Shown: one piece after another, positions 1 through 64,000 of the stretch
Layout of the letters: every line of letters begins with the position of its first letter
Position numbering within the stretch: position 1 is the first letter of the stretch
NCBI RefSeq assembly: GCF_900155945.1
Contig: NZ_FTMN01000006.1
Span: 1 to 64,000, forward strand
Direction of reading: 5' to 3'
Length of the DNA: 64,000 bases
Origin: Marinobacterium stanieri
GTDB taxonomy: Bacteria > Pseudomonadota > Gammaproteobacteria > Pseudomonadales > Balneatricaceae
Program-made: the position numbers and the translations under genes
Notes under the pieces: model-generated
Database searches by the model: none
What the model was told of the DNA's origin: nothing
The model's input: the letters and a program-made list of their open reading frames with translations, nothing else

Positions 1-37
1 CTTGCCTTGATTAAGCTTTGTGTGCTCAATCCTGACA

Positions 38-49
38 AGCGCCCACACA
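38..49 (-). promoter_or_regulatory. rrn leader boxC
   Basis: The minus strand reads TGTGTGGGCGCT, closely matching the boxC element that follows boxA in enterobacterial rRNA leaders and takes part in pre-16S processing and structure. It lies 11 bases downstream of boxA in the transcript, as expected. Confidence 0.7.
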
Positions 50-60
50 TATTACCTGAT

Positions 61-76
61 CAATTTGTTAAAGAGC
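61..76 (-). promoter_or_regulatory. rrn boxA antitermination site
   Basis: The minus strand reads GCTCTTTAACAAATTG, matching the boxA core GCTCTTTAACA. In the RNA this is bound by NusB-NusE and assembles the antitermination complex containing NusA, NusG and SuhB, which lets polymerase read through the long structured rRNA genes. A suhB gene lies at 15954-16769. Confidence 0.9.
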
Positions 77-129
77 GGGCTTGAGCAACCTGCCGTGTGG
101 CAGAACCTGTTGTCTCAAGCGAGGCGCGT

Positions 130-157
130 ATCTTACCGCATCCTCATTCGGTGTCAA
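130..157 (-). promoter_or_regulatory. rrn promoter, proximal of three
   Basis: Minus-strand sigma-70 promoter with -35 TTGACA (152-157), a 16-base spacer and -10 TAAGAT (130-135). It is followed by a GC-rich discriminator (ACGCGCC), the feature that makes rRNA promoters sensitive to ppGpp and initiating nucleotide. It lies just upstream of boxA in the transcript. Confidence 0.75.
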
Positions 158-226
158 CCGTTTTTTCGTTTTTTGTTTCAGTGCCGAAGCACTCAAACAA
201 CGAAGCGGTTAAAACCAAGGAGGCAA

Positions 227-256
227 ATTCTACATCATAAATCTAAGTGATTTCAA
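227..256 (-). promoter_or_regulatory. rrn promoter, middle of three
   Basis: Minus-strand candidate with -35 TTGAAA (251-256), an 18-base spacer and -10 TAGAAT (227-232). The bases after the -10 (TTGCCTCC) nearly repeat those after the distal promoter (TCGCCTCC), which supports it as a duplicated promoter unit. The weaker -35 and longer spacer make it the least certain of the three. Confidence 0.6.
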
Positions 257-325
257 GAGCTTATCTCCTTCTCTCTCGAGCCGTTCAGTGTTGCGTGAAC
301 CCTGTCGTCTCAAGCGAGGAGGCGA

Positions 326-385
326 ATTCTACAGACATGAGATGGGGCGTCAACTGTTTTGTGTAAATTAATTTCAAAAAGGTGA
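326..385 (-). promoter_or_regulatory. rrn promoter, distal, with AT-rich UP-like element
   Basis: Minus-strand promoter with -35 TTGACG (348-353), a 16-base spacer and -10 TAGAAT (326-331), then a GC-rich discriminator. Bases 354-385, immediately upstream, are A/T-rich and could be an UP element for the RNA polymerase alpha subunit. The base run after this promoter, CCTCGCTTGAGACGACAGG, recurs almost unchanged after the proximal promoter. Confidence 0.7.
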
Positions 386-464
386 AAGGGCTTCAAAAGG
401 CAACCAAGGAGTCCCGCTCAAATGATCTCAGCCTATACACATATAGAAGAGTAGAACAGAAACG

Positions 465-492
465 ACAACGGGCACCCATGGGTGCCCGTTGT
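465..492 (-). terminator. Terminator after der
   Basis: A perfect 12-base inverted repeat (465-476 with 481-492) with a 4-base loop lies 5 bases past the der stop codon. On the minus strand the stem is followed by GTCGTTTCTGTT, which is moderately T-rich. It would end the yfgM-bamB-der transcript before the rRNA promoters, which fire in the same direction. Bases 386-464 hold nothing else I recognise. Confidence 0.65.
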
Positions 493-497
493 GATGA

Positions 498-1931
498 TTA
501 CTTGCCGCGTGCCTTTTTCTTGGCTCTGTGCTTCAAATCCTTGACGTGCTGACGGCTACGTTCTTTCTTCGCCAGCTGACGTGGTGTCAGGGTGTTCTTC
601 TTACCGGCAAAGGGGTTATCGCTGGTGCGGAATTCAAACCGGATCGGCGTACCTTTTATCTTCAGGTACTTGATGAAACGGTTTTCCAGGTAACGCTTAT
701 AGGAGCCCGGCAGTGCGTTGGTCTGGTTACCATGCACCACGATAATCGGCGGATTGGATCCACCCTGGTGCGCATAACGCAGCTTAATACGACGGTTATT
801 CACCGCTGGCGGCTGATGGTCGGCCACCACATCTTCCAGCAGCTTGGTCAACTGATTGGTTGACCACTTGGCCATTGCACAGTCGTAGGCTTCATTAATG
901 GAGTCATAGAGATTCCCCACCCCGGTACCATGCAGCGCAGAAATGAAGTGAAAGCGTGCAAAACCGGCAAATTCAAGACGACGCTCGACCTGCGTTTTAA
1001 CATGCTCGCGATCTTCCGCCGTCATGCCATCCCATTTATTAAGGGTGACTACCAGGGCTCGACCGGAGTCAATGACAAAACCCAGCATGCTCAGGTCCTG
1101 CTCGGTGACCCCTTCACGCGCATCAATAACGCTGACAACAACATTGGCATCCTTTATCGCCTGCAGCGTCTTTACAATGGAAAACTTCTCCACTGCTTCC
1201 TTGATATTCTTGCGCCGGCGGACACCCGCCGTATCAATCAGGGTGTAATCCTGGCCATCACGCTCATAAGGAATATAGATGCTGTCACGGGTGGTTCCGG
1301 CCTGGTCGTACACAACAACACGGTCTTCACCCAGCATGCGGTTGACCAAGGTGGACTTGCCGACATTGGGGCGACCAACAATAGCGATGCGGATGCTGTC
1401 ATCGTGCTCCTGCTCGCCTTCCGCCTCTTCATCTTCTTCAACGATAAACGGCGCCAGGACTTCATCCATCAACATGGTGACATTACGGCCATGGGAAGCG
1501 GCAATCGGTACCGGTTGACCAATACCGAGGGCATAGAAGTCCGCCATGGCCACATCAGGATCGATGCCATCGGTCTTGTTCACGACCAGCCAGCACTCTT
1601 TTTCCTGACGACGCAGATGATTGGCAATCATCTCATCCGCCGGGTTCAGGCCGGCACGACCGTCTACCAGGAACAGAACGATGTTGGCTTCATCAATCGC
1701 CTGCAGCGACTGCTCCGCCATGCGCTGATCGATGCCGTCTTCATCCCCAGAGATACCACCCGTATCGATGACGATATAGTCACAGTTGCCAAGACGGCCC
1801 TCACCGTACTTACGATCTCGAGTCAGCCCCGGCAGGTCAGCGACCAGCGCATCACGCGAGCGGGTCAGACGATTAAAAAGGGTCGATTTACCCACATTGG
1901 GACGACCTACCAAAGCAATTACGGGCAGCAT
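498..1931 (-). CDS. der: Ribosome biogenesis GTPase Der (EngA)
   Basis: Der is a double-GTPase needed for maturation of the 50S ribosomal subunit. The 477-residue product has two complete G domains: GRPNVGKST (9-17), DTGG (56-59) and NKTD (118-121), then GRPNVGKST (186-194), DTAG (233-236) and NKWD (298-301). An acidic linker (about 165-178) separates them. The C-terminal part forms the KH-like RNA-binding domain and ends in a Lys/Arg-rich tail. It starts at ATG, 73 bases after bamB, and is the last gene of the rodZ-hisS-yfgM-bamB-der block before a terminator. Confidence 0.97.
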
Positions 1932-2004
1932 AATGTTTTACCTGAAAACAACACGGCGGCACCCTGCCAATGCAGAGGCCGCCGGAAATTAATAAAGATC
2001 ACGG

Positions 2005-3159
2005 TTATTGTAGTTTCAGCGCAACCAGACGGCCATCATTACTCAACGCGTAGAGCACATCGTCCCGTACCAGCAGATCACCCTGCAGTCCGGAGGAGTC
2101 TACACGGTAACGTGCCGTCAAATGGCCATCCACCTGTGACAGAGCATGCAGATAGCCTTCGCTGTCACCAACCAGAATTGAGTTACCCAGTGCTACAGGC
2201 GAAGTCAGGCCACGGTGCAGCAGATCATCCTGCTGCCAGACACTGGCATTGCTGCGTGCATCAAATGCCTGAACGCTGCTGTTATCCGTAACGGCGTAAA
2301 TGTTGCCAAAGCCTCCGGCCAGGCCACGGTAGCTGGAAAGGTCACGCGCCCAGACAATCTGGCCGTTGCCTGGACTGATTGCGGCAAGACGGCCCTGGTA
2401 AGAGGCTGTGTATACCAGGCGGTTATAGACCAGCGGCTGAGCATCGATATCAACGATACGCTCCAGTTCAGAACGCCCTTCCGCCAGTGAGATGCGCTGC
2501 TCCCATACCTGGCGACCATTGGCGTTATCCACAGCAACCATTTTGCCATTGGCAAATGCCGCCAGCGTCAGGTCAGCCGCCACAATCGGGGCACTGGTAC
2601 CGCGCAGACTAAGACGCGGAATCTGGCTGTCATAGCTCCAGCGCTTTTCACCCGTATCCACATCCAGTGCAACCAGCTTCCCATCCAGCTGCTGTATCAC
2701 CACCAGCTCAGCATTCATCTGCGGCTGCGCGGTCACTTCTGACCCCGCCTGGAAACGCCAGCGCTCGCTACCATCGTCTGCGGAAAGCGCAATCACTTCA
2801 CCTTCCAGCGTACTGAACAGTACCAGACCGTTGCCGGCACCCACGCCACCAATCACATCGGTATCCAGCTCCTGACGCCAGATCACCTCACCGCTATCCA
2901 CGTTCGCTGCGACCAGATCACCTTCGGCGCTGGTAGCGAAGATACGCCCATCGGAAATCGAAGGTCGGAACTGGTGATAAAGCTCACCCAGATCTCCACC
3001 GACATCGACACTCCAAAGCTCGACCAGGCTCTGCTCGGCTTCAAACTCGACCAGCGGCGACGGTGCGTCGACCGGTGTTTCCGAACTGAACATGCCACAT
3101 CCGGACAATGCAATACTGATCCCTGTCACCAGCGCCAGACGCTTGAGTCCCGGTTTCAT
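2005..3159 (-). CDS. bamB: Outer membrane assembly lipoprotein BamB
   Basis: BamB is a lipoprotein subunit of the Bam complex that inserts beta-barrel proteins into the outer membrane. The product (384 residues, normal length) has an N-terminal signal with lipobox LSGC (lipidated Cys21) and then repeated beta-propeller blades of the PQQ type (for example GEVIWRQEL, GSERWRFQ, GEKRWSYD, GRQVWEQR, GQIVWARD). Its ATG overlaps the stop of the upstream yfgM-like gene by four bases (ATGA), indicating translational coupling. Confidence 0.95.
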   Translation of the reverse strand: MKPGLKRLALVTGISIALSGCGMFSSETPVDAPSPLVEFEAEQSLVELWSVDVGGDLGELYHQFRPSISDGRIFATSAEGDLVAANVDSGEVIWRQELDTDVIGGVGAGNGLVLFSTLEGEVIALSADDGSERWRFQAGSEVTAQPQMNAELVVIQQLDGKLVALDVDTGEKRWSYDSQIPRLSLRGTSAPIVAADLTLAAFANGKMVAVDNANGRQVWEQRISLAEGRSELERIVDIDAQPLVYNRLVYTASYQGRLAAISPGNGQIVWARDLSSYRGLAGGFGNIYAVTDNSSVQAFDARSNASVWQQDDLLHRGLTSPVALGNSILVGDSEGYLHALSQVDGHLTARYRVDSSGLQGDLLVRDDVLYALSNDGRLVALKLQ

Positions 3160-3815
3160 GAGCTAGCTCCCACCAGATCATCACGTTTCATTTTCAACAA
3201 CGGACGCAGCTGTTCGCCACCCGCTGCTTCCAGTGCCGCTTCATAGGCTGCAAACGCCTGCTCATTCTGACCCTGAGCCTTGAGCACGTCGCCCAGCAAT
3301 TCCTGACGCTCGGCTTCAAAGGTGCCGGCATCAAGAGACTTCAGCAACGTAACCGCCGCCTGCTCTTCAGACTGTTGCTGCAGCAATGCAGCCTTGCGCA
3401 GGGTTGCAACGCGCGAGATATCATCAGTCTCATCGGCAGCCGCAATTGCCCAGTCCAGCTCGGTGCTCGCCTGAGCATAGTCTTCCTGGCGAACCGCAGC
3501 TGCCGCAAGCGCGAGCGCGGCAAAACGCGCATAGGCGGTTCCTTCATGCTCCTGCTTCAGCTGTTCGGCCAAATGCTTCGCTGTGGCGTACTGGCTGTCA
3601 TCTGCCTGTACACTGGCAAGCTGAACTGCTTCAGACAGGTTCTGGTACAGGACGGATGCGGCTGCGGCCTGCTGCTCCTGACGTGTCTGCCATGCCTGCC
3701 AGCCCACTACCAGCGCAATAGCCGCGGCAACACCCAGCACCAGTGACTTGCCATTTTCGTTCCACCAGTTTTTGAGTGCGTTGATCTGTTCTTCTTCCGT
3801 TCGCAGTTCTGCCAC
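3156..3815 (-). CDS. yfgM: YfgM-like TPR membrane protein (PpiD partner / ancillary SecYEG translocon subunit)
   Basis: In E. coli YfgM is an inner-membrane protein with a periplasmic TPR domain that binds PpiD and the Sec translocon and hands over secreted proteins. This 219-residue product has the family layout: a short cytoplasmic N-terminus with the NALKNWW motif, one membrane helix (about 24-42), and an Ala-rich helical TPR region. The start is GTG, preceded by AGGAG with good spacing. It sits between hisS and bamB as in most gammaproteobacteria. Function is transferred from the family. Confidence 0.85.
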   Translation of the reverse strand: MAELRTEEEQINALKNWWNENGKSLVLGVAAAIALVVGWQAWQTRQEQQAAAASVLYQNLSEAVQLASVQADDSQYATAKHLAEQLKQEHEGTAYARFAALALAAAAVRQEDYAQASTELDWAIAAADETDDISRVATLRKAALLQQQSEEQAAVTLLKSLDAGTFEAERQELLGDVLKAQGQNEQAFAAYEAALEAAGGEQLRPLLKMKRDDLVGASS

Positions 3816-3851
3816 GATTAACTCCTAACTCTTGTAATGGGACGCACCCGA

Positions 3852-5117
3852 TCAGGCAAAGATGCGGGTCAACTCTGCAACCAGCTGCTCTGGTGACAGG
3901 TCGTACGCAGTCTCTTCATCATGCCACAGGGAAAGCAAAGCCCCCTTGTCCGCATCTGACCGCAGCAAGGCAATCGCCGGCGCACCGGTCTGCTTGGCCT
4001 TGTTGGCGATATTCTTCAGCCCGGCACAGTGAACACGCACACGCAAACCGGGAACTTCGCGACGCAGGCGCTCGGCCAGCAACATCACATCAGACTGAAT
4101 ACCCTTGTGTTCAGCTGCCAGATATAGATCAAACGTCTGGCGTACAGTTGCCGGCACAACCTCGAGGGTTTCCAGCAACAAAATCAGGCGCTCAATACCC
4201 ATGGCGAAACCAACCGCCGGCGTAGGCTTGCCACCCAGCTGCTTGACCAGACCGTCATAACGACCGCCGGCGCATACCGTACCCTGAGCACCGAGTTTAT
4301 CGGTAACCCATTCGAAAACGGTCTTGCAGTAGTAATCCAGACCGCGCACCAGATAAGGGTTCACCTCATAACGGATACCGGCCGCATCCAGCACGGCGCA
4401 CAACTGTTCAAAATCCTGACGGGATTCTTCATCCAGGTACTCGCTCAGAACCGGCGCGTTTTCCAGAATTTCACGGGTCTGTTCGTTTTTGCTGTCAAGG
4501 ATACGCAGCGGATTGCTTTCCAGTCGACGTTGACTGTCTTCATCCAGTCTATCGAAGTGCTGGTTCAGATAAGCAACCAGCGCATCCTTGTACTCGGCAC
4601 GGGCCTGGTTGCTGCCCAGTGAGTTCAACTGCAGAACGACCGCATCACTCATGCCCAGCTCACGCCAGAGCGCTGCTGAAATAAGGATCAGCTCGGCATC
4701 GATATCAGGCCCCGCCATTCCGAAGGCCTCAACACCCACCTGATGAAACTGGCGGTAACGGCCTTTCTGCGGTTTTTCATAACGGAACATGGGACCCTGG
4801 TACCAGAGACGCTGGGCCTGGTTGTAAAGCATGCCATGCTCTTCACCTGCACGTACGCAGCAGGCTGTACCCTCTGGGCGCAAGGTCAGGCTTTCACCGT
4901 TACGATCGTCGAAGGTATACATCTCCTTTTCAACGATATCCGTTACTTCGCCGATTGAACGCTTGAACAGATCGGTTTGCTCAACGATCGGCATGCGAAT
5001 TTCGGAGTAGCCATAGCCACCGAGAACCGTCTTGACCGTGTTTTCCAGGTACTGCCAGACCGGTGTTTGATCCGGCAGGATGTCATTCATACCGCGAATG
5101 GCTTTAATCTTGCTCAA
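3852..5117 (-). CDS. hisS: Histidine-tRNA ligase
   Basis: HisS charges tRNA-His in the cytoplasm. The 421-residue class II synthetase shows motif 2 (RPEGT at 80-84), the histidine-recognition loop GLDYY, motif 3 (GFAMGIERL) and a C-terminal anticodon-binding domain. The start is a TTG: the conserved N-terminus IKAIRGMND leaves no room for an internal ATG, and AGGA lies about ten bases upstream. Only 36 bases separate it from rodZ; ispG, which usually lies here, is absent. Confidence 0.95.
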
Positions 5118-5153
5118 AACGTGTTGTTCCTGTTAACTGAAATGCGAATATTC

Positions 5154-6149
5154 TTACAGCGGGAGTGACAGGCGAGCGACGCCTTCACGAGAACGCGCGG
5201 CCAGATCAATAGTACGACCCGCATAGCTGAATTCTTCTACTGCGCTGACACGACCGACCACAACAGCCAGAGGCTCTTCACCCTCAAGCTCCAGTGTGGT
5301 ACCGGCCTTGGCGACTCCTGAGTAAAGCGAGCGGCCATTGGACGCCTTGATATCCAGCCAGCAATCATCCACCAGCGAAATCACCAAACCCTGGGACACT
5401 TCTGGCTCCACAGCAGCCTGTACCGGACTCTCAACATCACCCGCAGCAGTTTCCTCGTTAGCTGCCTCTGCGCTGGCTGTATCCACTTCAGGCTCTAAAG
5501 CAGCCTGCTCAGAAGAGCCTGCAGCTGTATCCGTCATGCCCTCTGCGGACTGATCATCCTGATTCGACAGCGTATCGGTTGTCTCTGTACCGGAAGCCTC
5601 AGGCGCCAGAGGCTCAACCTCCGGCAGTGGCGCTTCCTCTTCTTCGACTGACGGCAGTACCAGTGTATTGCCATCCGTCGTTTCAACAGATACGGGCTCG
5701 TCCAGAGATGACAAACCGGCATTATCATTAACGCCATACTGCGCCTGCCACCACCAGACAAATACCGCGATCAGCGCAAGCAAAAACAGCCAGCTACCGA
5801 TCTTGAGTACCGGATGGCCCTGACGACGACCGGGCACCATCGATACGGTGCCAATAGCTTTGACGTCAGCAGACGTTGTCTGCTGCCCTGTTGCCTGGTT
5901 GTAGGCATCCACAAACGGCTTCGGGTCCAGTTTCAGGTAATTGGCATAGGCACGGATATACCCGCGGGTAAAAACCGGATCCTTGAGTCGGTCGATATCA
6001 GAGGCTTCAATTGCTGCTACAGTTGCCGCATGCAGGTGCAGCTGGTTACAAACCTGATCAATACTGATGCCATGACGTTCACGCGCTTCCCTGAGCTGTT
6101 CACCAGGAAATGCCAGCGGAGTCGTGACAGTCGGGTCAAGCTCACTCAC
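5154..6149 (-). CDS. rodZ: Cytoskeletal protein RodZ
   Basis: RodZ links MreB filaments to the membrane and sets rod shape. The 331-residue protein has an N-terminal helix-turn-helix of the Cro type (about 15-75, LREARERHGISIDQV), one membrane helix (about 113-134), a long acidic Ser/Thr/Pro/Ala-rich periplasmic linker (about 140-250) and a C-terminal DUF4115 beta domain. The GTG start overlaps the pilF stop (GTGA) and is preceded by GGAGAG, so the two genes are probably translationally coupled. Confidence 0.92.
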   Translation of the reverse strand: MSELDPTVTTPLAFPGEQLREARERHGISIDQVCNQLHLHAATVAAIEASDIDRLKDPVFTRGYIRAYANYLKLDPKPFVDAYNQATGQQTTSADVKAIGTVSMVPGRRQGHPVLKIGSWLFLLALIAVFVWWWQAQYGVNDNAGLSSLDEPVSVETTDGNTLVLPSVEEEEAPLPEVEPLAPEASGTETTDTLSNQDDQSAEGMTDTAAGSSEQAALEPEVDTASAEAANEETAAGDVESPVQAAVEPEVSQGLVISLVDDCWLDIKASNGRSLYSGVAKAGTTLELEGEEPLAVVVGRVSAVEEFSYAGRTIDLAARSREGVARLSLPL

Positions 6150-6919
6150 TGTGTACTCTCCTCATAACGTCGGTATTCCGCCGAGTTAGGATAGGTGTTT
6201 TTTAGAATGAGGGCGTAGGTCGATGCCTTGGAGGTGTTGCGTTCGACGCGGGCCAGCTGAATACCCAGCCAAAGGCTGGCAGCGGTATGATCGGTACGGT
6301 TTGCCTCGACCAATTCAAGAAAACGACCGAACCTTCTTGATGCTGATGCTATTTCGCCGTTCTCTATTTCAATCAAGCCCAAATTTACCAGTGATACTGG
6401 CCTGTTTCCATTTATTGCAAGCGCTCGCTTGTACGACTCCGCAGCTTTACTCTTGTTTCCGATAAACTCATTACATCGGCCCAAATTTTCAAGCGCTTGA
6501 GCTCGACCGCTGTAAAATGGATCCGTTGTTGCCCGACGCAGCTGCGAACAAGCAGCTTCATACCGCTCCTGCGAATATAAAAAAGCACCATAATTATTAT
6601 GGACACGAGCAGAGTCAGGATCAGCTTCCAATGCTAGTAAGAAATACTTTTCAGCAAGACCAAACTCCTGTTCCGCCTGGAACGTGAGTGCCAATGCACT
6701 TAAAGCAGGCGCGTGGTTGCTGTTAAGATTTAGCGCACGTTGAAGGGATAGCTTTGCACTGACCGTGTTTCCTGCTTGCAGATACTGAACACCTAAATTC
6801 GTATAGGCCTCCAGGGTCTCTTCGGTACTACGCCCCGCTGCCGTATTGGCAGTGTTTGAGGCGCAACCGGACAACAGCACCGCCGTTGCAAGCAGTACAA
6901 CCAAACCGGACCCTTTCAC
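6146..6919 (-). CDS. pilF: Type IV pilus assembly lipoprotein PilF/PilW
   Basis: PilF (PilW) is the TPR lipoprotein pilotin that targets and assembles the PilQ secretin in the outer membrane. The product (257 residues) has a lipoprotein signal with lipobox LSGC (Cys19) followed by consecutive TPR repeats (LGVQYLQAGNTVSAKLSLQ, ALTFQAEQEFGLAEKYFL, NYGAFLYSQERYEAACSQL and others). A GTG start is required by the signal peptide. No other pilus genes are in the window, which is normal for this rlmN-pilF-rodZ arrangement. Confidence 0.9.
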   Translation of the reverse strand: MKGSGLVVLLATAVLLSGCASNTANTAAGRSTEETLEAYTNLGVQYLQAGNTVSAKLSLQRALNLNSNHAPALSALALTFQAEQEFGLAEKYFLLALEADPDSARVHNNYGAFLYSQERYEAACSQLRRATTDPFYSGRAQALENLGRCNEFIGNKSKAAESYKRALAINGNRPVSLVNLGLIEIENGEIASASRRFGRFLELVEANRTDHTAASLWLGIQLARVERNTSKASTYALILKNTYPNSAEYRRYEESTQ

Positions 6920-6928
6920 ACATCCCCC

Positions 6929-8077
6929 TTATACCTGTGACATCTTCCCTTGAGCAGGCTCTTCTTGTACCACAGGAATGTATTTTTGGCTACGGCGGGT
7001 GCGGTCCTCTACCTGCCCAACCAGCTGGCCACAGGCCGCATCTACATCGTCACCGCGCGTACGTCGTACCGTGGTAATAATGGACGCACGCACCAGGATA
7101 TCCTTGAAACGCTGAATAGCCTGTTCACTGGGACGGCGATAACCCGAGTTCGGGAAAGGGTTGAACGGAATCAGGTTCAGCTTGCAGGGCAGCTGCTTCA
7201 GCAGTTTCGCCAGCTCGCGGGCATGTTCCGGCTGATCATTTACACCATCAATCAGTGTGTATTCGACAGTCGCCGCACGCTTGTCAGGAAGGCTCTCAAG
7301 ATAGCGGTTACTGGCCGCAATCAGCTCCTCAATCGGGTAGCGCTTGTTGATGGGTACCAGCTGGTCGCGCAGCTCATTATTGGGCGCGTGCAATGAAATC
7401 GCCAGTGACACATCACTGACCTGGCTCAATTTATCCAGGGCCGGAACAACACCGGCTGTACTCAGGGTCACACGACGCTTGGACAAACCATAGGCGTTGT
7501 CATCCATCATCAACTGAGTGGCATCGACAACGTTTTCAAAATTCATCAAGGGCTCGCCCATGCCCATCATCACCACATTGGTGACATGACGCTTGGACGG
7601 CTCAAAGGGGCCACAGGAGCGGATGGCAACACGCAACTGGGCAATAATCTCTGCCGTCGACAGGTTACGGTTGAAGCCTTGTTTGCCGGTAGAACAAAAA
7701 CTGCAGTCAAGTGAACAGCCTACCTGGGAAGACACACACAGAGTGCGGCGGTCACCGTCAGGTATCAACACCATCTCGATCGCCGAGCCGCCATCCATGC
7801 GGATAACCCACTTGCGGGTACCGTCACGGGAGGTCTTGTCGAGCAGGATTTCAGGCTCACGGATTTCCGCAACCTCAGCCAGTTTGGCGCGCATGGCCTT
7901 ACTGATGTTGGTCATCTCATCGAAGCTGGAAGCACCCTGCTGATGCAGCCACTTGAGCACCTGGGTGGCACGGAATTTCTTCTCACCCTGCTGTTCAAAA
8001 AAGGCTATCAATTTTGCAGGCGACAGCCCCAGGAGGTTGATCTTGGTAGCGGAGTCGGACATGTCGAGTTCACTCAT
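6929..8077 (-). CDS. rlmN: Dual-specificity RNA methyltransferase RlmN
   Basis: RlmN is a radical-SAM enzyme that methylates C2 of adenosine 2503 in 23S rRNA and adenosine 37 in some tRNAs. From the chosen ATG (382 residues), the 4Fe-4S cluster Cys are C121, C125 and C128 (CSLDCSFC), and a conserved catalytic Cys occurs near the C-terminus in DAACGQL. The frame stays open upstream to a TTG at 8119, but that start abuts ndk and gives an Arg/Pro-rich extension spanning a GC palindrome; ATG at 8077 or 8062 is more likely. Confidence 0.93.
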
Positions 8078-8091
8078 GTTACGGGTTAGGC

Positions 8092-8105
8092 CGCCCCGCG
8101 GGGCG
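8092..8105. repeat. GC-only palindrome between ndk and rlmN
   Basis: CGCCCC-GC-GGGGCG forms a perfect 6-base stem between the ndk stop and the rlmN start. No T-run follows on either strand, so it is not a standard terminator. It could modulate rlmN translation or mark the 5' end of rlmN mRNA. Confidence 0.4.
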
Positions 8106-8119
8106 ACCCGGGACGGCAA

Positions 8120-8527
8120 TCAGGCGCCGAAGAAGTAAGCGATTTCACGCTCAGCAGAGGCAGGAGAGTCAGAGCCGTGTACAGCATTCGCATCGATGGA
8201 CTCAGCGAAGTCACGACGGATAGTGCCTTCAGCAGCTTCCTGCGGGTTAGTTGCACCCATCAGATCACGGTTCAGAGCGATAGCGTTTTCACCTTCCAGA
8301 ACCTGTACAACAACAGGACCAGAGGTCATGAAAGCAACCAGATCAGCAAAGAAAGGACGTTCTTTGTGCTCAGCGTAGAAACCTTCAGCGTCAGCCTGGC
8401 TCAGCTGCTTCATCTGCATTTCAACAATTTTCAGGCCGGCTTTTTCAAAACGGGATTCGATTTCACCGATCACGTTTTTGGCAACAGCGTCAGGCTTGAT
8501 GATGGAAAGAGTGCGTTCAACTGCCAT
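8120..8527 (-). CDS. ndk: Nucleoside diphosphate kinase
   Basis: Ndk transfers the gamma phosphate of ATP to nucleoside diphosphates through a phosphohistidine. The active-site His is H117 in NAVHGSD, and the ATP-binding region [11 protein letters not shown] is at the N-terminus. At 135 residues it is several residues shorter at the C-terminus than the usual 141-143, ending YFFGA. It lies between the isc terminator and rlmN, in the order seen in Pseudomonas and Azotobacter. Confidence 0.96.
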
Positions 8528-8618
8528 GATTTAATACCCCAATCTATAGTACATAGGTCAATAAAGCGCAGCATTATACGCAAACCGTCCTGCACTGAAC
8601 AGCCGGCAACCAGCAATG

Positions 8619-8643
8619 AAAAAGCCCGCTGGGCGGGCTTTTT
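8619..8643 (-). terminator. Terminator at the end of the isc operon
   Basis: Stem AAAAAGCCCGC (8619-8629) and GCGGGCTTTTT (8633-8643) with a 3-base loop. It has a T-run on both strands, so it can act in both directions. It lies just past the iscX stop and closes the isc transcript. Confidence 0.85.
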
Positions 8644-8651
8644 CGCAGGAC

Positions 8652-8852
8652 TCAGTCGGCCTCGTCGATCCAGGCCATCTGAATGGCCTCCAGAATCTTC
8701 TCGCCGCAGTGGTCCGGATCGTCATCGAACTCTTCCAGCTCCATTACCTTGGTGTACAGGTCTGGAAAGCTGATCTTGAGCGGGTCCTGCTCCGGGTAGG
8801 TATCCGCCAGTTCAATTGCGATGTCGTTTACATCGACCCATTTCAAGCCCAT
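8652..8852 (-). CDS. iscX: Iron-sulfur assembly protein IscX
   Basis: IscX is a small acidic protein that binds IscS and iron and tunes cluster assembly. The 66-residue product is the normal length, and shows the N-terminal WVDVNDIAIELAD and the acidic, iron-binding C-terminal region typical of the family. It has a GGAG ribosome site before its ATG. It is the last gene of the isc operon, 11 bases after fdx. Confidence 0.93.
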   Translation of the reverse strand: MGLKWVDVNDIAIELADTYPEQDPLKISFPDLYTKVMELEEFDDDPDHCGEKILEAIQMAWIDEAD

Positions 8853-8863
8853 GTCATCACTCC

Positions 8864-9202
8864 TCAGTGATTTTCCGATACCTGGTTGATGGTGTACTTG
8901 GGTATTTCCACCACCAGGTCTTCATCTCCGACCAGTGCCTGACAGCTCAAACGGGACTCGGGCTCCAGGCCCCAGGCCTTATCGAGCATGTCATCTTCCA
9001 GCTCGTCGGCTTCGTTCAAGGAATCATAGCCCTCACGCACCACCACGTGACAAGTGGTGCAGGCGCAGGACTTCTCGCACGCGTGCTCGATCTCGACACC
9101 GTGCTGCAGAGCGACATCACAGATGGATACCCCTGCTTCCGCCTCGATCACCTTACCCTCAGGGCACAGCTCTTCATGCGGCAGAAAGATAACTTGAGGC
9201 AT
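8864..9202 (-). CDS. fdx: Isc-type [2Fe-2S] ferredoxin
   Basis: This adrenodoxin-type ferredoxin supplies electrons for cluster assembly on IscU. The 112-residue protein has the cluster ligands C42, C48, C51 and C87, plus the extra conserved C46, at the same positions I recall for E. coli Fdx. Its ATG overlaps the hscA stop by one base (TGATG), indicating coupled translation with the chaperone gene. Confidence 0.96.
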   Translation of the reverse strand: MPQVIFLPHEELCPEGKVIEAEAGVSICDVALQHGVEIEHACEKSCACTTCHVVVREGYDSLNEADELEDDMLDKAWGLEPESRLSCQALVGDEDLVVEIPKYTINQVSENH

Positions 9203-11082
9203 CAGTGTGTCTCCTTTTCAATTTCATCAATGGCATGACCCGACAACGCCTGGGAGATGCTCTGGTCCATACGGCGCGAAGCAAAGAAGTCGCTGGCCTT
9301 GGCCAACTCTTCAATACCCGCTTCAATCTGGCGATAATCAGCCTGCTCAAGCAATGCTGCCAGCTTGGCAATCGCCTGCTCCAGGTGAGCAACCTCATCG
9401 GCGCTCAGCAGGTCACCATCCGAGGCCATGGCCCCGCGCAAGGCGGCAATAATACGCTCAGCTTCAACCTGCTGCTCACGCAGGTTACGCGCTTCCAGAT
9501 CATCTTCAGCATGGCTGTATGATTCTTTCAGCATGCGGGCGATTTCGTCATCGCTCAAACCATAGGACGGTTTGACCTGAATGCTGCTGACAGCCCCTGT
9601 GGACAACTCTTCCGCCGACACACTCAACAGGCCATCTGCATCGACCTGGAAGGTCACACGGATCTTGGCAGCGCCTGCTGCCATCGGCGGGATGTCACGC
9701 AGGACAAAACGCGCCAAAGAACGGCAATCCTGAACCAGCTCACGTTCGCCCTGGACAGCATGGATCGCCATGGCTGTCTGGCCATCCTGGTAGGTGGTAA
9801 ATTCCTGTGCACGCGCCACCGGAATGGCCGTATTACGGTGGATAATCTTTTCCACCAGGCCACCCATGGTTTCCAGACCCAGAGACAGCGGGATCACGTC
9901 CAGCAACAGCATGTCGCTGTCCGGCTTGTTGCCCACCAGCACATCAGCCTGTAATGCCGCACCAATAGCCACAACCCGGTCCGGGTCGATATCGATATGC
10001 GGCTGGCGGCCAAAGAACTCACCGACGGCTTCGCGCACACGCGGCACTCGAGTCGAACCGCCAACCATAACGACTTCGACCACTTCATCAACGTCAACGC
10101 CGGCATCCTTGAGGGTGCGACGACAGGTACGCAACGTACGTTTGACCAGCGGATCGATAAGCGCGTCAAACTGCTCGCGTGTCACTTCAACATTGAAGCT
10201 GCGGCCATCAAGCTCAATGGACTCAACCACCGAGTCGCTGGCACTCAACCCTTCCTTGATACGCCGGGCCATCGCCGTCAGTGAACGCGCGGAGGAGGCA
10301 TTCAGTGCGTTGCCCAGACCCGACGCCTGCAGCAGCTGCTCCGCCAGCAGGCGGTCAAAGTCATCACCACCCAGCGCGGTATCGCCGCCGGTGGAAAGCA
10401 CTTCGAACACGCCCTTATTGAGGCGAAGAATCGAAATATCAAAGGTACCGCCACCCAGATCATAAACGGCGATGACGCCTTCATCCTGCTGATCCAGGCC
10501 GTAAGCCACCGCAGCGGCCGTCGGTTCATTCAACAGGCGCAACACTTTGAGACCTGCCAACTGGGCAGCATCTTTGGTTGCCTGGCGCTGAGCATCATCA
10601 AAGTAGGCAGGAACCGTAATGACCACGCCTTCCAGCTCACCGCCAAGGGAGTCAACAGCGCGCTGCTTCAGTGCACCCAGAATATCGGCCGACACTTCCA
10701 CCGGGCTCTTGTCTCCGGCAGCCGTCTGCAGATAAGGCATGCCAGACTCGGAAGCGGTCAGGCGATACGGCAGCGTTTCACCCAGGCCTTTAACATCTTC
10801 AGCACCACGCCCCATGAGGCGTTTAACGGAACTGATAGTGTTGTAGGGGTCCTGAATGGCTTCTGACTGAGCCTCGGCACCCACGGCGCTGGCTCCGGCA
10901 GATGTGTAATGCACCACGGATGGCAGCAGATGACTGCCCTGCGCATCCGGCAGGGTAACCGCTTCGCTGCTGCGCACAGTGGCTACCAGCGAGTTAGTCG
11001 TCCCCAGGTCGATCCCCACCGCCAGTTTGCGGGCATGGGGCTCCGGACTCTGTCCGGGTTCAGCTATTTGCAGCAGTGCCAT
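9202..11082 (-). CDS. hscA: Fe-S cluster chaperone HscA (Hsp70 family)
   Basis: HscA is the Hsp70 chaperone that, with HscB, releases the iron-sulfur cluster from IscU to acceptor proteins. The 626-residue product carries the ATPase domain (GIDLGTTNS near residue 23, [12 protein letters not shown]) and a substrate-binding domain with C-terminal helical lid. Its recognition motif, LPPVK, is present in IscU in the same operon. The order hscB-hscA-fdx is standard. Confidence 0.97.
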
Positions 11083-11092
11083 ATAAATTCCG

Positions 11093-11623
11093 TTAGTCGT
11101 CGAACAGTCTGTCTTCCAGCGCTTCCACTTCAGACTGCAGCTTCACCATAAATTGCATTTTGCGGACCGCCTGCTCTGCCTGCTCCAGCGCGGCATCAGC
11201 CCAGGCCTGGGCAAATTCGGCCTGCAGCTGTTTCAGAGCCTTGGTAACCTGCTGGTCCAGCGCTTCAAGCTCGGCTTCGGGATCAGCGTGATCGGCAGCT
11301 TCGGCAACGCGCTCGCGCAACTCCATCTGCTCCATTAAAAACATGGGGTCCAGCTGGGAGCGAGAATCGGACAGGGTATCGATCCCCTTCAGGGAAAGCA
11401 GGTACTGGGCGCGCTTGAGGGGGGACTTGAGTGTCGCCAGCGCTTCATTCAGATAGGTGCTGTACTGCACGGCCAGACGCTGTTCGCGGTCGGACTGATG
11501 CGAATGGCGGTCCGGGTGCAGCTGCTGCTGCAGTGAGCGGTAACGCTCGGACAGCTGGGACTGGTCAACATCAAAGCCAACCGGCAGCCCCAGGAATTCA
11601 AAATAATTGCGTGTAATATCCAT
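11093..11623 (-). CDS. hscB: Fe-S co-chaperone HscB (J-protein)
   Basis: HscB is the J-domain partner that brings IscU to HscA. The N-terminal J-domain contains the HPD motif (LHPDRHS), and the C-terminal three-helix domain binds IscU. I chose ATG at 11623 (176 residues, starting [13 protein letters not shown]) because GAGG lies five bases upstream and family members begin just before this motif. A GTG at 11638 would add only five residues. Confidence 0.94.
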
Positions 11624-11647
11624 ACCGACCTCATTCACCCGAACGGG

Positions 11648-11971
11648 TCAGACGTTGAAGCTCTCACCACAGCCACATTCGCTGCGGACATTCGGGTTGT
11701 TGAACTGAAACCCTTCGTTAAGCCCTTCACGCACAAAATCCAGCTCGGTCCCGTCCAGGTAAGCCAGACTCTTGGGGTCGATCACAACTTTCACGCCCCC
11801 AAATTCGAAGATCTCGTCTTCCGACTCGCTCTGGTCAACGAACTCGAGTACGTAGGCCATACCCGAGCAACCAGATGTTCTTACCCCGAGACGAATACCT
11901 TCACCGTGGCCACGCGATTCCAGATAACGTGATACGTGATCGATCGCAGCCTGTGTCATGCTTATTGCCAT
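11648..11971 (-). CDS. iscA: A-type Fe-S carrier IscA
   Basis: IscA carries iron or iron-sulfur clusters to target proteins. The 107-residue protein has the three cluster-binding cysteines C35, C99 and C101 (SGCSG and CGCG). The frame stays open upstream into iscU, but ATG at 11971 has a GGGG ribosome site, gives the standard length and removes a 44-base overlap. A strong hairpin lies between iscU and this start. Confidence 0.95.
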
Positions 11972-11984
11972 AGAAACCCCATTC

Positions 11985-12005
11985 ACGGGGAGCCAGGCTC
12001 CCCGT
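11985..12005 (-). promoter_or_regulatory. Intercistronic hairpin between iscU and iscA
   Basis: A perfect inverted repeat: 11985-11994 pairs with 11996-12005 around a single base (in RNA a slightly larger loop). There is no T-run, so it is not a simple terminator. A structure here could partly stop transcription, or stabilise the upstream iscRSU mRNA end and raise IscU relative to the downstream products. Confidence 0.55.
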
Positions 12006-12014
12006 TGCGGTATA

Positions 12015-12398
12015 TTACTTATCCTGCTTCTTACGGTAGTCGTCCACTGCGGCCTTGATGGCATCTTCAGCCAGTACCGAGCAGTGAATTTTCACCGGCG
12101 GCAGCGCCAGTTCTTCAGCGATAGTCGCGTTTTTCAACTCGCTCGCCTGATCCAGCGTCATACCCTTGACCCATTCAGTCACCAGGGAGCTGGATGCGAT
12201 GGCAGAACCGCAGCCGTAGGTTTTGAAGCGCGCATCTTCGATGACACCCTCATCATTAACCTTGATCTGCAGGCGCATGACATCACCACAGGCGGGCGCA
12301 CCCACCATACCGGTGCCGACATGCGGGTCTTCCGCGTCCATCTTACCGACGTTACGCGGGTTTTCGTAATGATCAATTACCTGTTCACTGTAAGCCAT
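12015..12398 (-). CDS. iscU: Fe-S cluster scaffold IscU
   Basis: IscU is the scaffold on which IscS-derived sulfur and iron form clusters. The 127-residue protein has the three scaffold cysteines C37, C63 and C106, and the HscA-recognition motif LPPVK at 99-103. Length and spacing are the same as in characterised gammaproteobacterial IscU. It lies 31 bases after iscS. Confidence 0.98.
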
Positions 12399-12429
12399 GA
12401 CTAGTCTCCAATTATTCTACTTGCGGACC

Positions 12430-13644
12430 TTAGTGGTGGACCCACTCGACCTTGGTCAGGTCCACGCCGTCTTTAAACATGTCCCACAGAGGTGACAACT
12501 CACGCAGTTTCTCCACTGCGGTGCGTACCTGTGCGACGGCGTAATCCACCTCTTCTTCGGTGGTAAAACGGCCCAGCGAAAAACGAATCGAGCTGTGCGC
12601 CAGCTCATCGTTCAAGCCCAGTGCACGCAGCACATAGGACGGTTCCAGGCTTGCAGATGTACAAGCGGAACCGGAAGACACCGCCAGATCCTTGATGGAC
12701 ATCAGCAACGATTCACCTTCAACGAAGGCAAAGCTGATGTTCAGAACGCCCGGCACATACTGTTCGGTAGAACCGTTGATGTGCACCTCTTCCATATCCT
12801 TGACGCCATTCCACAGACGCTGACGCAAGGTTTCTAGGCGTGCCTGCTCGGCTTCCATATCTTCAGTTGCAATACGGAAAGCCTCACCCATACCCACGAT
12901 CTGGTGGGTCGGCAGTGTACCCGAGCGCATGCCACGCTCATGACCGCCACCATGGATCAACGCTTCCAGACGTACACGCGGCTTGCGGCGTACGTAGAGA
13001 GCACCGACACCCTTGGGGCCATAAATCTTGTGCGCACAGACCGACATGAGATCAACCTTCATCTCTTTCAGGTCGATCGGCAGTTTGCCTACGCTCTGCG
13101 CCGCATCCACATGGAACAGAACACCCTTGGCACGGGTGATTTCACCGATGGCGGCAATATCAGTCACGGTGCCGATTTCGTTGTTCACGTGCATCAGCGA
13201 TACCAGAATGGTGTCGTCGCGCAGCGCTTCAGACACCTGGTGCGGCGCGATGATGCCATCGCTGTTCGGCTCAAGGTAGGTCACCTCGAAACCTTCACGC
13301 TCCAGCTGGCGGCAGGGATCCAGAACGGCCTTATGCTCGATCTTGGATGTAATAATGTGCTTGCCTTTCTTGCTGTAGAAACGCGCCACACCCTTGATCG
13401 CCAGGTTGTCGGATTCGGTCGCGCCGGATGTCCAGACAATTTCACGCGGGTCAGCGCCCAGCGTATCGGCCACCTGACGGCGGGCACTCTCCACCGCCTC
13501 TTCGGCCTTCCAGCCGAACAGGTGAGAACGAGATGCCGGGTTACCGAAGTTGCCATCCAGAGTCAGGCAAGCGGTCATTTTCTCTGCCACACGCGGGTCA
13601 ACCGGCGTGGTAGCGGCATAATCAAGATAGATCGGCAGTTTCAT
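12430..13644 (-). CDS. iscS: Cysteine desulfurase IscS
   Basis: IscS is the PLP enzyme that takes sulfur from cysteine for Fe-S clusters, thiolated tRNA and thiamine. From ATG 13644 (GGAGAG six bases upstream; 404 residues) the PLP lysine is K206 (CAHKIYGP) and the persulfide cysteine is C328 (SSGSACTS), the standard numbering. Translation from the longer open frame (13710) would overlap iscR and is unlikely. Only 19 bases separate it from iscR. Confidence 0.98.
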
Positions 13645-13663
13645 CGTGTCTCTCCAAAAACTC

Positions 13664-14158
13664 TCACACAGCTGCTTTGTTACGCGCTGGTTGTTTGGTG
13701 CTGCTGGCAATCAGTTGATCGACCTGGCGCTGCTGACGGTCCGCAACCTGTTGTACGTCGCGACGGGCCACCAGATCAGCCAGGCTGATGCTACTCAAAA
13801 AACCGTGAATCTGGTCACTCAGGTCACACCAAAGGTGGTGGGTCAGACAGACTTCCCCGCCCTGGCAACCGCCATTATGCTGACATCCCGTCGCATCGAC
13901 AGATTCGTTGACCGCATCAATGACCTCGGCCACATTGATCTGCCCCTGCTCGCGCTTGAGCTGATAACCCCCGCCGGGGCCTCGCACACTGCGCACCAAC
14001 TCATTGCGGCGCAGCTTGGCAAAAAGCTGCTCCAGGTAGGAGAGTGAAATCCCCTGCCGCTCGGAAATGTCGGCCAGACTAATCGGACCCTTGCCTTCAT
14101 GCAGGGCCAAGTCCAGCATCGCGGTCACAGCGTAGCGACCCTTGGTGGTCAATCGCAT
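13664..14158 (-). CDS. iscR: Fe-S cluster regulator IscR
   Basis: IscR is an Rrf2-family repressor that senses cluster supply through its own [2Fe-2S] cluster and controls the isc operon. The product (164 residues from ATG 14158, GAGG upstream) has an N-terminal winged helix (about 1-65) and the cluster ligands C92, C98, C104 and H107, all intact. As first gene of the operon it is expected to repress itself; matching operator sequences overlap its promoter. Confidence 0.97.
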
Positions 14159-14194
14159 AACAATCCTCGTATTCACGCTTTACAGCATGAGGTC

Positions 14195-14223
14195 ATTATG
14201 CAATTCCCCAGTAAACCAGTCAA
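14195..14223 (-). promoter_or_regulatory. iscR operon promoter
   Basis: Minus-strand promoter with -35 TTGACT (14218-14223), a 17-base spacer and -10 CATAAT (14195-14200), about 36 bases before the iscR ATG. The -35 lies inside a candidate IscR operator, the layout expected for autorepression. Confidence 0.85.
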
Positions 14224-14227
14224 CTAT
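14203..14227 (-). promoter_or_regulatory. IscR type-1-like operator A (promoter-overlapping)
   Basis: The minus strand reads ATAGTTGACTGGTTTACTGG and then GGAAT. This resembles one arm of the type-1 IscR consensus (ATA then GACT, an AT-rich centre, then a degenerate second arm). It covers the -35, as at the E. coli iscR promoter. Confidence 0.6.
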
Positions 14228-14252
14228 TAACCCGACTATTTTAGTCGGTCTT
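14228..14252 (-). promoter_or_regulatory. IscR type-1 operator B (near-perfect dyad)
   Basis: The centre GACT-AAAAT-AGTC, flanked by CC and GG, fits the type-1 IscR consensus (GACT, five A/T-rich bases, AGTC) exactly. It directly abuts operator A, 25 bases centre to centre, and spans the cysE stop codon. The tandem sites suggest cooperative binding by holo-IscR. Confidence 0.75.
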
Positions 14253-15074
14253 TTCCTTAACCTGTTCGCCCGGCGCTTCCGTATCGGATTGCCCCGGCAT
14301 GCCACTGCAATCATCTACAGCCGCTTCAAAATCCTCACTTTTCAGCTCCGGCAGCTGCTCATCGCAGTACTCGGGCTTAAGCTCACACAGCGCCTTACCC
14401 ATGCCGTCAACCTTGTGATCCATCGCCTGCATATGATCCAGCAGGCAGCGAATGGCATGCGCCACCGGATCAGACACCTCTTTGGTTACAGCATAGGCAT
14501 CAAAGCCGACCTTATCGGCCATCTGGCGTCGCTTGAGTTCTTCCGGGCTTTCCTCTTCCGGCTGACGCTTGATGATACGCCCCGGAATACCCACCACCGT
14601 GGCATCCTCGGGCACATCCCGGGTAACCACCGCATTGGAACCAACACGGGCGCCTGCACCTATATTGATCGGACCCAACACCTTGGCACCGGCACCACAA
14701 ACCACATTATTGCCCAGGGTCGGATGGCGCTTACCCTTGTTCCAGCTGGTTCCACCCAGGGTAACGCCGTGATACAGGGTGACATCATCACCAATTTCGG
14801 CCGTTTCACCGATCACCACGCCCATACCGTGGTCGATGAAAAAGCGTCGACCAATGGTCGCGCCCGGATGTATCTCTATCCCGGTCAGCCAGCGCCCCAG
14901 GTTGGATACCATACGGGCCAGCCATTTGAAGTTACGGCGCCAGAGGGCATTGGCCACCCGGTGCGACCAGATGGCATGCAGCCCCGGATAGGCCGTCAGT
15001 ACTTCAAAAGCATTGCGGGCAGCCGGGTCGCGGTGAAATACCGAACGTATGTCTTCTTTCATTTGCTCAATCAT
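14241..15074 (-). CDS. cysE: Serine O-acetyltransferase
   Basis: CysE makes O-acetylserine, the precursor to which sulfide is added to form cysteine, the sulfur donor for IscS. The 277-residue protein has the helical N-terminal domain and a left-handed beta-helix of hexapeptide repeats (about 105-195, including [16 protein letters not shown] and YHGVTLGGT). Its ATG overlaps the trmJ stop by eight bases. Its stop lies within IscR operator B, so transcription from trmJ-cysE runs directly into the isc promoter region. Confidence 0.94.
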
Positions 15075-15825
15075 CGCCCTCTCCTCGCTGTGGCTGCGCG
15101 ACCTGTTTCTCCATGGCGGTCAAAATACCCCTGAGCACATTCACTTCTACCTTATCCGGCACTGCTCGCTGCAACAGCCGGCGCAGACGCGGCATCAGCT
15201 GGCGAGGGTTATCAGGATCGAGGAAATCAATCTTCACCAGCGTACGCTCCAGATGCTCGAACATCAGCTCCAGCTCTCGCTGAGGGGCCAGCTCAATATC
15301 CCAGTCCGTGCCCCACTGCGGGCGCGCCGCCTGCTCTTCTGCCACTTCAGCCATACGCAGCTCGTAAGTAATGACCTGCACCGCAGCGGCAATATTCAGC
15401 GAGCTGAACGTTTCAACCGCAGGAATATGCACGTGGTGGTGGCAACGCTGCAATTCTTCATTGGTCAAACCACGGTCTTCGCGCCCGAACAGAATCGCCA
15501 CTCGCGCCTTGCCCTTGAGGGGTGCTGCAATCGCCGCCAGCTCGCGCGGATTAACCAGCGGCCAGGGGATATGCCGCTCACGCGCACTGGTGCCGAATAC
15601 CAGTTCGCAGTCGGCAAGCGCTTCATCGAGGTTATCCACAACCTGCGCCTGCTCCAGCACGTCGGTCGCACCCGAGGCACGCGCATCCGCATCCGGATGG
15701 GGAAAACACTTGGGGCTCACCAAACAGAGATCATTCAGCCCCATGTTCTTCATGGCACGTGCCACGCCACCAATATTACCCGGATGGGTTGTGTTCACCA
15801 GTACAATGCGAATGTGATCAGACAT
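15067..15825 (-). CDS. trmJ: tRNA (Cm32/Um32) 2'-O-methyltransferase TrmJ
   Basis: TrmJ is a SPOUT-family methyltransferase acting on ribose 32 of tRNA anticodon loops. The 252-residue product shows the N-terminal [20 protein letters not shown] and the knot motif [14 protein letters not shown], followed by a C-terminal helical extension. It is divergent from suhB, as in Pseudomonas and E. coli. Confidence 0.94.
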
Positions 15826-15953
15826 CTCAGATACGCCGCTAAAAGGCGGGTATTCTAACAGATCATTGACGAGTTGAAGACCACCTGTTCAGCGCAGCAC
15901 CGTACTAAGCTACAATATGACTTTGCCAACTCTGAAACTGGACACCAACACTG
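15826..15953. promoter_or_regulatory. Divergent trmJ/suhB promoter region
   Basis: A 128-base gap between divergent genes must hold both promoters. On the minus strand TAGAAT (near 15853) is a likely -10 for trmJ, and on the plus strand TACAAT (near 15911) is a likely -10 for suhB. No strong -35 is visible for either. Confidence 0.4.
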
Positions 15954-16769
15954 ATGCAACCAATGGTTAATATTGCCCTGCGAGCTGCCCGCACCGCAGG
16001 TGAACAGGTCTCTCGCGCTTTGGAACGCCTTGATTTGATCAAATCCGAACAGGCCGATGTGGCCAAGTTCATCAGTGACCTCTGCCAGCAGGCAGAAGGC
16101 ACCATCGTGACTCAGATCCAGAAGGCTTACCCGCATCACAGCCTGATCGGCGAATACAGCGGCCACCACGCCCCGATCGGTGAAGGCCCCGGTGAATGCG
16201 AATGGCACGTCAGCCCGATTGACAGCCTGACCAACTTCTCCAACGCCCTGCCGATGTTTGCCCTCAGCATCACCGGTTTTGTTAACGGCCGCGCCGAACA
16301 CTGCGTGGTTCTTAACCCCATGTTCGGCGAAGAGTTCACCGCCAGCCGCGGCAAGGGTGCCCAGCTGAACGGCAAACGCCTGCGCGTGAGCAACCGTACC
16401 AGCCTTGAAGGCGCCATCATTGGCACCGGTTACCATGCCCGCAGCAGCGACAAGCCCTGGATCGAATCCCACACCCGCATGATGCAGGAAATCATGCAGG
16501 TTGGCGCGACCCTGCATAACAGCGGCTCCCCGGTATTGAGCCTGGCCTACACCGCAGCGGGTCGCCTGGACGGCTTTTACCAGATCGGCCTCAACAGCAC
16601 CGAGCTCTCAGCCGGCCTGCTGCTGATCCGTGAAGCCGGCGGCCTGGTATCCGACTTCTCCGGTGGCAACCAGTACAACGAGCGCGGCAATCTGATCACC
16701 AGTAACGCCAAACTGCTCAAGGCCCTGCTGCGCACGCTACACCCTGCTACAGCTGAAGGCCTGCGTTAA
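15954..16769 (+). CDS. suhB: SuhB-family protein with degenerate inositol monophosphatase site
   Basis: SuhB is an inositol-monophosphatase-fold protein that also serves as a subunit of the Nus antitermination complex on rRNA operons. This 271-residue copy is clearly SuhB by overall sequence (MQPMVNIALRAARTAGEQ, EEFTASRGKGAQLNG, REAGGLVSDFSG) and by its place beside trmJ. However, the enzyme motifs are changed. GEE(x)G is GEYSG (66-70), D-P-L-D-G-T-T-N is S-P-I-D-S-L-T-N (87-94), and the W-D of the C-terminal metal site is T-E (216-217). The usual metal-site Asp in the TEVD region is Cys44. Phosphatase activity is therefore unlikely, while a structural role remains plausible. Confidence 0.9.
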   Translation: MQPMVNIALRAARTAGEQVSRALERLDLIKSEQADVAKFISDLCQQAEGTIVTQIQKAYPHHSLIGEYSGHHAPIGEGPGECEWHVSPIDSLTNFSNALPMFALSITGFVNGRAEHCVVLNPMFGEEFTASRGKGAQLNGKRLRVSNRTSLEGAIIGTGYHARSSDKPWIESHTRMMQEIMQVGATLHNSGSPVLSLAYTAAGRLDGFYQIGLNSTELSAGLLLIREAGGLVSDFSGGNQYNERGNLITSNAKLLKALLRTLHPATAEGLR

Positions 16770-16805
16770 TCACTTCCGTTTCGGCCTGCCCTGCAGGCCG
16801 GGCAT

Positions 16806-16838
16806 AAAAAAACCGCATCGAAAGATGCGGTTTTTTTT
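16806..16838. terminator. Bidirectional terminator between suhB and purA
   Basis: Stem CCGCATC-GAAA-GATGCGG (16813-16830), flanked by seven A on the left and eight T on the right, so it works in both directions for the convergent suhB and purA. A second small inverted repeat (GGCCTGC/GCAGGCC) lies just upstream at about 16783-16799. Confidence 0.92.
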
Positions 16839-16856
16839 GTATCCAGCGTTCCGGAA

Positions 16857-18176
<1,320 letters not shown>

Positions 18177-18189
18177 TCAAAAAAAACGC

Positions 18190-19371
18190 TTAGAGGTCTT
18201 TGACGACCCAGGCACCAGCCTCGGCAACCAAATGCCGACCAGTCTGCCCGTTAGAAATCGTTTCACCGTCGAGCTGCTGTACAACGCGCTCGCCTGCACT
18301 GCGCAACGCAGCGATAGCCGCCTGAAGCCCTTCAGCATCACCTGCAGGTGCAAAAATTACCGATTCAGACGGCAACTCCAGGCACCCGGCCAGATCCAAC
18401 AGGGTTTTCAGATCAGCACTGAAGCCTGTCGCCGGGCGCGCACGCCCGAAATCTTCACCGATATTGTCGTAACGACCGCCCTTGGCCAGCGCCTGACCAT
18501 ATTCCGGGGTATAGGCCGCAAACACCACACCAGTATGGTAGTGATAGCCACGCAGCTCGCTGAGGTCAAAATAGGCTTCGACCTCCGGGTAGCGCGCCTG
18601 AACACGTGCCGCCAGATCACCCAGATAGCGAATCGCTTCGGCCAAGGCGGCATCGTGGCCAAACAGCTGCCCTGCACGCTCTAGCACGGCCTCTGAGCCG
18701 TTCAGGCGCGGCAGCTCACGCAGCCACTCACGGGTCTGCTCGGAACCGCTGTCAATACCTGCGACGAAGCGATCAACCTCAGGCAGCGCCTTGCGTTGCA
18801 GCATATCCTGATAATCGGCCTGCTGCTCAGCTGTCAGTTGGCACAGCTCCATCAAACGACTGAAAATACCCACATGGCCCAGGTCGAGGCTGATCGTAGC
18901 CTCCAGACCCACTTCACGCAGGGTTTCCAGCATCATGCTGATGACTTCGACATCGCTGTCGGAACCGGCATGGCCATAAAGCTCGGCACCCAACTGCAGC
19001 GGGTTGCGCGATGCCAGCATATTGGCAGGATGTGTGTGCAGAACTGAACCGCAGTAACACAGGCGGCTGGGGCCTTCCGTGCGCAGACGGTGAGCATCAA
19101 TGCGCGCCACCTGAGGTGTCATATCGGCGCGCACACCCAAGGTATGCCCGCTAACCTGATCAGTTACCTTGAAGGTGTTCAGGTCAAGATCATGACCCAC
19201 ACCCGTCAGCAGGGATTCGAGATGCTCCGCGATGGGCGGCATCACCAGCTCGTAACCCCAGCGATGGTAAAGGTCCAGGACCTTCCGGCGCATTAACTCA
19301 ACCTGCCGTGCCTGTGGCGGCAGCAGCTCCATAATTCCGTCGGGCAGCAACCAGCGATCTGCCAATGCCAT
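18190..19371 (-). CDS. hisZ: ATP phosphoribosyltransferase regulatory subunit HisZ
   Basis: HisZ is a histidyl-tRNA-synthetase paralogue that does not charge tRNA. It binds short-form HisG and allows feedback inhibition by histidine. The 393-residue product has the class II core (RADMTPQVARIDAHRL as motif 2 equivalent) but lacks the C-terminal anticodon-binding domain of the true HisS at 3852-5117. Its presence predicts a short-form HisG elsewhere in the genome. GGAG lies before the ATG. Confidence 0.93.
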   Translation of the reverse strand: MALADRWLLPDGIMELLPPQARQVELMRRKVLDLYHRWGYELVMPPIAEHLESLLTGVGHDLDLNTFKVTDQVSGHTLGVRADMTPQVARIDAHRLRTEGPSRLCYCGSVLHTHPANMLASRNPLQLGAELYGHAGSDSDVEVISMMLETLREVGLEATISLDLGHVGIFSRLMELCQLTAEQQADYQDMLQRKALPEVDRFVAGIDSGSEQTREWLRELPRLNGSEAVLERAGQLFGHDAALAEAIRYLGDLAARVQARYPEVEAYFDLSELRGYHYHTGVVFAAYTPEYGQALAKGGRYDNIGEDFGRARPATGFSADLKTLLDLAGCLELPSESVIFAPAGDAEGLQAAIAALRSAGERVVQQLDGETISNGQTGRHLVAEAGAWVVKDL

Positions 19372-19405
19372 GCGTTACTCCGCTGTCATGTGGTCTGTAA
19401 TTCAC

Positions 19406-19430
19406 AAAAAAACCGGGCGCAGACCCGGTT
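19406..19430 (-). terminator. Terminator after hflC, distal
   Basis: Minus-strand hairpin AACCGGG-TCTGCG-CCCGGTT (19411-19430), followed on that strand by seven T. It lies between hflC and hisZ and should end the hfl transcript, leaving hisZ-purA to their own promoter. Confidence 0.85.
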
Positions 19431-19446
19431 AATTAATCCTATCACG

Positions 19447-19473
19447 AAATCGGGTGCCATAGGCACCCGATTT
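19447..19473 (-). terminator. Hairpin after hflC, proximal
   Basis: A perfect 12-base stem (19447-19458 with 19462-19473) with a 3-base loop, starting 19 bases past the hflC stop. It has AAAT/ATTT ends and is followed by only a short T-run on the minus strand. With the next hairpin it makes a double terminator. Confidence 0.7.
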
Positions 19474-19491
19474 GAGCAGTAGTCTGTTCGA

Positions 19492-20376
19492 CTATTGTGG
19501 AACGGTCATGCCCTGAGAGCTGTTCAGGTAACGGAAGAACTCGCTATCCGGATCCAGAACAAACAGGTCGCCGCCACTGGAAAAGGACTCACGATAGGCC
19601 TTAAGGCTACGATAGAACGCGTAGAACTCAGGGTCCTGCTGGAAGGCCTCAGAGTAGATTGCAGCTGCCTGCGCATCACCCTCACCACGAATGGTCTCAG
19701 CTTCACGGAAGGCATCAGCCAGGATAACGGTGCGCTGACGATCCGCATCCGCACGAATACCTTCGGCAAGTTCCTTACCACGTGCACGCAGCTCACGTGC
19801 CAAACGCAGACGCTCGGTACGCATACGCTCGTACACAGAAGAAGAGACTTCCTGCGGCAGGTCGATACGCTTCACACGCACATCGATGACTTCGATACCC
19901 AACTCTGACTGCGCCAGATCGCTCAAGGCACGGATAACATCACCCATCACCTCTTCACGCGCACCGGATACCACTTCGGTCAGCGTACGCTCACCAAACT
20001 GGTTACGCAGGCTGGTTTCGATACGTGTCGACAGCAGGTCAGCCGCACGGAACTCATCACCCGATGTGGCGGTGTAGTACTTCTCGACATTGTCGATACG
20101 CCACTTGATGAAAGAGTCCACGATCAAACGCTTCTTCTCCAGCGTCAGGAACGCCTGGGGACGCGCGTCCAGAGTCATGGTTCGACCCTCGAACTTGCGC
20201 ACGGTGTTCACAAACGGAATCTTGAAGTGCAGACCCGGCTGGATATCCGCTTCCACAACCTCACCGAAGCGCAGTTTGATGGCACGCTCGGTTTCCTTGA
20301 CGATATAGACGGATTTGGAGCCGATCATCACTACCAGCAGCAGCGCGATCAGTCCGAACATGGAAGTAGGTTTCAT
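19492..20376 (-). CDS. hflC: FtsH modulator HflC
   Basis: HflC and HflK form a periplasm-facing SPFH cage around the membrane protease FtsH and tune its substrate choice. The 294-residue protein has an N-terminal membrane helix (about 5-24), an SPFH/band-7 domain (KETERAIKLRFGEV) and a coiled-coil C-terminal region rich in Arg, Glu and Ala. Its ATG overlaps the hflK stop by one base (TAATG). Confidence 0.96.
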   Translation of the reverse strand: MKPTSMFGLIALLLVVMIGSKSVYIVKETERAIKLRFGEVVEADIQPGLHFKIPFVNTVRKFEGRTMTLDARPQAFLTLEKKRLIVDSFIKWRIDNVEKYYTATSGDEFRAADLLSTRIETSLRNQFGERTLTEVVSGAREEVMGDVIRALSDLAQSELGIEVIDVRVKRIDLPQEVSSSVYERMRTERLRLARELRARGKELAEGIRADADRQRTVILADAFREAETIRGEGDAQAAAIYSEAFQQDPEFYAFYRSLKAYRESFSSGGDLFVLDPDSEFFRYLNSSQGMTVPQ

Positions 20377-21578
20377 TAGCGTCCCTCCCTCAGACCAGAA
20401 GTGGACTGCGTGCGCTTGCGTGACTCTTCCAGTACCTGATCGGTAATCTGGCGCACGGTTTCATCATCCAGGCGAATGTTGCGGTTGGTCGTATTGCTGC
20501 CACCTGTCAGCGGCTGCTGAGATGTCAGACGATCCAGAGGCAGATACATCATGTTGTTGCCGCCTTCCACATCAACCATCACCTTGCCGGTACGACCCAT
20601 TACATCCTGCATGGTGTCAATGTACAGACGCTCACGAGTAACCCGAGGAGCCTTCTGGTACTCGCCCAGAAGCGCCTTGAAACGGCTGGCTTCACCCGTT
20701 GCCTTGGCGACCACTTCTTCACGGTATGCGTTGGACTCTTCCAGCAGACGCTGGGCACGACCACGGGCCTCAGGCACGATGCCGTTGGCATAGGCCTCGG
20801 CTTCGTTCTTGGCACGCTGCTCGTCCTCACGCGCCTTGATCACGTCATCGAATGCATCCTGCACCTGTCGCGGCGCCTGAGCGTTCTTGATGTTGACCTT
20901 GGAAATCGTCAGACCAGTGGTGTAGTTATCCATGTAGCTCTGCAAACGTGCCTGCACCTGCAGTGCGAGCGTGTCACGCCCTTCTGTCAGGATACCGTGC
21001 ATGTCAGAGGTACCGACCACATGACGCAGGGCAGACTCGGAGGACTGCGCCAGACTGTCGCTGGGGTCACGCACCTTGAGCGTAAACTGTGCCGGATCAG
21101 ACACCACGTACTGCACGGTCATGTCCACATCAACGATGTTTTCATCGGCCGTCAGCATCAGTGAACGGTGATCATAGGTACGCAGACGTGTGGTATTCAC
21201 CTTCTGCACTTCATCGATCAACGGCGGGTTCCACTGCAGACCGGGCTGTACCGTGTCATGATACTTACCCAGGCGCAGCACGATACCACGCTCCTGCTGG
21301 TCAACCGTGTAGAAGCCCATACCGGCCCAGAACAGTGCAGCCAGGACGATCAGCACGACAAAAAAGCCGCTGCTGCCACCCTTGCCACCACCGCCGCCGA
21401 AGCCGCCGCGCTTCTTGCCGCCACCGAAGATGCCGCCAAGGCGGTCCTGCAGCTTGCGCATTGCCTCGTCTAGATCGGGCGGTCCCTGATCGTTGCCACC
21501 GCCACGTTTGCCGCGGTTGCTACCGCCGCTCCAGGGGTCATGGTTGTCACCATTCCCGCCGGGCTCATTCCAGGCCAT
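20376..21578 (-). CDS. hflK: FtsH modulator HflK
   Basis: HflK is the partner of HflC. The 400-residue protein has a Gly/Asp-rich cytoplasmic N-terminus (about 1-70, with runs of glycine), a membrane helix (about 71-90), an SPFH domain (DQQERGIVLRLGKYHDTVQPG) and a coiled-coil region. Adjacent to hflX and hfq as in E. coli. Confidence 0.96.
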   Translation of the reverse strand: MAWNEPGGNGDNHDPWSGGSNRGKRGGGNDQGPPDLDEAMRKLQDRLGGIFGGGKKRGGFGGGGGKGGSSGFFVVLIVLAALFWAGMGFYTVDQQERGIVLRLGKYHDTVQPGLQWNPPLIDEVQKVNTTRLRTYDHRSLMLTADENIVDVDMTVQYVVSDPAQFTLKVRDPSDSLAQSSESALRHVVGTSDMHGILTEGRDTLALQVQARLQSYMDNYTTGLTISKVNIKNAQAPRQVQDAFDDVIKAREDEQRAKNEAEAYANGIVPEARGRAQRLLEESNAYREEVVAKATGEASRFKALLGEYQKAPRVTRERLYIDTMQDVMGRTGKVMVDVEGGNNMMYLPLDRLTSQQPLTGGSNTTNRNIRLDDETVRQITDQVLEESRKRTQSTSGLREGR

Positions 21579-21646
21579 AGTGTTCTCCGTATTAAACCGC
21601 TGAGTTACCTGTTATTGATGCTGCGATTATGACCGCAACGGTCCCG

Positions 21647-22945
21647 TTAATCGACCGCCTGCGGCACGTATTGTTCCTGTTTCAACCCCAGACGACTCAA
21701 AAGCCGCTTGAAATCCTTCATTTGCAGACGCACTTCCAGCTGAATATGCCCCTGCTCGTCCACCGCTTCTTTTACCACACCACCTTGAGCATAGAGCTGG
21801 GCACGGAAGTTGCCATCTGCCGGAGTCAGATCCAGCACCTCATGGAACATCTCCTCGCCCAGTCGCTCACTGATGGCTTCAAGCAGCAGATCAATACCTT
21901 CACCGCTGACAGCCGACACCCAAACACGCCAGGGCACACCGTCCTCGTCGCGATCGATGCGCGGCTCGGCATCTTCGAGCTGATCGATCTTGTTGTATAC
22001 CTGCAATACGGGAACTTCGGCTGCGCCGATCTCTTCCAGCACTGCATCAACCTGCTCAATATGCTCGCGACGCTCCTCATCGTAGCAATCGATGACATGC
22101 AGCAAAAGGCTTGCATCCGTGGTTTCCTGAAGGGTTGCACGGAAGGCTTCGACCAGCTTGTGCGGCAGGTGACGGATAAAACCAACGGTATCGGCCAGAA
22201 TCGCCTGCCCTACGTCCGCCAGCTCAATCTTGCGCAGGGTGGGATCCAGGGTGGCAAACAGCTGATCAGCCGCATAAACCTCGGATGTGGTCATGCGGTT
22301 GAACAACGTCGATTTGCCCGCGTTGGTATACCCCACCAGTGAAACCGTGGGGATCTCGGCGCGCTGACGAGCACGACGCCCCTGGTCACGCTGCTTGCGG
22401 ACTTTCTCAAGACGCTTGAGGATCGCCTTGATGCGTGCGCGCAGCAGGCGTCGGTCGGTTTCCAGCTGGGTTTCACCCGGACCACGCAGACCGATACCAC
22501 CTTTCTGTCGTTCAAGGTGGGTCCAGCCACGGACCAGACGGGTCGACATATGCTCAAGCTGGGCCAATTCCACCTGCAGCTTACCCTCATGGGTACGCGC
22601 GCGCTGAGCAAAAATATCCAGTATCAAACCCGTACGGTCCAATACCCGACACTTGAGTTCACGCTCCAGGTTGCGCTCCTGACCCGGGCTCAGGGCATGG
22701 TTGAAGATAACCAGTTCGGCCTCGTGCATCCGCACCAGATCAACCAGTTCATCAACCTTGCCTTTACCCAAAAAGAACTTGGGGCTGGGGTCGGCACGCG
22801 ACCCGGTCAGAAATTCGACCGGATCGGCGCCGGCGGAGAGGGCTAACTCTTCGAGTTCTCGGGGGTTTTCGCGATCTTCTTCACTGGAAAAATCGATATG
22901 GACGAGGATCGCGCGCTCGCCCGATTCGGGACGCTCAAAAAACAA
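21647..22945 (-). CDS. hflX: Ribosome-rescue GTPase HflX
   Basis: HflX is a GTPase that splits stalled or heat-damaged 70S ribosomes. The 432-residue product has the N-terminal HflX domain with a conserved Gly-rich stretch (GGIGLRGPGETQLETD), then the G domain with GYTNAGKST (205-213), DTVGFI and NKID. The start is TTG with GAGG six bases upstream; it follows hfq by eight bases, so the two are co-transcribed. Confidence 0.95.
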   Translation of the reverse strand: MFFERPESGERAILVHIDFSSEEDRENPRELEELALSAGADPVEFLTGSRADPSPKFFLGKGKVDELVDLVRMHEAELVIFNHALSPGQERNLERELKCRVLDRTGLILDIFAQRARTHEGKLQVELAQLEHMSTRLVRGWTHLERQKGGIGLRGPGETQLETDRRLLRARIKAILKRLEKVRKQRDQGRRARQRAEIPTVSLVGYTNAGKSTLFNRMTTSEVYAADQLFATLDPTLRKIELADVGQAILADTVGFIRHLPHKLVEAFRATLQETTDASLLLHVIDCYDEERREHIEQVDAVLEEIGAAEVPVLQVYNKIDQLEDAEPRIDRDEDGVPWRVWVSAVSGEGIDLLLEAISERLGEEMFHEVLDLTPADGNFRAQLYAQGGVVKEAVDEQGHIQLEVRLQMKDFKRLLSRLGLKQEQYVPQAVD

Positions 22946-22953
22946 TTAATACC

Positions 22954-23193
22954 TCATTCAGCAGGCTTGTCGTCGGCCACCGGCAGTTTCACCGGGCGCG
23001 CAGGCACTACTGTTGAAATGGCATGCTTGTACACCATCTGACTGACAGTGTTCTTCAGCAGGATCACGAACTGATCAAAGGATTCGATCTGGCCCTGCAG
23101 CTTGATACCGTTCACCAAAAAGATGGATACCGGTATGCGCTCCTTGCGCAGGACGTTCAGGTAAGGGTCTTGTAGAGACTGCCCTTTTGACAT
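22954..23193 (-). CDS. hfq: RNA chaperone Hfq
   Basis: Hfq is the hexameric RNA chaperone that pairs small RNAs with mRNAs. The 79-residue product has the full Sm core with Q8, the Sm1 segment [13 protein letters not shown] and the Sm2 motif [10 protein letters not shown]. The C-terminal tail is short, like the Pseudomonas protein and unlike the 102-residue E. coli one. The ATG is preceded by GGAG. Confidence 0.97.
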
Positions 23194-23252
23194 TGCAAAC
23201 TCCTTCCAAAATGGAAATCAATTTATAAGTGTAGTTGTATGTATACGGTTAT

Positions 23253-23280
23253 GCCGACTCGGCGTCATGCACCTGCATGA
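23253..23280. repeat. Two adjacent inverted repeats upstream of hfq
   Basis: GCCGA-C-TCGGC (23253-23263) is followed by TCATGCA-CC-TGCATGA (23265-23280). They lie between miaA and hfq, about 60-90 bases before the hfq start. They could be an operator, or leader hairpins affecting hfq expression. No T-run supports termination. Confidence 0.45.
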
Positions 23281-23317
23281 TGCAAACAGAGTTTGCGCGC
23301 GATCATACCCGAATTCA

Positions 23318-24265
23318 TTATATAACGGCAGGGTCGACCAGTTTCAAGGCGCGCACCAGCAAATTACTGTCTCCGGTTGGCAACCAGTTAACCCCATCCC
23401 AACCTCGCAACCAGGTTAACTGACGTTTTGCCAACTGCCGGGTTGCCACAATCCCCTTCTGTCGCATGGTTTCACGATCGTATTCACCGGCAAACCAGGA
23501 CCACATCTGGCGATAGCCGACGCAGCGAATCGAGGGCATGCCGGCATGCAGGTCACCCCGCTGCCACAGCGCCCTCACTTCATCCTCAAACCCGGCCTTC
23601 AGCATGAGATCAAAACGCAACTCTATACGCTCATGCAGGACGGAACGATCATCCGGTGCCAGGGCAATGGGAACAATCTCGAACGGCAGTTCAATCTCAT
23701 CCTGTTCACGCCAATGGTCACTGATGGGGCGACCGGTCAGCTCAAACACTTCCAGCGCACGCTGTAATCGCTGCGCATCATTCGGCTTCAAGCGCTCGGC
23801 GCCTTCAGGGTCAACCTGAGCCAGGCGCGCATGAATCGCGGGCCAGCCCTTTTCAGCCGCTTCCGCTTCAATACGCTGACGCAGCTCCGGGTCAGCTTCC
23901 GGCAGTTTGGCCAGCCCCTGCTTAAGAGCGTTGAAATACAACATGGTTCCGCCGACCAGTACCGGAATGTGATCAGCAGCCTGAATCTCATCAATTGCAG
24001 CCAGGGCATCTTCACGGAACTGGGCGGCCGAATAGGCTTCAGCCGGATCAAGAAAATCTACCAGACGGTGCGGATAGGCCGCCAATTCTTCCGCAGAAGG
24101 CTTGGCCGTGCCTATATCCATCTCCTTGAAAACCATAGCCGAGTCCACACTGATCAATTCACAGGGCAGTCGGTCGCACAGCTGCATGGCCAGATCGGTC
24201 TTGCCCGAGGCCGTCGGCCCCATCACAAAGATCACCTTCGGCTTTTGCCCCTTGCTTGTCAGCAT
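23318..24265 (-). CDS. miaA: tRNA dimethylallyltransferase MiaA
   Basis: MiaA adds the dimethylallyl group to adenosine 37 of tRNAs reading UNN codons. The 315-residue product has the P-loop GPTASGKT (16-23), the conserved [16 protein letters not shown] and the tRNA-binding region RCVGYRQMW. Its ATG overlaps the mutL stop by one base (TAATG). Confidence 0.96.
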
Positions 24266-26151
24266 TATTGTCCTCGTAAAAACAGTTTATCCAGCTGGGC
24301 CAGGTTGAGCTGGGTCCAGGTGGGTCGGCCATGGTTACATTGACCGCTTCGCTCGGTCTGCTCCATATCGCGCAGCAGGCCATTCATTTCAGGTACGGTC
24401 AGCTGCCGATTGGCCCGAACTGCACCATGGCAGGCCATGGTCGCCAACAGCTCGTTCAGGTGTGCTTCAATGCGATCACTGGTACCGAATTGCAGCATAT
24501 CGCCCAGCACATCTCGCACCAGCTGTTCCACATTGGCTTTTGCCAGTGCCACCGGCACTTCCCGGATCACCAGGGATTCTTCCGCCATGCGCTCCAGCCG
24601 GAACCCGAGGCGATGAAACTCCTGCGGAAGCTCCTCGGCGATATCCGCTTCGCGGGCACTGACCGAGAGGTTAACCGGTACCAGCAATGGCTGGCTGCGA
24701 ATTCGATCCTGCTCAAAGGACTGCTTCATGCGTTCGTAGACAATGCGCTCGTGCGCCGCATGCATATCGACCAGTACCAGCCCCTCGGCATTCTGCGCCA
24801 GAATGTAGATCCCGTGCAGCTGTGCCAGCGCATAACCAAGCGGCGGAGCCTCGCCTTCCTGTTCCGCCGGCATGGCAATAGCTCCCACAGCCGGCATGGC
24901 CGAAGACGGCGCCGTCCCGGCAGGCTGATGCAGGGCACCATAGGCCCGGATCTGATCGTTTACCTGGGATGCAGTATCCGGAGCATTACCAGCTCCGCGC
25001 TGACCACCACCATAATCGAACCCCATGGGGCGCTGGCGCAGGGATGAGAGATCCGCTCCCGCCTGCGGTGGCTGCAACGTCTCCTGCGCCATCCCTGTAT
25101 CAGAACCAGCGGGCTCAGCCTGAGCCGGCGCCTGATCCTGAGGGCGCAGGTCGGCAATCACACGGAACAGAGTGCGGAAGATAAAGTCATGCACCAGACG
25201 ACTTTCGCGGAAGCGGACCTCGTGCTTGGTCGGGTGAACGTTCACATCCACCAGCGCCGGGTCCAGCTCCAGATAGAGCACATAGGCCGGATGACGACCA
25301 TGGAAGAGCACATCCTGATAGGCCTGACGCACCGCATGGGTGACGACCTTGTCACGGATCACGCGACCGTTTACAAAGAAATACTGCTGGTCCGGCAAGG
25401 AACGGGAAAACGTCGGTAGCCCCATCCAGCCCCAGAGCCTCAGCCCCGAAGCCTCGGCTACTACATCCAGCGCCACGGACTGCTCCACAAATGCCTTGCC
25501 CAGCAACTGCCCCAGGCGCTGCTCACGAGCGATCTCGGTATCCGCCGGACGCAGCTGATGCACCACCTTGGCGTTATGGCGCAAACCAAAGCCTACATCA
25601 TAGCGGCTCAGCGCCAGCCGCTTCACCACTTCTTCAAGATGACGAAACTCGGTTTTCTCCGTCTTCAGGAATTTGCGCCGTGCCGGTGTATTGAAGAAGA
25701 GATCACGCATCTCCACCGTTGTGCCCGCCGGATGGGCCGCCGGCACCACTTCCGTGGACATGTCACGTCCCTGGGCCGAGACGGACCAGGCCGCATCCTG
25801 GGTTGAGGTACGTGATGTCAGCGTAAAACGGGACACGGAGCTGATACTGGCCAGGGCTTCACCGCGAAATCCCAGACTGCCCACCGCCTCAAGATCCTCC
25901 AGCTGGAGAATTTTGGAAGTGGCGTGGCGACTCAGCGCCAGCGGCAGGTCGTCTTTTTCGATACCTGAACCATTATCACGCAGACGGATCAGCTTGACGC
26001 CGCCCTGCTCGATATCCAGCTCGATTCGATCCGCACCCGAATCGAGGCTGTTCTCAAGCAACTCCTTGACCACTGATGCGGGACGTTCAACAACTTCGCC
26101 CGCCGCAATCTGGTTAGCCAGTTGCGGCGAAAGCAGGTGAATTGCAGCCAT
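24265..26151 (-). CDS. mutL: DNA mismatch repair protein MutL
   Basis: MutL couples mismatch recognition by MutS to strand incision. The 628-residue protein has the GHKL ATPase motifs [17 protein letters not shown] and [11 protein letters not shown], a proline/glutamine-rich linker (about 340-430) and a C-terminal dimerisation domain. That domain contains [12 protein letters not shown], matching the metal-binding endonuclease motif D(Q/M)HA(X)2E(X)4E. This suggests a nicking MutL of the MutH-independent type, unlike E. coli MutL. Confidence 0.94.
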
Positions 26152-26168
26152 AAAATCCTGATTAAACG

Positions 26169-27506
26169 TTAGCCTGCGGGGATGCGCAGCACCTGACCGA
26201 CTCGAATGCGGTCATTGCTGAGTTTGTTGGCCCGGCGCAACTGCTTGAGAGAGACACCGTTACGCTGGGCAATGACGGACAGGGTATCACCGGACACAAC
26301 CTTATACAGCCGCGGCCCGGCATCACGCTTACCATTCTGCTTTTGCCAGGCGACATAGGTTGCAGCCGGCGGCTTGCTCCAGAAGTGGTCGGTAATACCG
26401 CGAAAGATCGCTTCTGCCATCTGCTTCTGGTAGGACGAGGTTTTCAGCTTGCGCGCCTCGCCCGGGTTGGAGATAAATCCGGTCTCCACCAGAATCGAGG
26501 GAATATCCGGCGATTTGAGTACCACAAAGCCGGCTTGCTCTACGTGTTTCTTGTGCATGCGGGCGAAGCTGGCCATATTGCCATGGATGCGAGACGCCAC
26601 TTGATGACTGTCCTTGCGACTGGCATTCATCGACATATCCAGCAGCACACTGGCCAGCACATCGTCCTTGTCATCCAGGCTCAAACTGCCCACACCACCG
26701 ATCAGGTCGGTACTGTTTTCCCGGCGTGCCAGCCAACGGCCCATTTCAGAGGTTGCACCCCGGCCGGAAAGCACCCACACGGATGCGCCACGGGCTCGGG
26801 CATCCTTGAAGGCGTCCGCGTGGATGGAAACAAACAGGTCAGCGTTACTTTTGCGTGCCTTACTGGTACGGCCGCGCAAACTGATGTAGTAATCCCCGGT
26901 ACGGGTCAAGACAGCACGATAACCCTTTTTGGCATCGACCATCGATTTGAGCTTGCGGGCGATGGCCATCACCACATCTTTTTCCCGCACACCACCAGGC
27001 CCTATTGCCCCCGGATCTTCACCTCCATGACCGGCATCGATCATGACAACAATGTCCCGCTTGCCGCCTTCGCCCGGCACGGGCACCACGGTTTTGGTGA
27101 CGGTCGCCTTGGCCTGCATCGCCAGATCCACCACCAGACGATGGCCGTACTGGTCATTGGGCGCCAGGTCAAAGCTCTTGGGACGTACCTTATCCTTGAG
27201 GTCCAGTACAACCCTGAGACCCTCATCACGATGGCTGTAGCGAATGTCGCCAATAGGGCTTTTCTCAAGCCCCAGCCCCTTCAATGAGGCCTTGAGCCGG
27301 GTGTCATCGATATCGATAACCACGCGATCCGGACCATTGAGAGTGAACAGCTTGTGCTCCACCGGGCCACTCAAATCAAATACCAGCCGAGTATTGTCCG
27401 GCGCCAGCCAGGCACGCACGTTGCGCACCTCCTGGCCTGCCAGGCTCAACACCGGCACGCAGAGCAGCATCAATACTGTGAAAGCACGCAGCAGTTTAGT
27501 CATCAC
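26169..27506 (-). CDS. amiB: N-acetylmuramoyl-L-alanine amidase AmiB
   Basis: AmiB cleaves septal peptidoglycan between the glycan and the stem peptide to separate daughter cells. The 445-residue product has a signal peptide (cleavage near Ala23-Gly24), an AMIN domain (about 28-120), a zinc amidase domain with ligands in DAGHGG, GVREKD, SIHADAF and VETGFIS, and a C-terminal LysM domain ([19 protein letters not shown]). GTG 27506 or the adjacent ATG 27503 is the start; either overlaps tsaE. Confidence 0.94.
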
Positions 27507-27975
27507 CCGCCAATTCAGTGGTTGTATTACTAAGGTTATCGACCATGGCCTGTCCTTTTTGAGTGACCGGCGTCAATAACAGCGAGCGGCCGGTGCCCGA
27601 CAGTTCGATCTGAATCTCCAGATCCGGGCTCGGCAACACACCATCCCCCTTGTCGGGCCACTCAATCAGACATAGCGCCTGTTCAGTAAAATAATCGCGT
27701 ATGCCCAGATACTCCAGCTCTTCCGGGTCGGACAGACGGTAAAGGTCGAAATGAAATACCGGGCCAGACGGGGTGTCATAGGGTTCGACCAGCGTATAGG
27801 TAGGACTTTTAACCGAACCTGTATGACCACAACCCCGCAGCACACCCCGGCTCAGGGTTGTTTTCCCCATGCCAAGATCACCGCGCAGAAAGATCACACC
27901 ACCCTCGGTTACACTGGCCGCCAGTGCGGCACCAAACGCAGCCATGGCCTGCTCATCAGCGAGCACCTGTTTCAT
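27496..27975 (-). CDS. tsaE: tRNA t6A biosynthesis ATPase TsaE
   Basis: TsaE is the small ATPase that recycles the TsaB-TsaD complex making threonylcarbamoyladenosine 37 in ANN-decoding tRNAs. The 159-residue product has the P-loop GDLGMGKTTL and the family motifs SPTYTLVEPY and FHFDLYRL. It lies between nnr and amiB, the common order in this branch. Confidence 0.94.
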   Translation of the reverse strand: MKQVLADEQAMAAFGAALAASVTEGGVIFLRGDLGMGKTTLSRGVLRGCGHTGSVKSPTYTLVEPYDTPSGPVFHFDLYRLSDPEELEYLGIRDYFTEQALCLIEWPDKGDGVLPSPDLEIQIELSGTGRSLLLTPVTQKGQAMVDNLSNTTTELAGDD

Positions 27976-27991
27976 TCAGACTACCCTTTCG

Positions 27992-29500
27992 TCATCCAAT
28001 CCCGTTAAGAACCCGTCGCACGCGCGCGACCAGATCGGTCGCCAGCAAGCCCCTTTCCCCCTGCTCTGCTGCACAGAGATCGGCAGCATTGGCATGGGCA
28101 AACACCCCCGCTCGGGCGGCATCGACCGTACTCAGGCGCTGTGCCCGCAAGGCACCTATGATACCGGAGAGCACATCCCCCATGCCACCGCAGGCCATAC
28201 CGGGATTACCGGCACTGCACAGATGCACCATATCGCCGTCGAAGGTGAGGCTGCCGGCTCCCTTGAGCACGACGGTGCCTCCCAACATGGCCTGAAGTTC
28301 ACGTACAGCCGCAAAGCGGTCAGCCTGAACATCCTCGGTCTGGCAACCCAGCAAGCGCGCTGCCTCCCCGGGGTGAGGCGTCAACACCCAGTCATGCTTG
28401 CCGGCATGGCTCCCAAGACGCGTGCGCAGCAGATTGAGCGCATCCGCATCCAGCACCAGCGGCAGTCCGGTATTCAACGCCTGCTGCAACAACTGGTCCG
28501 CCCAGGCACTTTGCCCAAGCCCTGGACCCACCACCAGCACATCGGGTTTCTGCAGCAGCGGCTGTACATCCTGCCCCGAGTTGACCCCGGCCGCCATCAC
28601 CTCAGGCGCACGGGTCAGGGCTGCGGCCACATGCTCGGGGCGCGTTGCCAGGGACACCAGCCCCGCACCACTGCGGGCAGCCGCCTCAGCCGCCATCAGG
28701 GCCGCACCGCCCATGCCATAGTCACCACCGATAATCATGACATGGCCGAACAGCCCCTTGTGTGAGGAGCGCTTGCGGGGCGGCAGCAGCTTTGCCAGAT
28801 CATCACGATCGGTACGAAAGGCACTCATGGGCACCTCTTCGTACACTTCTTCTGGCACCATCAAGGCATCAAACAGCAGCTCGCCACAATGATCCACGCC
28901 CTCATGGGTCATCAGCCCCTGCTTGAGGCCGATAAACGTCACCGTGCGCTCGGCCTTAACCGCAATGCCCAATACCTGCCCGGTATCACTGCAGAGGCCT
29001 GAGGGAATATCCACAGCCATGACGGGCCGCGGGCTGCGATTGAACTGGCGAATCAACTTGGCACAGTCTCCGCGCACAGGGCCGTTCAGCCCCGTACCCA
29101 GCAGCGCATCCACCAGAACCTCACCTGTCAGCTCCTGCTCAGGCTGCCAGCGCTCCAGCTCAATACCAACGGCCTCGGCCCATTGCCAGGCCGCCAGGGC
29201 CTCTCCCTGCAGACGAGCAGCATAATCGTCCTGTACCACCAGCACCTGCACTTCCAGGCCCTGCTGGCGCGCCAGCCCTGCTATGATCAGACCGTCACCG
29301 CCGTTATTGCCTGCACCACAGGCAATCGTGAGCCTTTTCACATGCGGCCAGCGGCTTTGCAGTTCCACAAATGCCGCATGCCCGGCACGCTGCATCAGGC
29401 GAAAGCCAGGTACGCCAAACTGCTCTATTGCGGTGCGATCAAGCGCACGGCACTGCTCTGCCGTGTATAATGCAGCGGGTAGATCGGCTCTGCTCGTCAT
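27992..29500 (-). CDS. nnr: Bifunctional NAD(P)HX epimerase/dehydratase
   Basis: This enzyme repairs hydrated NADH and NADPH: the N-terminal YjeF domain (NnrE) epimerises NAD(P)HX and the C-terminal ribokinase-like domain (NnrD) dehydrates it with ADP. The protein (502 residues) shows AGNNGGDG in the first domain and VLTPHPGEAARLLG and GNPGMACGGMGDVLSG in the second. I chose ATG 29500 because GGAGAAAG precedes it; an upstream open frame to 29695 adds a non-conserved stretch. Divergent from queG. Confidence 0.94.
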   Translation of the reverse strand: MTSRADLPAALYTAEQCRALDRTAIEQFGVPGFRLMQRAGHAAFVELQSRWPHVKRLTIACGAGNNGGDGLIIAGLARQQGLEVQVLVVQDDYAARLQGEALAAWQWAEAVGIELERWQPEQELTGEVLVDALLGTGLNGPVRGDCAKLIRQFNRSPRPVMAVDIPSGLCSDTGQVLGIAVKAERTVTFIGLKQGLMTHEGVDHCGELLFDALMVPEEVYEEVPMSAFRTDRDDLAKLLPPRKRSSHKGLFGHVMIIGGDYGMGGAALMAAEAAARSGAGLVSLATRPEHVAAALTRAPEVMAAGVNSGQDVQPLLQKPDVLVVGPGLGQSAWADQLLQQALNTGLPLVLDADALNLLRTRLGSHAGKHDWVLTPHPGEAARLLGCQTEDVQADRFAAVRELQAMLGGTVVLKGAGSLTFDGDMVHLCSAGNPGMACGGMGDVLSGIIGALRAQRLSTVDAARAGVFAHANAADLCAAEQGERGLLATDLVARVRRVLNGIG

Positions 29501-29603
29501 GGCTTTCTCCTTTGTTATCAGTTCATTATAGAAGATGGACTGGCCAATACACATCCGGTTCCCGAGACTTTCAACACCCGGACATCTAACGCCTCTGGAC
29601 ACT

Positions 29604-30755
29604 ATGCCCGAATTCAGTGCAACACAACTGGAGCATCTAAAAGCCGAGCTGAAGCAGGAGGCTCTGCGACTTGGCTTTGCCGATTGTGCCGTCACCCTGC
29701 CCGATGCCAGTGCGGAAGCCGAACACCTGCAGCACTGGCTGGAACAGGGTTACCAGGGCAGCATGGATTACCTGAACCAGAATATCGACAAACGCCTGGA
29801 TCCGACACTGCTGGTTCCCGGCACCCAGCGCATCATCATGCTGCGCATGAACTGCCTGCCAGAAGGCGCACCGGTTACGGGCGTGTTGCGCAATCCCGAC
29901 AAGGCTTACATCGCGCGCTATACCCTGGGGCGTGACTATCACAAGACCATGCGCAAGCGCCTCAAGCAGCTGGGACAATGGCTGGAGAAACAGCTGGGCG
30001 ACCGGGAAGTACGCTTCCGTCCTTTCGTGGACAGTGCACCGGTACTGGAACGACCGCTGGCGCGAAATGCTGGGCTTGGCTGGATCGGCAAGCACACCCT
30101 GCTGCTCAATCGCAGTGCGGGCTCCTGGTTCCTGCTGGGAGAGCTGTTTATCGATCTGCCGCTGCCGATCGACCCACCCGAAACCGAATCACACTGTGGC
30201 CGCTGCAGTGCCTGTATCGATATTTGCCCCACCAAAGCCTTTCCCGAGCCGGGCGTGCTTGATGCGCGCCGCTGTATTTCCTACCTGACCATTGAGAGCA
30301 AGGCCGCGATTCCGCCGGAGCTTCGCCCCCTGATGGGCAATCGCATTTTCGGCTGTGATGACTGTCAGCTGATCTGCCCCTGGAACCGCTTTGCCAAACG
30401 CAGCGATGAAACGGATTTCCAGCCTCGCCATGGCCTTGAGCAGGCCGATCTGCTGGAGCTGTTTCTATGGGATGAGCCGACCTTTCTGAAGCGAACCGAA
30501 GGGTCGGCGATTCGCCGTACCGGCTATGAAGGCTTGCAGCGCAACCTGGCCGTCGCATTGGGAAACAGCCGAGGTGGCAAAGCGATCATCGACGCTCTGC
30601 GCGCCAGGCGCACTGACGCCAGTGAACTGGTAAGGGAGCATATCGACTGGGCGCTGGCGCAACTGGCTGAAAGACAGGAGGCCAGTAGTGACAAGGAGCC
30701 GTCTGCTGCCTTGCCCATACTGGCCCATCCCGGCGCACGCCGGATGCCAAAGTAA
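29604..30755 (+). CDS. queG: Epoxyqueuosine reductase QueG
   Basis: QueG reduces epoxyqueuosine to queuosine in tRNA, using cobalamin and two 4Fe-4S clusters. The 383-residue product contains the ferredoxin-like cysteine motifs CGRCSACIDICP and CDDCQLICP and a C-terminal HEAT-like region. I chose ATG 29604 because MPEFSATQLEHLKAEL resembles family N-termini. Its stop is one base from the convergent orn stop (30755/30757), and no terminator is visible between them. Confidence 0.93.
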   Translation: MPEFSATQLEHLKAELKQEALRLGFADCAVTLPDASAEAEHLQHWLEQGYQGSMDYLNQNIDKRLDPTLLVPGTQRIIMLRMNCLPEGAPVTGVLRNPDKAYIARYTLGRDYHKTMRKRLKQLGQWLEKQLGDREVRFRPFVDSAPVLERPLARNAGLGWIGKHTLLLNRSAGSWFLLGELFIDLPLPIDPPETESHCGRCSACIDICPTKAFPEPGVLDARRCISYLTIESKAAIPPELRPLMGNRIFGCDDCQLICPWNRFAKRSDETDFQPRHGLEQADLLELFLWDEPTFLKRTEGSAIRRTGYEGLQRNLAVALGNSRGGKAIIDALRARRTDASELVREHIDWALAQLAERQEASSDKEPSAALPILAHPGARRMPK

Positions 30756-30756
30756 A

Positions 30757-31299
30757 TCAGAGGCGGAAGAAGTGACGGCGGTAGTGTCGCAGCTCCTCGA
30801 TGGACTCGCGGATATCATCCAGTGCCAGATGGGTACCCTGCTTGCGGAAACCATCCATCACCTCAGGCTTCCAGCGCTTGGCCAGCTCCTTGATGCTGCT
30901 CACATCCAGATTGCGATAGTGGAAAAAGGCTTCCAGTTCCGGCATGTAGCGCCAGAGGAAACGGCGGTCCTGACCGATGCTGTTGCCACACATGGGTGAC
31001 ACACCCTTCTCACTGTGCTGACGCAGGAACGCCAGCATCTGCTGTTCTGCTTCAGTTTCAGAGATTTTGCTGGCACGGACCCGATCCGTCAGACCGGACT
31101 GACCGTGCTGTCGCGTACACCATTCGCCCATGTGCGACAGCACTGTATCGGCCTGATGTACCGCAATGACCGGCCCTTCAGCAATCAGATTAAGATCGCT
31201 GTCCGTTACAATGGCCGCCATTTCGATAATCCGGTCTGTATCCGGGTTGAGACCTGTCATTTCGAGATCGACCCAGATCAGGTTGTCCTTGATCGCCAT
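30757..31299 (-). CDS. orn: Oligoribonuclease
   Basis: Orn degrades short RNAs, especially dinucleotides including pGpG from cyclic-di-GMP breakdown. It is a DEDDh exonuclease; the 180-residue product shows WVDLEMTGL (first D and E), SIGQDRRF and the final H/D in [13 protein letters not shown] 31299, with GGAGAAG upstream, gives normal length. The longer open frame to 31356 is not conserved. It is divergent from rsgA. Confidence 0.96.
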
Positions 31300-31376
31300 C
31301 CACGCTTCTCCGTCGGCAAAACTGTCAATTTGGTTCGGTTTGGAATACCTTAGCACGTCAACTACCCCAGCAGTGA

Positions 31377-32420
31377 ATGAGCAAAGCCTCCGGAATGGGA
31401 AAACGCAAGGTAAATCGACGCCAGGCCTGGCGCATCAACAAAATTCAGCAGGAGCGGGCCGCCCGCGCCGAAAAACGTGACGCCCTTATCGAGGACCAGC
31501 TTGAAGGCAGTGACCTTGGCCCGGAACAGCAGGGTCTGATCATCTCTCATTTCGGCCGCCAGGTAGATGTCGAAGTGCTGGAAGGCGAACAGCGCGGTGA
31601 AATCCAGCGCTGCCATATGCGAACGCATTTGGGCCAACTGGTCACCGGCGACCGCGTCATCTGGCGCCGCTCGCCCGACAGTGGCGTAGTGGTAGCGGCA
31701 CTGGATCGCCACAGCGAACTGCTGCGCCCCAACAATCAGGGTGAACTCAAGCCGGTCGCCGCCAACATCGATTACATTGTCATCGTGATCGCGGTTGAGC
31801 CCTATGCCCACGCCAACCTGATCGACCGCTACCTGGTCGCAGCCGAGGCCAGTGGCATTGAGCCTGTCCTGCTTTTGAACAAGGCCGATCTGCTCAACGA
31901 CGACAACCGTGAACGCCTGCAGCCCCTGCTGTCACAGTACCAGGAGCTGGGCTATCGCACCCTGACCGCCTCCACCTCCAGCAGCCACGGGCTTGATGAG
32001 CTCAAGGCGATGCTGGCCGGCCATATCAGTGTCTTCGTGGGCCAGTCCGGTGTCGGCAAGTCCTCGTTGATCAACAGCCTGCTGCCTGGCGCCGATCTCA
32101 AAACAGGCGCCCTGTCCGAGCAGAGCCGCAAGGGCCGTCATACCACCACGACCGCACGACTGTTCCATTTCCCGGACGGGGGCGACCTGATCGACTCGCC
32201 GGGAATCCGCGAATTTGCGCTCTGGCACATGACTGAAGAGCAGGTGCTGCACGGTTTCCGTGAACTGGCCGAACTCCAGGGTCATTGCCGTTTCCGTGAC
32301 TGCCGTCATGATCAGGAGCCGGGTTGTGCCTTCCTGTCCGCACTGGAAGATGGCAGCATCAGTGAACAGCGTTTCGCCAGTTTCCAACAGATTCTGAACT
32401 CCATGCAGGACAGTCGTTAA
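31377..32420 (+). CDS. rsgA: Ribosome small subunit GTPase RsgA
   Basis: RsgA is a circularly permuted GTPase that checks late 30S subunit maturation. The 347-residue product has an N-terminal basic segment ([16 protein letters not shown]), an OB fold, the permuted G domain with NKADL before [10 protein letters not shown] and DSPGIREF, and a zinc-binding C-terminal domain (CRFRDC, H, GC). The start may instead be ATG 31395, six codons on; neither has a clear ribosome site. Confidence 0.95.
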
Positions 32421-32423
32421 CGA

Positions 32424-34067
32424 ATGAGCAGCACACCCTCGGACCCGGCACAACAGCCCGCTGATGCCAGTGCCGACCTGTTTGGCCTGGAAGCCTGGGC
32501 TGATTATCTGGAACCCCGGTCTCTTCCGGTCAGGGTCAGTGTACAGGCGCGCCTGCGCCGCTTGCTCAATAACGACAATACGACTCTGCAACAACTGACC
32601 CAACTGGTACGCCAGGACCCGGTCTTGTGCCTGCACGTCACGCGTCTGGCTCAGCAGAAACACCGCGCCAAGGGCTCGACCGTTACCGGCATCGAGCATG
32701 CGGTTGGTTCACTGGGGCTGGAGCCACTGGAGCAACTGTGCCGTCAGCTGGAAACCCTCAAGGTCAACCCGACCAGCGTGCAGCAGAAAATGTACTTCCG
32801 CGCCATTGCCGACAGCCAGCACGCCTCCCTGCAGGCCGCGGAACTGTGCCGTCAGCGCGGCCTTCCCTTTGTAGAAGAGGTACGTCTGGCCGCCCTGCTG
32901 TATGGCTTTGTGCACTGGATGCTCTGGTTGCATGCCCCGCTGCACAAGCACCTGTATCAGAAACGTGTACTGGAAGATGGCATTGATGTTGTCCTCGCCG
33001 AGCAGGATCTGTTTGGCTGTACCGCACAGGAATTGGGCGCCGAACTCGCACAGCGCTGGGACCTGCCGGAACTGACCTGTGAAGCGCTGGATCACGGCAC
33101 CTCCCCCAGCCATCATGACCTGAATCAGCTGCACCGACGCGCCGTCAAGGACCCGCGTCTGGGCCAACTGGAGCAACGCGATATAAACCAGCTGGCACAG
33201 CAGCGCTTCTTCCCGGTCAAGCTGGGCAATTGGCTGGCACTCACCACCACGCGTGGCTGGCACAGTAAAAAGGCGGCGCGCCTGTTCGATGTGATGGCCG
33301 ACTACCTGAGCAGTGATGCCAACCAGATACTGGGGCTGCTGCACACCAACTGCGCTGAAGCCTCACGCCAGTTTCATGTACCCGGTACCCTGAGCCCGGC
33401 TACCGAGATGCTTTTTATTCCTTCATCGCCCCATCACCTGGGCGTACTGAGCGAAAAAGAGATTGCCCGCCTCGCGAAAACAGCGCCCAGACCGGTCAAG
33501 CCCAAGCCGCCCAAGCCAGAGCAGGATCAAGTCGATAAGCCGGCACCTCCGGTCACCGAACACCTGCATCCGCATATCTACCAACAGGTGCTGGAACGCT
33601 TCCAGAACGGCTTTGACGGCTACACCAAGCCAGCCCAGATTCTGCAGGCCCTTATTCAGGGGTTACACCAGGGTCTTGGCCTGGCCCGACTCAACCTGAT
33701 GGTGATCAAGGGCACCCAGGCAGAAAGCCTGCGCAATCTGGGCCTGCCCAAAGGACACCCGATGGCGGAGCTTAGCCTCAGCCTTGAAGTCCCCAGCCTG
33801 TTCAAGCGCCTGAGTGAAAAGCCAGCAGGCATCTGGCTGGACACACAAAAGCGCAGCACCCTGGCCCCCATGCTGCCGGAGAGTTTTACCACGGCACTGG
33901 GCGACCACGATTGCCTGCTGATGTCCGTTTTTCGGGACGACAAACCGCTGGCACTGATCTATGCCGACGATCTGCCGGCACATGCAACCTTATCAGCGTT
34001 CCAGTATGAGCAGTTCCGCCAGCTCTGTGCCGCCGCTACGCTGCGCCTGAAACATCTGCCGGGATAA
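32424..34067 (+). CDS. HDOD-domain protein with GAF-like C-terminus
   Basis: The 547-residue protein begins with an HDOD domain (about 25-250), a degenerate relative of HD phosphohydrolases found in bacterial signalling proteins. A proline/lysine-rich linker follows (about 350-372), then a C-terminal region (about 375-545) whose pattern resembles a GAF sensor domain. It starts three bases after rsgA and is probably co-transcribed. In Pseudomonas an HDOD gene lies in the same neighbourhood, near motAB, rhdA and psd. The ligand and output are unknown; the GAF call is an inference from pattern only. Confidence 0.8.
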   Translation: MSSTPSDPAQQPADASADLFGLEAWADYLEPRSLPVRVSVQARLRRLLNNDNTTLQQLTQLVRQDPVLCLHVTRLAQQKHRAKGSTVTGIEHAVGSLGLEPLEQLCRQLETLKVNPTSVQQKMYFRAIADSQHASLQAAELCRQRGLPFVEEVRLAALLYGFVHWMLWLHAPLHKHLYQKRVLEDGIDVVLAEQDLFGCTAQELGAELAQRWDLPELTCEALDHGTSPSHHDLNQLHRRAVKDPRLGQLEQRDINQLAQQRFFPVKLGNWLALTTTRGWHSKKAARLFDVMADYLSSDANQILGLLHTNCAEASRQFHVPGTLSPATEMLFIPSSPHHLGVLSEKEIARLAKTAPRPVKPKPPKPEQDQVDKPAPPVTEHLHPHIYQQVLERFQNGFDGYTKPAQILQALIQGLHQGLGLARLNLMVIKGTQAESLRNLGLPKGHPMAELSLSLEVPSLFKRLSEKPAGIWLDTQKRSTLAPMLPESFTTALGDHDCLLMSVFRDDKPLALIYADDLPAHATLSAFQYEQFRQLCAAATLRLKHLPG

Positions 34068-34125
34068 CTTTGCCTCAGGCGCCCGCTCAGATAAGATCAT
34101 GCCAAACATTGAAACGGAACCCGCC

Positions 34126-34938
34126 ATGCTGCCATTGGTCATTTCAGCTGCCGAGCTGCAGTCCCATTTGAACGCCGACAACCTGCTGATACTGGATCTG
34201 TCCAGTGCTGATACCTTCGCTGCCGGTCATGTTCCGGGGGCTGTGCACATGGATGCAAAACGCCTGCTGCGCGGCGAAGGCCCTGTCCCCAACCTCATTC
34301 CAACACCCGAACAGTTGAGCCAGCTGTTCTCTGAGTTGGGTTTGACCGCTGATACTCAGGTCGTAGCCTACGATGACCAGAAAGGCCCCTGGGCAGGACG
34401 TCTGGCCTGGACCTTACACTGCATCGGTCACCGCAGTGTCAGCGTGCTCGACGGCCAGCTGGCAGCCTGGCAAGCCGCAGGCCTCCCTCTTGAGCAGCAG
34501 GCCCGGCAGGCAACACCCTCGAATTTTACAGCCCGGATGCAAATACCCTTGCGTCTGGATGCTCAAAAGGTACTGGCGGGCATTAACGAGGGCAAATTAC
34601 AGGTCTGGGATGCACGTACAGCAGCCGAATATTCGGGCGAGAAAGTGGTCAATGCCCAGCACGGAGGGCACATTCCCGGGGCACGTCACCTGGAATGGAC
34701 CGATCTGCTGCAGGATGGCGATATTCCCCTGCTGAAGTCACAGGATGAAATCCTGCAGTTATTGAATGCACGTGGGCTAAATCCTGACCAGGCCATGGTG
34801 ACGCACTGCCAGACCCACCGCCGCTCAGGCCTGACCTGGCTGGCAGGTACCTGGGCAGGCTGCAAAAACCTGACCTGCTATGACGGCTCCTGGTTTGAGT
34901 GGGGCAACCGACCCGATCTGCCCGTAGAAGCCGACTGA
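34126..34938 (+). CDS. rhdA: Thiosulfate sulfurtransferase (rhodanese, RhdA type)
   Basis: The protein moves sulfane sulfur from thiosulfate or similar donors to cyanide or thiol acceptors. The 270-residue product has two rhodanese domains; the C-terminal one carries the active-site loop HCQTHRRS with catalytic C228, close to the CQTHHRS loop of Azotobacter RhdA. The N-terminal domain has Asp in place of Cys. ATG 34126 gives the RhdA length; ATG 34099 would add nine residues. Its place before psd matches Pseudomonas. Confidence 0.88.
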
Positions 34939-34963
34939 TTCAACTGATAAAGCGAGTAACACC

Positions 34964-35827
34964 TTGAAAGACGCCTTGTTTATTCTGCTGCAACACCTGC
35001 TGCCTCAACACCTGCTGTCGCGACTGGTTGGTCGCCTGGCCGAATGCCGCACGACCTGGGTCAAGAACCTGTTTATCAACTGGTTCCGTAAACGCTACCG
35101 CGTCGATATGAGCCAGGCTCAGGAGCCAAACCCTGAAGCCTATGAACACTTCAACGCCTTCTTCACCCGTGCGCTCAAGCCCGACGCCCGACCGCTGGAC
35201 AGCGAAACCGACGCCATACTCTCACCCGCCGATGGCGCCATCAGCCAGCTCGGCCCCATTGAACATGGCCGTATTTTCCAGGCCAAGGGACGCAGTTACG
35301 GGCTCAGCACCCTGCTGGGCGGCAGCCCTGAACGCGCAGCACCTTTCATCAACGGCAGCTTTGCCACCGTATACCTGTCGCCTCGGGATTATCATCGGGT
35401 GCATATGCCGGTGACAGGCACCTTGCGCGAAACCATCTATGTGCCAGGAGACCTCTATTCAGTGAATCAGGTAACGGCAGCGGGTGTGGATAACCTGTTT
35501 GCCCGCAACGAACGCCTGGTCGCCATTTTTGATACCGAATACGGCCCCATGGCCATGGTGCTGGTCGGCGCCATGATTGTGGCCGGTATTGAAACGGTCT
35601 GGAATGGTCAGGTCGCACCCGCCAGCAAACGCCCAGTCGTCCTTGATCGCAACTTCGAACAAACGCCTGTCACGCTGGAAAAGGGTGCGGAAATGGGCCG
35701 CTTCAAATTGGGCTCAACCGTTATTCTGTTATTCGGCGCCGATGCTGTCAGCTGGCAAGAATCCCTTACGGCAGGCAGCAGCGTTACCATGGGTCGCACC
35801 CTCGGACACGCCAACATCCCGGAATAA
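34964..35827 (+). CDS. psd: Phosphatidylserine decarboxylase proenzyme
   Basis: Psd converts phosphatidylserine to phosphatidylethanolamine at the inner membrane. The proenzyme self-cleaves at Gly250-Ser251 within the LGST motif to form the pyruvoyl cofactor. The 287-residue product matches family length. The start is TTG: the membrane-associated N-terminus ([19 protein letters not shown]) is conserved and no suitable ATG exists, although the ribosome site is weak. Confidence 0.94.
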
Positions 35828-35905
35828 CCCTTTTAAGTACGGGCTGATCAGGCCCCGCTTCTGGTTTACACTGAGAGCATCAGTGGCAAAGGAGATCACG
35901 CAGTT

Positions 35906-36898
35906 ATGCATGCAAGCTGGCAACAATGGCTTAACCGCCCCGGTGTGGAAATGAGCACAGACCTGGTCACGGCAGTTCCGGCCAGTGATAGCCCCAACCG
36001 CAGTGTCGCATTGACCGATTACAGCATTATCAGCATTACCGGCCCCGATGCACACAAATTCCTGCAGGGTCAGCTCAGCTGCGACCTTGCCGGGGTTGAC
36101 CGTGAAGGCCAGCTACCCGGTGCCCACTGCAACATTAAAGGCCATATGCACAGCCTGTATGAAGTAATTGCCGCCGGTGAAGAGCGTTACTGGCTGCGTA
36201 TTCGTACCGATATGGCTGAGGACGCGCTTACCCTGCTGAAAAAATACATCATTTTTTCCAAGGCAGAAGCAGAGCTGGAAACCGAGCTTTTGGGTATCGG
36301 CCTGATCGGGCCTGACAGCCAGCGCTTGAGCCAGACATACACACCGCAGACAGGCGCCAGCTGCAACCTGAGCCAGAGCATCAGTGAGATCTGGCTGCCG
36401 GCTGACCAGCTGGAAGCCACCCTGGACGCCCTGCAGTCAGAAGCACCACTGGCCACTCGCAACGACTGGGAGCTGGCAGGCGTCGAAGCCGCAATTCCCG
36501 AGCTGTTCCCGGCCACCCGCGAAGCCTTTATACCGCAGATGGTGAACCTGCAGGTATTTGAAGGGGTCAGCTTCACCAAGGGCTGCTATACCGGCCAGGA
36601 GATTGTTACTCGCCTGCAGCATCGCGGCCAGCTCAAACGTCCCATGTATCTGGCCGAAGTGGAATCCAGCCAGCCTATCCTGCCCGGCACTGAACTGGCC
36701 AGCGAAGCCAAGCCCAGCGTGGGCAAAATTGTGCGTGCAGCCAAAGCCGGAGACAACCTCTACCGAGTTCTGGCAGTGATCATCAAGGACCAGGCTGAAC
36801 AGCAGACGATTCATCTGGAGTCCACCGAGGGCCCCTCCCTGAAACTGTCTCAGCTTCCCTACGAACTTGACCCTCGCCTGTTCGAAAGCAAGCGCTAA
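35906..36898 (+). CDS. ygfZ: tRNA-modifying protein YgfZ (folate-binding, Fe-S maintenance)
   Basis: YgfZ is a folate-dependent protein of the GcvT fold that helps maintain or repair some iron-sulfur enzymes. The 330-residue product carries the signature KGCYTGQE with the key Cys at C227. AAGGAG precedes the ATG by 11 bases. It follows psd by 78 bases. Confidence 0.92.
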   Translation: MHASWQQWLNRPGVEMSTDLVTAVPASDSPNRSVALTDYSIISITGPDAHKFLQGQLSCDLAGVDREGQLPGAHCNIKGHMHSLYEVIAAGEERYWLRIRTDMAEDALTLLKKYIIFSKAEAELETELLGIGLIGPDSQRLSQTYTPQTGASCNLSQSISEIWLPADQLEATLDALQSEAPLATRNDWELAGVEAAIPELFPATREAFIPQMVNLQVFEGVSFTKGCYTGQEIVTRLQHRGQLKRPMYLAEVESSQPILPGTELASEAKPSVGKIVRAAKAGDNLYRVLAVIIKDQAEQQTIHLESTEGPSLKLSQLPYELDPRLFESKR

Positions 36899-36966
36899 GT
36901 CATTGGGCCTGCTTCCTTTTTGACTCAGGCCCCCTACCCTTGTGTTTAATTCTGGTATTCTCTCCC

Positions 36967-37002
36967 TGCGGCCGCTTGACTGAGACATGTCATCAGGCCG
37001 CA
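36967..37002. repeat. Inverted repeat before the lipoprotein pair
   Basis: TGCGGCC (36967-36973) and GGCCGCA (36996-37002) form a 7-base stem around a 22-base loop, between ygfZ and the lipoprotein gene. A TTGACT just upstream (near 36921) could be a -35. The function of the repeat is not clear. Confidence 0.35.
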
Positions 37003-37069
37003 GGATGATGGAAAGGTGTGCTCTCGCACCCAAACTGCCACGGAACAAACAAACACAAAGGAATCTGCC

Positions 37070-37735
37070 ATGCTTCGCAAGCTTTGTCTCCTGGGTGTTG
37101 GAAGCACCCTACTTGCAGGCTGCTTTACTACCAACACTTCGCAAGCGCCTATCGCCACTACTTATCCGATCAGTGAACAGCAGAAAATGCAGGCTGCTCA
37201 TCACTGGGATGTTCTCGCTCAGCACCAGGCCGAAATGCTGGTCAACAAACTGGGCAACAAGCCTCTATATATCAAGCCGTCTGATGAAACAACGCCGTTC
37301 AATACAGCGTTCGACACTCTGCTGACCAGCCAGCTGGTTACCGCTGGCGCAACCGTCAAGACAACATCGTCCATGGCAGCGACGATCAGCTACAAGGTCC
37401 AGGTCGTCGAACACAAGGATCGCGAAGGCATTCGCGCGCCTATGGGCACTTATACAGCTCTGGCTGCCGGCATTGCGGTCGCCACAGTACCTTTCAATAA
37501 CTGGACGGAACCGGCCCTGGCACTGTTGCCGGCAGCAGGCGCGGCTGACCTGTTCAGCGGTAACATCACCAGCGAAACCAGCGAGGAAGTGGTTATCACC
37601 ACTCAGGTCATCGAAGGTACTCAGGTGACGTACTCGAACTCCAGCATTTACTACATCAACCCCGGTGACAACGACCACTACAAAGTGAAGGCTGAGAAGA
37701 AAGCCAAGCCGGTCAACGTTACCAGCGAGTGGTAA
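37070..37735 (+). CDS. Uncharacterised outer-membrane lipoprotein
   Basis: I do not recognise a named family. The 221-residue product has a lipoprotein signal with lipobox LAGC (Cys18); no Asp follows, so sorting to the outer membrane is expected. The mature part has a mixed alpha/beta region (about 40-120) and a glycine/alanine-rich hydrophobic stretch (about 125-165), then beta-like sequence and a lysine-rich tail. AAGGAA lies before ATG 37070. It is followed after 13 bases by a FlgO-like lipoprotein gene; the two probably form an operon and work together. Confidence 0.75.
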   Translation: MLRKLCLLGVGSTLLAGCFTTNTSQAPIATTYPISEQQKMQAAHHWDVLAQHQAEMLVNKLGNKPLYIKPSDETTPFNTAFDTLLTSQLVTAGATVKTTSSMAATISYKVQVVEHKDREGIRAPMGTYTALAAGIAVATVPFNNWTEPALALLPAAGAADLFSGNITSETSEEVVITTQVIEGTQVTYSNSSIYYINPGDNDHYKVKAEKKAKPVNVTSEW

Positions 37736-37748
37736 TCAGGGAGGAAAC

Positions 37749-38300
37749 ATGCTCAACATGACATACAAATGGTTCGCAACCGGACTGATGGCCCTGATGG
37801 TACTGGTCAGCTCCGGCTGCTCACTCAAGCCGACCTCCAGCTCAACAGACCCGGAAGTTGATTTGATTGCAGAAGTTCAGGAAGCGGCTGAAGCGCTGAT
37901 GGACAACGCAACGGGCCTGCATGGTGATGCGCCGCTGCTGGTGGCAACCTTTGCCGATATTGATAATCTGCAGCAGTCATCCACGCTCGGACGCATTTTG
38001 TCTGAACAGTTCACCAGCTCATTGGCGAGCAACAAGGTGCCTGTGATTGAAGTGAAGATGCGTGAAAGCCTGTTTGTAAAGGAACAGACAGGCGAACTGA
38101 TCCTGTCTCGCAAGCTGCACAGCCTGGTACAATCACATGATGCCCAGGCCGTACTGCTGGGTACTTACGCACTGGGTGGCAACAACGTCTACCTGACCGT
38201 TCGCCTGGTACGCACCGAAGACAATATCATTCTGGCCGCTCACGACTTCAGCCTGCCGCTGAACCGTGACATCAAGGCGATGCTGCCGCGCCGTCGTTGA
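37749..38300 (+). CDS. FlgO-family outer-membrane lipoprotein
   Basis: The 183-residue product has a lipobox SSGC (Cys24) and a domain resembling FlgO (LLVATFADIDNLQQSSTLGR, SEQFTSSLASNKVPVIEVKM, AQAVLLGTYALGGNNVYLTV). In Vibrio, FlgO is an outer-membrane lipoprotein of the flagellar sheath or basal region. No flagellar gene is nearby, so a flagellar role cannot be assumed; related domains occur in CsgG/TolB-like envelope proteins. GGGAGGA lies upstream of the ATG. It pairs with the lipoprotein gene at 37070. Confidence 0.75.
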   Translation: MLNMTYKWFATGLMALMVLVSSGCSLKPTSSSTDPEVDLIAEVQEAAEALMDNATGLHGDAPLLVATFADIDNLQQSSTLGRILSEQFTSSLASNKVPVIEVKMRESLFVKEQTGELILSRKLHSLVQSHDAQAVLLGTYALGGNNVYLTVRLVRTEDNIILAAHDFSLPLNRDIKAMLPRRR

Positions 38301-38307
38301 TCCAGTA

Positions 38308-38330
38308 GAGGCCGGTTTCACGCCGGCCTC
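38308..38330. terminator. Hairpin between convergent lipoprotein gene and ung
   Basis: GAGGCCGG (38308-38315) pairs with CCGGCCTC (38323-38330) around a 7-base loop, between two convergent genes. There is no clear T-run, so it is at best a weak terminator. Confidence 0.5.
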
Positions 38331-38345
38331 GCTCTGCTCGCCGCG

Positions 38346-39029
38346 TTAAACCTCTTCCGGCAACTGCCAATTGATCGCTTCACGTCCCTGTTCCTGCAAC
38401 CACTGGTTAGCCTGGCTGAAATGGCGACAACCGAAGAAGCCTCGGTGTGCCGACAGAGGGGAAGGATGCGGTGATTTCAGCACCAGGTGACGGCTCTGGT
38501 CGATACGCGCCCCCTTCTTCTGTGCATAACTGCCCCAGAGCATGAATACCACGTGCTCACACTGTTCGTTTACCAGCTGAATAACACGATCGGTGAACTG
38601 CTCCCAGCCCTTGCCCTGATGCGCATTGGCGTTGCTTTGTTCCACTGTCAGCACGGCATTGAGAAGAAGCACTCCCTGCTGCGCCCAGCTTTCCAGAAAG
38701 CCATGACTGGCGGGTGTAATGCCCAGGTCCGTATTCAGTTCCTTGTAGATATTCACCAGTGACGGCGGTACGCGCACGCCCGGTTTTACCGAGAAACAGA
38801 GACCATGTGCCTGCCCCGGCTGGTGGTAAGGGTCTTGCCCGATAATCACCACTTTCACCTGATCCAGCGGCGTTGCCTCCAGGGCATGAAACCAGTTGGA
38901 AGAGTGCGGGAAAATCACCTTGTGCGCGTCTTTCTCGGCCTGTAGAAATGCCTTGAGTGACTGCATGTAGGGCTGATCAAATTCAGGCTGCAACCAGGGT
39001 TGCCAGGTGGGTGCCTTATCCAGTGCCAT
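38346..39029 (-). CDS. ung: Uracil-DNA glycosylase
   Basis: Ung removes uracil from DNA. The product (227 residues from ATG 39029, GGAGAG six bases upstream) has the water-activating motif GQDPYH (D66) and the DNA-intercalation motif [11 protein letters not shown]. An ATG at 39053 would add eight residues lying before that ribosome site, so it is less likely. Confidence 0.96.
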
Positions 39030-39056
39030 TGGCTTCTCTCCGATATCTTGCATAGC

Positions 39057-39080
39057 AAAAGGGCCACGTTAAGTGGCCCT
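39057..39080 (-). terminator. Terminator after lysS
   Basis: Minus-strand hairpin GGGCCAC-TTAAC-GTGGCCC (39061-39079) followed by four T, 30 bases past the lysS stop and just before ung. Confidence 0.75.
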
Positions 39081-39109
39081 TGTGGATAACTCCGATTGAC
39101 GAGTCGCGA

Positions 39110-40612
39110 TCAGCCGCGCGGGCGCATGGCCGGGAACAGCAGCACATCACGGATCGACGGTGAGTCGGTGAACAGCATCACCAGACGGTCGATACCGATA
39201 CCTTCACCGGCCGTCGGCGGCAGGCCGTATTCCAGTGCCTGAACGTAGTCGTCGTCGAAGTGCATGGCTTCATCATCACCGGCATCCTTCTCTTCCACCT
39301 GCTTGCGGAAGCGCTCAGCCTGGTCTTCAGCGTCATTCAGCTCCGAGAAGCCGTTGGCCAGCTCGCGGCCGCCCACGAAGAACTCGAAGCGGTCGGTCAC
39401 ATGCGGGTTGTGGTCGCTGCGACGCGCCAGCGGGCTGACTTCAGTCGGGTATTCAGTGATGAAGGTCGGCTGCTGCAGGCGGTGTTCAACGGTCTTCTCG
39501 AAGATTTCGATCTGTACCTTGCCCAGACCCCAGCCGTCCTTGACGTCGATGTCCATGCGCTGGGCGATCTGACGCGCAGCGGTTTCATCGGCCAGGGCTT
39601 CAGCGGTGATATCCGGGTTGTAGTGCAGGATGGAGTCGAACACGCTCATGCGGGTAAACGGCTTACCCATGTCGTATTCGAAGGTTTCCAGCACTTCGCC
39701 CTCTTCGTTGCGAACGGTATTGGTCACCAGCGTGGTACCCAACACGTCTTCAGCGACAGTGCGCAGCATGTCTTCGGTCAGGTCCATCAGATCCTTGTAA
39801 TCCGCATAGGCCTGGTAGAACTCGATCATGGTGAATTCCGGGTTATGACGGGTGGAAAGCCCCTCATTACGGAAGTTGCGGTTGATCTCGAAGACGCGCT
39901 CGAAGCCACCCACGACGAGACGCTTCAGGTACAGCTCCGGCGCGATACGCAGGTACATGTCCAGGTCCAGTGCGTTGTGGTGCGTCACGAATGGGCGTGC
40001 GGTGGCGCCACCGGGGATCGGGTGCAGCATCGGCGTTTCCGCTTCGATGAAACGACGGTCGATCAGGTATTTGCGGATGCCGGCAACGATTTTGGAGCGC
40101 ATCTCGAACACCTTACGTGACTGATCGTTCATGATCAGGTCAACGTAACGCTGACGGTAACGCATCTCCATGTCCTGCAGACCCTTGAACTTGTCCGGGA
40201 GCGGACGCAGGCTCTTGGTCAGCATTTCACACTCGGCCATGTCGACGTAGAGGTCGCCCTTGCCGGATTTATGCAGCACACCGCTGACACCGATGATGTC
40301 GCCCAGATCCACAGATTTGGCGAACGGGCGCGCAGGCTTGTTCACGTACAGCTGAATGCGGCCACTCATATCCTGCAGCACCATGAAAGCGCCACGGTTG
40401 AGCATCACGCGGCCAGCAACGGATACACGGATTCCGGCTTCTTCCAGCTCTTCCTTGGTTTTCTCGCCATGGGCCTGCTGCAAGTCTTCCGCGTAGCTGT
40501 CACGGCGGAACGTATTGGGGAAGGCATTCCCGTCCTGACGCAGAGCGGCGAGCTTCTCGCGGCGCTCGGCAATCAGGCGGTTTTCATCTTGCTGAACTGT
40601 GTTGTCTGACAT
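39110..40612 (-). CDS. lysS: Lysine-tRNA ligase (class II)
   Basis: LysS charges tRNA-Lys. The 500-residue class IIb synthetase has an N-terminal OB-fold anticodon domain ([17 protein letters not shown]), motif 2 ([19 protein letters not shown]) and motif 3 ([12 protein letters not shown]). It follows prfB by 23 bases, the usual prfB-lysS order. Confidence 0.97.
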
Positions 40613-40635
40613 CGGGGTTACCTTAAAACAAATAC

Positions 40636-41730
40636 TTACAGACCGGCCTTGAGGCTGGCTTCGATAAACTGGTCGAGATCGCCATCCAGAACGCGATCAC
40701 AGTTGGACGTCTGCACGTTGGTACGCAGGTCCTTGATGCGCTGGTCATCCAGCACGTAGGAGCGGATCTGGCTGCCCCAGCCGATATCGGCTTTGGTGTC
40801 TTCAACTTCCTGAGCGGCTTCACGACGCTTGAGCATTTCCATTTCGTACAACTTCGCACGCAGCTGCTTCATACAGGTGTCGCGGTTCTGGTGCTGCGAA
40901 CGCGCCGCCTGACTCTGCACCACGATTCCGGAAGGCTCGTGGGTGATACGCACGGCAGATTCGGTACGGTTAACGTGCTGACCACCGGCACCGGAGGCGC
41001 GGTATACGTCGACACGCAGATCGGCCGGATTGATTTCGATGTCAACATTGTCATCAATCTCCGGTGACACGAAGACGGAAGAGAAGGACGTGTGACGACG
41101 GCCACCGGAGTCGAACGGCGACTTACGTACCAGACGGTGAACACCGGTCTCGGTCCGCAGCCAGCCGAAGGCGTACTCGCCCTCAAAACGGATGGTAGCG
41201 GATTTGATACCGGCCACTTCACCCGCGGAGACTTCCAGCAGCTCTGTCTTGAAGCCCTTGCTTTCGCCCCAGCGCAGGTACATGCGCAGCATCATGTCAG
41301 CCCAGTCCTGAGCTTCGGTGCCACCCGAACCGGCCTGGATATCCAGGAAGGCATTGTTGGCGTCGGCTTCACCGGAGAACATGCGACGGAATTCCAGCTG
41401 CTCCAGCATGGTACGCAGACGCTCGACGTCAGCCTCCACTTCAGCAACGGTGTCTTCGTCATCTTCTTCGACAGCCATGTCCAGCAGGTCGCCCGCATCG
41501 CTGATACCGGTTTCCAGCTCGTCGATGGTCTTGACCACATTCTCCAGTCCGGCGCGTTCCTTACCCAGCTGCTGGGCATTGTCCGGATCATTCCAGACAT
41601 TGGGATCTTCCAGCTCGCGCTCCACCTCTTCCAGGCGCTCACGCTTGCCGTCGTAATCCAGGTAGGTGCGCAGCGCCAGGGTACGCTCGCTGAACTCTTT
41701 CAGACTGTTGAGAATCGGGTTGATTTCCAT
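40636..41730 (-). CDS. prfB: Peptide chain release factor 2, without programmed frameshift
   Basis: RF2 ends translation at UGA and UAA. The 364-residue product has the stop-codon-reading motif SPF (KSPFDSGG) and the catalytic GGQ (GAGGQHVN). In most bacteria prfB needs a +1 frameshift at an in-frame UGA around codon 26. Here the region reads in one frame through [10 protein letters not shown], with neither the TGA nor the AGGGGG pause site. RF2 would therefore lack this self-regulation. ATG start. Confidence 0.96.
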
Positions 41731-41872
41731 CGTGGTACTTGGACACTCGTTGGCTATAAAAAAGAGGAGTATCTTAACTGATCAGGCGCCTTGTTTGAAT
41801 GATTGTCCCGCTCTGAGCACTCGACTTGTCAACCTCAGGGGGTAAAATGCGGCCCTATATCAGGAGATACTC

Positions 41873-43321
41873 ATGAACTGGATGCCCGCGCTGCTTTTAT
41901 TCCCTCTGCTGTTGGCTACTCCCCGGGCCCAGGCCTCCACTCTGGAAGCAACACAACTGCTGGACCTGACCGGCAGCGCCTATGGTTACCTGGCCTTGAT
42001 GATCTTCCTGCTCGGGTATATCTGCGTTGTGCTGGAAGAGCGCCTTGAATTGCGCAAATCCAAACCGGTGATTGTGGCAGCCGGTCTGATCTGGATTCTG
42101 GTTGCCCTGGCCTATCATCAGTCGGATGAGCCTTATACTGCCGGGGTTGAGCTGCGCCGTTACATTCTCGACTATGCCGAGCTATTCCTGTTTCTGCTCG
42201 CCGCCATGACCTTCGTGAATATGCTGGAAGAGCGGCGTGTGTTCGTAGCCCTGCGCACCTGGCTGGTGGCGCGATCATTCACGCTTCGGCAAATCTACTG
42301 GATCACCGGCACACTGACCTTTCTGCTCTCGCCCATTGCCGACAATCTTTCAACCGCACTGTTGATGGGGGCCGTGGTGCTGGCAGTGGGTCAGCATCAC
42401 CTGCATTTCATTTCGGTCGGCTGTATCAATGTGGTTGTGGCCGCCAACGCCGGTGGCGCGTTCAGCCCGTTCGGCGACATTACGACCCTGATGGTGTGGC
42501 AGCAGGGTAACGTTCGCTTTGTCGAATTTGTGCAGCTGTTCCTGCCTTCTCTGGTGAACTGGCTGATCCCGGCATTGATCATGTCCAGCGTGATTGAACG
42601 CGCCCGCCCTGGCGGGGAGCAGCGCCACCAGCGCATGAAGAAAGGCGGGGTCACCATTATGATGTTGTTCCTGGCCACCATTATCCTGTCCATACTGGTT
42701 CACAGCCTGCTGCACCTGCCACCGGTTCTGGGCATGATGACCGGGTTGGGCGTCCTCAAGATCTATGGCTATTTTCTCAGCCTGCACGACCCAATCTATC
42801 GTGAACAGGGCCATATCACCCATCACCATGCCGAGAACAGCAGCCGCCACAGCATGTTGCGCGGTGATCACACCGGCGTCGTGCGCCGCTTCGATATTTT
42901 CAAGGTCGTGGAACGCGAGTCCTGGGATACGCTGATGTTCTTTTACGGTGTCGTACTCTGTGTCGGTGGACTGGCAACGCTGGGCTACCTGACGCACCTG
43001 TCTGAACTGCTGTACGGCAGCATGGGAACCAATTTGGCCAACAGCCTGGTCGGCCTGCTCTCGGCGCTGGTCGATAATATTCCCATCATGTTTGCCGTAT
43101 TGAATATGGACCCGGGCATGAGTCTGGAACAGTGGCTACTGGCAACCCTGGCCGTTGGCACTGGCGGCTCACTGTTATCCATCGGCTCCGCCGCAGGCGT
43201 TGCCCTGATGGGACAAGCCAAGGGAACCTATACCTTTTTGAGCCATCTCAAATGGAGCTGGGCCATTTTATTGGGCTATAGCGCCAGCATTTTCTGCCAC
43301 CTCTGGTTAAATGGAACTTAA
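41873..43321 (+). CDS. nhaD: Na+/H+ antiporter NhaD
   Basis: NhaD exchanges cytoplasmic sodium (or lithium) for protons and is typical of marine and halophilic gammaproteobacteria. The 482-residue protein has a cleavable-looking N-terminal segment (ending near Ala21) and about twelve hydrophobic helices of the ion-transporter fold, with conserved SPIADNLSTAL, NAGGAFSPFGDITTLM and ALVDNIPIMFAVL motifs. AGGAGA lies before the ATG. It is divergent from prfB. Confidence 0.9.
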   Translation: MNWMPALLLFPLLLATPRAQASTLEATQLLDLTGSAYGYLALMIFLLGYICVVLEERLELRKSKPVIVAAGLIWILVALAYHQSDEPYTAGVELRRYILDYAELFLFLLAAMTFVNMLEERRVFVALRTWLVARSFTLRQIYWITGTLTFLLSPIADNLSTALLMGAVVLAVGQHHLHFISVGCINVVVAANAGGAFSPFGDITTLMVWQQGNVRFVEFVQLFLPSLVNWLIPALIMSSVIERARPGGEQRHQRMKKGGVTIMMLFLATIILSILVHSLLHLPPVLGMMTGLGVLKIYGYFLSLHDPIYREQGHITHHHAENSSRHSMLRGDHTGVVRRFDIFKVVERESWDTLMFFYGVVLCVGGLATLGYLTHLSELLYGSMGTNLANSLVGLLSALVDNIPIMFAVLNMDPGMSLEQWLLATLAVGTGGSLLSIGSAAGVALMGQAKGTYTFLSHLKWSWAILLGYSASIFCHLWLNGT

Positions 43322-43337
43322 GCAACGGAACATACGC

Positions 43338-44015
43338 ATGACACAACAACCCGATTCAACCCTTTCAACCCGTGTCTGGGACCCCTATGTCCGGATTTTT
43401 CACTGGCTGCTGGCTGCCAGTATCCTGTTTGCCTGGTGGAGCGGCGAACAGGGCGGCAACTGGATGAGCTGGCATATGTACGCCGGCTATACCGTTCTCA
43501 CCCTGGTGCTCTTCCGCCTGTTTTGGGGCTTCGCCGGTACCCATTACGCGCGCTTTGCCGAGTTTATCCGCAGCCCCGGACATACCGTTAACTATGGCCT
43601 TAAGGCGGCACGCCGAGAAGAGCCCCACTATGCAGGGCACAACCCGCTGGGCGGCTGGATGGTCGTGGCTTTATTGCTGCTGAGCGCGGCCCAGGCCGGT
43701 ACCGGCCTGTTCGCCAATGATGAAATCTTTACCGAAGGCCCTCTGGTTCACCTGGTCAGCTACGATCTGAGTGTGGAGATCACCCGCTGGCACAAGCTGA
43801 TCTTTGATGGCCTGCTGATCGCTATCGGGCTGCATTTGCTGGGCGTTGTCTGGCATCAGCGAGTCCGCGGTGAAAAGCTGATTCAGGGCATGTTACACGG
43901 CCGCAAGCCGCTGCCTGCTGGCACAACCGAAGCGGGCAATACCCCCTGGGTACGTGGCCTGATACTGGCCGCTATCGCTGCTGCAGCGATCTGGAGCCTG
44001 CTCAACCTGACCTGA
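43338..44015 (+). CDS. Cytochrome b561-family membrane protein
   Basis: A four-helix di-heme cytochrome b of the b561/hydrogenase b-subunit family, which passes electrons between quinol and soluble c-type cytochromes or flavoproteins. The 225-residue product shows candidate heme histidines in RIFHW, SWHMYAG, TRWHKL and GLHLLGVVWHQ. ATG 43338, with GGAAC upstream, is the likely start; the open frame upstream overlaps nhaD by 11 bases. It is convergent with a cytochrome c' gene, a plausible partner. Confidence 0.85.
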   Translation: MTQQPDSTLSTRVWDPYVRIFHWLLAASILFAWWSGEQGGNWMSWHMYAGYTVLTLVLFRLFWGFAGTHYARFAEFIRSPGHTVNYGLKAARREEPHYAGHNPLGGWMVVALLLLSAAQAGTGLFANDEIFTEGPLVHLVSYDLSVEITRWHKLIFDGLLIAIGLHLLGVVWHQRVRGEKLIQGMLHGRKPLPAGTTEAGNTPWVRGLILAAIAAAAIWSLLNLT

Positions 44016-44021
44016 GGCCAC

Positions 44022-44045
44022 AAAAAAGGGCGCCATCCGGCGCCC
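44022..44045 (-). terminator. Terminator after cytochrome c' gene
   Basis: Stem GGGCGCC-ATCC-GGCGCCC (44028-44045), followed on the minus strand by six T. It ends the cytochrome c' transcript and may also act weakly against the convergent cytochrome b gene. Confidence 0.85.
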
Positions 44046-44071
44046 TCTGCAAACATTCGAGGCTGAAAGCA

Positions 44072-44515
44072 TCAGTCCTTGAAGTTGTCGTGGCAGCCCT
44101 TGCAGGTTTTGCCCACTTCACCAAAAGCCGGGCGGATCTGGTCCATATCACCGGTCTTGGCGGCTGTAGCCAGTGCAGCGGTTTTTTCCATCAGCATGTT
44201 GGAGCCGCCTTCAAACTTGTCCCAGTTGTCGGCAATGGCCGGCAGCGCATCGGTATCACCGCTGTAGGAGCCCTCAACAAAGCCTTCCCAGGGCAGATGG
44301 CTCAGCTGAGAAACGATCTCGGCGCGACGAGTAAAGTCATCAGCGTCGTAATCCATCTTCCCTTTGACCATCGCACCCATGGTGCCGAAGTGCCATTTGA
44401 TCGCCTGGAATACGCCCTGACGGTAGTCAATCGCATCTTCCGGTTTCACGGCAACCGCGACCGTGCTTGCCATGGCCAGTGCACCGGCCAGTCCCATTGC
44501 TGCAATTTTTTTCAT
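44072..44515 (-). CDS. Cytochrome c'
   Basis: Cytochrome c' is a periplasmic four-helix-bundle cytochrome with a five-coordinate heme that binds nitric oxide and can protect against it. The 147-residue precursor has a signal peptide (cleavage near Ala22) and a C-terminal heme-attachment site CKGCH (C138, C141, H142), the class II layout. It has its own terminator. Confidence 0.9.
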   Translation of the reverse strand: MKKIAAMGLAGALAMASTVAVAVKPEDAIDYRQGVFQAIKWHFGTMGAMVKGKMDYDADDFTRRAEIVSQLSHLPWEGFVEGSYSGDTDALPAIADNWDKFEGGSNMLMEKTAALATAAKTGDMDQIRPAFGEVGKTCKGCHDNFKD

Positions 44516-44672
44516 GACAGTGTCCCTTGTAATGGTTTGAGAACGCCAATATTAGGCAAAACTAATCTACAAATTCAATCGTTACTGAGCCTTTAAGGGC
44601 GAAAATACCCTGCATCGGTATAGTATCCTAACGACCCAAGATCCTCAGTCACCTGTTCGGACAAAAAGTTCA

Positions 44673-45899
44673 ATGCCTCTACTGCTGCGCCTGATGTTGC
44701 CCTTTGCCCTGGGGTACTGGCTCTCTTATGTGTTCCGCGTCATCAATGCGGTTGTTGCCCCCGATATCATGACCAGCCTGCAGCTGGATGCAGCCACACT
44801 GGGACTGGTGTCCAGCGCGTACTTTTTGACGTTTGCCGCTTGCCAGCTCCCCCTTGGCATTCTGCTGGACCGCTACCAGACGCGAACCATCGCCAGTGCA
44901 TTGCTATGCGTCGCCGCCGCCGGCAGTTTGATCTTTGGCCTGGCCGAATCAACCACGATGCTGTGGATCGGGCGCGGCTTGATCGGTATCGGGGTGTCGG
45001 CCTGCCTGATGGCGGCCTTCAAAACCTACACGCTGTGGCTGAAACCTGAACAGTTACCCATGACCAACGGGCTGCAACTGATGTTCGGAGGACTGGGAGC
45101 CCTGTCGGCAACGGTGCCTGTGGAATGGGCACTGGCACTTACCGACTGGCGCACCCTGTTTATGGGTCTCGCCGGCCTGTGTATTGCCGTCGCTCTGCTG
45201 ACCCGGCAACTGGTCCCGGCCAGCCAGCTTCAACGGTCGTCGCAAACCTTTGGTCAGGACCTGCACCAGGTCTTGCAGGTCATTCGCACCCCTGCCTTTT
45301 ATCAACTGGCACCCGCCAGCATGCTGTCACAGGCCCTGTTTGTGGCCGTGCAGTCATTATGGGCCGGAGAATGGTTACGCCAGGTCAGCGGCCTACCCGC
45401 CACTGACAGCGCCGACATGCTGATGCTGTCAGCCGCCAGTATGGCTGCCGGCTTTCTGTTGCTGGGCAGCCTTGCCAGCCAGCTGGCCAGATTCGGCATT
45501 ACAGCCATGCAGGTGAGTTTTTGCGGGATGCTGGTTTTTCTGGGGTCGCTGCTCTGGATTCAGCTACAGCCCGATCAGGCGCCCTGGGCTGCCTGGGTGC
45601 TGTTCGGCTGCTTTGGCACCTCTGGCACGCTGATGTTTGCCGGCTTGAGTCAGGCGTTTCCTGCCACACTCAGCGGCCGCATCAGTACCAGCCTGAATTT
45701 GGGGATTTTTCTGGCCGCTTTCCTGCTGCAGTGGGGAATGGGTGCGCTGGCGGGGTTCTGGCAGGCAGATACGAATGGTCACTACCCGCCTGAAGCCTAC
45801 CGCTTTGCTTTGGCCGCAGGAACCGCTGTGCAGGCACTGGGGCTGTGCTGGTTCCTGCTGTGCCGCTATCGTCAGTCCAGCAAGGCAGCCAGCACCTGA
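44673..45899 (+). CDS. MFS transporter
   Basis: The 408-residue protein has twelve predicted membrane helices and the MFS loop motif between helices 2 and 3 (LGILLDRYQTR). The substrate cannot be read from the sequence. The ATG has no clear ribosome site. The 3' end overlaps the convergent flavodoxin gene by 28 bases. It is divergent from cytochrome c'. Confidence 0.82.
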   Translation: MPLLLRLMLPFALGYWLSYVFRVINAVVAPDIMTSLQLDAATLGLVSSAYFLTFAACQLPLGILLDRYQTRTIASALLCVAAAGSLIFGLAESTTMLWIGRGLIGIGVSACLMAAFKTYTLWLKPEQLPMTNGLQLMFGGLGALSATVPVEWALALTDWRTLFMGLAGLCIAVALLTRQLVPASQLQRSSQTFGQDLHQVLQVIRTPAFYQLAPASMLSQALFVAVQSLWAGEWLRQVSGLPATDSADMLMLSAASMAAGFLLLGSLASQLARFGITAMQVSFCGMLVFLGSLLWIQLQPDQAPWAAWVLFGCFGTSGTLMFAGLSQAFPATLSGRISTSLNLGIFLAAFLLQWGMGALAGFWQADTNGHYPPEAYRFALAAGTAVQALGLCWFLLCRYRQSSKAAST

Positions 45900-46387
45900 G
45901 GTACCCACTGCTGCAGGCGGGCTTCGGTTTCACTGCGCTGACAATCTTCGTCCAGGGCCAGACCAACAAAATGGCTGCCATCGGCAGTCAGTGCCTTGGA
46001 CGCTTCAAAGTCATAGCCCTCAACCGGCCAGGGCACCAGCACTTCGCCACCGGCTGCCAGCACTTGGTCATTGACGGCGCCCATGGCATCCAGAAACCAT
46101 TCGCCGTATCCCAGCTGATCACCCAGCCCGAACAACGCCACTTTCTTGCCACTGAAATCGATACCGCAGAACACCTGCCAGTACTCATCCCAGTCTTCCT
46201 GCAGCTCACCAAAGTCCCAGGTCGGGATACCGATAATCAGGGCATCATATTCCTGCATTGCAGCTACGCCCTGAGCCGCAATGTCATGCAGCTGAACCTG
46301 CTCGGCCGCAAGGTTTTCTATCTGCTGCGCAACGCTTTCCGTATTACCTGTGGTGCTGGCGTAAAACAGCCCGATTTTGCCCGGCAT
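45872..46387 (-). CDS. Flavodoxin (long chain)
   Basis: A small FMN electron carrier. The product (171 residues from ATG 46387, AGGAAA upstream) shows the phosphate-binding loop YASTTGNTE, PTWDFGELQEDW around the FMN ring and the GLGDQLGYGEWFLDAMG segment with the insertion typical of long-chain flavodoxins. It could supply electrons to radical-SAM or other enzymes; I cannot say whether it is FldA- or FldB-like. Confidence 0.92.
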   Translation of the reverse strand: MPGKIGLFYASTTGNTESVAQQIENLAAEQVQLHDIAAQGVAAMQEYDALIIGIPTWDFGELQEDWDEYWQVFCGIDFSGKKVALFGLGDQLGYGEWFLDAMGAVNDQVLAAGGEVLVPWPVEGYDFEASKALTADGSHFVGLALDEDCQRSETEARLQQWVPQVLAALLD

Positions 46388-46408
46388 GGGGTTTCCTCTT
46401 CCGACAAA

Positions 46409-46435
46409 CAAAAAGCAGCCACCAGGGCTGCTTTT
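46409..46435 (-). terminator. Terminator after phasin gene
   Basis: Stem AAAAGCAGCC (46411-46420) and GGCTGCTTTT (46426-46435). On the minus strand it ends in a T-rich run (TTTTTGTTTG), between the phasin gene and flavodoxin. Confidence 0.8.
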
Positions 46436-46460
46436 CGATCATGAACATCAGGTGTGTACT

Positions 46461-46790
46461 TTACTTTTTGCCGGTCATTGCCTCAACCGACTCCTGGGTC
46501 AGCTGCTGCATAGCCTGCTGGGCAGCAGTCAATGCCTTGAGGTTCTGTTCGTTGGCCGCTCGAAGCGTCTGCTCCAGCTCTTTGGCGTAAGCCTGCTGCA
46601 GCTCGAGCAAGTCGTTGGGGGTCTTGCACTTCTGCAGTTCGCTGGTCTGCTGCATGGTCGCATCGATGCAGGCCTTGGTGCACTCCATCTGCTGACGGGT
46701 CAGTTCTTCCAGCATTTTGGTCTGAATATTGACCAACTCACGGAAGGGTCCCATCGATTCAGTCATCTGCTTGGTCATGTCCTGAAACAT
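46461..46790 (-). CDS. Phasin-family protein
   Basis: Phasins coat polyhydroxyalkanoate granules. The 109-residue product is all helical, with Gln/Met-rich amphipathic stretches typical of the phasin family (MFQDMTKQMTESMGPFREL, QQAYAKELEQTLRAANEQN), and ends in GKK. It carries three cysteines (in ECTKACID and KCKTP), more than usual. It is a single-gene unit and no polymer synthase is in the window, so a granule role is an inference. Confidence 0.7.
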   Translation of the reverse strand: MFQDMTKQMTESMGPFRELVNIQTKMLEELTRQQMECTKACIDATMQQTSELQKCKTPNDLLELQQAYAKELEQTLRAANEQNLKALTAAQQAMQQLTQESVEAMTGKK

Positions 46791-46935
46791 TGTCTAGCCC
46801 CCTTGGCTGTTGTTATTCATGCTCTCAATTAACCATTGTAGGCTAAAAGCCGCAAGCGGATTTCGTTAAACTAAAGCCTAAGAGTGGTTGTTAACTGCTC
46901 TGGATCTGTCAGAACTCAAACTAGAGGTTTTCATC

Positions 46936-47334
46936 ATGCGCATGCTGCACACCATGTACCGGGTTGCCGACCTGGAAAAATCGCTGGCGTTTTATACCGA
47001 TGTATTGGGTATGCGCCTGCTGCGCCGCAAGGATTATCCGGAAGGCAAGTTCACCCTGGCCTTCGTGGGTTACGGGGATGAAAACGAGAACACCGTGCTG
47101 GAGCTGACCCACAACTGGGATTCCGGTGAGTATGATCTGGGCAACGGTTACGGCCATATTGCCATCGAGGTGGACGATGTCTACCAGGCCTGTGACGACA
47201 TCAAGGCCCGTGGCGGTGAAGTTGTTCGTGAAGCCGGCCCGATGAAAAACAGCAACTCGGGCACCATCCTGGCCTTTGTCAAAGACCCGGACGGTTACAT
47301 GATCGAGCTGCTCAGCCCCAACCGCAAGGACTGA
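46936..47334 (+). CDS. gloA: Lactoylglutathione lyase (glyoxalase I)
   Basis: GloA converts the methylglyoxal-glutathione adduct to S-lactoylglutathione. The 132-residue product has the metal ligands H5, E56, H74 and E124 (E122 in E. coli; a two-residue insertion around NSNSG shifts it). It resembles the short, nickel-type bacterial enzymes. ATG 46936 has GAGG upstream. Confidence 0.95.
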   Translation: MRMLHTMYRVADLEKSLAFYTDVLGMRLLRRKDYPEGKFTLAFVGYGDENENTVLELTHNWDSGEYDLGNGYGHIAIEVDDVYQACDDIKARGGEVVREAGPMKNSNSGTILAFVKDPDGYMIELLSPNRKD

Positions 47335-47355
47335 GCAACTCCCCGGTTCCGAGTA

Positions 47356-48984
47356 TCAGACCCGGAACCGGGCTGCCATATCCTGCAGGCTGCTCGCCAG
47401 ACGCGACAGCTCATGACTGGCTTCTTCAGCCTGAGTTGCACCCGTTGCAGATTCCTGAGCTCCATCATTGATTGCCACCAGCGAACGGTTAATCTCCTCC
47501 GCCACACTGCTCTGCTCTTCAGACGCACTGGCGATCTGGGTATTGAGATCACTGATACGACGCACGGCTTCGGCAATTTCCTGCAAGGCAACACCTGCCT
47601 CTTCCGCCTGGGAACCGGTTTTCACCGCCTGTTCCTGACTGACCTGCATGGCTACAACCGTGTTGGAAGTCCCGCCCTGCAAACGGCCAATTACCTGCTG
47701 GATTTCGGCAGTTGATTCCTGAGTTCGCTGGGCCAGCGAGCGCACCTCATCAGCGACCACGGCAAACCCACGTCCTTGCTCTCCGGCACGTGCCGCTTCA
47801 ATCGCCGCGTTCAATGCCAGCAGGTTGGTTTGCTCGGCGATGCCGTTGATCACATCAATAACACTGCCAATGGCTTCGCTGTCCTTTTCAACGATGGCTA
47901 CTTCTTCAGCCACACGGCTCACCTGACCGACCAGATCACCGGTAGCCGCAACCGCCTGATTGACCACCTGACCACCACGGTCCGAGGCATCCAGAGTATT
48001 CTTGGCTTCCAGATCCGCATTTTCGGCACTACCGGCCACATCACGCACCGTGGCAACCATTTCATTCATGGCGGCTGCCACCTGCTCAACTTCAGCACGC
48101 TGACGATTGATAACCTGGCTGGAGTGACTGCTGATACTGCTCATCTCCTCAGCCGCAGCGGCCAACTGCGAGGTGGCATTGGAGATCTCGCCCACCAGCA
48201 ACTGCATCTGGTTAAGCATGTGGTTAAAACCGCCGGCAATCTGCGCCAGCTCATGCTTGCCCTCGATATTGGCACGCACACGCAGATCGGAATGCTCCGC
48301 CACCTGTGACATGCACTCCTGAAGTTCATGCAGCGGTCGCCGAATGGACAGGTAAATGCGCCAGCCCAGAAGCCCCAACAGGATGATGGTGACAGATGAC
48401 GCTATCAGCTGCAGGTTGTGCTGGCGGGCATTAATACGAGCCATCTCTGCAACCATGCTATCGGCTTCCGAAAGCTGCAGGCTGACCAGTTCACCAATCT
48501 TGTCACCAATCGGGTCAATAGAGGCGTACAGGGGGCCATTGAAAGCATACATCTCACCACTGGAGAGGCCCGACATGCCCGACAGAGCGTTAATAAGATC
48601 ATCCACAGCCTTGTCGGCCGGTATAAACAGCTGCTGTGCTTCCTTGACCAGCTGTGCCTCCTCCTGAGTCAATTTTGTTGCGGTGTAACTGTCCCAGTTC
48701 TGTTTAATATCGATTTTGGCCTGGCGCACCCCCGCAAGGGCGTCTTCGGCACTGACCATGGCATGGTCGACCTTGTTGACAGCGTCAATCACACTCACAG
48801 CGTAGAGGTCGGCCACCTTCTTCAGTTGTTCCAGCGGAACTATACGATCCCTGTATAGGCTATCAGCGCTTTGGTTGGCCTTATCCAAAGCCATCATTGC
48901 CGTCACGACTACCAACAGTAAAACTACCAACGGCAGCACTGATCCCAGAATGAGCTTGTTGCGAATAGTCATTCGATTCAGCAT
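47356..48984 (-). CDS. Methyl-accepting chemotaxis protein
   Basis: A membrane chemoreceptor. The product (542 residues from ATG 48984) has an N-terminal membrane helix (about 10-32), a periplasmic four-helix-bundle sensor region (about 33-185), a second helix (about 188-208), a HAMP domain and a signalling domain with the hairpin tip [19 protein letters not shown]. No C-terminal CheR pentapeptide is present. The ligand is unknown. Ribosome site GGGAAC is weak. Confidence 0.93.
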
Positions 48985-49012
48985 GGTTTTGTTCCCGTAC
49001 AGGCGGATCGAA

Positions 49013-49030
49013 GCATCCGGCACCGGATGC
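49013..49030 (-). repeat. Hairpin in the chemoreceptor 5' leader
   Basis: GCATCCGG-CA-CCGGATGC is a perfect 8-base inverted repeat about 30 bases before the chemoreceptor ATG. In mRNA it would fold tightly and may affect translation or mRNA stability. Confidence 0.45.
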
Positions 49031-49069
49031 GTTGGGGGGGCATTTTAGGGTACAATGTAAAACATTAGA

Positions 49070-49092
49070 ATCACCTTATACGTTAGGGTGAT
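49070..49092. promoter_or_regulatory. Candidate operator dyad between chemoreceptor and Sel1 genes
   Basis: ATCACC (49070-49075) and GGTGAT (49087-49092) flank an A/T-rich centre (TTATACGTTAG), giving a 23-base dyad in the divergent region. It fits a dimeric regulator site by shape; no regulator gene is adjacent. The rest of this 250-base gap shows no gene. Confidence 0.35.
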
Positions 49093-49232
49093 CCTGTATA
49101 GGGGTTAGAGGATTGGTCTATTATGGCTCTCCCTGAACCAGCAGTACAACTATTGTTTCTATCTTAATACGTTTTCTCGGCGGAAGCCGTTCACTACGAC
49201 TTCCTGAACGCATCAAATCTGATGATGAAGGC

Positions 49233-50051
49233 ATGGCTTCAATGAACAAATCTGCACTACTTGCAGCGGCCGGGCTGCTGTTTTCCCTGCACACCACTAC
49301 AGCTGCCGCAGCCAGCACCGATGCTGCACAGCGCGCTATCGACAATGGCGACTACTCCCAGGCGCGCTCTGAACTGGAATCACTGGTGAAATCCCAGGAC
49401 CCGGCTGCCATGAACCTGATGGGTCAGCTTTATGAAAACGGCTGGGGCGTCGACAAGGACCTGGAACAGGCACAGCGCCTGTATGAACAGGGGGCTCGCC
49501 AAGGCCATCTGGAAAGCGTGAACAGCCTGCGCGCCCTGAAAAACCGTGCCTACAAAATCGAATTCGATAAATTGATGCCGCTGGCCGAGAACGGCGATGG
49601 CGACGCACAGAACCGTATCGGTGAAATGTTTGAATTCGGTTATGGCGCTGAGCGTGACAGCGATAAGGCCATTGAATGGTACCGCAAGGCGGCTGATCAG
49701 AATGTGGTAGCAGCCTGGCATAATATCGGCCGCTGTTACAACTTTGGCACCGGCGTGGAACAGGACTACGCGGAAGCAGAAACCTGGTACCGCAAAGCCG
49801 CCGAGAAAGGCCACATGGAAGCCATGTTCTTCATGGGTACCCTCTACTCAAATGCCCATGGCCAGGACGATAGCGTGGATACAGATGTGGCGGCTTATGC
49901 CTGGATGCACAACGCAGCCCTGCTGGGTAACACCACCGCAGCCACCATCGAAACGCGCCTCAAGCTGAAGCTGAACGCCGACCAGATGCAGGCGGCTGAA
50001 TCTCTGGCAGAGCGTTACAAGCAGGAATATGTAGACCCCTTCAAGCAGTAA
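49233..50051 (+). CDS. Secreted Sel1-repeat protein
   Basis: The 272-residue product has a signal peptide (cleavage near Ala25) and several Sel1-like repeats (AMNLMGQLYENGWGVDKDLEQ, AQNRIGEMFEFGYGAERDSD, AWHNIGRCYNFGTGVEQDY, AMFFMGTLYSNAHGQD). Such repeats form a helical solenoid for protein contacts in the periplasm. The ATG at 49242 is an alternative start. The partner is unknown. Confidence 0.85.
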   Translation: MASMNKSALLAAAGLLFSLHTTTAAAASTDAAQRAIDNGDYSQARSELESLVKSQDPAAMNLMGQLYENGWGVDKDLEQAQRLYEQGARQGHLESVNSLRALKNRAYKIEFDKLMPLAENGDGDAQNRIGEMFEFGYGAERDSDKAIEWYRKAADQNVVAAWHNIGRCYNFGTGVEQDYAEAETWYRKAAEKGHMEAMFFMGTLYSNAHGQDDSVDTDVAAYAWMHNAALLGNTTAATIETRLKLKLNADQMQAAESLAERYKQEYVDPFKQ

Positions 50052-50176
50052 AAACTGCGCCCTGAAGTCTCAGGGCATATAACCAAAACATATAACTGGT
50101 TCGATTATATTCTTGGATGCGCATATTAGCAGGCGTTAAAATGCGCATCCTTTAACCAGTTTTACGGCGATACCTC

Positions 50177-51388
50177 ATGCCTGCTTCCACGCTTACAGCC
50201 ACCCCCTCTTCACCGCTTGCTCGACAGCCTCTGGCGTTGTCGGTAGCCGCTGCCTCCCTGGCCGCATTTTTCATCTACCTGATGGACAGCTATAGCACGC
50301 ACAATGGATTGGTCATGCTGCTGGGTGCTGCGTTGGGTATCAGCCTGTACCATGCCTCCTTTGGTTTCACGACTGCCTGGCGCACGCTGGTAACCACGGG
50401 GCGAGGGCGCGCCGTACGTGCCCAGATGCTGATGCTTGCCATTGCGGTATGCCTGTTTTTCCCGGCTCTGGCGGCCGGTGAACTCTTTGGTCAACAGGTG
50501 TTCGGCTTCGTGCGCCCCCTGAGTGTCTCCGTTATTTTTGGTGCCTTTATCTTCGGCATTGGCATGCAGATCGCTAATGGCTGCGCCTCGGGTAACCTCT
50601 ACCATGCCGGTGGCGGCCAGATTCGTGCCATCCCCAGTATGATCGGCTTTGCCGCAGGTGCGCTCTGGGCCACCCGTGACTATGAATGGTGGACTACGCA
50701 ACCGTCACTGGCGCCGGTAGACCTGATCGGCAGCCTGGGTGTGGTGCCCGCCATCGCCCTGAACCTGCTGGTATTTGCAGCCATTGCCCAGCTCACCCGT
50801 GTGATCGAAAAGCGCAAGTTCGGCAGTGTTGAAGCCGATGACGCCGGTAAAGACCAGCCCCTGAGCAAACGTCTGCTAAGCGGCCCCTGGCCATTTATCT
50901 GGGGTGCTATCGCACTGGCAGTACTCAATTTTGCCACCCTGGCACTGATCGGCCGCCCCTGGGCTGTTGCACTGGCCTACCCGCTCTGGGGTGCGAAGGC
51001 TGCCGAGGCACTGAATCTGGGACTGGATGTGGACTTCTGGGGCTACTGGATGATGCCCGGTCGCGATACCGCCTTGATGGGTGGCGTACTTGAAGACAGC
51101 GCCAGCCTGATGAACATCGGCGTAATCTTTGGCGCCGTGGTAGCGGCCGCTTTGGCCGGCCGTTTGTCCCTGAGCTGGAAGATGCCCGTCATGCAGTGGC
51201 TGGCCACCATCATTGGCGGCCTGATGCTGGGCTATGGCGCCACCATCGCTTTCGGCTGTAACATCGGCGCCTTCTTCGGTGGCATCGCATCCGGCAGCCT
51301 GCACGGCTGGCTCTGGCTGGTAGCAGCCTTCGCTGGCAGCTTCGTCGGCACCTGGCTGCGCCCGCTGTTCCGCCTGCCCCGTACCTGA
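50177..51388 (+). CDS. YeeE/YedE-family sulfur-compound permease
   Basis: YeeE/YedE proteins are membrane channels for sulfur compounds such as thiosulfate. The 403-residue product has about nine to ten hydrophobic segments and two conserved cysteine motifs, NGCASGNLYHAGGG in the first half and FGCNIGAFFGGIASGSLHGW in the second. These are the relay cysteines of the family. No TusA-like partner is adjacent, which is unusual for the thiosulfate-type genes. The substrate is inferred. Confidence 0.85.
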   Translation: MPASTLTATPSSPLARQPLALSVAAASLAAFFIYLMDSYSTHNGLVMLLGAALGISLYHASFGFTTAWRTLVTTGRGRAVRAQMLMLAIAVCLFFPALAAGELFGQQVFGFVRPLSVSVIFGAFIFGIGMQIANGCASGNLYHAGGGQIRAIPSMIGFAAGALWATRDYEWWTTQPSLAPVDLIGSLGVVPAIALNLLVFAAIAQLTRVIEKRKFGSVEADDAGKDQPLSKRLLSGPWPFIWGAIALAVLNFATLALIGRPWAVALAYPLWGAKAAEALNLGLDVDFWGYWMMPGRDTALMGGVLEDSASLMNIGVIFGAVVAAALAGRLSLSWKMPVMQWLATIIGGLMLGYGATIAFGCNIGAFFGGIASGSLHGWLWLVAAFAGSFVGTWLRPLFRLPRT

Positions 51389-51486
51389 TTCTCGCCATCC
51401 CTGCTGTCCGGGCCTTAGCCCGGCCAGCGCAAGGTGCTACAATCCGGCTCCAACATCTATCCCTACCGGATCGAGGAATCGACAGC

Positions 51487-52008
51487 ATGCAGCGCCCGTT
51501 CAAACAGGAATTCACCAACACCACGCCCGCGTCTTTTATCAAGCGCTTGATGGCCATGGTCTACGACGGCCTGTTAATTGTTGCACTGTTGATGGTTATC
51601 GCCGCTATCAGCGTTGCACTGAACGATGGTGAGGCACTCAATCGAGAGACAAGTCCTGCACTAGCTGTTGCTTTATTCAGAACCGCTCTGTTCTGCGCCA
51701 CCTTCCTCTTCTTCGGCTTTTTCTGGACCCGTAACGGTCAGACCCTGGGCATGCTGGCCTGGCGCCTGCGCGTACAAAGCCTCACGGGTGATCGCATCAC
51801 CTGGACCCAGGCCTTGCTCCGCTTCATGCTGGCCATCCCTTCGGTGGGGTTCTTCGGAATCGGCTTTTTGTGGATGCTGTTGACGGACGAACGCCTGAGC
51901 CTGCACGACCGCTGGTCCGGCAGCTGCATGGTGCAACTGCCGAAACCGGAGAAGGCAAAGAAAGAGCAGAAAGAGAAGCCAGCCAAAGGCAAGACAGCCG
52001 GCAAATAA
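51487..52008 (+). CDS. RDD-family membrane protein
   Basis: The 173-residue protein has three hydrophobic helices, the RDD-type segments (FIKRLMAMVYDGLLI near the N-terminus, GMLAWRLRVQ, DERLSLHDRWSGS) and a Lys/Glu-rich C-terminal tail. RDD proteins have no firmly established general role; some affect ion balance. It is convergent with lptG. Confidence 0.8.
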   Translation: MQRPFKQEFTNTTPASFIKRLMAMVYDGLLIVALLMVIAAISVALNDGEALNRETSPALAVALFRTALFCATFLFFGFFWTRNGQTLGMLAWRLRVQSLTGDRITWTQALLRFMLAIPSVGFFGIGFLWMLLTDERLSLHDRWSGSCMVQLPKPEKAKKEQKEKPAKGKTAGK

Positions 52009-52026
52009 GGGCTCTGATGTAGCGGG

Positions 52027-53094
52027 TCAGCCGGCCCGCCGCAACAACCAGACACCAGCCAGACCGCAAATCAGAATTGGCACCGATGCCGCTATAAACG
52101 GTGGGAAGCCGAATACGGTACTGGCTGGCCCCAGCAGGTCCTGGGCAAACTTGAAGATCAGGCCAAATATCACCCCGGCGATAATACGCTGACCCACGGT
52201 GACACTGCGCAAGGGCCCGAAAATGAAGGACACCCCGATCAGCACCAGCGCCAGAATGGCGAAGGGTTGCAGTACCTTGCCCCAGAACGCCAGCAGATAG
52301 CTGTCCGCCTTTACGCCCTGCTCCTGCAGATACTGCGAGTAGGACCAGAGTCCGCTGATCGACAGATCCACCGGATCGACCACAATCACCGACAACAGCT
52401 CCGGCGTCAGGCCACTTTCCCAGCTTTCGATGGGCAGCGTTTCAGCCTGCGTACCGGCATCGGTAAAACGGGTCAGCCGCACATCCTGCAACTGCCACTG
52501 TTCGTTTTCAAACCAGCCCATGCGGGCAAAACTGGATGACTCCAGCTGGTTATCCTCACTGAAGCGATAGCGCGTTACGCCGTGGACGACGCCACCCGGC
52601 TCCACCGCGTTGATATGAATAAACAGCGGGCCTTCCCGATGCCAGATACCGTACTTTGAGCTGAGAGCCCCGCCACCGGACTGTGCCAGGGCACGGAAGC
52701 TTTGGGCCTTCTGCTCGGCATAAGGGGCCACATACTGCCCCAGCACCAGTGCCAGCACTGCCAGCAGCATCACGGGCTTGAACACCGCCAGCAGAATACG
52801 TGCGGTTGAAAAGCCTGCCGCACGCATAACGGTCAATTCGCTGTGACTGGCCAGCACACCCAAACCGATCAGGCAGCCCACCAGGCTGCTCAGGGGAATG
52901 TATTCATAGAGTCGGCGCGGGACCGTCAGCCCCAGAAATTGCAGCACGTCGGTAAAGCTATAATAGTCATCCACATCTTCGAGCTGATCCAGCAGGGCCG
53001 AAACCAGGTCCAGACCGACCACGATCAGCAGCACAGCGAGAATGGCGCCGAGAATGTGGCGGCCGATATACATATCCAGTCGCAACATCATCAC
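52027..53094 (-). CDS. lptG: LPS export permease LptG
   Basis: LptG is one of the two permease subunits of the LptB2FG transporter that extracts lipopolysaccharide from the inner membrane. The 355-residue product has six membrane helices, with a periplasmic jellyroll domain between helices 3 and 4, and the conserved MYIGRHILGAI N-terminus. The GTG overlaps the lptF stop (GTGA); ATG 53091 or 53088 behind GGAGG may be used instead. Confidence 0.94.
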   Translation of the reverse strand: MMMLRLDMYIGRHILGAILAVLLIVVGLDLVSALLDQLEDVDDYYSFTDVLQFLGLTVPRRLYEYIPLSSLVGCLIGLGVLASHSELTVMRAAGFSTARILLAVFKPVMLLAVLALVLGQYVAPYAEQKAQSFRALAQSGGGALSSKYGIWHREGPLFIHINAVEPGGVVHGVTRYRFSEDNQLESSSFARMGWFENEQWQLQDVRLTRFTDAGTQAETLPIESWESGLTPELLSVIVVDPVDLSISGLWSYSQYLQEQGVKADSYLLAFWGKVLQPFAILALVLIGVSFIFGPLRSVTVGQRIIAGVIFGLIFKFAQDLLGPASTVFGFPPFIAASVPILICGLAGVWLLRRAG

Positions 53095-54203
53095 GCCTCC
53101 TTCCTGCGCAGTCGTGGCAGTGACGGCAGGCGGTTACGCACCCGCATCCAGAAATGCTCTGCCAGAATCAGGTTGGCGGCAAACAGCAGGAAGCCACCAT
53201 GAATCACCCACAGCAGCCAGACCGACTGCTCGCCCTCTTCCACTGCCGAACGGGTACTGGTCAGCAGCGACAGATACAGCAGGTACACCACAATCGACGG
53301 GATCAACTTGGCGAAACGGCCCTGGCGCGGGTTGGTCTTGCTCATGGGCACCGCAATCAGGGTCACAATGAACGCCAACACGGGCAGGGACAGGCGCCAG
53401 TGCAGACGGGCCTGATGGGAGGGGTCTTCTGCCTGCATCAGAGTCGGGGTGGAGAGTGCATCCAGCTCCGTAATCTCGGTTACCAGCTCCGCTTCCGGCA
53501 AACGAATACCGTAGCGGTCATAGCCGGTGCGGCTGTAATCCGACAATCCGGGTTCACCGTCATAACGGTAACCGTCTTCCAGTACCAGAAAACGGCCGTC
53601 GTAGTTGGCAATATCCTGGCGCTGGGCACGGCTGGCCATGAGTACAACCGGCTGACCGTTCTCATCACGCTGGGCAATAAATACGTCGCGCAGCTCGTCG
53701 GCTTCGGCATCATAGGATTCGGCATAGGTCACCTGACGCCCGCGGGTCTGCGACAGGAAACGGCCCGGCGTGAGCATTTCCAGCTCACTGCGGGACTCCT
53801 GCACCTGCAGAATGGCTTCTGTTTTGGCTGCGCCCATGGGTGCTATCCAGAGCGACAACAGGGCCACCAGCCCCGCCACCAGCGATGCAGGCCCCAGGGT
53901 ATACAACACCAAGCGCCGCTGGCTAATGCCGCAGGCTCTTAATACAACCATCTCGCTGTCGAGATACAGGCGCCCCAGTGCCAGCAGGATGCCAAGAAAC
54001 AGGCCCAGCGGCAGCAGCAACTCCAGAAAGCCCGGTATACGCCAGAACATGACCAGAAATACAAAGCTGGCGTCCAGTTTGCCCGTCGCCGCCTCCGCCA
54101 GATACTTGATCAGGCGAGCACTGCTGATAATCAGCAGCAGAACCGCAGTCACCGCGGTAGTTGAGACCAGCACCTCACGGGCCAGATATCGGAAGATGAT
54201 CAA
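53091..54203 (-). CDS. lptF: LPS export permease LptF
   Basis: LptF is the partner of LptG in lipopolysaccharide export. The 370-residue product has the conserved IFRYLAREVLVST N-terminus, six membrane helices and a periplasmic jellyroll domain. The start is TTG with AAGGGAA upstream. It is divergent from pepA, as in most gammaproteobacteria. Confidence 0.94.
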   Translation of the reverse strand: MIIFRYLAREVLVSTTAVTAVLLLIISSARLIKYLAEAATGKLDASFVFLVMFWRIPGFLELLLPLGLFLGILLALGRLYLDSEMVVLRACGISQRRLVLYTLGPASLVAGLVALLSLWIAPMGAAKTEAILQVQESRSELEMLTPGRFLSQTRGRQVTYAESYDAEADELRDVFIAQRDENGQPVVLMASRAQRQDIANYDGRFLVLEDGYRYDGEPGLSDYSRTGYDRYGIRLPEAELVTEITELDALSTPTLMQAEDPSHQARLHWRLSLPVLAFIVTLIAVPMSKTNPRQGRFAKLIPSIVVYLLYLSLLTSTRSAVEEGEQSVWLLWVIHGGFLLFAANLILAEHFWMRVRNRLPSLPRLRRKEA

Positions 54204-54383
54204 AACAGATTCCCTTTCGCCGCCATGGTTTCCAATCGGAGAAATGGTTTATAGTGCGCGGTACAAATCGTGATAGGACGCGCCCGGCCGTCACCCCACC
54301 ACTCCCTCAGTGGCGGGTCGACCTCGAGTCGGCGCATTATCGCGCAATCAGTTTGCAATGTCTTGGTCTTGTACGGAGTCGTC

Positions 54384-55907
54384 ATGGATTTTGAGATTAT
54401 TAACGGCAGTGTTACCGCACTGGAAACCGAATGCCTCGTAGTAGCTCTGGAAGCCGAGGGTGTGCTTTGCCCCTCTGCCGCTGCCGTCGACCAGGCTGCC
54501 AACGGCTATCTGACCGAACTGGTCAATAGCGGCGATATCTCCGGCAAGGCCGGTGAGCAGCTGATGCTGTTCAAGGTACCGGGTGTCCAGGCACGCCGTG
54601 TACTGCTGGTTGGTCTGGGTACCGCCAAGGAGCGCAAGGACCGTCACTACCGCAAAATGCTCAAGGGCATCACCGCCAGCCTGAAAAAATCCGGCATCAG
54701 TTCAGTGGCTTTCGCCTTCGATGGTTGCGCCAGCTACCGTGACGATGTGTACCGCGCTACCCGCCAGCTGGTGGAATGGGTCTCTGCCGAGTTTTACCAG
54801 TACGACGAAACCAAGAGCAAAAAATCTGACCCGATCAAGCTGGAAAATGTCCAGATCCTGCTCAGCGAAGATGACACCGAGCTGGGTGAAGGCGCCTTGC
54901 TGGATGGTGTTGCCATTGCCAACGGGGTCAGCACCGCCCGTGAACTGGGTAACCTGCCGGGCAATATCTGCACCCCGACCTACCTGGCCGAGCGCGCAGA
55001 AGCACTGGCAGAAGAGTTTGACGACATTCACACCAAGATTCTCGACGAAGACGAAATGGCCGAGCTGGGCATGAACAGCCTGCTGGCCGTGGGCCGTGGC
55101 AGTGCTCAGCCCTCACGCCTGATCGTGATGGAATACAACGGTGGTGAAACCGGCGAAAAACCGCATGTACTGGTTGGCAAGGGCATCACCTTCGACACCG
55201 GCGGTATCAGCCTCAAGCCGGGCGCTGGCATGGACGAAATGAAATTCGACATGTGCGGTGCTGCCAGCGTCTTTGGTGCCATGGAAGCCGTGGCTGAAAT
55301 GCAGCTGCCGCTGAACGTGGTCGGTGTCGTTGCCGCCGCCGAGAACATGCCGGGCAGCCAGGCCACCAAGCCGGGTGACGTGGTCACCACCATGTCCGGC
55401 AAGACCGTGGAAATCCTCAACACCGACGCCGAAGGCCGTCTAGTGCTGTGCGATGCGCTGACCTATGCCGGCCGCAACTACGAGCCGGAAACCATGGTTG
55501 ATATCGCCACCCTGACCGGTGCCTGCATCATCGCACTGGGTCACCATGCCACCGGCATCCTGTCCAACGACAAGGAACTGGCCGGCGCGCTGATGGATTC
55601 CGGTGACTATGCATCTGACCGTGGCTGGCCGCTGCCGCTGTGGGACGAGTTCCAGGAACAGCTGGATTCCAACTTCGCCGATATCGCCAACATTGGGGGT
55701 CGTCCGGCCGGTACCATTACCGCTGCCTGCTTCCTGTCCCGCTTTACCGAAGAGTACCGTTGGGCACATCTGGACATTGCCGGCGTTGCCTGGAACAGCG
55801 GTGGCAAGGAAAAAGGCGCAACCGGTCGCTGCGTACCTCTGCTGAGCCAGTACCTGCTGGACCTGGCCGAGCAGGTCGAAGTGGACGAACACGATCACGA
55901 GCACTGA
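54384..55907 (+). CDS. pepA: Leucyl aminopeptidase PepA
   Basis: PepA is a di-metal M17 aminopeptidase; in E. coli it also binds DNA in Xer recombination and carAB control. The 507-residue product has the signature NTDAEGRL and the metal-site region GKGITFDTGGISLKPG. ATG 54384 has CGGAGT upstream. An open frame extends back to 54270 but is not conserved. Confidence 0.96.
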   Translation: MDFEIINGSVTALETECLVVALEAEGVLCPSAAAVDQAANGYLTELVNSGDISGKAGEQLMLFKVPGVQARRVLLVGLGTAKERKDRHYRKMLKGITASLKKSGISSVAFAFDGCASYRDDVYRATRQLVEWVSAEFYQYDETKSKKSDPIKLENVQILLSEDDTELGEGALLDGVAIANGVSTARELGNLPGNICTPTYLAERAEALAEEFDDIHTKILDEDEMAELGMNSLLAVGRGSAQPSRLIVMEYNGGETGEKPHVLVGKGITFDTGGISLKPGAGMDEMKFDMCGAASVFGAMEAVAEMQLPLNVVGVVAAAENMPGSQATKPGDVVTTMSGKTVEILNTDAEGRLVLCDALTYAGRNYEPETMVDIATLTGACIIALGHHATGILSNDKELAGALMDSGDYASDRGWPLPLWDEFQEQLDSNFADIANIGGRPAGTITAACFLSRFTEEYRWAHLDIAGVAWNSGGKEKGATGRCVPLLSQYLLDLAEQVEVDEHDHEH

Positions 55908-55912
55908 TCCAA

Positions 55913-56344
55913 GTGTCCCGCGCCGACTACTACATCCTGCCAGACAGCGACCCGGACAGCCGGGCCGCTTTTCTGTGCCGGCTGTGTGACAAGATCCTGG
56001 GGCTTGGCCTCAGGGTCTTTATCAGTACCGAGCATGAAACTGATGCCCGCCGCCTCGACCAGCAACTCTGGAGCGCACGACCCGAGAGCTTTGTGCCCCA
56101 TGTCCTGCTGGGCAATACTCCTGAATCCCCCATCGAAATCGGCTGGGGCGAGCAACTGCCCGATCACCGCCAGGTGTTCGTGAATCTGTCGGCCAAGCTG
56201 CCGGACGCCGCCTTCGATTTCGAGCGTATCGTGGAAATTGTGGTCCAGACCCCCGAGGTACTGGCCGCCACCCGCGACAACTATGCCCGCTGCCGTGATC
56301 GCGGCATTGAGCTGCATCGCACGGATATGCGCCAGCGCGGTTGA
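55913..56344 (+). CDS. holC: DNA polymerase III chi subunit
   Basis: HolC (chi) links the clamp loader to single-strand binding protein. The 143-residue product starts at GTG 55913, five bases after pepA, with the family N-terminus RADYYILPDSD and conserved VPHVLLGN and QVFVNLSAKLP segments. The ribosome site is weak, suggesting coupling to pepA. The following gene is not valS, the usual neighbour. Confidence 0.9.
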   Translation: MSRADYYILPDSDPDSRAAFLCRLCDKILGLGLRVFISTEHETDARRLDQQLWSARPESFVPHVLLGNTPESPIEIGWGEQLPDHRQVFVNLSAKLPDAAFDFERIVEIVVQTPEVLAATRDNYARCRDRGIELHRTDMRQRG

Positions 56345-56410
56345 GCCTTATCAACTCAGCGGCCAGCACACTCTCCTATACTGCACCGGTAGAGCAAGGA
56401 GCGAAGCCGC

Positions 56411-57544
56411 ATGAAGACGCTGTTCACAAGCCTGCTGATACTGGCCCTCGTGGCCGCAGCCCTCTTTTTCCTCAACCGCCCCGACCCTGTCAGCGTCCGA
56501 CTGACCGAACTGTCTCCCGGCCCCGTTGAGCAGATCGCTGCCAATAGCCGCGCCGGCACCATCAAGGCCTGCCGTCGCTCACGCCTGTCAATGCCGCAGG
56601 GCGGACGGGTCGATGAGCTGTTGGTACAGGAAGGCGACCGGGTAAAAGCCGGTGAGCCCCTGCTTAAACTCTGGAGCGATGATCTTGAAGCACGTGTGGA
56701 GGAAGTGACCGCCACCCTCAAGGCGCGGGAGATCCAGGCCAGAGGTGCCTGCAACACCGCAGCACTGGCGCAGCGTGAAGCCCAAAGGGCCGAACGCCTG
56801 GCCCGGGACAGTCTGGCCTCGGAAGAGATGCTGGACCAGCGCCAGACCGAAGCGCGTCGCACCGCACTGGCCTGCGATGAAACCCGCGCGCTCAGCGACC
56901 AGGCACGCGCAACCCTGAAGCTTCATCAAGTGCTGCTGGAAGACCGTGTGCTCAAGGCTCCTTTTGCCGGCGTAGCAGCCGAGATCAACGGCGAAGTGGG
57001 TGAATATGTCACCCCCTCCCCTCCCGGCGTACCAACCCCACCCGCGGTAGACCTGATTGATGACAGCTGCCTCTATGTGCGCGCTCCCATTGATGAGGTG
57101 GAAGCGGCCCGTCTGCAGGTAGGGCAACCTGTCCGCATCACCCTGGATGCTTTCCGTGGCCGCAGCTTCGAGGGCGAACTGCAACGTATCGCCCCCTTTG
57201 TCTCCGAACTGGAAAAGCAGGCCCGCACCGTAGACGTGGATGTTCGTTTTACCCCGCCGCCTGAAGATGCGCACTTGCTGGTCGGTTACAGTGCCGATAT
57301 CGAAGTCATTATCGAGCGCCGCGAAAGTGTCCTGCGTGCGCCCACCGAAACCCTGCTGCAGGGCAATCGGGTGCTGAAATATAACGAAGCAGATGGCACG
57401 CTGGAGTCCATCGAAGTCGACACCGGACTGGGCAACTGGACCTGGACCGAGATTACATCCGGCCTTGAGGCCGGAGATCGTATCCTGCAGTCGCTGGATA
57501 CCGAAGGGGCCGAAGCCGGTGCTTCTGTGGTACCGGCGTCATGA
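56411..57544 (+). CDS. Periplasmic adaptor of an ABC export system (HlyD/MacA-like)
   Basis: Membrane-fusion proteins bridge an inner-membrane pump and an outer-membrane TolC channel. The 377-residue product has one N-terminal membrane helix (about 5-21), a split lipoyl domain (about 50-90 and 175-200), a coiled-coil hairpin (about 93-177) and a beta-barrel region. Cysteines C114 and C155 are about equally far from the hairpin tip (near 134), and C54 and C220 flank it. It is first in a four-gene operon; its stop overlaps the ATPase start (ATGA). Confidence 0.88.
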   Translation: MKTLFTSLLILALVAAALFFLNRPDPVSVRLTELSPGPVEQIAANSRAGTIKACRRSRLSMPQGGRVDELLVQEGDRVKAGEPLLKLWSDDLEARVEEVTATLKAREIQARGACNTAALAQREAQRAERLARDSLASEEMLDQRQTEARRTALACDETRALSDQARATLKLHQVLLEDRVLKAPFAGVAAEINGEVGEYVTPSPPGVPTPPAVDLIDDSCLYVRAPIDEVEAARLQVGQPVRITLDAFRGRSFEGELQRIAPFVSELEKQARTVDVDVRFTPPPEDAHLLVGYSADIEVIIERRESVLRAPTETLLQGNRVLKYNEADGTLESIEVDTGLGNWTWTEITSGLEAGDRILQSLDTEGAEAGASVVPAS

Positions 57545-58224
57545 TCCGCCTGCAGCAACTGTGCAAGCGCTACCAGCTGGGCGATGAGCCGGTGCAGGCA
57601 CTGGATCACGTGGACCTGCGTATCAACGCCGGTGAATATCTCTCCGTCATGGGACCATCCGGCTCCGGCAAGTCCACCCTGCTCAATATGCTGGGGCTGC
57701 TGGATCAGCCCGACAGCGGCGAGTACTGGCTCGATGAGCTGGAAATGACCGCACTGTCGGAAGAAGGCCGGGCTGCGGAACGTAACCGCCGTATCGGTTT
57801 CGTGTTTCAGGCCTATCATCTGATCGACCGCCTTAGCGCACGGGAAAATATCGAACTGCCACTGGTACTCAACGGTACGACCCCTTCAGAGCGCCGCCCC
57901 CGAGTAAATGAACTGCTGCAACGACTGGGGCTGGAGCGCCATGCCGAGCACCTGCCGCACCAGCTATCCGGGGGACAGCGCCAGCGCGTTGCAATCGCCC
58001 GCGCGGTGATTCGCAAACCCCAGCTCCTGCTTGCCGACGAGCCCACCGGTAATCTGGACAGCCATTCCGGTAATGATGTTATCGAGCTGCTGGAGGAGCT
58101 CAATGCGGAGGGCATTACACTGGTGATGGTAACCCACGATGCCGCCATGGGGCGGCGCGCCCGTCGTCGCCTGTGGATGCAGGACGGCCAACTGCTTAAG
58201 GACGAGCAGGATGCGCACGCTTGA
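57541..58224 (+). CDS. ABC exporter ATPase (MacB/LolD-like)
   Basis: The ATPase of the transporter encoded by this operon. The 227-residue protein has Walker A GPSGSGKST (38-46), the signature LSGGQRQRVAIARA, Walker B LLLADEPTGNLD and the switch His (VTHDA). It is separate from its permeases, unlike fused MacB. It overlaps the first permease gene by 14 bases. Confidence 0.93.
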   Translation: MIRLQQLCKRYQLGDEPVQALDHVDLRINAGEYLSVMGPSGSGKSTLLNMLGLLDQPDSGEYWLDELEMTALSEEGRAAERNRRIGFVFQAYHLIDRLSARENIELPLVLNGTTPSERRPRVNELLQRLGLERHAEHLPHQLSGGQRQRVAIARAVIRKPQLLLADEPTGNLDSHSGNDVIELLEELNAEGITLVMVTHDAAMGRRARRRLWMQDGQLLKDEQDAHA

Positions 58225-59431
58225 CCTGCTTCACTTCAACGGCCGCCTGCTGACCGGGCAGTGGTTCCGTACCCTGATGACCCTGCTGGCCACCGCAGTG
58301 GGCGTGGCCGCCGTGCTCTTACTCACCGGCATGGGCGAGGGTGCCCGCCGTTTTGTCCTGAATGAATTCAACCTGCTTGGCAACGACGTGCTAATCATCC
58401 TGCCCGGTCGCAAGGAAACCAGCGGCGGCCTGCCCCCGCTGACCGGAGAAGGCACTCGCGACCTGACGTTGGGCGACGCCGAAGCCTTGCTGAAACTGCC
58501 GGGTGTACAGGCGGTCGCGCCGCTGATTGTGGGGCTGACTGAAGTGGAGGCACAGGGCCGCAACCGGGAGCTGATGGTGGTTGGTACCAGTGCCGAGCTG
58601 TTCCGCATGCGCCAGCTCAGCACTGAGCAGGGCCGCGTGCTGCCTGACATACCCTTGGATCGAGCCGAATCGATCTGTGTTATTGGCCCCGAAGTCCGTA
58701 CCAGCCTGTTTGACCAGCAGCAGGTGCTGGGACGCTGGCTCAGAACCGGCGACCGGCGCTGCCGTGTTATCGGTGTGCTGGAATCCCGCGGCGTATCACT
58801 GGGCACCGACCTGAGCGATAGCGTCCTGATTCCCGTGGCCAGCGCCCAGCAACTGTTCAATACCCAGGGCCTGTTTCGCCTCTTTGTGCAGGTACAGCAT
58901 CTGGACTTGATCGACAGCATCAAGCCCTCGATTCTGGATCTGATTCAGGCCCGGCACCAGGGTGAACGCGACATCACCCTGATCACTCAAGACAGTCTGC
59001 TGGGCGTGTTTGACGAAGTACTGCAATTGCTCACTCTGGCCGTGGGTGCCATCGCCGCCATCAGCCTGGTCGTAGCCGGCATTCTGATCATGAACATCAC
59101 CCTGATCAGCGTCAGCCAGCGGACGGCGGAAATTGGCCTGCTAAAAGCGCTGGGCGCCAGTGAGCGTCAGGTCCACCGCCTGTTTCTCAGTGAAGCCCTG
59201 ATGATGACCCTGCTCGGAGCCGCCATCGGTATGGCGATCGGTTATGGGCTGCTCTGGACCGGCCATTGGTTATGGCCGCAATTTCCAGTATCGGTGCCTG
59301 TTTGGGCACTGGCCGGTGCCCTGTTGCTGGCCATTGGTGTCGCCTTGATCTTCGCCTGGCTGCCGGCACGCAAGGCCGCACGGCTGCCACCGGTTCTGGC
59401 GTTGAAAGGACTCACCCATGCGCAGCGCTGA
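58211..59431 (+). CDS. ABC exporter permease 1 (MacB/FtsX type)
   Basis: The 406-residue permease has the type VII topology: one helix (about 20-42), a large periplasmic domain, then three helices (about 275-400). The C-terminal cytoplasmic loop motif AEIGLLKALGASERQV contacts the ATPase. ATG 58211 is chosen because it starts the conserved N-terminus within the overlap with the ATPase gene. Two cysteines lie in the periplasmic domain (SICVIG and DRRCRVIG). Confidence 0.88.
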   Translation: MRTLDLLHFNGRLLTGQWFRTLMTLLATAVGVAAVLLLTGMGEGARRFVLNEFNLLGNDVLIILPGRKETSGGLPPLTGEGTRDLTLGDAEALLKLPGVQAVAPLIVGLTEVEAQGRNRELMVVGTSAELFRMRQLSTEQGRVLPDIPLDRAESICVIGPEVRTSLFDQQQVLGRWLRTGDRRCRVIGVLESRGVSLGTDLSDSVLIPVASAQQLFNTQGLFRLFVQVQHLDLIDSIKPSILDLIQARHQGERDITLITQDSLLGVFDEVLQLLTLAVGAIAAISLVVAGILIMNITLISVSQRTAEIGLLKALGASERQVHRLFLSEALMMTLLGAAIGMAIGYGLLWTGHWLWPQFPVSVPVWALAGALLLAIGVALIFAWLPARKAARLPPVLALKGLTHAQR

Positions 59432-60614
59432 CTACCTGCGCCTTACGCTGCGCACACTCAAGGCCAGCCGCATGCGCTCCGGCCTCACCGTATTGGGCAT
59501 CGCCATCGGCATCTGTGCGGTGGTGCTGCTCACCACCCTGGGCGAAGGACTGCGCCTCTACGTGCTGGAAAATTTCTCCCAGTTCGGCAGCCGCATCATC
59601 GCCATCAACCCCGGCAAGTCCCAGACCGGTGGGACCGGTGGCCTGCTGGCCAGCACCCGCCCCCTGTTGGTAGCGGATGCGGACAGCCTGCGCAGCCTGC
59701 CCTATGTGGAATATGTCGTCCCCGTGGTACAGGGTAGTGGCGCCATCGAGTTCGGCCGTCGCGTGCGCTATACCGACATTATCGGCACCGGCAGCGAGAT
59801 GGCCGACGCCTGGCGCTTTGAGGTGGCACGTGGCCGCTTTCTGCCTGATAGCCGTGGCGGTTATCCACAGCCCTGGGCTGTCTTGGGGCACAAGGTCAAA
59901 CAGGAACTCTTCGGCGAACAGACAGCACTGGGGCAGTTCATCCGTGTCGGTGGCGAGCGCTACCGTGTGGTCGGCATCATGGCCGCCAAGGGGCAGATGT
60001 TGGGCTTTGATCTAGACGACATTGTCTATATCCCGGTGGAGCGTGCGCTGAGCCTGTTCAACCGCACCGGCCTGATGGAAATCGATGTCACCTATCGCCC
60101 GGGTATCAGTGCCGATGCCATGGCACAGCAGGTCAGCCAACGCCTGATCGCTCGCCACGGGGGGGAAGACTTTTCCCTGATCACTCAGGATGAAATGCTC
60201 AAAAGTCTGGACCGCATTCTTGCCGTGCTGACCCTGGCCATTGGCGGGTTGGGCGGGATCTCGCTGGTTGTGGGGGCCATCGGCATCATCACCATCATGG
60301 TTACCAGCGTGCAGGAAAGACGTGCAGAGATCGGCCTGATGCGTGCACTGGGCGCCACTCAACGCCAGGTGATGTGGCTGTTTCTGGGAGAAGCGACTCT
60401 GCTGGCACTGGTGGGGGGCGTGGTTGGCATACTGGTCAGTGGGCTTGCCCTGGGCGGGCTGGCATTGGCGCTGCCCACATTGCCGATCCAGCTGGATCCG
60501 TTTTACCTGCTGCTGGCACTGCTGCTGTCGGCACTGGTTGGTCTGATATCAGGCGTGTTGCCAGCGCGGCGTGCCGCGAGGCTTAATCCGGTGTTGGCGT
60601 TGCAGAGTGAGTAG
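59418..60614 (+). CDS. ABC exporter permease 2 (MacB/FtsX type)
   Basis: The 398-residue permease is a paralogue of the previous gene with the same four-helix layout and loop motif AEIGLMRALGATQRQV. Two different permeases with one ATPase suggest a heterodimeric transporter. AAAGGA precedes the ATG. It overlaps permease 1 by 14 bases and its 3' end overlaps the convergent DUF1232 gene by 32 bases. Confidence 0.88.
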   Translation: MRSADYLRLTLRTLKASRMRSGLTVLGIAIGICAVVLLTTLGEGLRLYVLENFSQFGSRIIAINPGKSQTGGTGGLLASTRPLLVADADSLRSLPYVEYVVPVVQGSGAIEFGRRVRYTDIIGTGSEMADAWRFEVARGRFLPDSRGGYPQPWAVLGHKVKQELFGEQTALGQFIRVGGERYRVVGIMAAKGQMLGFDLDDIVYIPVERALSLFNRTGLMEIDVTYRPGISADAMAQQVSQRLIARHGGEDFSLITQDEMLKSLDRILAVLTLAIGGLGGISLVVGAIGIITIMVTSVQERRAEIGLMRALGATQRQVMWLFLGEATLLALVGGVVGILVSGLALGGLALALPTLPIQLDPFYLLLALLLSALVGLISGVLPARRAARLNPVLALQSE

Positions 60615-61047
60615 GTGTGTCTTCCCGGGCAGGCTGCTCCGCCTCCCAGAGCAGAAAGGCATCAATATCCCTGGCTATAGACTGAAACGTCCAGGCAAGC
60701 AGGGCCGCATCATCCAGATAGCCCGCCAAAGGCAGCCAGTCCAGCACCAGGTCGACCGGCATGACAAAATAGGCCACCGAGGCAATCAGCAGCCCCATGG
60801 ATGACCAGGGAATTTCCCGGTACTCACCCTTGGCGTAGGCCTTGATCAGTCGAAAACCCGCCTGAAGCTGGTCCCAAACCTCTTTCAGCTTACCGCGTTT
60901 TCCCTGCGCCTTTTTCTGCGCATTCTGCAGCAGCGAACTGAGTTTTTCGGGGTCGGTTTTATATTCATCCGCTTTGCGTCGGGATTGCCTGTACGCATCG
61001 CTTCGTTTTACATCCTCGGGATCATCCGGATGCGGGATCTTGCCCAT
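60583..61047 (-). CDS. YkvA-family (DUF1232) membrane protein
   Basis: The 154-residue protein has an N-terminal charged helical region and the DUF1232 segment IASVAYFVMPVDLVLDWLPL followed by GYLDDAALLAWTF, which forms one or two membrane helices. No biochemical role is established. ATG 61047 lies behind a strong G-rich ribosome site; upstream open sequence to 61230 overlaps msrAB and is not conserved-looking. Confidence 0.8.
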   Translation of the reverse strand: MGKIPHPDDPEDVKRSDAYRQSRRKADEYKTDPEKLSSLLQNAQKKAQGKRGKLKEVWDQLQAGFRLIKAYAKGEYREIPWSSMGLLIASVAYFVMPVDLVLDWLPLAGYLDDAALLAWTFQSIARDIDAFLLWEAEQPAREDTPTHSATPTPD

Positions 61048-61123
61048 TCCTCCCCCCCCTCTTTCGGCTGCCCTCTGTATTGCCAGAGCAGCAGCCATCG
61101 CAATCTCAGCGTTTATCAGCGGG

Positions 61124-61990
61124 TTAAAACCGCTTCTGATACCGGTGACAGTAAGGCACTTTGCCTGTACGCACGTAATAGTCCTGGTGGAATTCTTCCG
61201 CACGCCAGAACTGCGCCATCGGCAGTACACGGGTCACCACATCCAGGCCCTGATTTTCCAGCAGCGCAATCAGCTTCTCACTGACACCGCGCTCCTCATC
61301 ATTATGGACAAAGATGGCTGAGCCGTATTGTGGGCCCAGGTCCGGGCCCTGGCCGTCTTCCTGGGTCGGATCGTGAATCTCGAAGAAAAGCTTGGCCAGT
61401 GTTTCAAAATCCACCTGGGACGGATCGTAAAGTACTTCTACTGCTTCCAGATGGCCGGTCTGTTTACTGCACACCTGTTCGTAGCTCGGGTTATCCACAT
61501 GACCACCCATATAGCCGGAGACCACGGAAACCACACCCGGCTGTTGCTGCATCAGGTGCTCGACACCCCAGAAACAGCCGCCGGCAAAATAGGCGGTTTG
61601 CAGGCTGCCGCCCTGCTGCTGGGCCAATTCTTCAGCACTGATAAAATCCATGGAGATGGAGTTGACGCAGTGACGCACATTTTTGCGGGTCAGCATTTCA
61701 CCTTCAAACACATGGCCCAAGTGGCCATCGCAGTTGGCGCAGAGGATTTCGATACGGCGGCCATCGGCATCAACCTCACGGCGAACGGCGCCTTCGATCT
61801 CATCATCAAAGCTGGGCCAGCCACAATGGGAGGGAAACTTGTCTTCCGAGCGGTACAGGTGAGCCCCACACTGCTTGCAGGCATAGACACCAGTCTCGAA
61901 GTGTTCATTGTACTTGCCGGTAAAAGGCCGTTCGGTGCCTTTCTGCAGAATGACGTACTGCTCTTCCGGGGTCAGTGTCTTGTTACTCAT
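61124..61990 (-). CDS. Bifunctional methionine sulfoxide reductase, MsrB-MsrA fusion
   Basis: The enzyme reduces both epimers of methionine sulfoxide. The N-terminal MsrB domain (about 1-120) has zinc cysteines C38, C41, C84 and C87 and catalytic C108 (RHCVNS). The C-terminal MsrA domain (about 130-288) has the catalytic motif GCFWG (C139). The order MsrB then MsrA is the reverse of the commoner MsrA-MsrB fusions. No signal peptide is visible, so it is cytoplasmic. Confidence 0.93.
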   Translation of the reverse strand: MSNKTLTPEEQYVILQKGTERPFTGKYNEHFETGVYACKQCGAHLYRSEDKFPSHCGWPSFDDEIEGAVRREVDADGRRIEILCANCDGHLGHVFEGEMLTRKNVRHCVNSISMDFISAEELAQQQGGSLQTAYFAGGCFWGVEHLMQQQPGVVSVVSGYMGGHVDNPSYEQVCSKQTGHLEAVEVLYDPSQVDFETLAKLFFEIHDPTQEDGQGPDLGPQYGSAIFVHNDEERGVSEKLIALLENQGLDVVTRVLPMAQFWRAEEFHQDYYVRTGKVPYCHRYQKRF

Positions 61991-62037
61991 CGGGTACCTC
62001 TACATCATTGTTCGGTGCGCAGGCGTTACGCCGGGGT

Positions 62038-62655
62038 TCAGGGCTGGGAAACAGAAGCCCTGGTTGTGGCTTCCAGCAGCCAGCGGCGGATTTCATCGCT
62101 CTGTCGGGCCATCAGGCCGGAATAGGTTGCCACTACCTCAGACAACGCCTCCCCCGGTACAGGTTCCCTGAAATCCATTCGGCGTTCAGCCAGCACTTCG
62201 CGGTTATCCATTTGTACCAGCTGGAGGTAACCGCGGATCACCACTTCCGCTTGCCCCGCACGATATTCGGTCTGGAATGCATCCAGCCGGCTCACCAGCT
62301 CGTAGCGGGCCTGAACGCGCACATCTTCACTGCTGACACGGGCAAAGCGGCTATCCCGCTGCAGTGCATCCAGCAAATAATCGCGCCAAAGGTTTGGAAT
62401 CATGGCGCTCCAGCGGGCATCAGCATAGACGCTCACTGGCTCGCCTTCCGGCACCACCAGGATATGGCGGCCATTGAGCAGGTCCTGCGACTGGGGGCGC
62501 AGAACACGTAGTCCGGTCAGTGATGGCTCCTGCTTTTCAACGGTTGGAGCCGGGGTCAGCTGCCAGATTTGCACCGGTTCGGACTCGGGCAGCAGGCTGC
62601 AACCTGAAGACAATGCCAATACAGACAACAGAGCGGCTGATATCAGGGCTTTCAT
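62038..62655 (-). CDS. ABC-type transport auxiliary lipoprotein (PqiC-like)
   Basis: The 205-residue product has a lipobox SSGC (Cys19) and the DUF330/PqiC fold (QIWQLTPAPTVEKQ, LRVLRPQSQDLLNGRHI, WSAMIPNLWRDYLLDALQRD). PqiC-type lipoproteins anchor MCE lipid-transfer tubes to the outer membrane. It starts 11 bases after the MCE gene stop and belongs to the same operon. Confidence 0.85.
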   Translation of the reverse strand: MKALISAALLSVLALSSGCSLLPESEPVQIWQLTPAPTVEKQEPSLTGLRVLRPQSQDLLNGRHILVVPEGEPVSVYADARWSAMIPNLWRDYLLDALQRDSRFARVSSEDVRVQARYELVSRLDAFQTEYRAGQAEVVIRGYLQLVQMDNREVLAERRMDFREPVPGEALSEVVATYSGLMARQSDEIRRWLLEATTRASVSQP

Positions 62656-62666
62656 CGACAGAATCC

Positions 62667-63605
62667 TCAAGGGGTAAATTCACGGGTGGGGGGCTGTCCG
62701 GTCAGGTAACCGGCCGGGTCATCTTCCAGACGCGAGAGTATGCGGTTCAGGGTACTCAGGCTGCGCTGCATCTCCTGCACCATCGGCCCGATTTCACTGA
62801 CACCCTGCAGGCCCTTATCCAAAGCACCACCATTGCGGCTCAACAGCTGATCCAACTGCTCACCGGTACTGGCCAGCGCCTGCATGGCGCGCTGCCCTTC
62901 TGCCAGCATGGGGCCGCCCTGGCGTGTCAGCATTTCATCCGCATGGCTCAAGAGGGTCTGGGCACCGCGCATGACCGCCTGGGCCTCGCGCGCCGCCTGG
63001 GTCAATTCATCCAGCGTTTCACCCACACCGGTACGAGACTCGGCCAGTTCGCCCGTTACTTGTTCCAGGTTATGGATGATGCGGCCGATGCGGTCGATGT
63101 TTTCCTTCGACATCAGCTCCGCACCCCGTTCAACCAGCGCATTGACGTTACTGAACAGCGTTTCACTATTTCCCAGCAACGTACCGATTGCCGAGGGCTC
63201 GGCCAGAATGACCGGCATGCCATCGGCCATCTGGTCGATGGGAGGAGCTTGGGAATTATCCGTGGTCAACAGGATATTGGCGGCGCCGGTGATGTTGGCG
63301 ATGGCCAGACGGGCCTGAGTCGCCTGGTTAATCGGCGTGGCGGCACTGACTTCCACATCGGCCAACACGCGGCGCGGGTTCTTGGGATCCAGCTGCAGCT
63401 GGCGGACTTCGCCCACACGTAGACCGTTGTACTGCACCAGGCTGCCAACCACCAAACCGGTGACGGCTTCCTCAAATACCACCCGATAGGCATGCGTTTC
63501 CTGCTGCTTGCCCGACTTCACCAGCCAGACACCGAAAGCCAGTGCCGCCAGCAACCCGAAAAGGGTAAACAGACCGATTATCACGTGATGTGCGCGTGTT
63601 TCCAT
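62667..63605 (-). CDS. MCE-domain lipid-transport protein (MlaD/PqiB-like)
   Basis: MCE proteins form periplasmic rings that carry phospholipids between membranes. The 312-residue product has one N-terminal membrane helix (about 7-29), a single MCE domain (about 38-118, VTGLVVGSLVQYNGLRVGEV) and a long coiled-coil tail. ATG 63605 gives the family N-terminus METRAHHVIIGLF. It sits just after an ABC ATPase gene. The single domain plus long tail differs from short MlaD and multi-domain PqiB. Confidence 0.9.
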   Translation of the reverse strand: METRAHHVIIGLFTLFGLLAALAFGVWLVKSGKQQETHAYRVVFEEAVTGLVVGSLVQYNGLRVGEVRQLQLDPKNPRRVLADVEVSAATPINQATQARLAIANITGAANILLTTDNSQAPPIDQMADGMPVILAEPSAIGTLLGNSETLFSNVNALVERGAELMSKENIDRIGRIIHNLEQVTGELAESRTGVGETLDELTQAAREAQAVMRGAQTLLSHADEMLTRQGGPMLAEGQRAMQALASTGEQLDQLLSRNGGALDKGLQGVSEIGPMVQEMQRSLSTLNRILSRLEDDPAGYLTGQPPTREFTP

Positions 63606-63606
63606 A

Positions 63607-64000
63607 TCAACTCTCCTGCACTGCCTGATAGGCAGCACGGCCGCGTGGGCCGTTGAAATAATCCCGAATCCAGGGATCGTCGTATTGAGCAACCTTGGCC
63701 GGCTCATCAGCCACCAGCACACGCTTTTGCGACAGCACTGCGATGCGATCACAGGCGGTCCAGAGCGAGTCCAGATCGTGGGTTACCATAAACACGGTCA
63801 GTCCCAGCGCATTTCTCAGCGTCAGTATCAACTGATCGAAGGCGGCCGCACCGATAGGATCAAGCCCCGCCGTGGGCTCATCCAGGAATACCACATCCGG
63901 GTCCAGTGCCAGCGCACGTGCCAGGGAAACACGTTTGACCATGCCGCCGGACAGGGACGCAGGGTAAAGGTCGCCCGCATGAGGCGCCAGCCCGGACAGG
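63607..64000 (-). CDS. ABC transporter ATPase (MlaF-like), 5' truncated by window end
   Basis: This is the C-terminal part of an ATPase for the MCE transporter. The frame runs open to the window edge, so the true start lies beyond 64000. Visible motifs are the signature LSGGMVKRVSLARA, Walker B VVFLDEPTAGLD and the switch VTHDLDSL. LSGGM is characteristic of MlaF-type proteins. The permease (MlaE-like) gene should lie further right. Confidence 0.9.
   Translation of the reverse strand, partial: LSGLAPHAGDLYPASLSGGMVKRVSLARALALDPDVVFLDEPTAGLDPIGAAAFDQLILTLRNALGLTVFMVTHDLDSLWTACDRIAVLSQKRVLVADEPAKVAQYDDPWIRDYFNGPRGRAAYQAVQES

What the first reader, a model, noticed from the sequence alone, without database searches (positions are those of the whole stretch)
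15954..16769. SuhB appears to be a pseudoenzyme: most inositol-monophosphatase metal and catalytic residues are replaced
The product is clearly SuhB by overall sequence and by its place divergent from trmJ. Yet the IMPase motif D-P-L-D-G-T-T-N reads S-P-I-D-S-L-T-N (87-94), losing the first metal Asp and the catalytic Thr (Leu92). GEE(x)G reads GEYSG, the C-terminal W-D reads T-E (216-217), and the Asp of the TEVD region is Cys44. The reading frame is otherwise intact and of normal length, so this is not decay. SuhB works in E. coli as a subunit of the rRNA antitermination complex, and that role does not need catalysis. This lineage may have kept only the structural role, which would make it a natural separation of the two functions. 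A boxA-bearing rRNA leader lies at the start of the window.
Basis: partly seen in the sequence, partly recalled or inferred. Interest (0 to 1): 0.72.

Follow-up and report, generated by a model that had tools for sequence, protein, structure and literature searches.

The report
Clade-wide dead SuhB phosphatase
In a broad group of bacteria the protein SuhB has lost the active site of the phosphatase it descends from, yet it keeps a surface residue known in E. coli to grip the transcription factor NusA, which suggests that its enzyme activity is dispensable and its job in making ribosomal RNA is not.

Summary
The ORF at 15954-16769 is SuhB (best PDB match P. aeruginosa SuhB, E 8e-76), divergent from trmJ; 5 of 7 metal/catalytic residues are replaced (D44C, E68Y, D84S, T89L, D212E). 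The finding is larger than this gene. In the window's family (it contains Amphritea, Nitrincola, Neptunomonas) I read suhB in 99 of 116 genomes: none keeps more than 4 of the 7 residues. In seven more families of the order every suhB read is degenerate too (3 genomes or fewer in five of them); 20 other families keep 7/7. Seven of the eight families form one rpoBC clade, so catalysis was probably lost once, early; the eighth lies elsewhere. The former pocket now varies more than the protein average in the three families tested. K251, part of the double mutant that cuts NusA-AR2 affinity over 1000-fold in E. coli, is K in 93 of 103 (R in 9), and K in 0 of 61 paralogs. NusA keeps two C-terminal repeats in 38 of 38 genomes; median dN/dS in the window's genus is 0.07. 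Best reading: a dead SuhB kept for rRNA antitermination/maturation. No activity was measured and no structure model obtained. My searches of the paper library found no report of it.

The parts
15954..16769 (+). suhB: catalytically degenerate SuhB (IMPase fold family), 271 aa
16083..16085 (+). codon 44: C44 replaces E. coli D44 (role of D44 recalled)
16149..16163 (+). codons 66-70 GEYSG: E67 kept, Y68 replaces E68
16212..16235 (+). codons 87-94 SPIDSLTN in place of DPLDGTTN: S87 for D84, S91 for G88, L92 for T89; D90 (=D87) kept
16599..16604 (+). codons 216-217 T-E in place of W211-D212
16710..16730 (+). codons 253-259 KLLKALL: K256 = E. [quoted passage not shown] coli (PMC6614801)
15067..15825 (-). 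trmJ (TIGR00050 TrmJ/YjtD family, over cut-off), divergent neighbour used as the synteny anchor
16857..18152 (-). purA (adenylosuccinate synthase, over cut-off), convergent neighbour
66..77 (-). boxA-like CGCTCTTTAACA near the contig edge, possible leader of an rrn operon beyond the contig (inference)

Best explanation
This SuhB is a pseudoenzyme. It keeps the IMPase sequence framework but lacks most of the residues needed to bind the metals and activate the water for phosphate hydrolysis. It is kept because it is a structural subunit of the rRNA transcription complex: it binds NusA through its C-terminal N-x-K-x-x-K-x-x-L element and from there acts as SuhB does in E. coli (helping NusB/E onto boxA, delaying Rho, assisting rRNA maturation). 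Catalysis was lost early, in an ancestor of seven families. Shown: the residue losses, their spread, the relaxed pocket, the retained AR2-contact residue and NusA repeats, and purifying selection. Inferred: absence of activity, and the rRNA role in these species.
For: Residues. In 99 of 99 family genes read D44 and E68 are gone, and D84 in 98 of 99; the one ortholog read from each of 20 other families keeps 7/7. Of 58 sites at least 97% conserved in the 84-sequence intact set, 21 fall below 40% in the degenerate set and these include all 7 catalytic residues (hypergeometric 4e-4). The 21 residues kept in intact SuhB and in 61 paralogs but lost here also include all seven. Pocket entropy (12 sites): 0.04 bits in 22 intact sequences, but 1.55, 1.77 and 1.95 in f1, f6 and f20, above each family's mean of 1.37, 1.55 and 1.79. 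K251: K in 98 of 98 readable family genes; K 93, R 9, M 1 of 103 over eight families; K in 0 of 61 paralogs. Control K108, whose contact the paper ascribes to crystal packing, is not kept (family-weighted 0.30, against 0.45 in intact). NusA: two repeats in 38 of 38 genomes, 22 of them from degenerate families (in G205, an intact-family genome, the second is below the cut-off). Median dN/dS 0.074 in the window's genus. The own genome's only other family member found is CysQ. rpoBC tree: seven families in one clade, SH-aLRT 98.8, UFBoot 94. In E. coli the suhB growth defect is not seen with IMPase-defective mutants (PMC4807359 passage; PMC6614801 introduction).
Against: No activity or binding was measured, and no structure model was obtained. 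E67 and D87 remain in the window protein, and D87 is invariant in 99 of 99 family genes, so a residual pocket role is not excluded. Four family genes and one of f20 (L236) keep 4 of 7 residues. L254 is L in only 59 of 103, mostly V or I otherwise. R184 is lost throughout. K251 is K in only 75 of 84 intact sequences, so it is not strictly required by SuhB. In E. coli the AR2 contact is dispensable for SuhB to join the complex when nut RNA is present, and the K251/L254 double mutant still partly binds full-length NusA (PMC6614801), so keeping K251 is only indirect support for the rRNA role. Relative to rpoBC, degenerate SuhB evolves about 2.4 times faster than intact SuhB (median ratio 5.40 over 210 pairs against 2.24 over 120), so the protein as a whole is less constrained. 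RNA, S4, NusG and polymerase contacts could not be checked.
Confidence: 0.79

Rival explanations
1. Repurposed pocket: the protein kept a working site with a new metal geometry or a new ligand, for example a small-molecule sensor that tunes rRNA synthesis.
For: D87 is invariant in 99 of 99 family genes; C44 (76 of 99), Y68 (62) and E212 (73) are common in this family.
Against: Pocket residues differ between the eight families, and in f1, f6 and f20 their mean entropy is above the family mean. D87 itself is lost in all f27, f37 and f44 genes read and in most of f6 and f20.
Confidence: 0.1
2. Decaying gene on its way out, with no remaining function.
For: SuhB evolves faster relative to rpoBC in the degenerate families; one family gene (G111) shows in-frame stops.
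Against: 114 of 116 family genomes have a match, 110 of them in one piece; dN/dS 0.05-0.13 for the window's seven pairs; SuhB-specific residues are kept over eight families.
Confidence: 0.02
3. SuhB lost catalysis and also left the rRNA complex, and now serves an unrelated binding role.
For: R184 and L254 change widely; most contacts of the rRNA complex could not be tested, and AR2 binding alone is not decisive in E. coli.
Against: K251 and the NusA repeats are kept; M1, P3, L9, R10, A11, R139, R141, G232 and K251 are kept in both intact and degenerate SuhB but rare in paralogs.
Confidence: 0.09

Closest known systems
SuhB of E. coli and P. aeruginosa (Nus factor, inositol-1-monophosphatase)
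   Same: Orthologous by sequence (E 9e-62 and 8e-76), by trmJ linkage in the order, by length, and by the C-terminal NusA-AR2 contact residue.
   Different: Active-site residues lost. It scores 226 bits against the NCBIfam SuhB cut-off of 332, but 112 of 115 genomes of the order also fail that cut-off.
CysQ and other IMPase-family paralogs
   Same: Same Pfam family PF00459.
   Different: The 61 paralogs aligned keep D44, E67, E68, D84, D87 and T89, and 95% keep D212, but mostly lack SuhB-specific residues such as R139, R141 and K251.
IMPase-defective E. coli SuhB mutants
   Same: Growth function kept without the activity (PMC4807359 and PMC6614801 passages).
   Different: Those are laboratory mutants; here most of the site has been replaced by evolution across families.

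Membership tests
SuhB (orthologous group) | Best match among solved structures is SuhB | tested here: met
SuhB (orthologous group) | Divergent from trmJ (a working criterion of mine) | tested here: met
   trmJ found in 35 of 36 loci of G000-G035 (not in L061); 195 loci paired
SuhB (orthologous group) | Over NCBIfam NF008027 cut-off of 332 bits | tested here: not met
   226.3 bits; only 3 of 115 genomes of the order pass it, intact ones included, so the cut-off is too strict for the order
Inositol monophosphatase (enzyme) | D44, E67, E68, D84, D87, T89, D212 (list recalled) | tested here: not met
   5 of 7 replaced in the window
Inositol monophosphatase (enzyme) | Pfam PF00459 domain | tested here: met
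   137.1 bits against 27
Inositol monophosphatase (enzyme) | Measured phosphatase activity | not testable with these tools
   needs purified protein
rRNA antitermination complex subunit | NusA-AR2 contact residues K251 and L254 | tested here: met
   K256 and L259 in the window
rRNA antitermination complex subunit | NusA with two C-terminal repeats in the genome | tested here: met
   two repeats, 66.5 and 65.8 bits
rRNA antitermination complex subunit | Recruitment to rRNA operons | not testable with these tools
   needs ChIP or pull-down

The most novel reading that the evidence does not exclude
A deep clade of Gammaproteobacteria (seven families sampled), plus an eighth family placed elsewhere by rpoBC, runs its rRNA transcription complex with a dead enzyme. 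The residues shared by dead and live SuhB but rare in sister phosphatases (M1, P3, L9, R10, A11, G70, E112, H113, E124, R139, R141, A197, L226, G232, K251) would then be a catalysis-free map of the surfaces that touch NusA, RNA, S4, NusG or polymerase.
Probability: 0.6. Interest if true: 0.8.

Novelty: new variant of a known kind. Interest (0 to 1): 0.72.

Why it matters
The 2016 paper that placed SuhB in the rRNA machinery left open whether its rRNA function is connected to its phosphatase activity (PMC4807359 passage). Here evolution seems to have separated the two over many genera, and the sequence record suggests they are not connected. It also turns more than 150 sequences into a filter that separates catalytic from transcriptional residues, and warns that a gene labelled inositol monophosphatase in these bacteria may not be an enzyme.

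Tried and rejected
Decay or sequencing error: rejected (dN/dS, full-length frames, family-wide recurrence). Residues supplied from shifted positions: I saw no alternative conserved acidic cluster when reading the alignments by eye; no statistical test was made. A second intact enzyme: only CysQ found in this genome; the strict motif D-P-x-D-G-T-T-N occurs in 13 of 116 family genomes, none of them at the suhB position. That pattern is narrow (1 of 61 paralogs from other loci carries it), so it does not count all active paralogs.

One loss or two: rpoBC (2752 columns; 40 genomes and E. coli) puts seven families in one clade and rejects f44 inside it (AU p 0.001). The SuhB tree joins f44 to them (99.9/100; 96.6/99 with pocket columns removed). 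Long branches, transfer or a second loss could explain this; a TrmJ tree was unresolved. Left open. Relations among the seven families are poorly supported in the same tree.

Structure model: five hand-ins met a busy machine; the sixth was accepted but had not finished at the last poll. Fold and pocket geometry are therefore untested and no fold search was run. The promoter and terminator scan found nothing.

Rows dropped. rpoBC: of 44 genomes searched, 40 were used (G139 without a match, G015 split, G193 and G257 not fetched); three of the 40 had no SuhB row. SuhB table: L257 and L173 for frame length and L061 for lack of trmJ (all three read); one duplicate locus for each of four genomes; L014 (trmJ on the same strand); L003 and L271 (no trmJ in the locus); 14 of 76 named loci outside the family (no divergent trmJ found). 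The 17 family genomes whose residues were not read: 2 without a match, 4 in pieces, 11 not fetched.

Full report
What is there. The ORF at 15954-16769 (+) encodes a 271-residue protein with an intact frame. Its best solved-structure relatives are P. aeruginosa SuhB (9j90, 8wdq; E 8e-76) and E. coli SuhB (6ib7; E 9e-62) (the table names the molecules, the species are recalled), and it carries the Pfam IMPase domain (137.1 bits). It is divergent from trmJ and convergent with purA. Identity is 46.8% to P. aeruginosa and 40.5% to E. coli SuhB.

Relative to E. coli: D44C, E68Y, D84S, G88S, T89L, R184N, E205Q, W211T, D212E; E67 and D87 are kept. The roles of these residues are recalled from human IMPA1 and E. 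coli SuhB. The genome search found one other IMPase-family gene, an intact CysQ.

The loss is not local. In the window's family 114 of 116 genomes match a SuhB profile at E 1e-25, 110 of them in one piece. I read the residues in 99: 31 keep one of seven catalytic residues, 64 keep two and 4 keep four; D84 survives in 1 and D87 in all 99. The window's own genus has no name from any call.

In an even draw of 115 genomes of the order, 83 have a SuhB match of 258 bits or more; 25 belong to eight families (f1, f6, f7, f20, f27, f37, f38, f44) in which no match exceeds 229 bits; the other seven genomes have no clear or only a fragmentary SuhB. I read trmJ-linked suhB from these eight families: f1 37, f6 21, f7 2, f20 31, f27, f37, f38 and f44 three each. 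Of these 103, 13 keep none of the seven residues, 47 one, 41 two, 1 three and 1 four. The one ortholog read from each of 20 other families keeps all seven, as do 58 of 62 named loci outside the family. The other four, two Pseudoalteromonas and two Colwellia, have D212 changed to H or N. Pocket alignment in f6 and f20 is the least certain because these proteins are very divergent; the flanking motifs align well by eye.

In a draw of the class, 137 genomes lie outside the order: 123 have a best match of 230 bits or more, 10 are lower (two of these are pieces) and 4 have none at E 1e-23; residues were not read there.

History. In an rpoB+rpoC tree rooted on E. coli, f1, f6, f7, f20, f27, f37 and f38 form one clade (98.8/94) next to intact f2, f21 and f35. 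One early loss is the simplest reading. f44 lies elsewhere (AU p 0.001 against inclusion), but its SuhB groups with the others: a second loss drawn in by long branches, or a transfer.

What selection keeps. In the window's genus dN/dS is 0.05-0.13 for the window's seven pairs, median 0.074 over all 28 pairs; dS is 0.6-1.1, so values are rough. Former pocket positions are nearly invariant in intact SuhB (mean entropy 0.04 bits over 22 sequences) but vary more than average in f1, f6 and f20. Sites kept in intact SuhB and in 61 paralogs but lost here number 21 and include all seven catalytic residues; thresholds, not residue names, selected them. Sites kept in intact and degenerate SuhB but rare in paralogs are M1, P3, L9, R10, A11, G70, E112, H113, E124, R139, R141, A197, L226, G232 and K251 (some differ in E. 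coli itself, for example V9, V113, L124 and I226).

K251 matters because E. [quoted passage not shown] K251 is K in 93, R in 9 and M in 1 of 103 degenerate proteins; K108 is not kept. L254 is mostly replaced by V or I. Each of 38 genomes tested, 22 of degenerate families, has NusA with two C-terminal repeats. Against this, K251 is K in 75 of 84 intact sequences only, and in E. coli AR2 is not needed for SuhB to join the complex when nut RNA is present.

How it most likely works. In E. coli SuhB enters the rRNA complex by NusA and RNA contacts, lets NusB/E load and delays Rho (PMC6614801; abstract, sections 3, 18 and 21 and passages seen). A review describes a SuhB dimer as central to that complex (PMC7819879, passages). 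The suhB growth defect is not seen with IMPase-defective mutants, and the 2016 authors left a link between the two functions open (PMC4807359, passages). The proteins described here fit a subunit that keeps only the rRNA role. The step from sequence to dead enzyme is strong; the step to a kept rRNA role rests on one mapped contact, the NusA repeats and purifying selection.

Novelty. Full-text searches for SuhB with pseudoenzyme, with Marinobacterium, with catalytically inactive and NusA, with Halomonas and inositol, with Oceanospirillales, with catalytic residues and RNA polymerase, and for inositol monophosphatase with pseudoenzyme gave either nothing or listings without such a report; titles and abstracts were seen, and three papers opened (PMC6614801, PMC4807359, PMC7819879). 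The library lacks most subscription papers, so the absence is not proof.

Noticed in passing
window 66-77 (-); places: A boxA-like site sits near the contig edge, and 26 family contigs carry suhB on the + strand 14.6-18.5 kb from a contig start, which suggests an rrn operon about 15 kb from suhB across the family (inference from contig breaks).
   Followed up: partly
L136, L141 (Pseudoalteromonas); L139, L143 (Colwellia): SuhB otherwise intact but D212 is H or N: possible first step of separate losses of catalysis.
   Followed up: partly
G061, G062, G070, G071 (L368-L371): Four same-family SuhB keep E67, D87, T89 and D212 but have lost D44, E68 and D84: the least degraded members read.
   Followed up: no
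families f27, f37, f38, f44 (three genes each) and G012, G019, G020 of f1: E67 is replaced by R in all of these, which may be a shared early step and bears on whether f44 is independent.
   Followed up: no
G290, G295, G296, G310, G312, G354, G378, G383: Low best SuhB scores in other orders, some in small genomes; residues not read.
   Followed up: no
window 16813-16838: By eye a CCGCATC-GAAA-GATGCGG stem followed by eight T's lies after suhB, which the terminator scan did not report.
   Followed up: no
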